From positions 1 to 42,210 of the forward strand of contig JAGQRJ010000659.1 of NCBI GenBank assembly GCA_020425635.1: 42,210 bases of DNA. Direction: 5' to 3'. The DNA comes from Planctomycetota bacterium (lineage in GTDB: Bacteria; Planctomycetota; J058). The position numbers and the translations under genes are program-made. Position 1 is the stretch's first letter. Each line of letters begins with the position of its first letter. This document shows positions 1 to 42,210 of the stretch, piece after piece. The notes beneath the pieces were generated by a model. It had not been told where the DNA came from, ran no database searches, and saw only the letters and a program-made list of their open reading frames with translations.

Positions 1-10
1 CAGGAAGCAA

Positions 11-61
11 AACCAACGCAGACAGGGCGCGGCAGTTTGGCCGCGCCCTGTGGCGTTGGTT
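11..61 (-). terminator. Compound hairpin terminator, distal copy
   Basis: Two nested perfect stems are visible: AACCAACGC (11-19) pairs with 53-61, and an 11-bp GC-rich stem (23-33 with 40-50) closes the loop AGTTTG. Read on the minus strand the hairpin is followed by TTGCTTCC. It lies downstream of the minus-strand gene ending at 217. It could instead serve a plus-strand gene left of the window. Confidence 0.6.
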
Positions 62-65
62 CTCT

Positions 66-118
66 CGCCCTCGCAGCGAAGCTGCTCGGGCTCACCCCCA
101 ACGGGCCGCGGGCGCAGG
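66..118. repeat. Dispersed intergenic repeat, copy A
   Basis: This stretch aligns by eye with 34251-34302 in 45 of 53 columns, with one single-base gap. Shared blocks are GCTCACCCC and GGGCGCAGG-like ends. It lies between two terminator hairpins here, and in copy B it lies directly after a hairpin. The two sites are 34 kb apart in non-coding DNA, so this looks like a genomic repeat family and not a coding relic. Confidence 0.55.
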
Positions 119-150
119 CTTCGAGGGGGATCGGGGCGGGACGCAGGAAG

Positions 151-202
151 CAACCAAAGCAGACAGGGCGGGGCTTTTGGCCGCGCCCTGTGGCGTTGGT
201 TG
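151..202 (-). terminator. Compound hairpin terminator, proximal copy
   Basis: This is a second version of the hairpin at 11-61. The outer stem is CAACCAA (151-157) with TTGGTTG (196-202), and the inner stem is CAGGGCG (164-170) with CGCCCTG (184-190). Both hairpins are preceded by the same CAGGAAGCAA, so a unit of about 58 bp has been duplicated. It starts 15 bp past the stop of the minus-strand gene at 217. Confidence 0.6.
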
Positions 203-216
203 GGTCTAGCCGAGGC

Positions 217-1152
217 TCAGAACCAGCGGGCCTTGCCCGAGGTCTGGGGCTGGGGCGCGGCCTTGGTGCTGGGGCGGGGCTCGGGGCGGTTCTGGGGCGC
301 GCCCTCCATGGTCTCCTCGATCCCCTCACCGATCGTCCAGGCGTTCATCCAGCGCTTGCTGGTCTGGGTCCAGCCGAGCTTGCTGAGGCGCTGAATGAAG
401 TCGGGCATGTGCGCGGCGCCGTAGAAGATCGCGATCGTGCCGTCCTTCTGCTTCTGCAGCTGGTCAGCGAGGACGCCCATGACGACCTTGTTGCGGTCCT
501 CGAGGATCACCTTCCCGAACTTGCCCTCCATCATTTTGGCCTGCTGGGGGTTGTCTCCGCCGAGCTGACGCGCGAACTGCATCTTGAGCATGTCGCGCAT
601 CTTGGGGTTGTTCTTGGTCAGCTGCTTCCCGAGCTGCATGAACATCTTCATCATGGGGGCCATGGCCTTCATTTGGTCCTCGCCCATGATCCCGCCCAGG
701 GGGTTCATGCTCTGGCCGCCGAGGGCCTCCATGAGCTGGTCGGTGTTCATGTCCGCGTGGACCATGTTGCCGCCCTGCTTGTAGTCGATCCCCTCCTTCT
801 GGAAGGTCAGGCCGAGCATCTCGCCCATGGCGCCCTGCATTTCGCCGATCCCCTTGAGGCTCTCGTCGGGCTCGAGCTGCTTCTTGCCCGGGGCCACGCC
901 CTCGAACAGCACCGTGGTGTAGCCGTCGAGGTCGACTTGCACGCGGTCGAAGTAGCTCTTGTCGGCAATGTGCACGACGCCGTAGAGGACGAGCTCCACG
1001 CCGGTCTCGGGGTGGGTGTAGGTGCTGACGGCGCACTGCAGCGCAGCGTTGTTGCCCTGGCCTTGCTGGAAGCGAACGTGCGCGTCGGCGTCCTGGCCGA
1101 ACGCGGCGCCGGTGAGCAGGATCGCGAGGGTGAGAAGGGAAAGGCGGTTCAT
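217..1152 (-). CDS. Secreted TraB/GumN (TIKI-like) family protein
   Basis: A 311-residue exported protein. Residues 1-19 are a typical signal peptide ending AAFG before Gln20. The mature part has the layout of the TraB/TIKI family: a GVVHIADKSYF block near the start (Gly-x-x-His), a VLFEGV segment with the conserved Glu, and GAAHMPDF near the C-terminus (second Gly-x-x-His). Family members are metal-dependent peptidases or hydrolases acting outside the cytoplasm; the substrate here is unknown. The middle third (about residues 100-210) is rich in Met and Gln and is probably helical. The ATG at 1152 has GGAGGAACC directly upstream. The gene stands alone, divergent from the kinase genes and followed by two terminator hairpins. 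The family call rests on motifs only. Confidence 0.8.
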   Translation of the reverse strand: MNRLSLLTLAILLTGAAFGQDADAHVRFQQGQGNNAALQCAVSTYTHPETGVELVLYGVVHIADKSYFDRVQVDLDGYTTVLFEGVAPGKKQLEPDESLKGIGEMQGAMGEMLGLTFQKEGIDYKQGGNMVHADMNTDQLMEALGGQSMNPLGGIMGEDQMKAMAPMMKMFMQLGKQLTKNNPKMRDMLKMQFARQLGGDNPQQAKMMEGKFGKVILEDRNKVVMGVLADQLQKQKDGTIAIFYGAAHMPDFIQRLSKLGWTQTSKRWMNAWTIGEGIEETMEGAPQNRPEPRPSTKAAPQPQTSGKARWF

Positions 1153-1475
1153 GGTTCCTCCCAGGGAGACGTGGGTTCCATTGCTGTGGGGTGTGGGTCG
1201 AGCGTGGCCGCTGTGGCGATTGCCAACTCACCCCCTGTTACGGGGGCTCTCCGGCGCTGTTGGACCCGACTTCGCGGGGGGTTAAGAGTCTTTCTAAAAA
1301 CGACTTGCGAAGAAGATGCCCAGGCGTCGAGCGAGAATTCTCCCGAAACCGGTCGTTCCAGTCCGAAGGTGGGCACGCGCCTTTGGCGGCGGGCCAGTCC
1401 TCGGCTCTGGTGTTATGGTTGAACGACGCGACGCGGACGCGCCGCGCGGTCTGGGCAGGTTGGGCGGACGGAGCT
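1153..1475. other. Divergent intergenic region, no gene seen
   Basis: This 323-bp gap separates the divergent TraB-like and kinase genes. It holds a small hairpin (CCCCC 1231-1235 with GGGGG 1242-1246) and a perfect 10-bp palindrome GAGAATTCTC at 1333-1342 that could be an operator. A kinase reading frame stays open back to 1191, but its residues there look non-natural and the preferred kinase start is 1476. I see no convincing -35/-10 pair. Confidence 0.5.
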
Positions 1476-4118
1476 TTGCCAAACGCACAGGATTACGCGT
1501 TCTCGAGCCTCGCCCAGGAGCGCGGTGTGCTCAGCACGGAGCAGCTGCGCTCGGTTCTGAGGAGCCGGCAGGCCGAGGGATCGACCGAGCCCTTGGCCCA
1601 GGACCTCCTCGAGCAAGGAGTGATCGCGCCCCGGGACGCCGCAAGCCTGCTGCGCGACCTGGCCAAGGGCAGCTTCGGCTGCGTCGACTGCAAGCGTCGC
1701 TTCAGCTACGACGAGCTGGCGACGATCCCGCGCGCTGGGTGCAGCGCGCGCTGCCCAACCCAGCTCGACATCGCCGCGGGGGGCAGCGGCGCGGCGCACC
1801 CCCGGCTCGCCAACGAGACCGAGGCCACGATCCTCGAGCGGCGCCCCGCAGGAGGCGGCCCCGCGCTCTGGCGGCAGCTCAGCGGCATGCCCAGCGGACC
1901 GATCGCCAACACGCACGTGGACTCGTCGTGGGAGACCGAGGCCACGATCCTCGAGCGCAAGCCCAAGAAGGAGGAGCGGGTCGACGAGACCGAGCGACGC
2001 AAACCGAGCCGGCGCAAGCGCAGCACCAAGGGCAAGCTCGAGGACTCCGAGGAGACGGTGCGTGACGCCACCGTGCTCCGGCTCCCGAGCGAGGAGCGCC
2101 AGCTCGGGCCCTACGAGTTGATCTCGGAGCTGGGGCGCGGCGCCAACGGTGTGATCTACCTGGCCCAGCGCCCGGGGCTCGCGCGGCGCTTCGCGGTGAA
2201 GACCCTGCTCCCGGACACCCCGCAGGACGAAGAGACGATCCAGCGCTTCCAGCTCGAAGCGGCCGCGGCGAGCAAGGTCAACGACCCCGGGATCGTGAGC
2301 GTGTTCGACGTCGGCAAGGACAGGGGCCGCTGGTACTACGCCATGGAGTATTGCCCCGGGCGGACGCTGGAGGAGCGCCTGCAAGGGGGGCCGCTCTTGA
2401 TCCGAGAGGCGGTCGAGGTCGTGCGCGCCCTCGCGCGGACCATGCACAACGCCCACCGCCAGGGCGTGATCCACCGCGACCTGAAGCCGGCGAACATCAT
2501 TCTGGAGGAGATCCGCGGGCGCCCCCGGGTGACCGACTTCGGCGTCGCGCGCGACCGGTCTCTGCTCAGCTCGTGCACGGCCGAGGGGATCGTGCTCGGC
2601 ACCCCCAATTACATGGCCCCCGAGCAGCTCCTCGGGCACCACGAGGTCGGGCCCCAATCCGACGTCTACTCGCTCGGGGTGATCCTCTACGAGTGCTTGA
2701 CCGGCCAGCGCCCCTATCGGGCGAAGTCTCCGGTGGAGCTCGCGCGGCAGTTCACCGAGAAGCTCCAGCCGCCGGCGCCCCGCTCGCTCAGGCCCGAGCT
2801 CCCCCAGCGCCTCGAAGAGGTCGCGCTGCGCGCGCTGGCCCTCGACCCCTCCCGGCGCTACCGCTCCGCTGCGGCGCTCGCGGACGACCTCGACGCGTTC
2901 CTCGGGGTCAAGAGCGTCTCGCGGGTGGTGACCTCGGGGCCCTGGCGCTGGGTCATGATCGCCCTCGGCCTGGCCCTCGGGGTTGGGCTCAGCCTCTCGC
3001 TCACGTTCCTCTGGGCGGGGGGCGGCCAGAGCGAGGTCTCGCTCGAAGAGCTCGAGAGCATGCGCAACACCTTGCTGGCCTACCGCCCGCGGCCGAGCCT
3101 GGCCGGCCTCGACGACGACCTCTACGAGCTGGAGCAGCGCGCGGGATCGGTGGAGCAAAAGCGCCGGGTGCGCGAGCTGCAGCAACTCCTCGAAGAGCGT
3201 CAGCGACTGGAAACGGTCGTGCGCAAAGCCGAGCAGGCGGAGGATTGGGCGCGCGCGTTGCGCGAAATGGCGGAGTTCGTGGTCGCTCCAGGCTCGCCGC
3301 TCGAGGCCATGCGCAAGGTCGAATACGCGCGCTTGAGCATGTTGTGGGGGGCCCCTGAGCGAGTGCTCGAATACACCGCCGGGCCGGCTCCCGCCGACCC
3401 GCGCCTGGCCCACGAGCGCTCGCTGTTGCAGGCGCTCGCGCGCTGGCTCCGCGGGGAGCGGCGCGCGGTGAACCAGGAGTTCGAGAGCCTCGGCCGCGAG
3501 GGCGAGGACCTCCCCTGCAAGGTCGCCAAGGCGCTCTACCTGCTCACGCGGGCGCACCCGGACCGCGACAGCAAGCTGATCGAGCTGACGCTCGAGCAGG
3601 CCGAGGGCCTCGGCGAGCGCGACTACGTCCCGCTCTGGGTCGCGCAGGCCTGGAGCCAGGAGCTGCAAGGGCGATACGAGGCCGCGCAGCAGTACGCGCT
3701 GCGGTCGCCGCTGCACCCGCTCCTCGCCGTGAGTCGGGCGCGCCTGTTCGGCCTGCTCCCGGGGTCGACCTTCGAGGACACCTGGGAGCTGCGCCACACG
3801 CTCGCGACCCACGCCTCCGGGCGCGAGGTCATGGCCGAGTTCGACCTGGCGCTGGCGACCCGCGGCGCGCGCCTGGACACCAGCGACCGCAACACCCTGA
3901 TCGCCAAGCTCGAGTTGATCCACAGCCAGGGCTTCAGCGACGACCAGGTCGCGCGGACCTTCCTGTGGCTGGCGCTGCTGACCCAGAACGACGTCACCGC
4001 GCGCGGGTATCTGAAGCGCGCGCAGCGCTACCCCGCGGCCCTTCAGTGGGAGCTCGACCTCCTGGCCGGGGCCGACCCGGAGCAGAGGAGCCGGCTCGAC
4101 ATGCTCCTCGCCGACTGA
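1476..4118 (+). CDS. Membrane-anchored Ser/Thr protein kinase with N-terminal zinc-ribbon module
   Basis: An 880-residue Hanks-type kinase from a TTG start (CGGAG just upstream). This start makes the N-terminus align residue for residue with the ATG-started protein at 25418. Residues 1-95 form a two-helix segment plus a four-Cys motif (C69, C72, C89, C93). The linker (about 100-205) repeats ETEATILER twice (114 and 153) with a weaker DATVLRL near 197. The kinase domain spans about 210-470 and is intact: GRGANG loop near 219, Lys242, HRD with Asp335, DFG at 354 and APE at 381. One membrane helix at about 492-513 precedes a helical, TPR-like tail of about 365 residues. The cytoplasmic kinase therefore has a probably periplasmic sensor or docking tail. 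It is followed by a hairpin and a second kinase gene. Substrates are unknown. GTG at 1410 or TTG at 1419 are alternative starts. Confidence 0.9.
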   Translation: MPNAQDYAFSSLAQERGVLSTEQLRSVLRSRQAEGSTEPLAQDLLEQGVIAPRDAASLLRDLAKGSFGCVDCKRRFSYDELATIPRAGCSARCPTQLDIAAGGSGAAHPRLANETEATILERRPAGGGPALWRQLSGMPSGPIANTHVDSSWETEATILERKPKKEERVDETERRKPSRRKRSTKGKLEDSEETVRDATVLRLPSEERQLGPYELISELGRGANGVIYLAQRPGLARRFAVKTLLPDTPQDEETIQRFQLEAAAASKVNDPGIVSVFDVGKDRGRWYYAMEYCPGRTLEERLQGGPLLIREAVEVVRALARTMHNAHRQGVIHRDLKPANIILEEIRGRPRVTDFGVARDRSLLSSCTAEGIVLGTPNYMAPEQLLGHHEVGPQSDVYSLGVILYECLTGQRPYRAKSPVELARQFTEKLQPPAPRSLRPELPQRLEEVALRALALDPSRRYRSAAALADDLDAFLGVKSVSRVVTSGPWRWVMIALGLALGVGLSLSLTFLWAGGGQSEVSLEELESMRNTLLAYRPRPSLAGLDDDLYELEQRAGSVEQKRRVRELQQLLEERQRLETVVRKAEQAEDWARALREMAEFVVAPGSPLEAMRKVEYARLSMLWGAPERVLEYTAGPAPADPRLAHERSLLQALARWLRGERRAVNQEFESLGREGEDLPCKVAKALYLLTRAHPDRDSKLIELTLEQAEGLGERDYVPLWVAQAWSQELQGRYEAAQQYALRSPLHPLLAVSRARLFGLLPGSTFEDTWELRHTLATHASGREVMAEFDLALATRGARLDTSDRNTLIAKLELIHSQGFSDDQVARTFLWLALLTQNDVTARGYLKRAQRYPAALQWELDLLAGADPEQRSRLDMLLAD
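1815..1957 (+). repeat. Duplicated linker motif inside the kinase gene
   Basis: Identical 26-base blocks begin at 1815 and 1932 (117 bp apart) and encode ETEATILER each time; the following residues are RP and KP. The identity extends to the DNA, suggesting a fairly recent or conserved duplication. A third degenerate version (DATVLRLP) follows at about 2064. Each contains a Thr followed by an aliphatic residue two or three positions later. Confidence 0.7.
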
Positions 4119-4132
4119 GCGCAGCCCGCCAC

Positions 4133-4157
4133 GGGGCCTGGACCTTGGCCAGGCCCC
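4133..4157 (+). terminator. Hairpin between the two kinase genes
   Basis: A perfect 9-bp stem (GGGGCCTGG 4133-4141 with CCAGGCCCC 4149-4157) closes a 7-base loop, 14 bases after the first kinase stop. There is no T tract. It may terminate or attenuate transcription between the two kinase genes. Confidence 0.5.
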
Positions 4158-4263
4158 TGCTCCGCCGGGGTAACCTGGGGGGGCAGGAGGCGCGGGTGCG
4201 CGAGCCCCTACGACAGAACTCGGAGACGCGGGTCGCTCACTCAGGAGGTGGGCAGGTGCACGC

Positions 4264-7164
4264 GTGAGGCAAGCCCCCACCAAGGTCGGGAGCTACTCGA
4301 TCCTGCGCGAGCTCGGGCGCGGGTCCTTCGCCGCGGTCTACCTCGCGCTGAAGGCCAACGAGACCCGCCCTGTCGCGCTGAAGCTGCTGCACAAGACCGC
4401 GAACGACAAGGAGATCCTCGCGCGCTTCGACCGCGAGGGCGAGCTCGGCTCGCGGCTCCAGCACCCCGGGATCGTGCCCGTTCTCGACAGCGGCCTCGAC
4501 CCGCGCGGGCCCTACCTCGTGCTCGAGTATCAGGAGGGCGGCTCGCTGGCGGACCGGCTTGGGCGCGGGGAGCTCTCCAGCGAAGAGGCCGCCGAGGTCA
4601 TGGTCTCGGTCGCCCGCGCCGTTCACGCGGCCCACCAGGCCGGCGTGATCCACCGCGACCTCAAGCCCGCGAACATTCTGTTCGACGGGCTCGGGAACCC
4701 GCGGGTCAGCGACTTCGGCCTGGCCCACGACCGGGAGTCCCTCGAGGCCATGACCCGCACCGGCGACGTGCTCGGGACCCCGTTCTACATGTCTCCCGAG
4801 CAGATCTCGGGCACCGGAGTGCTCGACCCGCAGACCGACGTCTACGCGCTCGGGGTGATCCTCTACGAGTGCCTCACCGGTCGGCGACCCTACACCACCC
4901 GCCGGCTCGACGAGCTGGTTCGGCTGGTCGTCGCGGGGAGCCCGGCGCCCCTCGGGCCGGGAATCTCCCCCGCGGTGCGGGGCGTCTGCCGGCGGGCCAT
5001 GTCGCCGGATCGCGACGAGCGCTTCAAGTCGGCCGAAGACATGGCCGACGCCCTCGAGCTGGCGGTGCTCCCGCCGGCGCCACCCCCAAATTACGTGCGC
5101 CGCGCGCTGATCTTGCTGCTCCTGGGAGGCCTGGGGGTCGCAGGCGCCGCGCTCGCGGTGCGCAGCCTAGGCGAGCTTGCGAGTGCGCCCGTCGACGGGC
5201 CGGCGGCGGCGGAGGTCGAGCCAGCCTGGGAGCGACTCAAGGGGCTGTGCGCAGGGAACTACCCGCTGGAGGTCGTGCGCCGGGAGCTCTCCGCCGCCAG
5301 CGCGGCCGCGGCAGACGAAGACTACGCGGGGCGGATCCGTCGCCTGCTCGCCTTCACCCTCTGGCGTCGCGGCGACCTGCGGGCCGAGGAGGCCGTGGAA
5401 GAGGGCACGAGCGTGCAGCGCTACCTGCGCGCGCGCCGGCTCGAGTGCCAAGGCGACACGATCGCTGCGAGGACGCTCTACCGCGAGCTCTCGCTCGGGC
5501 AGAGCCCGATCGCGCGGATCTCGTCCGTCGCCTACCGCCGGCTCTCGAACAGCTGGGACGCAGCGGCGGAGGCGGCGACCTACCTCGAGGCCGGAGAGGA
5601 CGGACTCCTTCGCAGTCACGTCGAGGTCGAGCGCGCGACCCTGGCGCTCATGCGCCGCGACCTCAGGGGGGCGAAGCAACGGCTCGAGGCGAGCCTCGAG
5701 CTCGAGCCCCGGGACGTCATGGTGCTCTTCTGCCTCGCCAAGTGGGGCGAGGCGAGCGAGGATCGTCTCGCGACCCTGGGCTACCTGAAGCAGGCGCTCG
5801 AGGTTTGCGCGCCGCGGGAGCCAGCCTACCTGCTCACCATGGACGCGCGGACGGCGCTCGACCTCGGCGACCGCTCGCGCGCGCTCGAGGATCTGGAGCG
5901 CGCGGAGCGCGCGGAGCCAGGCTACTGGGAGGTGCTCTTCCTGCGGGGCCGACTCGCCGCCGAGGACCAGAGCCCGCACAAGGCGGAGCAGGCCTTCCGC
6001 CGGGCCTCCGAGGCCTGCCCCGACTTCGACCTGTTCTTGGGCTGGGTGGTCGGGCTGCCCGAGGAGGCCGGGGTCCTGGCCGTGCAGGCCGCGGGCAAGA
6101 TCGAGCGGATCCCGCTCGTGCGGCGTGAGGCCTCGCTCAGGCGACGCGCCGACGCGGTCGGGGCCAAGATCGTCTACCTCGCCCTGGACGCTGCCTGCCG
6201 CGGTGAGCCCAGCGAAGCCGTGATCCGCCTCTTCGAGTTCGCGCGCCGGGACCCCGACGCGAACCAGGCGGCCCTCGCCTGGGAGGAGGCGCTGTTTTGG
6301 GTGGGGCGCGACGGCTTCGAGCAGGCGCCCGCCGCGATCGCGCGAGCGCGCGAGCTCGGCTTCGACCCCGACCGCCTGCGCTTGCTCGAGGGCAAGCTCG
6401 CCTCGCGCAAGAGCCTGCAGGCGGAGCAATACGCGGCGCTGGAGGAGGTCGCGACCTACGGGCGAAAGGACGGAGTGGCTCGCTCGATCGCCTTCTCCGA
6501 GCTCGCGGGCTACGCCGAGAACTGGGAGGCCGCGCAGCGCCACGTCGAGCGCGCGCGCGAACAGGCGCCCGACGACCCCCTGGTGTGGGAGGCCTACCTG
6601 CAGGCGACGGGCAGCGAGGACCCCAAGGCGATCGAGGCACGACTCGCCGAGGCGCTCCCGCGCTTCGGGGCGAGCTGGCTGCAGTTCCTCGAGCTCGAAG
6701 CGCAGGTGGACTTCTTCGCTGCGATCCAGGATCGCGACGACCGGGAGGGCTGGGCCCTCGCGACCCAGCGCCTCAAGCAGCGGGTGGAGGGGATCGCGCG
6801 GATCAGCGGCGGGGTGCGCGGTCTGCTCACCGGGGTCGACATGGTCCTGCTCCGCCCTAGCCGCGACCGTCGCGAGCTGGCCGTGGCCTGGCTCGAGGAG
6901 GCCGCGCGCCGCGCGCTGCCCCACCAGCGTCACGAGATCTTGCTGACGCAAGGCTACGTCGAGCTCACCCGCCCCAAGGAGGAGCTCGACCCCGAGCGCG
7001 TGCTCGACCTCTGGCGCCAGGCCAGAGCGGTGGAGCCGAAGAGCAAGCTCAAGGGGAACTGGTACCAGATCTTCGACCAGCGGATCGGCGCGGAGCGCCT
7101 GGCCGAGTTCGGCGAGGAGTTCCTGCCCGACCCCGAGGATCGGGAGCTCAAGCCCCCGAAGTAG
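4264..7164 (+). CDS. Membrane-anchored Ser/Thr protein kinase with long helical-repeat tail
   Basis: A 966-residue kinase starting at GTG 4264; an AGGAGG at 4243-4248 lies somewhat far upstream (15 nt), but the kinase fold begins right after the start. The domain covers about 10-270 and has every key residue: GRGSFA loop (18-23), Lys40, HRD with Asp132, DFG at 150-152 and SPE at 177-179. A hydrophobic helix at about 280-301 would place the remaining 660 residues across the membrane. That tail is an Ala/Leu/Glu/Arg-rich series of helix pairs resembling TPR or Sel1-like solenoids, suited to binding proteins. It lacks the N-terminal zinc module and ETEATILER linker of its neighbour, so the two are not simple duplicates. 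Its last 17 bp overlap the convergent helicase gene. Substrate and ligand are unknown. Confidence 0.9.
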   Translation: MRQAPTKVGSYSILRELGRGSFAAVYLALKANETRPVALKLLHKTANDKEILARFDREGELGSRLQHPGIVPVLDSGLDPRGPYLVLEYQEGGSLADRLGRGELSSEEAAEVMVSVARAVHAAHQAGVIHRDLKPANILFDGLGNPRVSDFGLAHDRESLEAMTRTGDVLGTPFYMSPEQISGTGVLDPQTDVYALGVILYECLTGRRPYTTRRLDELVRLVVAGSPAPLGPGISPAVRGVCRRAMSPDRDERFKSAEDMADALELAVLPPAPPPNYVRRALILLLLGGLGVAGAALAVRSLGELASAPVDGPAAAEVEPAWERLKGLCAGNYPLEVVRRELSAASAAAADEDYAGRIRRLLAFTLWRRGDLRAEEAVEEGTSVQRYLRARRLECQGDTIAARTLYRELSLGQSPIARISSVAYRRLSNSWDAAAEAATYLEAGEDGLLRSHVEVERATLALMRRDLRGAKQRLEASLELEPRDVMVLFCLAKWGEASEDRLATLGYLKQALEVCAPREPAYLLTMDARTALDLGDRSRALEDLERAERAEPGYWEVLFLRGRLAAEDQSPHKAEQAFRRASEACPDFDLFLGWVVGLPEEAGVLAVQAAGKIERIPLVRREASLRRRADAVGAKIVYLALDAACRGEPSEAVIRLFEFARRDPDANQAALAWEEALFWVGRDGFEQAPAAIARARELGFDPDRLRLLEGKLASRKSLQAEQYAALEEVATYGRKDGVARSIAFSELAGYAENWEAAQRHVERAREQAPDDPLVWEAYLQATGSEDPKAIEARLAEALPRFGASWLQFLELEAQVDFFAAIQDRDDREGWALATQRLKQRVEGIARISGGVRGLLTGVDMVLLRPSRDRRELAVAWLEEAARRALPHQRHEILLTQGYVELTRPKEELDPERVLDLWRQARAVEPKSKLKGNWYQIFDQRIGAERLAEFGEEFLPDPEDRELKPPK

Positions 7165-9397
7165 GCGCGCCGGTGTCGGCGTCGGCCCGACTCAAGCATG
7201 CGACGGCGAGGCGCGGGAGGAAGGTGCGCGCGCCGCCCGCGAAGCGCACACGCACCCGGGCCCCCGCCTCGAGCACCTCCCCCGAGCCGTAGCGTCGGTG
7301 CTCCACGACGTCGCCGCGAGCGAAGGGCCGCTCGCCCGAGGCCGGGGGGCGGGCCAGGTCGGGGGTGACGGTGGTCAGCTCTGCGAGGAAGGGGCTGGGC
7401 TCGCCAGCCACGTCGGGGCGATCGGGCTGGCGGTGGTAGGAGAGCTCGAGGGTGTCCTTGGCGCGGGTCAGCGCGACATAGAACAGCCGGCGCTCTTCGC
7501 GGAGCTCGGTCGGCTTGAAGGCCGCGCGGGCGAGGGGCACGAGCCCTGCGTTGAGCCCGCTGAGGAGCAGGTGGCGAAACTCGAGCCCCTTGGCGCCGTG
7601 GAAGGTGAGCAGGCGCACGCCGTCGGCGTCGCCGCGGAGCGCGGGGGGCGCGGGGGCTGGGTCGGCGCACAGCTCGGCTGCGAGGGCCTCGGCCCGCCGG
7701 TCGGGGGCGACGTCCAGGAGCTTGGGGAACCACGCCTCGAGGGCGGCGCGCACCCGGCGCAGGTCTTCGGGGTAGCGCGCGCGGGTGGGGCCGATCGCCT
7801 CAGCCAGCTCGAGCTGCACCAGGGCGTCGTCGGCGGAGGGGGGCGGCTCGGTGGCCAGCCAGCCAGGGAGCTCGGCCAGGCGGGCGCAAAGGCGGATCGC
7901 GCGCTTCAGCGCCCCCTGCTCCTCGACGGGGAGCGCGGACGGGCGCTTCCGCCGGAGGAACTCGAGCAGCGCCTCCCACGAGCCGGGGGCGCGTCGCAGG
8001 AGGCGCGGGGCGAGGAGCCCGTAGTCTTCGTCGCCCAGGAGCTGAGCCGCGACGGCCGTCGAGCCCGCGCCGGGGAGGGCCGGGGTGAGCGCGCTCTGGA
8101 GGAGCCTCCGCACCCAGCGCACGGCGAGGCTGGGCCGCGGCGGGGGGCTGTGCACGGGGACCCCGAGCCCGCGCAGGGCGAGCTCCAGCGCGGCGAGCTG
8201 CCGACGGGTCCGCGCCAGGATCCCCACCTCGTGCCAGCCGTCGCGAGCGAGCTCCGGCAGGCGCTGGGACAGGTAGCGAGCTTCGCTGACGGTGTCGTGG
8301 TGCACGAGCAAGCGCAGCGGCGCTCCGCAGTCGCGGGTGGCGACGAGGCGCCGCCCGGGCAAGACGTGCTCCGCGCCGCGGAGGATCGTGGCCGTGCTGC
8401 GGTAGTTCTGCGGCAGCTCGAGGGTCACCGCGCCGGGGCGTCGGCCGAGGAGCGCGAAGGACTGCGGGGCGTTGCCGCGCCAGGAGTAGATCACCTGATT
8501 CGGGTCGCCCACCGCGAACCAGCGCGTGCCCTCCGCGGCGAGGGAGTCGAGGAGCCGCAGCTGCTCGTGGCTGGTGTCTTGCAGCTCGTCGATCAGGACC
8601 CACTCGAGCGGCGGCTCGAGCGGCGCCTCCAGCAGCTCAGCGCGCGCCTCGCGCAGCAGGTCGTCGAAGTCGTAGAGCCCCCGCGCGCGCTTGTGCTCGC
8701 AATAGAGAGCCTCGAGCCGGGCGAGGTCGTCGGGGCGCTTCATGGCGCCAAAGCGTGACCCGCGGGCCCTCGGCGCGGCGAGGCGCCGCTCCAGGCGCTT
8801 GCGGTAGCACACGCGCAGGCCGTGGGCGGCGATCAGCTCGCGCCAGAGGTCTTCGCGGACCTCGGGGTCGATCACCTCGACGCGCGCGCGGCGACGGCGC
8901 AGGATCGCGAGCGCGATCGCGTGGAAGGTGCCGAGGAAGCTCAGGCGAGACGCGACCTCGTCTCCGAGCGCGCGCGCGACGCGCTGGCGCAGCTCGCGCG
9001 CGGCGTGGGTGCTGAAGGTCAAGACGGCGACCCGCTCAGGGACGGCGCCGCAGGCGAGGGCCGCGAGCAGCTTGTGCACGAGGACGGTGGTCTTGCCGGA
9101 GCCCACCTGGGCCTTGACCACCGTGGTCGGCGCGGCGCAGAGCACGGCGCTCCGCTGCAGCGGGTCGAGGCCCTCCAGCCGGGCGGCGACCTCGGGCGGG
9201 GGCTCGAGCTGAGGCGCGGGGCCGTGCGGGGCGGGGGTCTCCTCGCGGGCACCGAGCGGGAGCTCGAGCGCCTCGAGGCCGACGCTCCGAGGCGCGGTGG
9301 CGGAGCCCAGGGTATGAGCGAGCGCGTCGCGGGCGGTCTGCGCGCGCTCGCGCCGGCGCTTGGTGCGCAGCCGCCGTCCGAGGTCGTCGAGGCTCAG
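7148..9397 (-). CDS. UvrD/PcrA-type superfamily 1 DNA helicase, probable CTG start
   Basis: A 3'-5' SF1 helicase, 749 residues if it begins at CTG 9397. Motifs in order are the Q-motif-like LDPLQRSAV, Walker A AQVGSGKTT (about 96), GTFHAIA, DELQD (270-274, Walker B), GDPNQVIYSWRG, LPQNYRS, TFHGAKGLEF and YVALTRAKD. The C-terminus (GDVVEHRRYGSGEVL) matches the Tudor-like tail of PcrA/UvrD that contacts RNA polymerase. The first in-frame ATG, GTG or TTG (GTG 9145) would delete the Q motif, so the start must be upstream. Between the in-frame stop near 9443 and 9145 only CTG codons are available, and the one at 9397 overlaps the stop of the upstream helicase as CTGA. The expected role is DNA repair or removal of stalled complexes. 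Confidence 0.88.
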   Translation of the reverse strand: MSLDDLGRRLRTKRRRERAQTARDALAHTLGSATAPRSVGLEALELPLGAREETPAPHGPAPQLEPPPEVAARLEGLDPLQRSAVLCAAPTTVVKAQVGSGKTTVLVHKLLAALACGAVPERVAVLTFSTHAARELRQRVARALGDEVASRLSFLGTFHAIALAILRRRRARVEVIDPEVREDLWRELIAAHGLRVCYRKRLERRLAAPRARGSRFGAMKRPDDLARLEALYCEHKRARGLYDFDDLLREARAELLEAPLEPPLEWVLIDELQDTSHEQLRLLDSLAAEGTRWFAVGDPNQVIYSWRGNAPQSFALLGRRPGAVTLELPQNYRSTATILRGAEHVLPGRRLVATRDCGAPLRLLVHHDTVSEARYLSQRLPELARDGWHEVGILARTRRQLAALELALRGLGVPVHSPPPRPSLAVRWVRRLLQSALTPALPGAGSTAVAAQLLGDEDYGLLAPRLLRRAPGSWEALLEFLRRKRPSALPVEEQGALKRAIRLCARLAELPGWLATEPPPSADDALVQLELAEAIGPTRARYPEDLRRVRAALEAWFPKLLDVAPDRRAEALAAELCADPAPAPPALRGDADGVRLLTFHGAKGLEFRHLLLSGLNAGLVPLARAAFKPTELREERRLFYVALTRAKDTLELSYHRQPDRPDVAGEPSPFLAELTTVTPDLARPPASGERPFARGDVVEHRRYGSGEVLEAGARVRVRFAGGARTFLPRLAVACLSRADADTGAPTSGA

Positions 9398-12057
9398 CGC
9401 TCGGCCTCGAGCACGACCCCGGCCGCGAGCTCCGCGGTCGCTTCACGTGCGTCGGTGGGAGGGTCGCCCACGAGGTCTTCGTAGCGGCGGCGGAGCTTGA
9501 GCCGCGCCTGGGCCGAGGCGGCGGCCCCTTCGGGGCTCGCTTCGCCGACGAGCTTCAGCTCTCCGGGCAGCTCGACCCGCTGGGCCAACGCGCGCCGCAG
9601 CTGGTCCTGGGCGTGCTCCAGCGCGACCCAGCGCGCGAGCTCGGGGCTCGGGAGCTCGAGCACGAGCTTGCCGGGGGTCACGCGCGCCGCGGCGGCCAGG
9701 CGCAAGAACGCGCTCCCTGGGCCGTGGGGCAGGCCCTCGAGGACTTCGCTCCAGCGCCGGGCGCACTCGATCCAAGGGATCCGCGGAGCCGGGGGCGCCG
9801 CGGGCTCGGGCTCGGGGCGGTCGAGGTTCGCCAGCGCCCAGGCGATCGTGCGCCGCGAGAGGTGGTAGTCGCCGACGCAGGCCGGGCAGCCGTCGCGGCA
9901 GGGGCAGTCTTCGACCAGGCGCAGCGCGTCGCGCAGCACCCGGGGAAGGAGCTCGAAGGCCTTGACCGCGAACCCGATCCCGCCGGGGTGATTGTCGTAG
10001 AGCACGATCGAGGTTCGCGTGAGGCCGGCGCCCTCGTCGGGGTAGCGGAAGCTGGTGCCGAGCAGGTCGCTGCCCTCGGCCATGGTCAGGCGCTGAGCGC
10101 TGGCCCGCAGCGCGTGGGTCACCCCGGTCAGCGCGTCGGTGCTCTGCTCGCCGAGGGCCGCGAGCACGTCTTCGGGGACGGCGATCCACAGCGCCTCGGT
10201 CTCGAGCTGGGTGGTCAAGGCCTGGTGGAGCTGCTCGTAGCCCAGGTTCTGGTGGTTGTGGAACTCGAGCATTTTGTAGCCCACGACCGTGTCGTCGACG
10301 CGCACGTCGCCGAGCCAAGCCGCGCCCTGGACGTCGGGTTGCCGCTCCTGGGTGACCAGCACCTGAATGTGCGTCCGCACGTCGGGCTGGGTGTAGTAGT
10401 TCTGGTCGACGGGCACGACCAGCGCGCGGTTCCCCACCAGGTCGAGCTCCTCGACCATGTATTCGAGCCCGCCGTGCAGGTAGACCGCGCGCGGGTGCGC
10501 TTCGCGGTAGACCTGGGGGCGGGTCATTTCGCAGAGCACGCGCTCGTCGCGGCGGTCGACGACCTTGAAGCGGTCGCCGTCGGTGTTGCGCAGGCTGAAC
10601 TCGCCCGCGGGGAAGGCCGGCCCGCACCAGTGCCAGCTGCCGTAGGTCTCGCGCAGCTCGCCGGCCTCCTCGAGCACGCAGGCGATCTCGCCCAGGTCGG
10701 GGAAGGTCGCCGCGTCGTCGAGGCCCAGGGGGAGCTCGGCGGCGGCGGCGCGCACGTGGGCCAGCTGCACCGTGAGGTTGTCGGGGTCGACCACCGCGTG
10801 CTCGGCCTCCTGGTCGAGCAACCAATCGGGGTGCTTGGCGAGGAACTGGTCGGTGGGGCGGGTGGCCAGGATCAGGATCCCGTAGGCCTGATCGCCGCGT
10901 CGCCCGGCGCGGCCGAGCTGCTGCCAGAAGCTCGCGCGCGAGCCGGGGAAGCCGGCCTGGATCACGAGCTCGAGCTGTCCAATGTCGACGCCGAGCTCGA
11001 GGGCGTTGGTGCTGACCACACCCAGCAGGCGTCCGGTCAGCAGGTCTTGCTCGACCTTGCGCCGCTCCTCGGGGGTGTAGCCACCGCGGTAGGCGGCGAG
11101 CAGGTCGGACTCGTCGTGGCGCCCGTCGACCTGCTGCAGGTGGTCGCGGGCCTCCTTGAGCACGATCTCGGTCTCTTTGCGGCTGCGGCAGAAGGCGATC
11201 GTCTTGTGCCGCTGGCGCAGGACCTGGGGCAGGAGGTCGGTGAGCTCCTTGCTCGCGGCGCGTCGGGTGTCGTTCTCGTTGAGCGGGGGCTGCCAGAAGT
11301 AGACCGTCTTGCCGCCGGCGGGGGAGCCGTCCTGGTCGATCAGCGAGAACGGGCGGTGGCAGAGCTTCTCGGCGAGCTCGCGGGGGTTGGCGATCGTGGC
11401 CGAGCTGGCGAGGAACTGCGGGCGCGAGCCGTAGTGCGCGCACACCCGCAGCAGGCGGCGCATGAGGTTCGAGAGGTGCGCGCCGAAGGCGCCGCGGTAG
11501 ACGTGCAGCTCGTCGATCACCACGTAGCGCACGTGGCGGAAGATCTGGGCGTAGCCCGGGCGACCGTGGGCAGGCAGCAGGCCCGCGTTGAGCATGTCCG
11601 GGTTGGTGAGCACGAGGTTCGCCCGCTCACGAATCCGGCGGCGCTCGTCGGGGGGCGTGTCGCCGTCGTAGACCCCGAGCTCGAGGGGCTGCCCGCCCGC
11701 CCGCAGCGAGTCGGCGAGCTCGAGCATGCCGCGCAGCTGGTCCTGGGCGAGGGCCTTGGTCGGGTAGAGCAGGAGCACCCGCGCCGCGGGGTCCTCGAGC
11801 ACGGCCTCGAGCACCGGGAGCAAGAAGCCGAGGGTCTTGCCGCTGGCCGTGGCGGTGGTGATCACCACGTCTTCGCCGGCCTTGGCCCGGCGGTAGAGCT
11901 CGGCCTGGTGGGTGTAGAGCTGCTCGAACCCGCGGGCGCGCACCGCGTCGGCGAGCTCCGGGGGGAGCTCCGGGGGGAGCTCCGCGTAGCGGGCCTCCCG
12001 CGGGGCCAGCTCGCGCTGCGCCACGATCCGCTTGCTAAACCGACCCAGGTCGAGCAT
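9394..12057 (-). CDS. DEAD/DEAH-box helicase with DUF1998 Cys cluster (YprA/MrfA-like)
   Basis: An 887-residue SF2 helicase. The ATG at 12057 is preceded by GGAGGACC at ideal distance; a start 17 codons upstream lacks this. Motifs are the Q region FEQLYTHQ, Walker A TATASGKT (67-74), YPTKALAQDQ, DELH, SATIANP, VVSTNALELGVDIG and QLGRAGRRGD. The C-terminal CPCRDGCPACVGDY supplies four Cys typical of DUF1998, as in Bacillus MrfA (YprA), a metal-binding helicase for mitomycin-type damage, and relatives of yeast Hrq1. About 150 residues follow the Cys cluster, including a Pro-rich linker and a helical end; I do not recognise this tail. It is the first gene of a two-helicase operon, its stop overlapping the next start. 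Damage specificity here is inferred from the family. Confidence 0.9.
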   Translation of the reverse strand: MLDLGRFSKRIVAQRELAPREARYAELPPELPPELADAVRARGFEQLYTHQAELYRRAKAGEDVVITTATASGKTLGFLLPVLEAVLEDPAARVLLLYPTKALAQDQLRGMLELADSLRAGGQPLELGVYDGDTPPDERRRIRERANLVLTNPDMLNAGLLPAHGRPGYAQIFRHVRYVVIDELHVYRGAFGAHLSNLMRRLLRVCAHYGSRPQFLASSATIANPRELAEKLCHRPFSLIDQDGSPAGGKTVYFWQPPLNENDTRRAASKELTDLLPQVLRQRHKTIAFCRSRKETEIVLKEARDHLQQVDGRHDESDLLAAYRGGYTPEERRKVEQDLLTGRLLGVVSTNALELGVDIGQLELVIQAGFPGSRASFWQQLGRAGRRGDQAYGILILATRPTDQFLAKHPDWLLDQEAEHAVVDPDNLTVQLAHVRAAAAELPLGLDDAATFPDLGEIACVLEEAGELRETYGSWHWCGPAFPAGEFSLRNTDGDRFKVVDRRDERVLCEMTRPQVYREAHPRAVYLHGGLEYMVEELDLVGNRALVVPVDQNYYTQPDVRTHIQVLVTQERQPDVQGAAWLGDVRVDDTVVGYKMLEFHNHQNLGYEQLHQALTTQLETEALWIAVPEDVLAALGEQSTDALTGVTHALRASAQRLTMAEGSDLLGTSFRYPDEGAGLTRTSIVLYDNHPGGIGFAVKAFELLPRVLRDALRLVEDCPCRDGCPACVGDYHLSRRTIAWALANLDRPEPEPAAPPAPRIPWIECARRWSEVLEGLPHGPGSAFLRLAAAARVTPGKLVLELPSPELARWVALEHAQDQLRRALAQRVELPGELKLVGEASPEGAAASAQARLKLRRRYEDLVGDPPTDAREATAELAAGVVLEAER

Positions 12058-12137
12058 GGTGGTCCTCCGACCGAACGTATGCCGAATCTTGGCATGTCGG
12101 TCCGACACCCCGCAGATGGCCCCGCCGAGGAGGGCGC

Positions 12138-12485
12138 GTGCAGCTCGAAACCATCAAGTTCATGCTCATGGCCCAGGACATGGAGCGCGGCGTGGCCTTC
12201 TACCGCGACGTGTTCGGGCTCCAGCCCGGCTTCGTAAGTCCTCACTGGAGCGAGCTCTCCCGGGGTGACGCGGTGGTCGCCCTGCACGGCGGCGGCGACG
12301 GGAGCTTCACGGCGACCGGGCTCAGCTTCCAGGTCAAGGACCTCGAGGCGGCCTGCCGAGAGGTCGCCGCCGCCGGGGGCACGATCCGCAAGCAGCCCGA
12401 GGCGCGCCCCGGCGAGCCGATCAAGCTCGCCGAGGCCACCGACCCCGAGGGCAACGGGATCCTGCTCACCGAATACCTCGGCTGA
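12138..12485 (+). CDS. VOC (glyoxalase/dioxygenase-fold) family protein
   Basis: A 115-residue single-domain protein from GTG 12138 with GAGGAGG at 12128-12134 upstream. It opens with IKFMLMAQDMERGVAFYRDVFGL, shown here only by its pattern: beta strand, metal-site position, then the F-Y-x-D-x-F-G-L helix of the vicinal oxygen chelate fold. It ends with DPEGNGILLTEY, where the Glu of the second metal position usually lies. The usual first His is not in place (LMAQDM), so metal binding is uncertain. Members isomerise or detoxify small molecules, or bind antibiotics; nothing nearby fixes the substrate. It is divergent from the helicase operon and 130 bp ahead of hisS. A near-palindrome TGCCGAATCTTGGCA (about 12079) lies in the shared promoter gap. 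Confidence 0.75.
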   Translation: MQLETIKFMLMAQDMERGVAFYRDVFGLQPGFVSPHWSELSRGDAVVALHGGGDGSFTATGLSFQVKDLEAACREVAAAGGTIRKQPEARPGEPIKLAEATDPEGNGILLTEYLG

Positions 12486-12615
12486 ACCCGGAGGCCTCGC
12501 GCTGGGCCACCTCGACGCGATTCGGGCGACAGCCGAGGAGCGCGCCGGGGGTCGTCTCGTCCAGGCGCGCGGGCCCCAGGGGTTGCGGGTAGGATCGCGG
12601 CCCGAGGAGGGCCCG

Positions 12616-14100
12616 GTGGGCAAGCCCAAGAAGCAGAAGCGCGCGGTCCCGCGGCTGGCCCGAGGGTTCCGCGACCTGACGGCCGCGGACCTGGTCGCCC
12701 GCCGCGACATGATCCAGCGCGTGATCGAGGTCTACGAGCGCTACGGGTTCCAGGCGCTGGAGACCCCGGCGATCGAATACGTCGACGTGCTCGGCAAGTT
12801 CCTCCCCGAGGCCGACGACCAGCCGGACGCCGGGATCTTCGCCTTCAAGTACGACGACGACGAGTGGGTCGCCCTGCGCTACGACCTGACCGCGCCCTTG
12901 AGCCGCTACGTGGCCAAGAACTTCCAGGAGCTGGGCATGCCCTTTCGGCGCTACCAGACCGGGCAGGTGTGGCGCTGCGAGAAGCCCGAGCCCGGCCGCT
13001 TCCGGGAGTTCACCCAGCTCGACATCGACATCGTCGGCGCGGGCTCGATCCTGGCCGACGCCGAGGTGGTGACCGTGCTCGCCGAGAGCATGGAGGCCCT
13101 GGGGATCGCGCGCGGCGAATACCGCGTGCAGCTCAACGACCGCAAGGTGCTCAACGGGCTGCTCGAGGTCGTGGGCTGCGCCGCGGAGGTCGTGCCCACC
13201 GTGCTGCGCTCGCTCGACAAGATCGACAAGGTCGGCCCCGAGGGGGTGCGCCTGCTCTTGGGTCCCGGGCGCGAAGACCCCGAGAGCGGAGACTTCACCA
13301 AGGGCGCCGGCCTCGAGCCAGGCCAGGTCGACACCCTGCTCGCCTTCGTCGACGCCCCGGGCGACGACCGCGCCACCTACCTCGAGACCGTGGCCGGGCT
13401 GATCGGCGAGAGCAAGGACGGGCAGGCCGGGCTCGCCGAAATGCGCGAGCTCGACGAAATCCTCAGCGAGCGCGGGCTGGGCCCCGACCAGGTCGTGTTC
13501 ACCCCTTCGGTCGTGCGCGGGCTGGCCTACTACACCGGGCCGGTGGTCGAGGTCGCGCTGACCTTCACCGACCCCACGAGCGGCAAGCCCTTCGGTTCGG
13601 TCGCGGGCGGCGGCCGCTACGACGACCTGGTCGGGCGCTTCACCGGGCAGCCGGTGCCCGCGACCGGCGCCTCGATCGGCGTCTCGCGCCTGCTCGACGC
13701 GCTCAACAAGCTGGGCAAGACCGACCCCAGTCGCGGGATCTGCCCCGTGCTGGTCACGACCTTCGACAAGTCCAGGCGCGCCGACTACCAACGCCTGGCC
13801 GACGAGGTGCGGGCCGCGGGGATCCCCTGCGAGCTCTACGTCGGCGGCGGCGGCGCGCCCAAACAGTTCAAATACGCCGACCGCCGCGGATTCAGCGTGG
13901 CCGTGGTCGCGGGCCCCGACGAGTTCGAGGCCGGCCAGGTCTCGCTCAAGGACCTGCGCCTCGGGAGGGAGCTCAGCCAGTCCGAGGGCTTCGCCGAAGA
14001 CCGCAAGGCCTGGCTCGAGAGCCTCCCAGGCCAGGTGACCGTGCCGCGCGCCGAGCTCGTGGCCCAGATCCGCGAGATCCTCGGCCGCCACTCGGGGTAG
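12616..14100 (+). CDS. hisS: Histidyl-tRNA synthetase
   Basis: A 494-residue class II synthetase that charges tRNA-His. Start GTG 12616 follows GAGGAGGG. Motif 2 is RRYQTGQVWRCEKPEPGRFR (residues 111-130, with the FTQLDIDI segment after it). The histidine-binding loops VVRGLAYYTGPVVEV and AGGGRYDDLVG and motif 3 ATGASIGVSRLL follow. The C-terminal ~100 residues are the anticodon-binding fold (CPVLVTTFDKSRR onward). The length and sequence style (RGFRDLTAADL, YYTGPVVEV) resemble the eukaryote/archaea-like branch more than the short E. coli form. A TAGGAT hexamer at 12590-12595 is a possible -10 element. It is followed by a 131-bp gap and the membrane protein gene. Confidence 0.97.
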   Translation: MGKPKKQKRAVPRLARGFRDLTAADLVARRDMIQRVIEVYERYGFQALETPAIEYVDVLGKFLPEADDQPDAGIFAFKYDDDEWVALRYDLTAPLSRYVAKNFQELGMPFRRYQTGQVWRCEKPEPGRFREFTQLDIDIVGAGSILADAEVVTVLAESMEALGIARGEYRVQLNDRKVLNGLLEVVGCAAEVVPTVLRSLDKIDKVGPEGVRLLLGPGREDPESGDFTKGAGLEPGQVDTLLAFVDAPGDDRATYLETVAGLIGESKDGQAGLAEMRELDEILSERGLGPDQVVFTPSVVRGLAYYTGPVVEVALTFTDPTSGKPFGSVAGGGRYDDLVGRFTGQPVPATGASIGVSRLLDALNKLGKTDPSRGICPVLVTTFDKSRRADYQRLADEVRAAGIPCELYVGGGGAPKQFKYADRRGFSVAVVAGPDEFEAGQVSLKDLRLGRELSQSEGFAEDRKAWLESLPGQVTVPRAELVAQIREILGRHSG

Positions 14101-14171
14101 GGCGGAAGAGAGCCCCCCTCCGCTGCTTCCCTCCGCAAGGCGCGCACGGGCTCGACCTGCGAGCTCCGTGA

Positions 14172-14208
14172 GCTCGGTGTTAACCGAGCAGGAGCTGCGC
14201 GGTATCCT
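14172..14208 (+). promoter_or_regulatory. Inverted repeat and possible -10 before the 14232 gene
   Basis: GCTCGGT (14172-14178) and ACCGAGC (14183-14189) form a perfect 7-bp inverted repeat around GTTA. A TATCCT hexamer at 14203-14208 fits a -10 element 23 bp before the start codon, and the inverted repeat then covers the -35 position, where an operator would act. There is no good -35 match. Confidence 0.35.
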
Positions 14209-14231
14209 CCCGCCCAGAAGGAGCACACTCC

Positions 14232-14660
14232 GTGGCTGAAGCAGTCGAGCGAAACGCCAACCTCGAGACCCTCGTCGCCTGGGCCGTGACGAACGCGCTG
14301 CTGATCGGCGCGCTGGTCGTGGTCGGGCGCACCTGGGGGGGCGTCCTGGTCTTGGGGGGGGTCAACGCGATCCTCTCCGGCGGGGCCGCCGCGTTCTGCG
14401 CAGGGACCCTTACGGCGCGCTGGGGGATCGTCTACCGCATGCACGCCGTGCAGAGTGTCTCGGCGCTGCTGTGCCTGGCTCCCGCCCTGATCGGCGCGGT
14501 CGCCACGCTGGTCTCGCCCTCGATCCGCGCGCAGTTCGACGCGGTCTTCGTCAGCGCGTGGTCGATCCCGGTCGTGGCGGGGGTCGCGGTCTACCTCTGC
14601 ACCTGGCTCGTCCTGGCGCTGCTCGAGGTCACCCAGCGCGAGATCGCCCAGGCGGGCTAG
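14232..14660 (+). CDS. Small four-helix integral membrane protein, unknown function
   Basis: A 142-residue protein from GTG 14232 with AAGGAG at 14219-14224. Four hydrophobic segments are clear: about 14-33, 38-58, 73-97 and 108-133. Loops are short and the termini are polar, both probably cytoplasmic. I do not recognise the family. The size and four-helix layout recall AtpI-type or small transporter-accessory proteins, but there is no ATP synthase gene nearby and no diagnostic residue. It ends convergently with the WxPGxW lipoprotein gene, its stop lying inside a 20-bp palindrome. Confidence 0.7.
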   Translation: MAEAVERNANLETLVAWAVTNALLIGALVVVGRTWGGVLVLGGVNAILSGGAAAFCAGTLTARWGIVYRMHAVQSVSALLCLAPALIGAVATLVSPSIRAQFDAVFVSAWSIPVVAGVAVYLCTWLVLALLEVTQREIAQAG

Positions 14661-14676
14661 CCCTAGCTAGGGCTAG
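14657..14676. terminator. Perfect 20-bp palindrome holding both convergent stop codons
   Basis: CTAGCCCTAG is followed directly by CTAGGGCTAG, a perfect inverted repeat with no spacer. The TAG of the plus-strand membrane protein (14658-14660) and the TAG of the minus-strand lipoprotein (14673-14675) occupy symmetric positions within it. It may act as a bidirectional terminator or a protein-binding site. Confidence 0.6.
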
Positions 14677-14996
14677 TCGTCGGCGCGGACCCAGGCGCCC
14701 GGGGTCCACTGCCACTTGCGTTCGCCCTCGACCTCGACCGGCTTCCAGTTTCCGGGGCGCCACTTCTCGCCCTCGCGGGCCGCGATCCAGGCGCCGGGGG
14801 TCCAGTAGAAGACCTCGGTGTCGGGCTCCCAGGACCAGTAGCCCGGGCTCCAGAACAGGTCGCCGGGAGGGCGCTCGCTCTGGACCTCGGCCTTGTCGGG
14901 CGGCGGCTTCTTGGAGACGACGACGGGCTCCGCGCTGGAGCAGCCCCAGAGGCTGCAGGCGAGGGAGAGCACGAGGGCACGGAGCAGTCGGTTCAT
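14673..14996 (-). CDS. Lipoprotein with four WxPGxW repeats
   Basis: A 107-residue lipoprotein. The signal ends in LWGC with lipid-accepting Cys19. A charged, Pro-rich linker (20-45) follows, then four Trp-rich motifs: W49SPGYW, W65TPGAW, W79RPGNW and W97TPGAW. Proteins with WxxGxW or YxWxxGxW repeats are common outer-envelope lipoproteins in Proteobacteria and Planctomycetes; their function is not established, and the repeats probably form stacked beta hairpins. The start ATG overlaps the stop of the upstream Ig-like lipoprotein (ATGA), so the two are translated together. It is convergent with the membrane protein gene. Confidence 0.8.
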   Translation of the reverse strand: MNRLLRALVLSLACSLWGCSSAEPVVVSKKPPPDKAEVQSERPPGDLFWSPGYWSWEPDTEVFYWTPGAWIAAREGEKWRPGNWKPVEVEGERKWQWTPGAWVRADD

Positions 14997-16930
14997 TCAC
15001 GCACCTGCAGGAAGCGGTAGGTCGAGGAAGGTTCGCCGTTGGCGCCGCGCACGACGATCGGCCCGGTAAACAGGGTGTCCGGGGCGGGGGCGCCGAGGGT
15101 GATCGCGCGGCCGGTGGCGACCGTAGTGCCCCCGACGAGCACGGTGCTGTCGACCGCCGCGATCGTCACCCCGTCGATCAGGATCTCGGTGCCGCCTACG
15201 TTGGCCCCGTCGATCACGATCGAGGCAGGCGGCTGCGCGCGGTCGAGGACCACGAGCGGGCTGTCGGGGCTGGCTCCAGAAAACACCGCGGCGACCGAGG
15301 CGCGCACGTCGAGGACCAGGGGGCGCTGAGCGCTGACGGCTTGACCTCCGGCGCTCACGCTGAGGGTCACGTTGCCCGCGGGGACCGCGCTCGGGACCTG
15401 GACCTCGATCGTCTCGCTGGTCTCGGCGGTGACCAGCGAGGCCGCGCCCCCGAAGCTGACCTGGCTCCCGCCGGTGAAGTTGCGCCCGAGGACCGAGATC
15501 GAGTCGCCTGCGATCGCGCGCAGCGGGTCGAGCCCGAAGGCGAGGGTGTCGGTCGGGGGCGGGTCGGGGGCCCCGGCGCGGGTGGTGAACGTGAACACGA
15601 GGGTCGTGTCGTCGATCCCGTTGCCCGAGAGGTCGCGCACCGCGCTGTCGACCACGATCGAGTAGTTCGCCGAGGTGTCGAGGCGCTGGTTGGGGAGCAG
15701 CCGGACGGTGAACGGGTTGTCGTAGTTCAGCCGCGCGGGCACGGCTCCGTTGAGGCCGACGATCCGCACGGGCTGCGCGACGTTGGTGTCGATCGCCTCG
15801 CTGAAGGTCACCACGATCTGCGAGGCCTGGTTGACGTTGACGGCGTCGGCGGCGGGGGAGGTCGAGACCACCCGCGGGCGGATCCCGTCGGGGGCGAGGG
15901 CCTGGTCGAGCACGAAGTCGCCGAGGGCGGTCGAGGTGGAGGTCCGCGCCTCGATCCGCGGGGCGAAGTCGACCCCGGGGCGCTCGGGGAAGGCCCGCAC
16001 GAGGTAGGCGCTGTAGTCCGCGGGCACGTCCAGGATCTCGAAGCGCCCGTCCGCGTCGGTGGGGTCCGAGACGCGGTTCCAGCAGGACACGCGGTAGCCC
16101 CGCACGGGCTGGCTGCCGACCACGACGCGTCCGGTCAGGGTCGCGCTGGGCGACGGCGCCGCCGGGGCTATCGCATAGAGCGCGCCGACGTTGACCGGGA
16201 CCGCGAACTCGGCGCCGCTGTTGATCGGGGCGATGTTGCTCTGGGCGAGCTGCCAGGTGCCGGTGGAGGCCTCGACCCGGTAGAGGTTGAAGGGGCCAGC
16301 GGCCGCGGCGTCGAGCCGAGGGACGGTGAGGGTCGCCGCGGGGCTGAACTGGACGCCCTCGGGCTCGACGAGGAAGGCGACGCGGCAGGTGCGCCCTCCT
16401 GGCAGCGCGGTGGGCAGCCTCGAGGGGCTGACCCCCAGCACGCGCACCTCGCTGATCGCGCCGCTGGGCAGGTTCACGTTGGTCCCGGTCGCGAGCTCCA
16501 GGCTCACGCCGGGGAGCTCGGCGCCCGAGACGGTGGTCGTGGTCGTGATCGCGGCGGGGAGGTTCGCGCCGATCCCGCTGCGGAGCTGGGGCAGGTGCAC
16601 GGGGCGAGCGAGGAAGTTGGGCCCGTCACCGAGCGAGACGGGGACGAAGAGGGTCGGCGTGGTCACGCTGTCGCCGACCTTGAGCACGCGGTTCCCCGCG
16701 GGGACTGGCCCCAGCAGGAGCAGCCCGTCGCGCCGGGTGAGTCCGGCGGGCCCGCCGACGATCTGCACCGGCACGTCCTGGGCGGCGCGCTCGGTGTAAT
16801 CGAAGACCATGCCGGCGAGGTTGGGGGTCGGCGGAGCGCCGCCGCCGTGGCTCGAGCTCGAGCAGCCCGCCCACAGCACGCCGCCCACGACGAGCCCGCC
16901 CAAAACGCTGATTCCAAGGCGGACGTCCAT
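14993..16930 (-). CDS. Large lipoprotein with carboxypeptidase-regulatory, SbsA-Ig-like and IPT/TIG domains
   Basis: A 645-residue surface-type lipoprotein from ATG 16930; the signal ends in WAGC with Cys23 and a Ser/Gly-rich tether. Domains read in order: a carboxypeptidase-regulatory-like beta domain near 38-90, a Thr/Val-rich beta region to about 260, a second regulatory-like domain (TGRVVVGSQPVRGYRV to DADGRFEILDVPA) at about 263-335, an SbsA-type Ig domain (RVVSTSPAADAVNVN, VVTFSEAID) at about 350-445, and an IPT/TIG-like domain (SISVLGRNFTGGSQVSFGG) from about 467. No catalytic motif is visible, so an adhesive or structural role is likely. There is no strong ribosome binding site before 16930, and a TTG six codons upstream is possible. 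It is coupled to the WxPGxW lipoprotein. Confidence 0.8.
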   Translation of the reverse strand: MDVRLGISVLGGLVVGGVLWAGCSSSSHGGGAPPTPNLAGMVFDYTERAAQDVPVQIVGGPAGLTRRDGLLLLGPVPAGNRVLKVGDSVTTPTLFVPVSLGDGPNFLARPVHLPQLRSGIGANLPAAITTTTTVSGAELPGVSLELATGTNVNLPSGAISEVRVLGVSPSRLPTALPGGRTCRVAFLVEPEGVQFSPAATLTVPRLDAAAAGPFNLYRVEASTGTWQLAQSNIAPINSGAEFAVPVNVGALYAIAPAAPSPSATLTGRVVVGSQPVRGYRVSCWNRVSDPTDADGRFEILDVPADYSAYLVRAFPERPGVDFAPRIEARTSTSTALGDFVLDQALAPDGIRPRVVSTSPAADAVNVNQASQIVVTFSEAIDTNVAQPVRIVGLNGAVPARLNYDNPFTVRLLPNQRLDTSANYSIVVDSAVRDLSGNGIDDTTLVFTFTTRAGAPDPPPTDTLAFGLDPLRAIAGDSISVLGRNFTGGSQVSFGGAASLVTAETSETIEVQVPSAVPAGNVTLSVSAGGQAVSAQRPLVLDVRASVAAVFSGASPDSPLVVLDRAQPPASIVIDGANVGGTEILIDGVTIAAVDSTVLVGGTTVATGRAITLGAPAPDTLFTGPIVVRGANGEPSSTYRFLQVRE

Positions 16931-17068
16931 AGGAGAGCAGGGTAGCAAGCTCCCTTGGAGGGTGGGCCGCCGACGGTCCGCGCTGGTCTCCGCGCTGCGC
17001 TGGCGCGCTCAGGACCAGGGGCCCCGCTGCCGCCGGGTGGCGGGTTAGGATCCCGGCTCGGAGGCGGC

Positions 17069-17854
17069 ATGACGGATCAGGACCTGACCGGGCGGCACGC
17101 GCTCGTGTGCGGCGCGAGCTCGGGGATCGGGCGCGCGGCGGCGGTGGCCCTCGCGGAGCAAGGCGCGACCGTGACCGCGCTCGCCCGGCGGGCCGAGGCC
17201 CTCGAGGGCCTCGTCGGCGAGCTGTTCGAGCGCGGGCTGCAGGCGCGCGCGCTGGTCGCGGACCTCGAGGACCATGACGGGCTGCGCGCGGCCGTGCGCG
17301 GCCTGGTCGCGGAGCACGGCGCGGTGCACGTGCTGCTCAACAACACCGGCGGCCCGCCAGCCGGGCCGCTGCTCGAGGCCGAGGGCGCGGACTTCGAGCG
17401 CGCCTTCAAGCGGCACGTCCTCGCCGCGCACCTGCTCGTGCGCGAGCTGCTCCCAGGCATGCGCGAGGCGCACTACGGGCGGATCCTGAACGTGATCTCG
17501 ACCTCGGTCCGCGAGCCGATCCCCAACCTCGGGGTCAGCAACACGATTCGCGGAGCCATGGCGAGCTGGGCCAAGAGCCTGAGCAAGGAGCTGCCCCCGG
17601 GGATCACGATCAACTCGATCCTGCCGGGCTTCGTCGACACCCAGCGCCTCGGCTCGTTGGCCGCCGCGATCGCCGAGCGCGGCGGCACCAGCGCCGAGGC
17701 CGTGCGCGAGCGCTGGCTGGGCATGGTCCCTGAGGGCCGGCTGGGTCGACCCGAGGAGCTCGGAGGCGTGATCGCCTTCTTGGCCTCTCCCGCGGGCGCC
17801 TACGTGCGCGGGGTGTGCCTGCCGGTCGACGGCGGGCGCTTGAACTCGATCTGA
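17069..17854 (+). CDS. SDR-family oxidoreductase with atypical active site
   Basis: A 261-residue short-chain dehydrogenase/reductase fold; ATG 17069 has GGAGG four bases upstream. The NAD(P)-binding GASSGIG (15-21) and NNTGG (91-95) are intact, with Ser144/Ser146 near the catalytic position and the PGFVDT loop after. The usual YxxxK is absent: the aligned residues are S157-N-T-I-R161. A branch of SDR proteins with NTGGP and SNxxR motifs exists, so this may be a family trait and not damage. It is first in a three-gene set with an aldehyde dehydrogenase (11 bp downstream) and a RidA protein, implying a step in the same aminomuconate route. The substrate cannot be read from sequence. Confidence 0.85.
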   Translation: MTDQDLTGRHALVCGASSGIGRAAAVALAEQGATVTALARRAEALEGLVGELFERGLQARALVADLEDHDGLRAAVRGLVAEHGAVHVLLNNTGGPPAGPLLEAEGADFERAFKRHVLAAHLLVRELLPGMREAHYGRILNVISTSVREPIPNLGVSNTIRGAMASWAKSLSKELPPGITINSILPGFVDTQRLGSLAAAIAERGGTSAEAVRERWLGMVPEGRLGRPEELGGVIAFLASPAGAYVRGVCLPVDGGRLNSI

Positions 17855-17865
17855 GGGAGGGCCGC

Positions 17866-19317
17866 GTGAGCGAGCTGTCGTCGGGCTTGAGTCAGTTCAT
17901 TGGCGGCCGCCACGTGCCGTCGGCGAGCGGGGAGACCTTCCCCGACCTCAACCCCGCCACCGGGGGCGAGGTGGGTCGGGTCCCCCGCGGGAACGCCGAG
18001 GACGTCGAGCGCGCGGTGGCCGCGGCCGAGGCGGCGGGCCCCGAGTGGGCCGCGCGCGCGCCGGCCGACCGGGCCAGGCTGCTCGACGCCGTCGCCGAGC
18101 GGATCGAGGGGCGGCTCGAGTCCCTGGCCCGGCTCGAGTCCCTCGACACCGGCAAGCCGGTCAGCCTGGCTCAGGCGATCGACATTCCCCGCGCCGCGGC
18201 GAACTTTCGCTTCTTCGCGGGGGCCGTGCGCCACGACGAGACCGGCTGCCACACCACCCCAGGCGTGCTGAACTACACCCTGCGGCGCCCCCTGGGCGTG
18301 GTCGGCCTGATCACGCCCTGGAACCTGCCGCTCTACCTGCTGACCTGGAAGACGGCCCCCGCGCTGGCCATGGGCAACACCGTCGTCGCGAAGCCCAGCG
18401 AGCTGACCCCGCTCACCGCCCAGGCCCTGGCTGAGATCCTCGACGAGGTCGGGGTGCCCCCGGGCGTGTTCAACGTCGTGCATGGCTACGGGGCCGAGGT
18501 CGGGCAGGCGCTCGTCGAGCACCCCCGGCTCAAGGCGATCAGCTTCACCGGGGGCACGCTCACCGGGGCGCGGGTCGCGGCGACGGCGGCGCCTCAGTTC
18601 AAGAAGCTGAGCCTCGAGCTGGGCGGGAAGAACCCGACCCTGGTCTTCGCCGACTGCGACCTGGAGCGGGCGCTGGCGGGGACCGCTCGCGCGGGCTTCA
18701 CCAACCAGGGGCAGGTCTGCCTGTGCGGCTCGCGGGTGTTCGTCGAGCAGTCGATCTACCGCGAGTTCGTCGACGGGCTGGTCGCCCGGGTCGGAGCCAT
18801 GAAGGTCGGACCCCCCGACGCGATCGACACCCAGCTCGGCTCGCTGATCTCCCAGGCGCACCGCGAGAAGGTCGAGGGCTACATTGCCCTCGCGCGCGAA
18901 GAGGGCGGCACCGTGCTCACCGGGGGCGCGCGGCCCACGCTGCCGCCCCCCTACGACCAGGGCGCCTTCTTGCTGCCCACGGTGATCGAAGGGCTCGACC
19001 CAGGGTGCCGCACGGTGCAGGAGGAGATCTTCGGGCCCGTCGTCACCGTGCACCCCTTCCGCGACGAGGCCGAGGCCTTGGCCCTGGCGAACGGCGTGCA
19101 ATACGGGCTCAGCGCGTCGGTGTGGACGGGCGACCTCTCGCGCGCCCACCGGGTGAGCGCCGAGCTCGAGACCGGCATGGTGTGGGTGAACACCTGGCTC
19201 CTGCGCGATCTGCGCGTGCCCTTCGGCGGGATCAAGAACAGCGGCGTCGGCCGCGAGGGCGGGCGGCACTCGCTCGAGTTCTTCAGCGAGGCGCGCAACG
19301 TCTGCATTCAGCTCTGA
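17866..19317 (+). CDS. Aldehyde dehydrogenase, 2-aminomuconate-semialdehyde dehydrogenase type
   Basis: A 483-residue NAD-dependent ALDH from GTG 17866 with GAGGGAGG upstream. Catalytic Glu251 (LSLELGGKNP) and Cys285 (NQGQVCLCGSR) are present, with the cofactor loop FTGGTLTG and C-terminal EIFGPVVTVHPF. From memory, several blocks match human ALDH8A1 and bacterial aminomuconate/hydroxymuconate semialdehyde dehydrogenases closely: LITPWNLPLYLLTWK, GNTVVAKPSELT, QVCLCGSRVFVEQSIY and VWVNTWLLRDLRVPFGG. The expected reaction is 2-aminomuconate 6-semialdehyde to 2-aminomuconate. The following gene encodes a RidA protein of the 2-aminomuconate deaminase kind, which supports this. 2-Hydroxymuconic semialdehyde is the main alternative substrate. 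Confidence 0.88.
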   Translation: MSELSSGLSQFIGGRHVPSASGETFPDLNPATGGEVGRVPRGNAEDVERAVAAAEAAGPEWAARAPADRARLLDAVAERIEGRLESLARLESLDTGKPVSLAQAIDIPRAAANFRFFAGAVRHDETGCHTTPGVLNYTLRRPLGVVGLITPWNLPLYLLTWKTAPALAMGNTVVAKPSELTPLTAQALAEILDEVGVPPGVFNVVHGYGAEVGQALVEHPRLKAISFTGGTLTGARVAATAAPQFKKLSLELGGKNPTLVFADCDLERALAGTARAGFTNQGQVCLCGSRVFVEQSIYREFVDGLVARVGAMKVGPPDAIDTQLGSLISQAHREKVEGYIALAREEGGTVLTGGARPTLPPPYDQGAFLLPTVIEGLDPGCRTVQEEIFGPVVTVHPFRDEAEALALANGVQYGLSASVWTGDLSRAHRVSAELETGMVWVNTWLLRDLRVPFGGIKNSGVGREGGRHSLEFFSEARNVCIQL

Positions 19318-19357
19318 GGACGCGGGTGCTAGGCTCTACGCCCAGGAGCGATCGACC

Positions 19358-20014
19358 GTGAGCGAAGACCAGCCGCGCAAGAAGCACAAGGCGTCGTGGG
19401 ACCTGAGCGGGAGCGGACCGATCGAGGAGGACGACGACGGGTCGCTCGCCGCGGGCGCGCCCGCGCCCGCGCCCAGGCGGAGCGACCTGGGGCCGATCGA
19501 CCCGCCCACGGAGTCGCTCGAGCCCTTCGAGGCCGGCGCGCTGCGTGACCCCAGCGAGGAGGGGCCGGCCCCGAGCGACGAGTCGAAGGTCTTCGCGCGC
19601 GAGGGCGTGATCAGCTCCTCGCGGGCGCCCGCGCCGGTGGGAGCCTACCCCCACGCGCGCCGCGTCGGCGACCTGCTCTTCCTCTCCGGGGTGGGTCCGC
19701 GCCAACCCGGGACCAACGCGATCCCTGGCGGCCCGATCTGCACGCCCGAGGGGGCGCCGCGCGACTACGACGCCGCGGCCCAGACCCGCGCCGTGATCGA
19801 GAACGTGCGTGTGATCCTCGAAGACGCGGGCTCGTCCCTCGACAAGGTCGTCGACGTCACCGCGTTCCTGATCGACATGGACCGCGACTTCTCGGCCTAC
19901 AACGGGGTCTACGCCGAGTATTTCCGCGGGATCCAGGCCACCCGGACCACCGTCGCGATCCGCGCCCTGCCCACCCCGATCGCGGTCGAGTTCAAGGTGA
20001 TCGCGCTGGCCTGA
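19358..20014 (+). CDS. RidA-family protein, probable 2-aminomuconate deaminase, with acidic N-terminal extension
   Basis: A 218-residue protein from GTG 19358 (CAGGAG about 10 bases upstream). Residues from about 85 are a RidA/YjgF domain: VGAYPHARRVGDLLFLSGV, the central NVRVILEDAGSSLDKVVDVT, and QATRTTVAIRALPTPIAVE with the conserved Arg. The GAYPHARRVGDLLFLSG and RTTVAIRALP blocks resemble 2-aminomuconate deaminases of the Pseudomonas AmnE/NbaF type, which release ammonia from 2-aminomuconate to give 4-oxalocrotonate. The first ~84 residues are an unusual low-complexity extension: a basic start (RKKHK), then acidic (PIEEDDDGS) and Pro/Ala-rich sequence, absent from ordinary 130-145-residue members. 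Its position after the aldehyde dehydrogenase fits sequential steps. A shorter protein from an internal start is possible but no ATG or GTG is well placed. Confidence 0.82.
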   Translation: MSEDQPRKKHKASWDLSGSGPIEEDDDGSLAAGAPAPAPRRSDLGPIDPPTESLEPFEAGALRDPSEEGPAPSDESKVFAREGVISSSRAPAPVGAYPHARRVGDLLFLSGVGPRQPGTNAIPGGPICTPEGAPRDYDAAAQTRAVIENVRVILEDAGSSLDKVVDVTAFLIDMDRDFSAYNGVYAEYFRGIQATRTTVAIRALPTPIAVEFKVIALA

Positions 20015-20031
20015 GCGCGAACCAACGCAAA

Positions 20032-20074
20032 CGCGCCGCCCTTTGGGCGGCGCGTCGCGGCGGCCGAAGCCGCC
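20032..20074. terminator. Two hairpins between convergent genes
   Basis: The first is a perfect 10-bp stem, CGCGCCGCCC (20032-20041) with GGGCGGCGCG (20045-20054), loop TTT. The second is GGCGGC (20059-20064) with GCCGCC (20069-20074), loop CGAA. Together they fill the gap between the convergent RidA and VWA genes and probably stop transcription from both sides. The lead-in ACCAACGCA also precedes the hairpin at 11-61. Confidence 0.65.
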
Positions 20075-20096
20075 CACCTGATTCGGTGAACCTGAC

Positions 20097-20924
20097 TTAG
20101 GGGACGTCGACGTAGGAGCCGCCGTTGTCCGAGGCCACCCCTTGGCAGAAGGAGCGGTAGGAGCCCGAGGCGGCGATCCCGAACACGTTGACCGTGGCGC
20201 CCTGGGTGTTGGCGTTGGCGATCATGCGACGGTGACCCGAGGAGCCGCTGGCGCCGCAGTTTGGGGCGCCGTCGGTGAGCAGCACGACGGCCATGTTGTC
20301 CTTGTCGCCGAGGGCCGAGGCGGCCGCGGGACCGGTGCCGGTGGCGCCCGTCGGACGGTGGCCGGCAACCCAGCCAGTGGCGGCCGACTTGTTGGCGTCG
20401 TTCGCCTCCTGCATGGAGCCCTGCCATTGGCGGGTGCCGCAGTCGTAGGCGATGATGTTGAACTTGAAGTTCTCAGAGAGGCCCTGGATCGAGCGGATCA
20501 ACTCGGCCTTGGCGCGATCGATTCGCGGGCCGGAGGCCTGGGTGCCGTCGGGGCGGGTGTAGCTCTGGCTGTCCCAGCCCATGGAGCCGGAGATATCCAG
20601 CACGTAGAAGATCGTGTCGTTCTCCGAGTTGATCTCCTCGCCGAAGAACGTCGGCGGGGCCTCGGTCGGGGGGTCGATCTCGGGCGGGATCGGGGGCTCT
20701 TCCTCGATCGGGGCGCCCTGATACTCAGGCTTGGCGACCGGGAGGTCGAGGTCGGTGGGGTGGGCGCCGCCAGCACCCGGGGCGCCGCTGCCGGGGCCCA
20801 TTTGGCCGCCAGCGCCCGTGCCGCCGCCCGCGGGGGGCATGCCCGTGCCGGTTCCCTGGCCCAAGGCCACGCCGGCGCTGAGCAGCGCTGCAAACCCAGT
20901 GATCATTACGCTTTGGAGCTTCAT
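20097..20924 (-). CDS. Secreted von Willebrand factor A domain protein
   Basis: A 275-residue exported protein from ATG 20924 with AGGGGG upstream. Signal peptide 1-22 (ends VALGQ) is followed by a Gly/Pro/Met-rich segment (23-55) and a Pro/Glu-rich spacer (70-92). The VWA domain starts near 100: FYVLDISGSM carries the MIDAS motif D110-x-S112-x-S114, VVLLTDGAPN is the later metal-site strand, and the domain ends GGSYVDVP. Cys in AYDCG, PNCGA and SFCQG could form disulphides. VWA domains bind proteins through a divalent metal. The gene is monocistronic or leads no clear operon; the partner is unknown. Position and export suggest an envelope or matrix role. Confidence 0.85.
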   Translation of the reverse strand: MKLQSVMITGFAALLSAGVALGQGTGTGMPPAGGGTGAGGQMGPGSGAPGAGGAHPTDLDLPVAKPEYQGAPIEEEPPIPPEIDPPTEAPPTFFGEEINSENDTIFYVLDISGSMGWDSQSYTRPDGTQASGPRIDRAKAELIRSIQGLSENFKFNIIAYDCGTRQWQGSMQEANDANKSAATGWVAGHRPTGATGTGPAAASALGDKDNMAVVLLTDGAPNCGASGSSGHRRMIANANTQGATVNVFGIAASGSYRSFCQGVASDNGGSYVDVP

Positions 20925-21047
20925 ATGTCCCCCTGTGGACAACCGTGAGAAACAACCCTCGTCTGATAAGGAGACGCGGCCCGATGGGTGGGCCTTGCGG
21001 GAGTTTTCCAAAGAACTTCGGAAACCACCCGTAAGGCGAATTCCGGG

Positions 21048-22622
21048 CTAGCGACGCTTGCCACCCAAGAACTTACGGACCTTGTCGACGAACTCCTCGT
21101 TTTCCTCGATGAAGGGCATGCGGGAGCTCTTCTTGAAGGTTACGACGCCTGCGGTGCCGTAGTGCTTCTGGATCGCGTTGCAGTCGTCGGCCGAGGTGCG
21201 CAGCGAGTGCGGTCCGTAGAAGATCAGGGTCGGCGTCTTGGTCCGGTTGAGCTTGAACAGCGAGAACTCGGGGATCAGCACGCCGCCCATGGGGCGGAAG
21301 GCCTTGAAGCCCACGCTGCGGCCCATGCCCTGGGGGGTCTCGACCGTCTTCTCCACGATCGGGCCGAGGATTCGGCCGATCTCGAGGTCGCGGTGGTCGG
21401 CGAACATGAGCGTGTGGCCCTTGCGCTGGAGGGCGCGCGACTCGCGCTCGTCGGCCGCCTCGTGGCGAGCTTTGCCGTTTTGCTCGATCAGCTGGCTCTG
21501 GGCGTAGTGCTCCATTTCGATGTCGCCGCGCTTGTTGCCCTCGGTCTCGGTGCGGTCGCGGCCGTCGCCCCAGGCCTTGTTGCCGCTGACGGGCGAGATC
21601 AGGATCATTTTGCGCACGAGGCGCGGGTGCTTCTCGGCGAACTTCATGGCGATCCAGCAGGTCATGCCGTGGGCCATGAGCGCGAAGGGCTTGTCTTCGA
21701 TCTTGCCCTCCTTGACCAGCTGCTCGTGCAGCCCCTCGAAGGCCTCCACGATCCGGTCGATCGGGTAGTAGGGCAGGCCTGCGACCTCGGGCTTGAGCGG
21801 GGGGTCGGTGAAGTCGTTGGCGCCCGGGAGCGCCATGTAGAGGATCCGGTTGCTGTCCTCGAGCTCGCGCAGGTAGGTCTCGAGGTAGTCCTTCTCGTAG
21901 CCGTACTCGGGCAGCACCAGCAGCGGCAGGCCCTTGCCGCGGGAGCGGAAGTCGAGGTTCGTGCCGCGGACCTTGGTCTTGCTGATCTCACCGCCGCCGA
22001 GCTCGGACTCGTCGACGTCTCCGCTCGGGACCTCCCAGCTGCCCTTGACCGCGTCCCACCAGCCGCGCCACTTCTCGGGGGTGTCGAGGTCCTTCTCGCG
22101 GGTGATTCGCTCGAGGCTCTCGAGGATATGCACCCACACGAGGAACATGTCCTCGTTTTCCCAGGCCGTGATCAGCGCCTCGACGCCTTCCTTGGCGGGG
22201 AGCTGGCCGAGGGCGATCGCGGCCGCCCGCTTCACGCGCCACTTCTTGTTGTCGAGCATTTCGACCAGGAACGGGACGCGCTCCTTGTTGCCCGACTTCC
22301 CGAAGGCGAGGCACACCGCCTCGCCGATGATCTCCTTCTTGCTCATGCGCTCGAGGCGCTTGATCACGTCTTCGTCGTGGACGCCGGCGAGCACGTCGAT
22401 CGCGGCCTCGCGATAGAACCACTCGCCGCGGGCGAGGACGAAGTCGGTGAGGATGTCGAGCTGCTTCTTGTCGCCAGGGTCGAGCCCCTTGATCAGGTCG
22501 ATCCGCTCCCAGGAGTTCGGGCGCTCGTTGTAGTTACGCTGGAACTCCTTGACCGGGTTGTCTCCGGCCCAGGCGGAGGCCGCGAGGCCGGCGAAGAGGG
22601 CGACGAGCAGGGTGCGCTGCAT
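21048..22622 (-). CDS. Exported HEAT-repeat protein fused to a degenerate alpha/beta-hydrolase
   Basis: A 524-residue protein from ATG 22622 (GGAG seven bases upstream); the signal peptide 1-20 ends ASAWAG. Residues 30-190 are HEAT-like helix pairs, including FLVEMLDNKKWRVKRAAAIA. Residues about 225-520 follow the alpha/beta-hydrolase pattern: LPLLVLPEYGY, the elbow FALMAHGMTCW, RKMILISP, TLIFYGPHS and SSRMPFIEENEEFVDKVRKF. The positions of the triad read Gly319 (not Ser) in AHGMT, Ser473 (not Asp) in GPHS and Arg501 (not His) in SSRMPF, so hydrolase activity is probably lost and the domain may bind a ligand or partner. The two neighbouring minus-strand genes also encode exported proteins. 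Function unknown. Confidence 0.78.
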   Translation of the reverse strand: MQRTLLVALFAGLAASAWAGDNPVKEFQRNYNERPNSWERIDLIKGLDPGDKKQLDILTDFVLARGEWFYREAAIDVLAGVHDEDVIKRLERMSKKEIIGEAVCLAFGKSGNKERVPFLVEMLDNKKWRVKRAAAIALGQLPAKEGVEALITAWENEDMFLVWVHILESLERITREKDLDTPEKWRGWWDAVKGSWEVPSGDVDESELGGGEISKTKVRGTNLDFRSRGKGLPLLVLPEYGYEKDYLETYLRELEDSNRILYMALPGANDFTDPPLKPEVAGLPYYPIDRIVEAFEGLHEQLVKEGKIEDKPFALMAHGMTCWIAMKFAEKHPRLVRKMILISPVSGNKAWGDGRDRTETEGNKRGDIEMEHYAQSQLIEQNGKARHEAADERESRALQRKGHTLMFADHRDLEIGRILGPIVEKTVETPQGMGRSVGFKAFRPMGGVLIPEFSLFKLNRTKTPTLIFYGPHSLRTSADDCNAIQKHYGTAGVVTFKKSSRMPFIEENEEFVDKVRKFLGGKRR

Positions 22623-22733
22623 GGGATTCTCCATTTGAGCGGCCAATCGTATCAATTGCGACGCGAGTGGCCAGATGGCTTCTTGACTGGGCGCCGAGCG
22701 CGCGCCTTAACTTATACGCACACCTGACACCCT

Positions 22734-23945
22734 TTATTTGGTCCTCGAGTTCCAGGCGTGAAGGGCGAGCTCGCGTATCTCCTTTGCTGGTAAGTGCGCG
22801 AGGGCCGCGCACGCTCGGGCGTCGGCCTCGGGGCTCGGCGGTCCCTGGCGAAGCTCGGCGAGGAGCTCGAAGAGCAACTGGCGCGCGGCGACCAGCGGGG
22901 GGAGGTCGCTGCGCTGCTGAACGCCCAGGATCGCGAGGCCGACGAGGTCGGCGAGGTGCCCCAGGGGCTCGTCGTGCAGCATGGCGGCCAGGGCTCCGCG
23001 CTGGGCCAGGGCCACGGGGTCTGGCGGGCCCTCGCTCGGTTCGGCGAGCAGGGCATAGAGCTCGGCGGCGGCGCGCAGCTCGGAGTGGGCCGCGTAGTCC
23101 TGCACGAAACCCTGCAGGCGCTCTGCCGCGGGGCGGGGCGCGAGGCGGCTCCAGAGCGCCTCCACCGAGCGGCCGCGGAGGACCGTCTTGGTCAGCCCGA
23201 GCAGTTCGAGGGTCCGCTCCGGCTGCGCGAACTCGAGGAAGTCGGCTTCGGTGGCCTGGATCGCGGCCACGAGGCTCGGGGCCTGCGGGAGGAACTGCCG
23301 TTGGCCGATCTCGACGATCGCGGCGTAGTCCAGGCGGACCGTGGGCCCCGCCGAGCTGTAGCTCGCGGGCCTCGCGGCCCGGCGCTCGGTCAGGTGCGAG
23401 GGATAGTCGTCGACCAGGGTTTCGTCGAACTCCAGCACCGTGTAGGGGAAGGCTTGCCCGAAGAACGCGCGCTCGCGCCGCTTGCGGGCGCGCAAGCGCA
23501 CGACGCTGAAGGAGCGGCCGTCTTCGGTGAACAAGAACGCGTAGCGGTCGCCGCGTTGGGCGGCCTCGTGGGCGATCGGCAGCAGGTTGGCCTCGTCCTG
23601 CGCGCGCGCGGGGTCTGCGCCCGCCCGCACGAGGGCTTCGCGGAGGTCACCGCGCGCGCGCGCGAGGTCCTCCTCGAGCGCGCCGACGTCGGGGTTGGGC
23701 AGCAGCCCCTCCTGGGCAGCGCGCAGGGCGTAGCCCGCGTAGAGGTAGTCGCCGAGCGCGCGGACTTCGCTGCGCCCGAGCACGGGCTCGTAGCGGGGCG
23801 GGGGCGGGGCGGGCTCGGGGGCGCTGCAGGCGGCCACGCAAGCGAGCGCGCAGGCGAGCGCGCAGGTGAGCCCGCGCCGAGGGTAAGTTCGGGACGGATT
23901 CGGGTTCGCGGAGCCCCCGGGAGGGCGCGTAAGCTCATTGTTCAT
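22734..23945 (-). CDS. Lipoprotein of unknown function
   Basis: A 403-residue protein from ATG 23945. A long basic n-region (to Arg24) precedes a Cys/Ala/Leu-rich signal with lipobox VAAC, giving Cys40; the DNA there repeats TGCGCGCTCGC. A Pro-rich tether follows. The mature part is mostly helical, with no motif I recognise; one beta-rich patch (RYAFLFTEDGRSFSVVRLRAR) lies near 135-155. It ends 111 bp before the HEAT/hydrolase gene and is divergent from recA. The ribosome binding site before 23945 is weak (AGGG), so the exact start is uncertain, but any start must lie before the lipobox. Confidence 0.7.
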   Translation of the reverse strand: MNNELTRPPGGSANPNPSRTYPRRGLTCALACALACVAACSAPEPAPPPPRYEPVLGRSEVRALGDYLYAGYALRAAQEGLLPNPDVGALEEDLARARGDLREALVRAGADPARAQDEANLLPIAHEAAQRGDRYAFLFTEDGRSFSVVRLRARKRRERAFFGQAFPYTVLEFDETLVDDYPSHLTERRAARPASYSSAGPTVRLDYAAIVEIGQRQFLPQAPSLVAAIQATEADFLEFAQPERTLELLGLTKTVLRGRSVEALWSRLAPRPAAERLQGFVQDYAAHSELRAAAELYALLAEPSEGPPDPVALAQRGALAAMLHDEPLGHLADLVGLAILGVQQRSDLPPLVAARQLLFELLAELRQGPPSPEADARACAALAHLPAKEIRELALHAWNSRTK

Positions 23946-24008
23946 AGGCCCTAACGAGTTGATCGCGGAGTTGTCGGGGGTGACTGCTAATGTCTCGGCA
24001 CGTTCGGA

Positions 24009-24031
24009 TTGGGGCGCGCGGTTGCGCCCAA
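24009..24031. other. Hairpin in the recA upstream region
   Basis: GGGCGC (24012-24017) pairs with GCGCCC (24024-24029), extended by flanking TTGG and CAA with one bulge. It lies about 95 bp before recA and could be a 5' leader structure or a regulator site. No recognisable E. coli- or Bacillus-type SOS box is seen, and no good -35/-10 pair. Confidence 0.3.
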
Positions 24032-24126
24032 ACAAATCATGAACACGCCCGCAGGACACGATCGAGCAGCAAGCTCGAAGAGCGCGAGACTCGCGAGAGC
24101 TCGCAAGAGAGTTGAAGAGGCGCCAA

Positions 24127-25248
<1,122 letters not shown>

Positions 25249-25282
25249 CCCCCACCGGCCCTCGAGGGCGGTCGAGAAATTT

Positions 25283-25315
25283 GCGAGCTGCGCAGGGACC
25301 CCCTGCGCAGCTCGC
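25283..25315 (+). terminator. Long perfect hairpin after recA
   Basis: GCGAGCTGCGCAGGG (25283-25297) pairs fully with CCCTGCGCAGCTCGC (25301-25315), a 15-bp stem with loop ACC, 34 bases after the recA stop. There is no T tract after it. The rest of the 169-bp gap is GC-rich, with a TACGCT hexamer at 25397-25402 as a possible -10 for the next gene. Confidence 0.65.
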
Positions 25316-25417
25316 TGCGCTTGGGGGCTCCAGGCCGCGGGGGGGCCGGCGACGAGAACCGGGCCCCGGCGGCTGGGAAGGGAGCGATCCAGGCGGTACG
25401 CTGAGGTCGGAGGGTCA

Positions 25418-27682
25418 ATGACTCACAGCGCCGACCTTGCCTTCCTCGAGCTGGCGCGCGAGCGAGAGCTGGTCCCCGAGAAGCGACTGCAAGAAGCCAT
25501 GCTTGCGGCCGAGCGGGATCGGGTTCCTCTGGAGCGCGTGCTGATCCAGAGCGGGCTCTTGCGGCCCAGCGTATGCGAGCACCTGCTCCAGCTCCGCAAC
25601 CGCCGTGCGCTCCTCTGCCAGAGCTGCGGCGGCTACACCTACATTCTGTCGTCCCAGGAGGGCGACATCTTCTGCGAGCACTGCGGGAGGCTGCTGCGTC
25701 TGAGCGACCGGGTGGCCCCCGACGCGACCCCACTCCCCCCCGCCAGGTCTGGCCCGATAAGCCGCAGCGCGCCTCGGCGCCCTCCGCCTCGGCGCCCACC
25801 GCCGGCCCCCACGCGCGGGCCAGGACCCGCGCCGTTGAGGGTGCCGACGGCGCGCCAGGCCCGCCCCAGCGACGAGGGAGAGACCGGCAGCGCCATGCGC
25901 CCGAGGCGCAGGGCGTCGGTTCCCCCCCCGCGCCCGGGCCCTCGCCCCATGCCCGCGGCGGGCCAGACCGAGGTCTTCCTTACGCGCATGATCGGCCGCC
26001 TCGAGGACGCCGACGACCCCCTGGTCGAGCGCCTGATCGAGAGCGCCGGCGCCGCGCTGGCCCGCACGGTCGAAGAGCGCTACCTGGGCGGGCTGGAGCA
26101 GCGGATCGCCGAGGAGGTGACCGGGCGGGTGGTCGAGGTGTTCACCCGCGGGGAGGTGCAGCTGCCGCGGGTGACCCAGGTCGCCGTCGATCACGCCCTC
26201 GACCAGGTGGGCCTCGTGGTCGACGGCCTGCGCGAGGAGCTCCACGAAGCCGTCGTGCGCCGCGAGTCGCAACAGAACGCCGAGTTCGACACCCTGCGGG
26301 GCGAGCTCGACGACCTGCGCGGGGCGCTGGGCAGCGAGGAGGTGCGCCTCGACGCGATCGCCCAGGAGCGCCTGCAGGCCATGATCGCCGCGCGCCTCCA
26401 GGGGCCGCTCCCCGAGTCGCTGCAGGCGGGGCTCGAGCAGCGCGCCGAGCAGGCGGTCGACGCGGCGCTGAGTCAGCAGCTGCAGTCCATGGGCCTGGCC
26501 CCGGCGGGCGGAGAACCCTGGCGGGCGAAGCTGGCGCGCGAGGTGCTCGACGCGCTGCGCGTGGAGCTCACCGAGCACGGGCTCAACGCGCTTCCGCCTC
26601 GGATCACCGAGGAGGTCGTGGCCCACGCCGAGGCGGTGGCCGAGCGCAGCGACACCGCCAGCGACATCGGCCACGTGAGCGGGGCGGTGAACGAAGAGCA
26701 GGTGCAGCAAGCGGCGGCGCGGACGCTGGAGACGCTGTGGGAGCACCTCGAGCAGCACGGCGTCGCGGGCTTCCCCGAGCGCGTGGTGCGAGACCTCGGC
26801 GACCGCGACGCGCTCACGGCGCACGTCTTGGAGTCGATCTGGGGGCACCTCGAGGAGCACGGGCTCGCGGGCTTCCCCGAGCGGATCCAGGCCGACGTGG
26901 CGAGCGCCGCGTCGGGCGGCGCGCCGACCGGCGAAGCCGCGGACGCGGTGGCGAACGTCCTGGCGTCGATCTGGGGGCACCTCGAAGAGCATGGGCTCGA
27001 GGGTTTCCCGGACCGCGTGCGCGACGAGGCGCGGCAGATCTCCGCCGAGGCAGCAGCCGAGCTCGAGGCTCGCTTGACACGGATCGAGGAGCGCCTGGGC
27101 CTCGACGAGCGCACGCAAGAGGGGCTGGGCGAGCGCGTCGCGCGGATCGAGGCCCGGCTGGCGGCCGGCGGCGCGAGCGACGCCGACTACGCCAGCGAGG
27201 AGTTCATGGAGCAGGTGGTGAACCTCGCCATGGAGCGCGTGACCGAGGCCGACACCGACCGCCGAGTGACCCTGCTCTCCGGCCAGATCTGGCCGCGGAT
27301 TCGGGCCCAGCTCGACGAGCAGCTCCAGGGCTGGGAGCCGACGGGGTGGACCGACGCGCTGCGCGAGCTCGCCCAGGCGGCCGTGGACGAGGTGGTCGGC
27401 GGCCTCGACCTGCAGGGTCTGCCCGATCGGGTCGCGCGCTACGCGGTCGACCAGGTCCGTGGTCGCGGGCACGAATCGGCCGAGGCCGAGCGCGCCGCGG
27501 AGGAGGCCGTGCAGCGCGCGGTGGCCAACCTGGACTACGAGACCCTCGCGCAGCGGGTGGCGATCGAGGCGACGCGGCCGCTCATGCAGGCGATCGACGG
27601 ACGCCTGGCGGGGCTGCCCCAACAGGTGATCGAGCAGACCACCGAGCGGGTGCTCGCCGAGTTGCAGACTCGACCGGATTGA
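25418..27682 (+). CDS. Zinc-ribbon protein with long helical repeats, unknown function
   Basis: A 754-residue soluble protein; ATG 25418 follows GGAGGG. Residues 1-60 are two short helices (FLELARERELVPEKRLQEAM, then VLIQSGLLRPSVCEHLL), recalling the N-terminal domain of GspE/PilB-type ATPases. A zinc ribbon follows (C67, C70, C86, C89). This module also begins the kinase at 1476, with the same spacing from the start codon. A Pro/Arg-rich linker (95-180) leads to about 550 residues of Glu/Ala/Val/Leu/Arg-rich helix. Within it an HGLxGFPxRV-type motif recurs at about 383, 441, 475 and 519, with weaker LPxRV copies later. There is no membrane segment or enzyme motif. The pseudopilin cluster begins 650 bp downstream on the same strand, hinting at a structural or regulatory role there; this is inference. 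Confidence 0.75.
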   Translation: MTHSADLAFLELARERELVPEKRLQEAMLAAERDRVPLERVLIQSGLLRPSVCEHLLQLRNRRALLCQSCGGYTYILSSQEGDIFCEHCGRLLRLSDRVAPDATPLPPARSGPISRSAPRRPPPRRPPPAPTRGPGPAPLRVPTARQARPSDEGETGSAMRPRRRASVPPPRPGPRPMPAAGQTEVFLTRMIGRLEDADDPLVERLIESAGAALARTVEERYLGGLEQRIAEEVTGRVVEVFTRGEVQLPRVTQVAVDHALDQVGLVVDGLREELHEAVVRRESQQNAEFDTLRGELDDLRGALGSEEVRLDAIAQERLQAMIAARLQGPLPESLQAGLEQRAEQAVDAALSQQLQSMGLAPAGGEPWRAKLAREVLDALRVELTEHGLNALPPRITEEVVAHAEAVAERSDTASDIGHVSGAVNEEQVQQAAARTLETLWEHLEQHGVAGFPERVVRDLGDRDALTAHVLESIWGHLEEHGLAGFPERIQADVASAASGGAPTGEAADAVANVLASIWGHLEEHGLEGFPDRVRDEARQISAEAAAELEARLTRIEERLGLDERTQEGLGERVARIEARLAAGGASDADYASEEFMEQVVNLAMERVTEADTDRRVTLLSGQIWPRIRAQLDEQLQGWEPTGWTDALRELAQAAVDEVVGGLDLQGLPDRVARYAVDQVRGRGHESAEAERAAEEAVQRAVANLDYETLAQRVAIEATRPLMQAIDGRLAGLPQQVIEQTTERVLAELQTRPD

Positions 27683-28333
27683 ACACCCCAGGACGCAGGG
27701 GCCGCCGCCGGAGCTGGGCTACAGCCTAAGGACTTGCAGAGCTCGACCCCCCTCGGCAGGCAATCGCCTCCCCCGCCGAGCGCGCGCGAGTCCAGATGGC
27801 GCCGCGAGGCCAGTCGCTTCGCGGGAAAGCATAAGCCATTGATTTCGTATCGCTTGCGCAGACGGTCTCGGCTCCCCAGGGAGAGGGTGCACGGTTCCGG
27901 AGGCAGCCCCGCGACGCTTCGAGCTGGCGGTGGTACCCACTCCGCGAGACCGAGCACGTAAGCCCATGTTCCTCGGTGGCTCGCGCGTGGTCTTGGATCT
28001 GCAAAGAGCTCTCTCGAACCGAGGCACCCCCAGGGCGAGATCCTCTCTCACTCTCTCTTCTCTCTTCTATTCTTCTCGTAAACCTAGGACTCGTCCTGGG
28101 GTGTCCGGCTTCGTTCACCTGCTTCCCGCCCTCGCGGTCGAGGCAGCGATCCTCCCGCGCGACCTGCGCGCCAACTCCCGTGCAAGAAACCGCCCGTCGC
28201 TTCGTCCATTGGATCGAGCGCGGCGCTGCCCTGCTCGCTCGCCTTCCTCCTTCCACCCGTTCCCCTGGGGCCGCTGCTCTGCGCGTCTGCGCCGCAGCCC
28301 CCGCTACGTCGATCGACCAAGAGCAGAGGTCCC
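27683..28333. other. 650-bp non-coding region before the pseudopilin cluster
   Basis: No frame here has convincing codon bias; the longest (minus strand, 27726-28256) is rich in Arg, Ser and Gly and looks random. GC content is visibly lower than in flanking genes. A pyrimidine-rich tract covers about 28038-28079 (runs of CTCTCT and TTCTTCT), followed by a hairpin CCTAGGAC (28083-28090) with GTCCTGGG (28093-28100). This could be a long 5' leader or a small RNA locus ahead of the first pseudopilin. I found no clear promoter or known RNA signature. Confidence 0.5.
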
Positions 28334-29125
28334 ATGGCCCGTCGCACGCGCGCAGCGTTCACCCTGATCGAGCTCCTCGTCGTCGCCGCGATCGTGGCCG
28401 TGCTCGCGTCGCTCTTGCTCGCGGGGCTGCGCGCCGTGATCGGCAAGAGCGAGCGCGCCGTGGCGAAGTCCATGATCCAGAGGATCGAGACCGCGCTCGC
28501 CAACTACTACAACGACGAGGGCCGCTACCCGCGGCTCGCGCCGCGCCCTGCGGGAGCACTCCTGGGCGACGCCGACGCCTACCGCGACGACTGCGTCGCG
28601 TTGTGGATCGGGCTCATGAACAAGGCGACCCGCGAGGCGGGCGGCGGCGCCGACGCGCCCTACCTCGAGGGCTGGGACCGCACGCTGATCGGGCTCTACG
28701 CAGGAGGCAGCGCGGGGCTCGACGCCGGCATGCCGACCCAGCCCGACGGCACCAACCACACGACGCAGCTCCCCGCCGCGAACGCGCTCGACGTGGGCCT
28801 GCTGCCCTTTCAGCTCGCGCACCTGCCCTCGGCCCCGACGCAGCTCGTGTTGCTCGACCCGTGGGGGAACCCCTTCCACTACCGCGAGTGGGCCTCGGTG
28901 CGCGACAGCGCAAAGGAGGCGGCGCTCGCCGCCCCGGTCGCGCGGAGCCTGGCCGGGATCTCGCTGGCCCTCGACCGCGAGGGTCAGCAGCCGCCGGTGC
29001 TCACGGCCTTCGACGCGCCTCGGCGTCCGACCCTGATCGCGATCTGGTCCAACGGGCCGAACGGGATCAACGAGTATGGCCACCCAGACTCCGACGACGT
29101 GACGAACTGGAGCGTGTCGCGTTGA
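28334..29125 (+). CDS. GspG-type pseudopilin, first paralogue
   Basis: A 263-residue protein from ATG 28334 (GAGG five bases upstream). A short basic leader ends before the prepilin peptidase site and class III signal FTLIELLVVAAIVAVL, which forms the N-terminal helix after cleavage at Ala-Phe and N-methylation. The globular part shows GspG marks: TALANYYNDEGRYP, LLDPWGNPFHYREW and the C-terminal acidic loop NEYGHPDSDDVTNWS, probably binding calcium. GspG proteins build the type II secretion pseudopilus; this one is about 120 residues longer than a classic GspG because of an inserted central region. The next gene is a close paralogue. No assembly ATPase or secretin lies in the window. Confidence 0.9.
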   Translation: MARRTRAAFTLIELLVVAAIVAVLASLLLAGLRAVIGKSERAVAKSMIQRIETALANYYNDEGRYPRLAPRPAGALLGDADAYRDDCVALWIGLMNKATREAGGGADAPYLEGWDRTLIGLYAGGSAGLDAGMPTQPDGTNHTTQLPAANALDVGLLPFQLAHLPSAPTQLVLLDPWGNPFHYREWASVRDSAKEAALAAPVARSLAGISLALDREGQQPPVLTAFDAPRRPTLIAIWSNGPNGINEYGHPDSDDVTNWSVSR

Positions 29126-29292
29126 CCCAGCCCTTCTCTAAGCCCTTTATAAATAGGGCCTAGGGCGCCGTCAGCGGGTTGGGTTCGAGCAGGATGCAAG
29201 AAAGCTCGCGCGCCGTCGTCTAAACGCTTGTGGGTGGACCCGACCACCAGCCTTAACTGGTTCCGAGACAGGGCCTAAGGACCTATCGCGGA

Positions 29293-29322
29293 TTGACAGA
29301 GCCCGTCGACTCCAGCTAGGAT
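29293..29322 (+). promoter_or_regulatory. Sigma-70-type promoter for the second pseudopilin gene
   Basis: TTGACA (29293-29298) and TAGGAT (29317-29322) are separated by 18 bp, the best promoter match in the window. The predicted transcript begins about 29329, leaving a short leader with GGAGG before the TTG start at 29354. Upstream, 29142-29159 can form a small hairpin that may end the preceding gene's transcript. Confidence 0.7.
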
Positions 29323-29353
29323 CGCGCCCTCACCCACTACTACGGAGGCTCCC

Positions 29354-30151
29354 TTGCTCACCAAAGATCGCCGGGCGTTCACGCTGATCGAACTCTTGAT
29401 CGTGATCGCGATCATCGGCATTCTCGCCGCGGTCCTCCTGGCCGGGATCACCGCGGTTCGCAAGAAGGCGATGACCGGCATCACCTCGAGCCTGATCCGA
29501 ACCATCGAGAGCGGCCTCGCCAACTACCTCAGCGACGAGGGCAAGTATCCCCGCCGCGCGCCGCGTCCCCCGGGCGCGGCCATGGGGGGTGCCGACGGCT
29601 ACCGCGACGACTGCGTCGGCCTGTGGTGTGGGCTCATGAACAAGGCCACCCGGCAGGTGGGCGGTGGCGGGAGCAGCCCCTACCTCGAGGGCTGGGACCG
29701 CGAGAACATCGGCTACTACACGGGCGGCATCGGTGGGCTCGCCAACGGCATGCCGACCCAGGCGGACGGCACCAACCAGACCGACCAGATCCCGGGCGCC
29801 GACTTCGACCAGATCAACCTCCAGCCCTTCCAGCTCCTGCACATGCCCCCTGGGGCGGCGCAAATGCTGGTGCTCCTCGATCCCTGGGGGGGGCCCTTCC
29901 ATTACCGCGAGTGGGCGTCGGTGCGTGACAGCACCAAGGACGCGGCGACCGCTGGGCCCACCGACCGCTCCGGCGTGGTCGGCGGCGTGAGCCTCGCCCT
30001 CGATCGTCAGAGCGAAGCGCAGCCGATTCAGGGGCCGATCCCCGACAGCCCGCACAACGCCCAGAGCTTCGACATTTGGAGCAACGGCCCGAACGGGATC
30101 AACGAGTACGGGCACCCGGACTCCGACGACGTCACGAGCTGGTCGAAGTAA
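29354..30151 (+). CDS. GspG-type pseudopilin, second paralogue
   Basis: A 265-residue protein starting at TTG 29354, chosen for the GGAGG six bases upstream and the resulting short leader MLTKDRRA before FTLIELLIVIAIIGILAA. It matches the first paralogue along its whole length: DEGKYPRRAPRP, LMNKATRQVGGG, SPYLEGWDR, GMPTQADGTNQT, LLDPWGGPFHYREWASVRDS and GPNGINEYGHPDSDDVTSWS. It is therefore a tandem duplicate with its own promoter. It may be the major pseudopilin, as it has the strongest signals, but that is inference. Its TAA overlaps the next ATG by one base (TAATG), so it is co-translated with the third member. Confidence 0.9.
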   Translation: MLTKDRRAFTLIELLIVIAIIGILAAVLLAGITAVRKKAMTGITSSLIRTIESGLANYLSDEGKYPRRAPRPPGAAMGGADGYRDDCVGLWCGLMNKATRQVGGGGSSPYLEGWDRENIGYYTGGIGGLANGMPTQADGTNQTDQIPGADFDQINLQPFQLLHMPPGAAQMLVLLDPWGGPFHYREWASVRDSTKDAATAGPTDRSGVVGGVSLALDRQSEAQPIQGPIPDSPHNAQSFDIWSNGPNGINEYGHPDSDDVTSWSK

Positions 30152-31092
30152 TGCGCGCCTCAGGAACCCTTGCCCGGCGCGGCTTCACCCTGATCGAGCT
30201 CCTGGTGGCGATCGGGATCATCATTCTGCTCTCGTCCCTGCTCATGGTCGCGGTGCGTCCGATCTTCCTCAACGCGCAGCAGAAGGCCACCGCCGCCTTC
30301 CTCGGCGAGCTCGAGACCGCGCTCGAGGCCTACCACGCGGTGTTCCGCGACTACCCGCCCGACGGCTACGACCGCGAGCCGGCGCCTCCCGGCCCCAACC
30401 CGGGCTGGGGCTACGCCGCGGGCCCTGCGGGTGGCGTGCTCGTCGGGTCCCCCGGCGCCCCGCTGAGCGTTCAGCGCCCGGTGAAGGGCACCCAGAGCCT
30501 GATCTACTTCCTCGCGCGCCCGATCGTCAACGTGCACTGGAAGGGCTCGACCGACGACCCGCGCAACATGCGCACCGACCCGGCGGGACCCTTCCTCAAG
30601 AAGATCACCGAGTCGCACTTCTCGCGTCCGCAGTGGAGCACGGCCAAGCCCTGGAACGACCCGGGCTGGAACACGGTCATGCTGATCGACGATTTCCAGC
30701 GGCCGATCTGCTACGACAAGGTCAAGGTCAACTCGCCGGTCTACTTCCAGCCGGGTCGCTTCCACCAAAACGGCGGAACGGGCCCCGGCGGCATGGGGAT
30801 CGCGGCCCACGCAGACGTGGGCTACATCCAGAACCAAATGCCGATCGACGAGGACTTCGAGGACCCGACGGGCGTCCTCAACGCCACGACGATCGCCACC
30901 TGGCACGTCGACCCGCGCTTCACCCAGGCCTACCTGGCAGGAGTCCCGGAGCTCTTCGCGCCGACCAACTACGCGTTCCCCGGTTCGTTGGCCACCCATG
31001 AGCCGAAGAACATTGGGACCTACAACCTCTGGAGCACGGGCTCGAGCTGGTTGAACCCGCAGGACGACATCTGCAGCTGGCAAGGGGATTAG
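30151..31092 (+). CDS. Pseudopilin, divergent GspG-like member
   Basis: A 313-residue protein from ATG 30151. Leader MRASGTLARRG precedes FTLIELLVAIGIIILLSSLL. The stretch FLGELETALEAYHAVFRDYPPDGY matches the GspG helix-to-loop transition, and the C-terminus (NLWSTGSSWLNPQDDICSW) keeps the acidic loop plus Trp seen in the two paralogues before it. The centre (about 75-280) is long, Pro/Asn/Gly-rich and not recognised. It overlaps the previous gene by one base and is 7 bp from the next, so it belongs to one operon. It is likely a variant tip or shaft subunit. Confidence 0.85.
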   Translation: MRASGTLARRGFTLIELLVAIGIIILLSSLLMVAVRPIFLNAQQKATAAFLGELETALEAYHAVFRDYPPDGYDREPAPPGPNPGWGYAAGPAGGVLVGSPGAPLSVQRPVKGTQSLIYFLARPIVNVHWKGSTDDPRNMRTDPAGPFLKKITESHFSRPQWSTAKPWNDPGWNTVMLIDDFQRPICYDKVKVNSPVYFQPGRFHQNGGTGPGGMGIAAHADVGYIQNQMPIDEDFEDPTGVLNATTIATWHVDPRFTQAYLAGVPELFAPTNYAFPGSLATHEPKNIGTYNLWSTGSSWLNPQDDICSWQGD

Positions 31093-31099
31093 GAAGCAC

Positions 31100-31855
31100 A
31101 TGCACCGTCGACACACACGCGGCTTCACCCTGATCGAGCTCCTGGTCGTGATCGGGATCATCATCCTCATGACCGCCCTGGCGTTGCCGGCGATCAGCAA
31201 GTTCCTCGACGGGCAGCGGCTGGGGCAGAGCGGGCGGATCGTGCAGAGCGCGTTCAACGAGGCGCGCCGCGCGGCGATCACCCAGCGCACGCGGCAATAC
31301 CTCGTGTTCTATCGGGACACCGACGAGAAGGGGCGCGAGCGCTACGGCGCGCGCCGCTTCCGCGACAAGTTCGGGTTCGAGGGCAAGCCCTTCTTCCTCC
31401 TGCCGAACGTGCGCTTCGACCTCGTCAGCGACGGCGGCACCGGAGCGCCCCCGCCGACGCCGGCACCGGCCGTGGACCGCTTGACGGGCCTGTTCGTCCC
31501 CCTCTACCAGGGCGAGCCGGTCAAGACCGACGCCGCGCTGTTCACCAACCTGCGCCCGAACCTGGGCGGCGGGATCGGCTGGGTCGAGTTCCGCAAGGAC
31601 GGCACGATCAACCTCACCGACCCCCCGCTGCAAGACCAGCCGCCTCCGACGGCGGGCTTCGCGGCGAACATGTTCGACCTCAACACGCCGATCGACAACC
31701 TCAACGACGCGCAGCTCGACGCGCTGCGCCCGCTGGTGGACATGAACCTGCGCGAAGGCGGCGCGAACGACAACGTCTCCAAGCGCTGCTACATGGACAT
31801 CGACCCCAACACGGGCCGGGTCCGGGTGCGCGTGCTGAGGCAGACCGGCCCATGA
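31100..31855 (+). CDS. Pseudopilin, GspH/FimT-like
   Basis: A 251-residue protein from ATG 31100, with AGGAA upstream. Leader MHRRHTRG and signal FTLIELLVVIGIIILMTALA are typical. After the helix, the segment GRIVQSAFNEARRAAITQRTRQYLVFY resembles the GspH/FimT pattern, in which an Arg/Ala-rich helix continues into the first strand. A disordered Pro-rich loop (PPPTPAPAV) lies near 120. In type II systems GspH is a minor pseudopilin joining the tip complex to the shaft. The 3' end (ATGA at 31852) touches a possible upstream start of the next gene. Confidence 0.8.
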   Translation: MHRRHTRGFTLIELLVVIGIIILMTALALPAISKFLDGQRLGQSGRIVQSAFNEARRAAITQRTRQYLVFYRDTDEKGRERYGARRFRDKFGFEGKPFFLLPNVRFDLVSDGGTGAPPPTPAPAVDRLTGLFVPLYQGEPVKTDAALFTNLRPNLGGGIGWVEFRKDGTINLTDPPLQDQPPPTAGFAANMFDLNTPIDNLNDAQLDALRPLVDMNLREGGANDNVSKRCYMDIDPNTGRVRVRVLRQTGP

Positions 31856-31920
31856 GCGCTCTGGCACCGCGCCGGCTCGCCGGCTACACCCCAATTGGAC
31901 ACAAGACGAGAAGGTGGAAC

Positions 31921-32892
31921 ATGGCACGTCTCAGGCGCCGTGGCTTTACGCTGATGGAGATCCTGATCGCGATCGTGGTCCTGGTCTTGGGGATCACGGG
32001 GATCGTGGCGCTGTTCCCGACCGCGATCGACTCCGGCAACCAGACCGTCGAGGACACCTACGCCTCCGAGATCACGCTCTCGGTGGTCGACGCGGTGACC
32101 GTGGGCATTCGCGAGAGCCGCTACGTCTACAAGGCCAGCGCGGCGTCGCGGGCGTGGAACTACTTCGTGTTCAACCACGACGGCGTGCAGGACGAGGTCC
32201 CGCCTGCCCCGCACGACTACACCTCCTCGCCTCCCGACGGCTCCTTCCACACCCGCGACTACGCCATCGTGCTGCCCCAGGCGTTGAACCTCGGCGCGAC
32301 CGGACAGGGCGGCGGGCTTGGGCCGGTCAACAACACCAACGTGGCCCAGGAGCCGGTGTTCATTTACCCCGTCCCGCTGGTCGGCCACGGCGGCGCCACC
32401 GAGAACAACCAGCGCGCGCCCGCCAGGCTCGACGCCGGCCAGGCGATCGACAACTTCAACGTCAACCGTCGCCGCTTCAGCACCAAGGACACCGAGACCC
32501 ACTGGATCCCCCGGGTCTACCCCCTCGGCGTCTACCGGCGGGGGCAGCAGCCGACTGGCGCGGGCGCCCCGGCCGCGGGTGACACCCGCCTGGAGTTCCT
32601 CTCCAACGACAACGTCTACGACGGCACCGGCGGCGGCCAGCGCACGATCGCGGTCGACCCCTACCCGCACTACTCCTTCGCGTTCTCTTTCCAGCGCGCA
32701 CGGATCGACACCAACAACGACGCGCGGATCGACACCAACGACGAGTTCTCCGAGAGCCTCTACCAGCTCAAGGTGTTCGTGTTCAAGAACTTCGACCAGG
32801 CTGAGGCCGACGCGATCGGCCCCGACCCCACCCGTCCCGTGCCTCGGGGCAACGTCCCGCGGCACGAGTTCGTGACCTTGATCAGTCTGTAG
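31921..32892 (+). CDS. Pseudopilin, GspI/PilV-like
   Basis: A 323-residue protein if started at ATG 31921, which has AAGGTGG upstream and gives the usual short leader MARLRRRG before FTLMEILIAIVVLVLGITGI. The FTLMEILIA form and small residues after the helix are typical of GspI/PilV minor pseudopilins. An ATG at 31852, overlapping the previous stop, would add 23 residues and is possible. The globular part is Asn/Thr/Asp-rich, with a DTNNDARIDTND repeat near 267 that looks like an EF-hand-type calcium loop pair. The expected role is in the pseudopilus tip complex. Confidence 0.82.
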   Translation: MARLRRRGFTLMEILIAIVVLVLGITGIVALFPTAIDSGNQTVEDTYASEITLSVVDAVTVGIRESRYVYKASAASRAWNYFVFNHDGVQDEVPPAPHDYTSSPPDGSFHTRDYAIVLPQALNLGATGQGGGLGPVNNTNVAQEPVFIYPVPLVGHGGATENNQRAPARLDAGQAIDNFNVNRRRFSTKDTETHWIPRVYPLGVYRRGQQPTGAGAPAAGDTRLEFLSNDNVYDGTGGGQRTIAVDPYPHYSFAFSFQRARIDTNNDARIDTNDEFSESLYQLKVFVFKNFDQAEADAIGPDPTRPVPRGNVPRHEFVTLISL

Positions 32893-32995
32893 GAGACGGC
32901 TTCGGACAACCCAACTGCGCTCACGAGCTCGGGGCTAGAGGCGCGCGCAGGCGCGCAGCCAAGGGAGCGGGAGACACGCCGAGAGGAGGCGTCGC

Positions 32996-34222
32996 ATGAC
33001 GAGCTTGCGCAAGTCGTTCACCCTGATCGAGCTGATGGTGGCCGTCGCGCTGATGGTGATCCTCACCGGGAGCGTGGTGTTCATTTTCGCGCGGAGCCAG
33101 GAGATCTTCCTCCAGGTCGACGCGCGGGTGCAGGTCTATCAATACGCTCGCTACGCCTTCGACCAAATGGAGCGCGACCTGGCGAACGTGGTGAAGACCC
33201 ACAACATGGAGTTCTTCGACGACCTCCCCGATCCGGCGCTGATCAAGGGTCGCTACGACAACTCGAACGAAGAGATCCCGATCCGCGGGAAGGACAACCC
33301 CGACACCTACCACTACGCCTTCACCGCGCGGCAGCATCAGCCCTACCCGAGCTCCGACGATCCCCAGACCTTCTACCGCTGGGACTCGCTCTACTTCAAG
33401 ACGGTGACCGTGGTCAGCGGGCAGACCCACCCCGTGCTCGTGGAGTACGCCCTCGTCGACCGCGACCAGCGCCGCCCGCGGCTGGTCAAGCGCCTGTGGC
33501 AGGTGACCGGGACCGACGCGACCAACCCCTTCCGCCCCCGGCACAAGATCAACGACACCAAGCACCCCAACCCGGTCGAGCAAGACCTCGCGCTCTACGC
33601 CGTCGACAGCCGCTTCGAGCTCTTCGTGCGCAACCGGCGCTGGCAAGACGTGGGGGACTTCTACGACGTCGAAGAGCTGATCACCCCGCCTCGCGTGCCG
33701 ATCCAGGGCGGCGGCACCCGGCAGCCCTTCCCCCCGCACCAAGACCTGTTCCCGAACACCCCGGACACCACCTACGCCGGGTCGAAAATGGTCATGGCCT
33801 ACTACGACCAAAACCACGACAAGCGGCCGGGCGTGACCGACGACCTCGGGGTCTTCGAATACACCACGGATCCCAAGACCAAGGGCCTGTTCAAGACCAA
33901 GCGCAACTTCACCTTCCCCATGCTCACCGAGGGCAGCGTCGTCTCGATCTCGGGCGGCGGGTTGGTGGCCAAGGACTACGTGGTCGAGGCCTTCGTCAAG
34001 CCGGACGGGACCCCCTTCGAGCCGGGCGACCCGCCGAGCCAGTTCCGGATCCGCTTCGACGAGTCGCCGGAGTGGCCCCAAGGCAACACCAGCGACCTCG
34101 AGGTGCGCTACATGTGCTCCTGGCTCCCCCCCGCTGTGCGCGTGAGCCTCAAGATCAAGGATTCCAAGAGCCAGGAGATCCGCTCGGTGCAGCGCGTCTT
34201 CAAGCTCTTGAGCGCGAACTGA
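32996..34222 (+). CDS. Pseudopilin, GspJ/PilW-like
   Basis: A 408-residue protein; ATG 32996 follows GAGAGGAGG. Leader MTSLRKS precedes FTLIELMVAVALMVILTGSVVFIF, and RYAFDQMERDLANVV after the helix is the mark of GspJ/PilW, which carry a similar Q-M-x-R-D-L segment. It is about twice the length of a classic GspJ (about 200), with a large Pro/Asp-rich body. It is last of the six pseudopilin genes; a hairpin region follows at once. With GspH- and GspI-like neighbours it would complete the I-J core of a tip complex. No GspK-like gene is seen. Confidence 0.83.
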   Translation: MTSLRKSFTLIELMVAVALMVILTGSVVFIFARSQEIFLQVDARVQVYQYARYAFDQMERDLANVVKTHNMEFFDDLPDPALIKGRYDNSNEEIPIRGKDNPDTYHYAFTARQHQPYPSSDDPQTFYRWDSLYFKTVTVVSGQTHPVLVEYALVDRDQRRPRLVKRLWQVTGTDATNPFRPRHKINDTKHPNPVEQDLALYAVDSRFELFVRNRRWQDVGDFYDVEELITPPRVPIQGGGTRQPFPPHQDLFPNTPDTTYAGSKMVMAYYDQNHDKRPGVTDDLGVFEYTTDPKTKGLFKTKRNFTFPMLTEGSVVSISGGGLVAKDYVVEAFVKPDGTPFEPGDPPSQFRIRFDESPEWPQGNTSDLEVRYMCSWLPPAVRVSLKIKDSKSQEIRSVQRVFKLLSAN

Positions 34223-34227
34223 CCTCT

Positions 34228-34388
34228 AGGGGGCTCGTCCCGAGCCCCCTCGCTCTCGCGGCCAAGCCGCTCGAGCTCACCCCAAGGGGCCGCAGGCGCA
34301 GGAGGGCTTCGCCCTCCTAGTTTCGTGTTTTCCAGGGGGCTCGTCCCGAGCCCCCTCGCTCTCGCGGCCAAGTTGCTCGAGCTCACCC
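34228..34388. repeat. Two 55-bp direct repeats with hairpins (dispersed repeat copies B and C)
   Basis: 34228-34282 and 34334-34388 are identical except for CC versus TT at 34267-34268/34373-34374. Each begins with a perfect 10-bp stem, AGGGGGCTCG / CGAGCCCCCT with loop TCC. Part of copy B (34251-34302) matches 66-118 near the left end of the window. They fill the gap between the pseudopilin operon and the histidine kinase. Confidence 0.8.
34300..34318 (+). terminator. Rho-independent-type terminator of the pseudopilin operon
   Basis: AGGAGGGC (34300-34307) pairs perfectly with GCCCTCCT (34311-34318) around TTC, followed by a T-rich stretch (TTTCGTGTTTT). This is the most classical terminator in the window. 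It sits between the two 55-bp direct repeats, 77 bp after the GspJ-like gene. Confidence 0.65.
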
Positions 34389-34476
34389 GGGGTGGATCGG
34401 AAGCGCGACGAGTGGGCAGATCTTGCCCGTCGGTGGGACGCACGGCCAATGTGGAGAACTCGCGCGGCCCTGGCGA

Positions 34477-34482
34477 TACACT
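34477..34482 (+). promoter_or_regulatory. Possible -10 element of a leaderless histidine kinase mRNA
   Basis: TACACT lies only 7 bp before the preferred GTG start at 34490. A transcript initiating at the usual distance would begin at or next to the start codon, and no Shine-Dalgarno sequence is present. There is no convincing -35 element. Confidence 0.35.
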
Positions 34483-34489
34483 GCGGACG

Positions 34490-36007
34490 GTGCTCAGCGA
34501 CGAAGAGATCATTGCGCAGATCGGTGAGGGGCTCCCCGTGGGGGTGTGGGTGGCCCGCGCCCCCCACGGCGAGTTCGTCTACGCCAACGAGACCTTCCGC
34601 CAGATCATGGGCCTGCCCGGCCTGGCCGAGGTCGCGCGGGGCGAGTACGCGGAGCCCTATCGAATCTACGACCGCGGCGGCGCGCTCTACCCCGAGTCGT
34701 CCATGCCCTTCGTGCGCGCGCTCGAGGCCCGCGAGACGGTCATGGTCGACGACATCGTCATTCACCGGCGAGACGGCGCGCGGGTCAACGTTCGGGCCTA
34801 CGCGCGGCCCGTGTTCGAGGAGGGCGAGATCACCCACGTCGTGATCGCGTTCTTCGACATTACGCGCGAGGTCGAGGCGGAGGCGGCGCGCGCCGAGAGC
34901 GAGGCGCGCTTGCACCAGGCCGAGCGCATGCAGTCCCTCGGGACCCTCGCGGGCGGGATCGCCCACGACGTCAACAACCTCCTGGGCGCGATCTCCCTGA
35001 TCGCCAGCTCCCTCGCCATGGACGAGGCAGACGAGGAGCGCCGCGCGGACCTGGACAAGATCGAGGAGGTCGTGCAGACGGCCACGGACCTGGCGCGGTC
35101 TCTGCTGACCTTCGCGGGGCGCGGCAAGAACCTCGCAGCCCCGGTCTCGTTGAACGACGTCGTCCGCAGCGTCGAGCGGATCTTCGTGCACGGGATCGAC
35201 AAGCGGATCCAGGTGACCAACGAGCTGCGCGCGTCGCGCGGGGTCATGGGCGACTACGTGCGCCTGGAGCAGGTCGTCATGAACCTGTTCCTCAACGCAC
35301 GCGACGCCATGCCGGAGGGCGGGCGGATCCGGGTCTCCACCCGAGACGAGGGGCCCGAGGTGGTCGTCGAGGTCGAGGACGAAGGGGCAGGGATCCCTCG
35401 GGCGCTGCGGAGGAGGGTCTTCGACCCGTTCTTCACCACGAAGCAAGGCGGTCCGCGCACGAGCACCGGCCTGGGGCTGGCGACGGTCTACGGGATCGTC
35501 GACAGCCACCAGGGGGCCGTAGAGATCGCGGACGCGCCAGGGGGGGGCGCGCTGGTCCGCGTGCGCTTGCCGGCGTGCGATCAGCCGGTGGTGCTCGGGG
35601 ACGCGCGCGAGCCCGAGTCGGCGCCCGTCCGCGGTGAGGGGCTCGTGCTCGTGGTCGACGACGAGGCCATGCTCCGGCGGGCTGCGGTGGACGTGTTGAC
35701 CAGCCTCGGATACCGCGCGATCGGCGCGAGCAACGGCCTGGAGGGCGTCGAGATCCTCAAGGAGAAGGGCGAGGAGATCGACGTCGTCCTGCTCGACATG
35801 AGCATGCCCGGCCTGGACGGCGAGCAGACCTACCGGGCCATGCGGGAGCTGCGCCCAAACCTCCCCGTCCTGCTGACGACCGGCTACGCGCTCAACGAAG
35901 CCGCCCAGGCGATCCTGGACCTGGGGGTGCGCGGCTTCATCGAAAAGCCGTGGAACGCCTCCAGGATCTCCCGCGCGCTGGCGCGCGTCCTCGAGGACTC
36001 CCGCTGA
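34490..36007 (+). CDS. PAS-containing histidine kinase with C-terminal receiver domain
   Basis: A 505-residue cytoplasmic hybrid kinase from GTG 34490; GTG 34451 is an in-frame alternative. A PAS domain (about 8-125: GVWVARAPHGEFVYANETFRQ, ending VVIAFFDITREVE) is followed by the H box GTLAGGIAHDVNNLLG with phospho-acceptor His159. The ATPase domain shows NLFLNARDAMPEGG, EDEGAGIP, FDPFFTTK and GLGLATVYGIVDSH. The receiver begins LVLVVDDEAMLRR, has Asp436 (VVLLDMSMPG), TTGYA and the Lys of FIEKPW. All catalytic residues are present. There is no membrane segment and no output domain, so the receiver either passes phosphate onward or limits the kinase. The signal is unknown; nothing ties it to the pseudopilins except proximity. 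Confidence 0.93.
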   Translation: MLSDEEIIAQIGEGLPVGVWVARAPHGEFVYANETFRQIMGLPGLAEVARGEYAEPYRIYDRGGALYPESSMPFVRALEARETVMVDDIVIHRRDGARVNVRAYARPVFEEGEITHVVIAFFDITREVEAEAARAESEARLHQAERMQSLGTLAGGIAHDVNNLLGAISLIASSLAMDEADEERRADLDKIEEVVQTATDLARSLLTFAGRGKNLAAPVSLNDVVRSVERIFVHGIDKRIQVTNELRASRGVMGDYVRLEQVVMNLFLNARDAMPEGGRIRVSTRDEGPEVVVEVEDEGAGIPRALRRRVFDPFFTTKQGGPRTSTGLGLATVYGIVDSHQGAVEIADAPGGGALVRVRLPACDQPVVLGDAREPESAPVRGEGLVLVVDDEAMLRRAAVDVLTSLGYRAIGASNGLEGVEILKEKGEEIDVVLLDMSMPGLDGEQTYRAMRELRPNLPVLLTTGYALNEAAQAILDLGVRGFIEKPWNASRISRALARVLEDSR

Positions 36008-36034
36008 GCGAGCGGCTGCGTCGCCCCGCGCAAA

Positions 36035-36053
36035 CTCACCCCAGCGAGGTGAG
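36035..36053. terminator. Small hairpin between convergent genes
   Basis: CTCACC (36035-36040) pairs with GGTGAG (36048-36053) around a 7-base loop, in the 55-bp gap between the convergent histidine kinase and zinc-ribbon genes. It is a modest candidate for a bidirectional terminator. Confidence 0.4.
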
Positions 36054-36062
36054 AAGTGCGGG

Positions 36063-37190
36063 CTAGGCCCCGTGGGCCTTGGACATTTGCACCGCGACCA
36101 CGATCCCCACGATCACGGCCAGGATCGCGAGCACGAGCAGCGTGATCTTGATCCAGCTGTAGGGGCGCTTGCCGACGACCTCGCCGGTGCAGGCGTTGAC
36201 CAGGAAGCGGTAGAGCTTCTCGTTGTAGCGGAAGCTCGAGATCCACAGCGGGAGCAAGAAGTGCTTGAAGGTCACGTTGTCGTGGCTGATCGCCAGGGAG
36301 TAGATCCGCTGCTCGTCGCCGCCAATGTCGCGGCGCACCGCGGAGCGGATCTTGGGCTCCATGCGCTGCTCGGCGAGCTTGAAGCCCTCCTTGAGCCCGA
36401 TCCGGTAGCGCTCGGCCTTGAAGCCGCTGAGGTAAGCGGGCTGGTAGGGCTTGAGCTCCTTGAGCGGCCAGGGCTCGAGCTTCTCGACCAGCGGGCGCTC
36501 GAGGGACTTGCTCGCGTAGACCAGCACGTCGTCGAAGGGCACGCGCACCGTGCCCGAGGCCGAGCGCCAGCGCGTCTTGCGCACCTGCCGCGTCTTGCGG
36601 TTGCCCTCGGAGTCGGTGTAGCTCTCGCTGACGTAGTAGTGGTCGCCGCGCTGGCCGCGGTAGCGGGTCGTGGTGTGCGAGTCGTAGGTCCAATACGGCA
36701 TGTAGACGCCGTCGATCCGGTCGGCCGAGGCGCGCTGCTTGAGGTCGTTGGGGGCGAACCACAGGCCCTCGACCCACTTATGGAACAGGTCCCGCGACTT
36801 GCGGTCGTCGATCTTGAACGGGAGCACGCTCTCGGGGACGAGCATGTCCTCGCTCGGCTTCTGGGTGACCACGATCGGCGAGCCGCAGTAGCTGCACTCG
36901 CTCGCCTGGCCCTTGATCACCTCGGTGGCGCCGCAGCCCTTGCACTCGAACTCTTGCCCGCCTTCGACGAGGTCGTTGGACTTCTGCTTCGCGAGCTTGG
37001 CCAGGCCCTCGTGGAAGTCGTATTCGACGATCTCGACCTTGCCTGGGCCGTCTTCGCCCTCGGGGCTGTCGCTGCCGATCTCCTGGGTGGCTCCGCAGTA
37101 CTGGCACTCCAGGGAGGTCGTGCCCACGGCGTAGGTCAACTCGGCCCCGCAGCCTTCGCACTTGATCTGCAGCGACGCGTCCTCGCTCAT
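36063..37190 (-). CDS. Membrane-anchored double zinc-ribbon protein
   Basis: A 375-residue protein with two TFIIB-type zinc ribbons: C11, C14, C29, C32 and C84, C87, C100, C103. The centre (about 115-335) is a beta-rich domain with repeated aromatic segments (VYMPYWTYDSHTTTRYRG, LLPLWISSFRYNEKLYRFLVNACTGEVVG). One membrane helix lies at about 346-367 near the C-terminus. Similar TFIIB-type zinc-ribbon proteins with a C-terminal membrane anchor are widespread and often mislabelled as helicase or PriA-related; their function is not known. The gene stands alone, convergent with the histidine kinase and divergent from the LIV transporter operon. It has no helicase motif. Confidence 0.8.
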   Translation of the reverse strand: MSEDASLQIKCEGCGAELTYAVGTTSLECQYCGATQEIGSDSPEGEDGPGKVEIVEYDFHEGLAKLAKQKSNDLVEGGQEFECKGCGATEVIKGQASECSYCGSPIVVTQKPSEDMLVPESVLPFKIDDRKSRDLFHKWVEGLWFAPNDLKQRASADRIDGVYMPYWTYDSHTTTRYRGQRGDHYYVSESYTDSEGNRKTRQVRKTRWRSASGTVRVPFDDVLVYASKSLERPLVEKLEPWPLKELKPYQPAYLSGFKAERYRIGLKEGFKLAEQRMEPKIRSAVRRDIGGDEQRIYSLAISHDNVTFKHFLLPLWISSFRYNEKLYRFLVNACTGEVVGKRPYSWIKITLLVLAILAVIVGIVVAVQMSKAHGA

Positions 37191-37280
37191 GAGCCCCCCT
37201 CTCAGCCCCCCAGGGTGCGGCCGACCCCGGTCTGGTGCAACCCCCCGGCGTCGGGCCCGCGGTCTCCGGGAGGACTCGCC

Positions 37281-37308
37281 TTGAATCGCGCTGGCGGCGG
37301 CATAGTAT
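37281..37308 (+). promoter_or_regulatory. Promoter of the LIV transporter operon
   Basis: TTGAAT (37281-37286) and TAGTAT (37303-37308) are spaced by 16 bp, with the -10 element 34 bp before the first ATG and GGAGG in between. It is the only good match in the divergent gap 37191-37342. Confidence 0.6.
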
Positions 37309-37342
37309 GTGCCCTTCCCTGCACCCGACCCTGGAGGACGCT

Positions 37343-38548
37343 ATGAGCCGCTGGCACTTCGCACCCCTGTTCGTCTTGGGACTGAGCCTCTGCGGCTGCC
37401 CGACCCCCACCGACTCAGGCGGCGGCGGCGGCACCGGCGGCACCGGCGGGACCCCCTCGGGCGAGGCCTACCGGATCGCGGTCGCGGGGCCGTTGACCGG
37501 CGACTCCGCCGACATGGGCGCCTCGATCAGCAAGGCCGCCAAGCTCTGGGAGAAGGAGATCAACGCCAAGGGCGGGATCAAGGGCAAGAAGGTCGAGCTC
37601 TTGATCGAAGACGACAAGGGCCTCCCCAACGAGGCGACCAACGTCGCGACCAAGATCGCCTCGGACGACAGCGTGTGCCTGGTCGTGGGGCACTTCAACT
37701 CCTCGTGCACCAAGGCCGCGCGCTCGACCTACGAGCGCAGCGGGATCGTCGAGTTCACCCCGGGCTCGACCAACGTCACGATCTGCAAGGAGTCGCCCTG
37801 GACCTTCCGCAACCTCTACCACGACGGGACCCAGGGGATCTTCATGGCGCGCTACGCCCAGAAGGCCCTCGGCGCCAAGTCGGTGTCGCTCGTCTACGAG
37901 AACGACGACTACGGCACGGGGCTCAAGGAGTCGGTCGCGGCGGAGTGCGCCGAGATCGGGCTCAAGATCGCGGGCGAGGCGGGCTACCAGCGCGGCCGCC
38001 TCGGCGACCCGAAGCAGCTCGCGACCACGCTCCAGAGCCAAAAGCCCGACGTGATCATCGTCTGCGGGCTCTACTCGGGGGCCGCGCTCCTGACCAAGGC
38101 GATCCGCAACGACCTCGGCTGGGGCGACGTCAAGATCTTCGGCTCCGACGGCGTCATGAACGCCGCGTTCGTGGGCACCGCCGGCGAGACCGCCGAGGGC
38201 GCCATGGTCGTGACCCCGTTCTTCTTCTCCGACAGCGGCTCCGCCGAGGCCAAGGCCTTCCGCGAGGCCTACCGCGCCGAATACAAGGCCGACCCCGACA
38301 CCTGGGCCGCCCTGACCTACGACGCGCTGGGCATGGTCGCCATGGGGATCGACGCGGTGGGCGCCGACCGCAAGGCGCTGCGCGACTGGATGGCCGGGGT
38401 CAAGACCAAGGACGCCGGCTACACCGGCGTCACCGGCGTCACCTACTTCGACGACAACGGCGACTGCCCGGGCAAGCCGCCCATGGTCGTCGTGGTCAAC
38501 AACGGTGAGTTCGAGGCGGCCGATCCGCCCTCGGTGCCGGTGGACTAA
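37343..38548 (+). CDS. ABC transporter substrate-binding lipoprotein, branched-chain amino acid (LivK/LivJ) type
   Basis: A 401-residue lipoprotein; ATG 37343 follows GGAGG by five bases. The signal ends in LCGC (Cys19), then a Gly/Thr-rich tether (25-36). The mature domain reads as a type I periplasmic binding protein: YRIAVAGPLTGDSADMG, LWEKEINAKGGIKGKKVELL, DDKGLPNEATNVATKI, VGHFNSSCTKAA and VYENDDYGTGLKE. It delivers ligand to the permeases encoded next; Leu/Ile/Val is typical, but members also bind amides, urea or aromatic acids, so the substrate is not fixed. It heads an operon with livH, livM and livG. Confidence 0.93.
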   Translation: MSRWHFAPLFVLGLSLCGCPTPTDSGGGGGTGGTGGTPSGEAYRIAVAGPLTGDSADMGASISKAAKLWEKEINAKGGIKGKKVELLIEDDKGLPNEATNVATKIASDDSVCLVVGHFNSSCTKAARSTYERSGIVEFTPGSTNVTICKESPWTFRNLYHDGTQGIFMARYAQKALGAKSVSLVYENDDYGTGLKESVAAECAEIGLKIAGEAGYQRGRLGDPKQLATTLQSQKPDVIIVCGLYSGAALLTKAIRNDLGWGDVKIFGSDGVMNAAFVGTAGETAEGAMVVTPFFFSDSGSAEAKAFREAYRAEYKADPDTWAALTYDALGMVAMGIDAVGADRKALRDWMAGVKTKDAGYTGVTGVTYFDDNGDCPGKPPMVVVVNNGEFEAADPPSVPVD

Positions 38549-38574
38549 GCCACACCAGGAGGCTCAACGCCGCC

Positions 38575-39789
38575 GTGGACATCGACTGGGGCTACTTCCT
38601 CAAGACCCTGTGCAACGCGCTCAGCGAGGGCTCGATCTATGCCCTGATCGCCGTGGGCTACACCATGGTCTACGGGATCATCAAGCTGATCAACTTCGCC
38701 CACGGCGAGGTCTACATGATCGGCGCCATGGTCTCGGTGTGGCTCTTCGTCGACCAGCAGCTGCACCTCGCGATCGTGATCCCGCTCGCGATGCTGATCT
38801 GCGCCGCGCTCGGGCTGTTCCTCGACACGGTGGCCTACAAGCCGCTGCGCAACTCGACCCGGCTCGCGGCGCTGATCACGGCGATCGGAATGTCGCTGAT
38901 CCTGCAGGGGGTGGTCCAGCTGATCACCCCCAACTACCACGCGCTGCCGGTCGACACGACGGCCACGGTGGTCGGCCTCGACAAGGTGGAGGCCCTGGCC
39001 GAGCCGCGGGAGGGGGCCGAGCCGGTCGCCAAGGTGCGCCCCGACCAGTCTCGACCGATCCTCGACAACACCCACCCCGCCTTCGTCGGCGTCTCCTGGC
39101 GGATCAAGGCCGGCGAGGACCCGGTGACCGTGTGGCTCCCCCGCGCCGCCGTGCGCGTCGAGCAAGGCCTCCCCGCGGCCCTCGACACGAGCGTGGTCGG
39201 CGACGTGGAGTTCGCCACCCCCTCGCAGCCCGACACCCTCGAGGGCGAGCCGGCGGTCTCGGTGTTCCGCCTCCCGCTGAAGGACGTGCTCGTGTGGATC
39301 ACGGCCTTCGCCATGATGGGCGGGCTGCACCTCCTCGTGCAGAAGACCAAGATCGGCAAGGCCATGCGCGCCTGCGCGCTCGACCAGACCACCGCGAGCC
39401 TCATGGGCGTGAACGTCAACCGGGTGATCGCGTTCACCTTCATGGTCGGCTCCGCCATGGCCGCGGTCGCGGGGATCCTCTACTCGATCAAGGTCGGGGG
39501 CGGGATCTTCTTCCGCATGGGGTATTACCCGGGCGTGATCGCCTTCGCCGCGGCGGTGCTCGGCGGGATCGGGCACCTCAAGGGCGCGCTCCTCGGCGCC
39601 ATGCTCCTCGGCTTCGCCAGCTCCTTCTGGCAGGGCTACGCCAACTGGGGGCTGCACGCGCTCGTGCCGGGGGCGGGGTCGAAGGACCTCTCGCCCTACA
39701 GCTTCGCGTTCTGCTTCCTGGTCATGATCGTGGTGATCGTGTTCCGACCCTACGGGCTCCTCGGCCGCGCGGGGGCTGACCGCGCATGA
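38575..39789 (+). CDS. livH: LivH-type ABC permease with an inserted loop
   Basis: A 404-residue inner-membrane permease from GTG 38575; AGGAGG lies about 13 bases upstream. The N-terminal half (SEGSIYALIAVGYTMVYGII, INFAHGEVYMIGAM) and C-terminal half (MRACALDQTTASLMGVNVNR, GGIGHLKGALLGAMLLG) are canonical LivH. Between residues about 125 and 232 there is a hydrophilic segment rich in Pro, Asp, Val and Thr with no membrane helix, missing in the usual ~300-residue protein. It probably forms an extracytoplasmic domain. Its stop overlaps the start of livM (ATGA). Confidence 0.94.
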   Translation: MDIDWGYFLKTLCNALSEGSIYALIAVGYTMVYGIIKLINFAHGEVYMIGAMVSVWLFVDQQLHLAIVIPLAMLICAALGLFLDTVAYKPLRNSTRLAALITAIGMSLILQGVVQLITPNYHALPVDTTATVVGLDKVEALAEPREGAEPVAKVRPDQSRPILDNTHPAFVGVSWRIKAGEDPVTVWLPRAAVRVEQGLPAALDTSVVGDVEFATPSQPDTLEGEPAVSVFRLPLKDVLVWITAFAMMGGLHLLVQKTKIGKAMRACALDQTTASLMGVNVNRVIAFTFMVGSAMAAVAGILYSIKVGGGIFFRMGYYPGVIAFAAAVLGGIGHLKGALLGAMLLGFASSFWQGYANWGLHALVPGAGSKDLSPYSFAFCFLVMIVVIVFRPYGLLGRAGADRA

Positions 39790-41192
39790 AGCAGCTGCTG
39801 CGCAACGACTGGGCTTGGCTGGGGCTGTTCGTGCTCCTGTTCATGGTCCTCGGGCCGCTCCCCCCGGCCTTCGGCCTCGGCGCGATCGCCGGCGACTTCG
39901 GGGTCCAGGTCCTGCTCACGATCATGATCTACATGATCTTCGGGCTCGGGCTGAACATCGTGATCGGCTACACCGGGCTGCTCGACCTGGGCTACGCCTC
40001 GTTCATGGCCATGGGCGCGATCGTGGTCGCCGCCGGCCTCGTGCTCACCCAGCAGCCGGCGGGCGAGACCTTGCAGGCCCCGCTGGGCGACCTGCGCCTG
40101 ACCCAAGAGCAGCGGGAGCTGGAGGCCAACGCCAACGCTGGGCCCGTGGTCGTGCAGTATCGACCCGACTGGGGCTACGACGTCGTCTCCGGCGCCGAGG
40201 CCGTGCTCGCGGCCCTCGAGGCCCAGGAGGCCGCGGGGCCCGACGCCGAGCCCAAGACGCTCAGCGTGCAGCCCTACGCCGGGCTGGTGCTCCCCGTGGG
40301 CCAGAAGTCGGCCAAGGGCACCCACCCCTTCGGCTCGACCGGGGGCTTCCTGCTCCTGCTCGCGATCGCGGGCGTGGTGTGCGCCGCGTTCGGCGTCCTG
40401 CGCGGGATCCCGACCCTGCGCTTGACCGGCGACTACTACGCGATCGTGACCCTCGGGATCGCCGAGATCGTCTACATCACGATCCAGAACGAGGGCTGGC
40501 TCACCGGCGGCGCCTACGGGATCAAGCTCGACGGCGAGACGATCCCGCACCTGTTCGGGGCCGACCCCAACGTCGCCCAGGGCGGCACCTGGTGGTTCAA
40601 CTTCTACTACGTGGTGCTCGTCGCCCTCGTGTTCGCCTTCGTGTTCAGCAAGCGCCTCGAGCTCAGCCGGCTGGGGCGGAGCTGGGCCGCGATCAAGGCC
40701 GACGAGGTCGCGGCCATGGCCTCGGGGATCGACGTCAAGAAGGCGAAGCTGCTCGCGTTCCTCGCCAGCGGCTTCCTCGGCGGCGTGGGGGGCGGGCTCT
40801 ACGCGCTCAAGCTGACCACGGTCACCCACGCCCAGGCCGAGGTCTTCGAGTCGATCATCGTGGTGTGCTTCCTCGTGTTCGGCGGCATGGGCACGATCCG
40901 CGGCGCCCTCCTCGGCGCGGCCATGCTCCAGGGGCTCGCGGAGTTCTTGCGTTTGCTCTCCGACCCGTTCTGGGTGCGCGACCACGTGTTCTTCCTCGCC
41001 GCCGACAGCGAGCTCTCGATCCCCAACGAGGCGCGCATGCTGATCTACGGGCTGATGCTCGTGCTGCTCATGCGCTTCAGGCCCCAGGGTCTGCTCCCGC
41101 CTCGCGCCGGCGGCGACCCGCCGAGCAAGCAGCAGCAAGCGACCTGGCGCCTGGCCGAGACCCCGCTGTTCCGAGTCGGGGGCAAGACGTGA
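39786..41192 (+). CDS. livM: LivM-type ABC permease with an inserted loop
   Basis: A 468-residue permease from ATG 39786, overlapping livH by 4 bp. Canonical blocks include IFGLGLNIVIGYTGLLDLGYASFMAMGA, here noted by its ends only, GIPTLRLTGDYYAIVTLGIAEI, SWAAIKADEVAAMASGID and VFGGMGTIRGALLGA. Residues about 88-185 form a polar insertion (Glu/Gln/Ala/Pro-rich) at the position equivalent to the livH insertion, before the helix GGFLLLLAIAGVVCAAFG. Both permeases therefore carry an extra extracytoplasmic segment and these may contact each other or the binding protein. The stop overlaps livG (GTGA). Confidence 0.94.
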   Translation: MKQLLRNDWAWLGLFVLLFMVLGPLPPAFGLGAIAGDFGVQVLLTIMIYMIFGLGLNIVIGYTGLLDLGYASFMAMGAIVVAAGLVLTQQPAGETLQAPLGDLRLTQEQRELEANANAGPVVVQYRPDWGYDVVSGAEAVLAALEAQEAAGPDAEPKTLSVQPYAGLVLPVGQKSAKGTHPFGSTGGFLLLLAIAGVVCAAFGVLRGIPTLRLTGDYYAIVTLGIAEIVYITIQNEGWLTGGAYGIKLDGETIPHLFGADPNVAQGGTWWFNFYYVVLVALVFAFVFSKRLELSRLGRSWAAIKADEVAAMASGIDVKKAKLLAFLASGFLGGVGGGLYALKLTTVTHAQAEVFESIIVVCFLVFGGMGTIRGALLGAAMLQGLAEFLRLLSDPFWVRDHVFFLAADSELSIPNEARMLIYGLMLVLLMRFRPQGLLPPRAGGDPPSKQQQATWRLAETPLFRVGGKT

Positions 41193-41947
41193 GCCTGCTC
41201 GAGGTCTCGCAGCTCGGCAAGAGCTTCGGCGGCCTGCGCGCGGTGAACGACTTCTCGTTCACCGTCGAGGAGGGCTCGATCACCGCGCTGATCGGCCCCA
41301 ACGGCGCGGGGAAGACCACCGCGTTCAACATGGTCACCGGGGTGATCGTGCCCACCGACGGCTCGATCAAGTTCCGCGGCCAGGAGCTCCGCGGACGGCG
41401 GGTCGACTTGATCTGCCGGCAGGGGGTCGCGCGGACCTTCCAGAACATTCGCCTGTTCGACCACCAATCGGTGCTCGAGAACGTCACCGTCGGGCTGCAC
41501 CGCCAGCTGCGCACCGGCTTCCTCGGCGCGCTGCTCAAGGGCCCGCGCACCCGCGAGGAGCGTGAGGCGCGGGTCGCGAGCGCCAAGTACCTCGACTTCG
41601 TGGGCCTGCTCCCGCGGGCCAACGACGAGGCCAGCAGCCTGGCCTACGGCGAGCGCCGCCGGCTCGAGATCGCGCGCGCCCTGGCCAGCGGGCCGAGCCT
41701 CCTGCTGCTCGACGAGCCCGCGGCCGGCATGAACCCTCAGGAGACGGTGGAGCTCGTCGAGCTGATCCGCAAGATCCGCGACGCGGGCGTGACCGTGTTC
41801 CTGATCGAGCACGACATGAAGCTCGTCATGGAGATCTCCGAGCAGATCTACGTGCTGAACCAGGGCGAAGAGATCGCGCGCGGAGTCCCCGAGGCGATCC
41901 GCAACGACGAGCACGTGATCAAGGCCTACCTCGGGGTGCCCGAGTGA
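41189..41947 (+). CDS. livG: LivG-type ABC transporter ATP-binding protein
   Basis: A 252-residue ATPase from GTG 41189, overlapping livM by 4 bp. Walker A GPNGAGKTT (36-44), the LivG-type Q-loop region RTFQNIRLFDHQSVLENV, signature LAYGERRRLEIARAL (Tyr-Gly-Glu in place of Gly-Gly-Gln), Walker B LLLLDEPAAGMNP and switch His in LIEHDMKLVM are all present. It powers the transporter as a dimer, normally with LivF. Its stop overlaps a zinc-finger gene where livF would often be found; livF may lie beyond the window. Confidence 0.96.
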   Translation: MSLLEVSQLGKSFGGLRAVNDFSFTVEEGSITALIGPNGAGKTTAFNMVTGVIVPTDGSIKFRGQELRGRRVDLICRQGVARTFQNIRLFDHQSVLENVTVGLHRQLRTGFLGALLKGPRTREEREARVASAKYLDFVGLLPRANDEASSLAYGERRRLEIARALASGPSLLLLDEPAAGMNPQETVELVELIRKIRDAGVTVFLIEHDMKLVMEISEQIYVLNQGEEIARGVPEAIRNDEHVIKAYLGVPE

Positions 41948-42210
41948 GCCGCGACCCCTGCACCGCCTGCGACGAGGAGTTCGAGGAGGAGGACCTCCTG
42001 CTGGTGTGCTCCGTGTGCCTCGTCGAGCACCACGCGGCCTGCTACATAGCCAACGGGATCAAGTGCCACGCCTGCGGGAGCAGCGCCACGCCGATCGACC
42101 CGGAGGCGGGCAAGGAGCCCGTCGAGCCGGCCTCGGCCTCGGGGGTCCAGCCGGCCTCGGCCTCGGGCACCGGCTCCGCCGTCCAGCCCGCCTCGGCCTC
42201 GGGCGCCGGC
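41944..42210 (+). CDS. PHD/RING-like zinc-finger protein with PASASG repeats, partial (3' end beyond window)
   Basis: The first 89 codons of a gene starting at GTG 41944, overlapping the livG stop as GTGA. The visible residues contain C6-x2-C9-x12-C22-x2-C25-x4-H30-x2-C33-x7-C41-x2-C44, a Cys4-His-Cys3 pattern with PHD/RING spacing, resembling the prokaryotic RING finger family 1 finger. From residue 60 the sequence turns into VQPASASG-type repeats coded by 24-bp units. A rare ATA codon (Ile35) lies in the finger. The rest, perhaps a membrane or enzymatic part, is outside the window. Coupling to livG suggests co-production with the transporter, but the role is unknown. Confidence 0.75.
   Translation, partial: MSRDPCTACDEEFEEEDLLLVCSVCLVEHHAACYIANGIKCHACGSSATPIDPEAGKEPVEPASASGVQPASASGTGSAVQPASASGAG
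42121..42204 (+). repeat. 24-bp tandem repeats coding VxPASASG
   Basis: Units at 42121-42144, 42145-42168 and 42181-42204 differ at only a few bases; a 12-bp spacer (Thr-Gly-Ser-Ala) separates the second and third. The array is probably longer than the window shows. Such in-frame repeats are prone to copy-number change. Confidence 0.75.

Follow-up and report, generated by a model that had tools for sequence, protein, structure and literature searches.

What function remains in a protein that keeps an alpha/beta-hydrolase fold with every position of its catalytic triad replaced? The question is raised by a gene in a 42,210-nucleotide stretch of Planctomycetota DNA (hereafter the window), contig C361 of a draft metagenome assembly comprising 7.46 Mb in 966 contigs. 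The gene occupies 21048–22622 on the reverse strand as an intact frame of 524 codons' worth of protein (ATG at 22622, stop at 21048), with a Shine–Dalgarno-like GGAG a few bases 5′ of the ATG, and from the reading frame, family matches, Pfam and an AlphaFold2 model we read its product as a HEAT-repeat protein fused to a hydrolase-fold pseudoenzyme. Residues 1–19 (MQRTLLVALFAGLAASAWA; 22566–22622) form a typical signal-like N-terminus, and because comparable hydrophobic N-termini recur across the family, the protein is presumably exported. A HEAT-repeat module follows (residues 23–203; 22014–22556), recognised by Pfam HEAT_2 (E = 1.6e-13; 51.2 bits against a cut-off of 27.7) and modelled as helices over residues 23–192, and then the alpha/beta-hydrolase-fold domain (residues 210–519; 21066–21995). 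A 579-residue antisense frame (20988–22727, forward strand) spans the whole gene and is probably a shadow of high G+C content.

Taken singly, the window sequence matches Pfam Hydrolase_4 weakly, at E = 0.0011 and below the Pfam cut-off; a domain profile of 40 sequences of the hydrolase-fold family matches esterases in the PDB at E of about 1e-12. The full AlphaFold2 model, built from a nine-sequence alignment (mean pLDDT 85.6; 76.2 for a second model), shows a helical solenoid leading into an alpha/beta domain, for which it predicts the central sheet, the elbow after strand 5 and the closing strand and helix of the hydrolase fold. Foldseek searches with the models returned esterases and depolymerases among their matches (E from 1e-10 to 1e-12), and the domain alone gave TM-scores of about 0.5–0.63 to proline iminopeptidases, epoxide hydrolases and esterases. 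The fusion of HEAT repeats to a hydrolase fold, proposed in a first-pass annotation from the sequence alone, is thereby borne out.

That annotation had also read all three triad positions as replaced, and alignment of the profile with solved structures (4uhh/4uhc, 3oos, 6i8w and 7dq9) gives the same register. Gly319 (21666–21668), within the elbow AHGMTCW (21654–21674), falls on the nucleophilic serine of GxSxG; Ser473 (21204–21206), in PHSLRT (21195–21212), on the acidic aspartate; and Arg501 (21120–21122), in SSRMPF (21111–21128), on the histidine. The predicted structure, which the annotation had suggested comparing with active hydrolases, sets Gly319 at the elbow between a strand (313–318) and a helix (319–331). 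We considered a shifted register in which GMTCW would be a displaced GxSxG, and rejected it because the spacing from the elbow to a helix alanine (A325) and proline (P333) is constant and the profile alignments place Gly319, not Thr321, at the nucleophile.

The replacements extend well beyond the window. Across 58 distinct relatives, drawn from many families of Planctomycetota, the nucleophile position holds glycine in 53, alanine in two, and glutamine, glutamate and tyrosine in one each; serine occurs in none. Histidine is likewise absent from the histidine position in all 53 relatives that could be compared there (17 Arg, 8 Gly, 7 Asp, and others), and the acid position, in 55, is serine in 32, aspartate in 12 and other residues in the rest. 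Across these aligned sequences, the nucleophile and histidine are lost everywhere in the family and the acid in most members. The expectation that Gly, Ser and Arg would all be conserved in a dedicated binder holds only in part: Gly319 is nearly invariant (12th of 267 domain columns by conservation), Ser473 is moderately conserved, and Arg501 is not conserved (182nd). No relative that we found has an intact triad, in keeping with the proposal of a conserved pseudoenzyme. The only triad-bearing protein reached by the profile (E ≤ 1e-6 in seven whole genomes), G007:C198, scored 46 bits, against 148 and 203 bits for the two most divergent family members rescored with the same profile. From these substitutions we infer that the domain lacks catalytic activity.

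We then asked how the family is distributed and whether its hydrolase-like domain is under constraint. Of six other genomes in the window's taxonomic family, five encode orthologues, at 52–62% identity, and more distant members are spread across many Planctomycetota families. Presence is patchy: 73 of 392 sampled genomes of the phylum gave a match, about a third of these through the HEAT part only, and most of the sampled genomes lack the family. A collection scan with a tight eight-sequence alignment, which covered near members, returned only eight loci: six carry the title Planctomycetota, and the other two belong to a single bin titled 'uncultured bacterium'. In a phylogenetic tree, one branch (support 99/88) separates the family from six sampled canonical hydrolases, a small outgroup with long branches, and a single ancestral loss of nucleophile and histidine is the parsimonious reading of these sequences. 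Between the two closest orthologues, the one unsaturated pair (more distant pairs were saturated and excluded), dN/dS is 0.098 for the hydrolase-like domain versus 0.216 for the HEAT module; that the domain is the better conserved of the two even though it has no triad argues for a retained, non-catalytic function.

Two genomes (G004 and G006) carry two HEAT–hydrolase copies each (L013, L014, L039 and L040); in the tree each copy groups with its counterpart from the other genome, which points to an old duplication inside the family. The window's genome also encodes a divergent paralogue (L043; G000:C208:4335-5825), inside a 1199-residue frame that shows, upstream, a weak match to Glucodextran_B; the elbow of the paralogue reads GAGHGG, the acidic aspartate is retained and arginine stands at the histidine position. 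At L048:5160-5170 (G010:C3), a run of G in the linker marks the switch from the frame of the HEAT part to that of the hydrolase part; the gene may be frameshifted, misassembled or truly split.

The neighbourhood of the gene suggests a setting for such a function. Downstream on the same strand, and likely in the same transcription unit, lies a gene (20097–20924; ATG at 20924) for a VWA-domain protein with a signal-like N-terminus and a MIDAS-type DxSxS motif (DISGS). Upstream is a putative lipoprotein (22734–23945; ATG at 23945) with a lipobox-like CVAAC and no Pfam match. Adjacency to this lipoprotein is retained in two relatives, and in three a single gene separates the copy from a VWA homologue: one has the order lipoprotein, HEAT–hydrolase, second lipoprotein, VWA, and two more have HEAT–hydrolase, second lipoprotein, VWA. 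We found no counterpart of the second lipoprotein in the genome that holds the window, and synteny is partial, in that lipoprotein and VWA genes do not both flank every copy. The HEAT module itself leads to a further connection with VWA domains. Of ten HEAT-matched proteins that were scanned, seven are HEAT–VWA fusions, and the module aligns end-to-end with those of two such proteins (L027 and L028). One fusion of this kind is encoded in the window's own genome. The exported HEAT–VWA proteins of Planctomycetota thus share the N-terminal HEAT module of the window protein but carry VWA in place of the hydrolase fold, and since the HEAT module is common to both, the two domains are alternative C-terminal modules on one presumably exported carrier.

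Taking these observations together, we think it probable that the window protein is an exported, non-catalytic binding protein in which the hydrolase-fold domain is kept as a recognition module. On the simplest account, the ancestor of this Planctomycetota-wide family had already lost the nucleophile and histidine of the domain, which would since have been maintained for recognition of a ligand or partner; the HEAT solenoid would serve as scaffold or adaptor, bearing a VWA binding domain instead in the sister proteins; and the protein would probably act in the cell envelope alongside the VWA protein and the lipoprotein encoded next to it, a partnership that the gene order suggests. A binding role scaffolded by HEAT repeats, as first proposed, is a reasonable inference from the VWA exchange and the neighbourhood. 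Counting against this explanation are the Ser/Thr and Cys residues that follow Gly319, whose hydroxyl or thiol groups stay close to the elbow, as well as the 12 relatives with aspartate at the acid position, the partial synteny and the patchy presence in the phylum. More speculatively, and with rather less than even confidence, HEAT–pseudohydrolase and HEAT–VWA proteins might together form a modular envelope recognition system, in which interchangeable binding domains sit on one exported HEAT adaptor and include a hydrolase fold whose catalysis was lost in the family ancestor.

A variant of this explanation concerns what the domain recognises. Hydrolase folds are known to have evolved into proteins that bind but do not turn over a ligand, and the most conserved columns of the domain include motifs on the pocket side (VLPxYG, the elbow and MPFxEE), raising the possibility, which we hold tentatively, that the former substrate pocket now takes up a small molecule, which the domain senses or carries, instead of the domain acting as a protein-binding scaffold; the HEAT fusion and the exchange with VWA, however, favour protein partners at least equally. 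A cryptic enzyme, its catalysis taken over by Ser/Thr321, Cys322 or another site in the cap, seems to us distinctly improbable. The elbow signature of the family comprises Gly319, Ser/Thr at +2 and Trp at +4, with Ser or Thr at +2 in 39 of the 58 distinct relatives; Cys322 (+3) is common in the near family, and charged cap residues (D367, R400, D409 and E414) are conserved. Yet the +2 position is also occupied by N, A, V, D or G, most distant members have G, A or S instead of Cys322, and residue 321 is modelled in the first helix turn past the elbow and not at the elbow itself. Nor did a check for a relocated triad, which would have told against the pseudoenzyme reading, turn up a suitable histidine conserved across the family other than H318 (29 of 40), directly before the elbow. 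A decaying pseudogene or assembly artefact, conceivable in a draft metagenome of so many contigs, is extremely improbable given the intact frame, the dozens of relatives in independent assemblies and the purifying selection between close relatives.

Among hydrolase folds without an enzymatic role, the best-known examples come from animals and include the neuroligins and NDRGs. NDRG proteins (PF03096; NDRG1, 6zmm; NDRG3, 6l4g) have an alpha/beta-hydrolase fold with a fully substituted canonical triad and are regarded as non-enzymatic (PMC7022630). The family profile matches NDRG1 at E = 2e-8, NDRG3 appears in both Foldseek searches, and eight of the 40 domain sequences hit Pfam Ndr with E ≤ 0.001. 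Two distant relatives pass the Ndr gathering score of 23.3 bits; the window protein itself reaches 10.4 bits, and on that score we rejected its membership in the Ndr family. NDRGs are also weaker matches to the window family than are esterases and proline iminopeptidases, and NDRG3 as described has hydrolase-fold and cap-like domains only, without the exported HEAT module (PMC7022630). Neuroligins, cell-surface proteins that mediate adhesion through protein binding, share with the window protein a hydrolase fold without the catalytic serine, a likeness drawn at the level of the fold only; theirs is an animal cholinesterase-type domain, membrane-anchored (PMC12931606), and they have no HEAT repeats. 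The nearest matches in both sequence and fold lie in the proline iminopeptidase/esterase branch (TIGR01250; 1xqw, 7a6g, 4uhc), whose members have working Ser-His-Asp triads, unlike the window protein, which scores 26.6 bits against the TIGR01250 cut-off of 167.65. By analogy, the window family most likely resembles the non-enzymatic folds of the NDRG and neuroligin type, set in a bacterial, HEAT-fused architecture.

In the titles and abstracts of the open-access literature, we found no description of bacterial HEAT–hydrolase or HEAT–VWA proteins. The family may offer a bacterial parallel to the animal non-enzymatic folds, as an apparently exported family found across a phylum with nucleophile and histidine lost throughout, and it cautions against annotating HEAT–hydrolase-fold proteins as hydrolases. 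A HEAT module shared between hydrolase-fold and VWA proteins may also provide a way into the cell envelope of Planctomycetota, the biology of which is poorly understood.

Elsewhere in the window, a protein with Big_5 and TIG domains and a lipobox-like N-terminus is encoded at 14993–16948 on the reverse strand, and a row of several type IV prepilin-like genes runs along the forward strand at 28334–34222, with an N_methyl motif in the genes at 31852 and 32996 and a duplicate-looking pair at 28334 and 29354.
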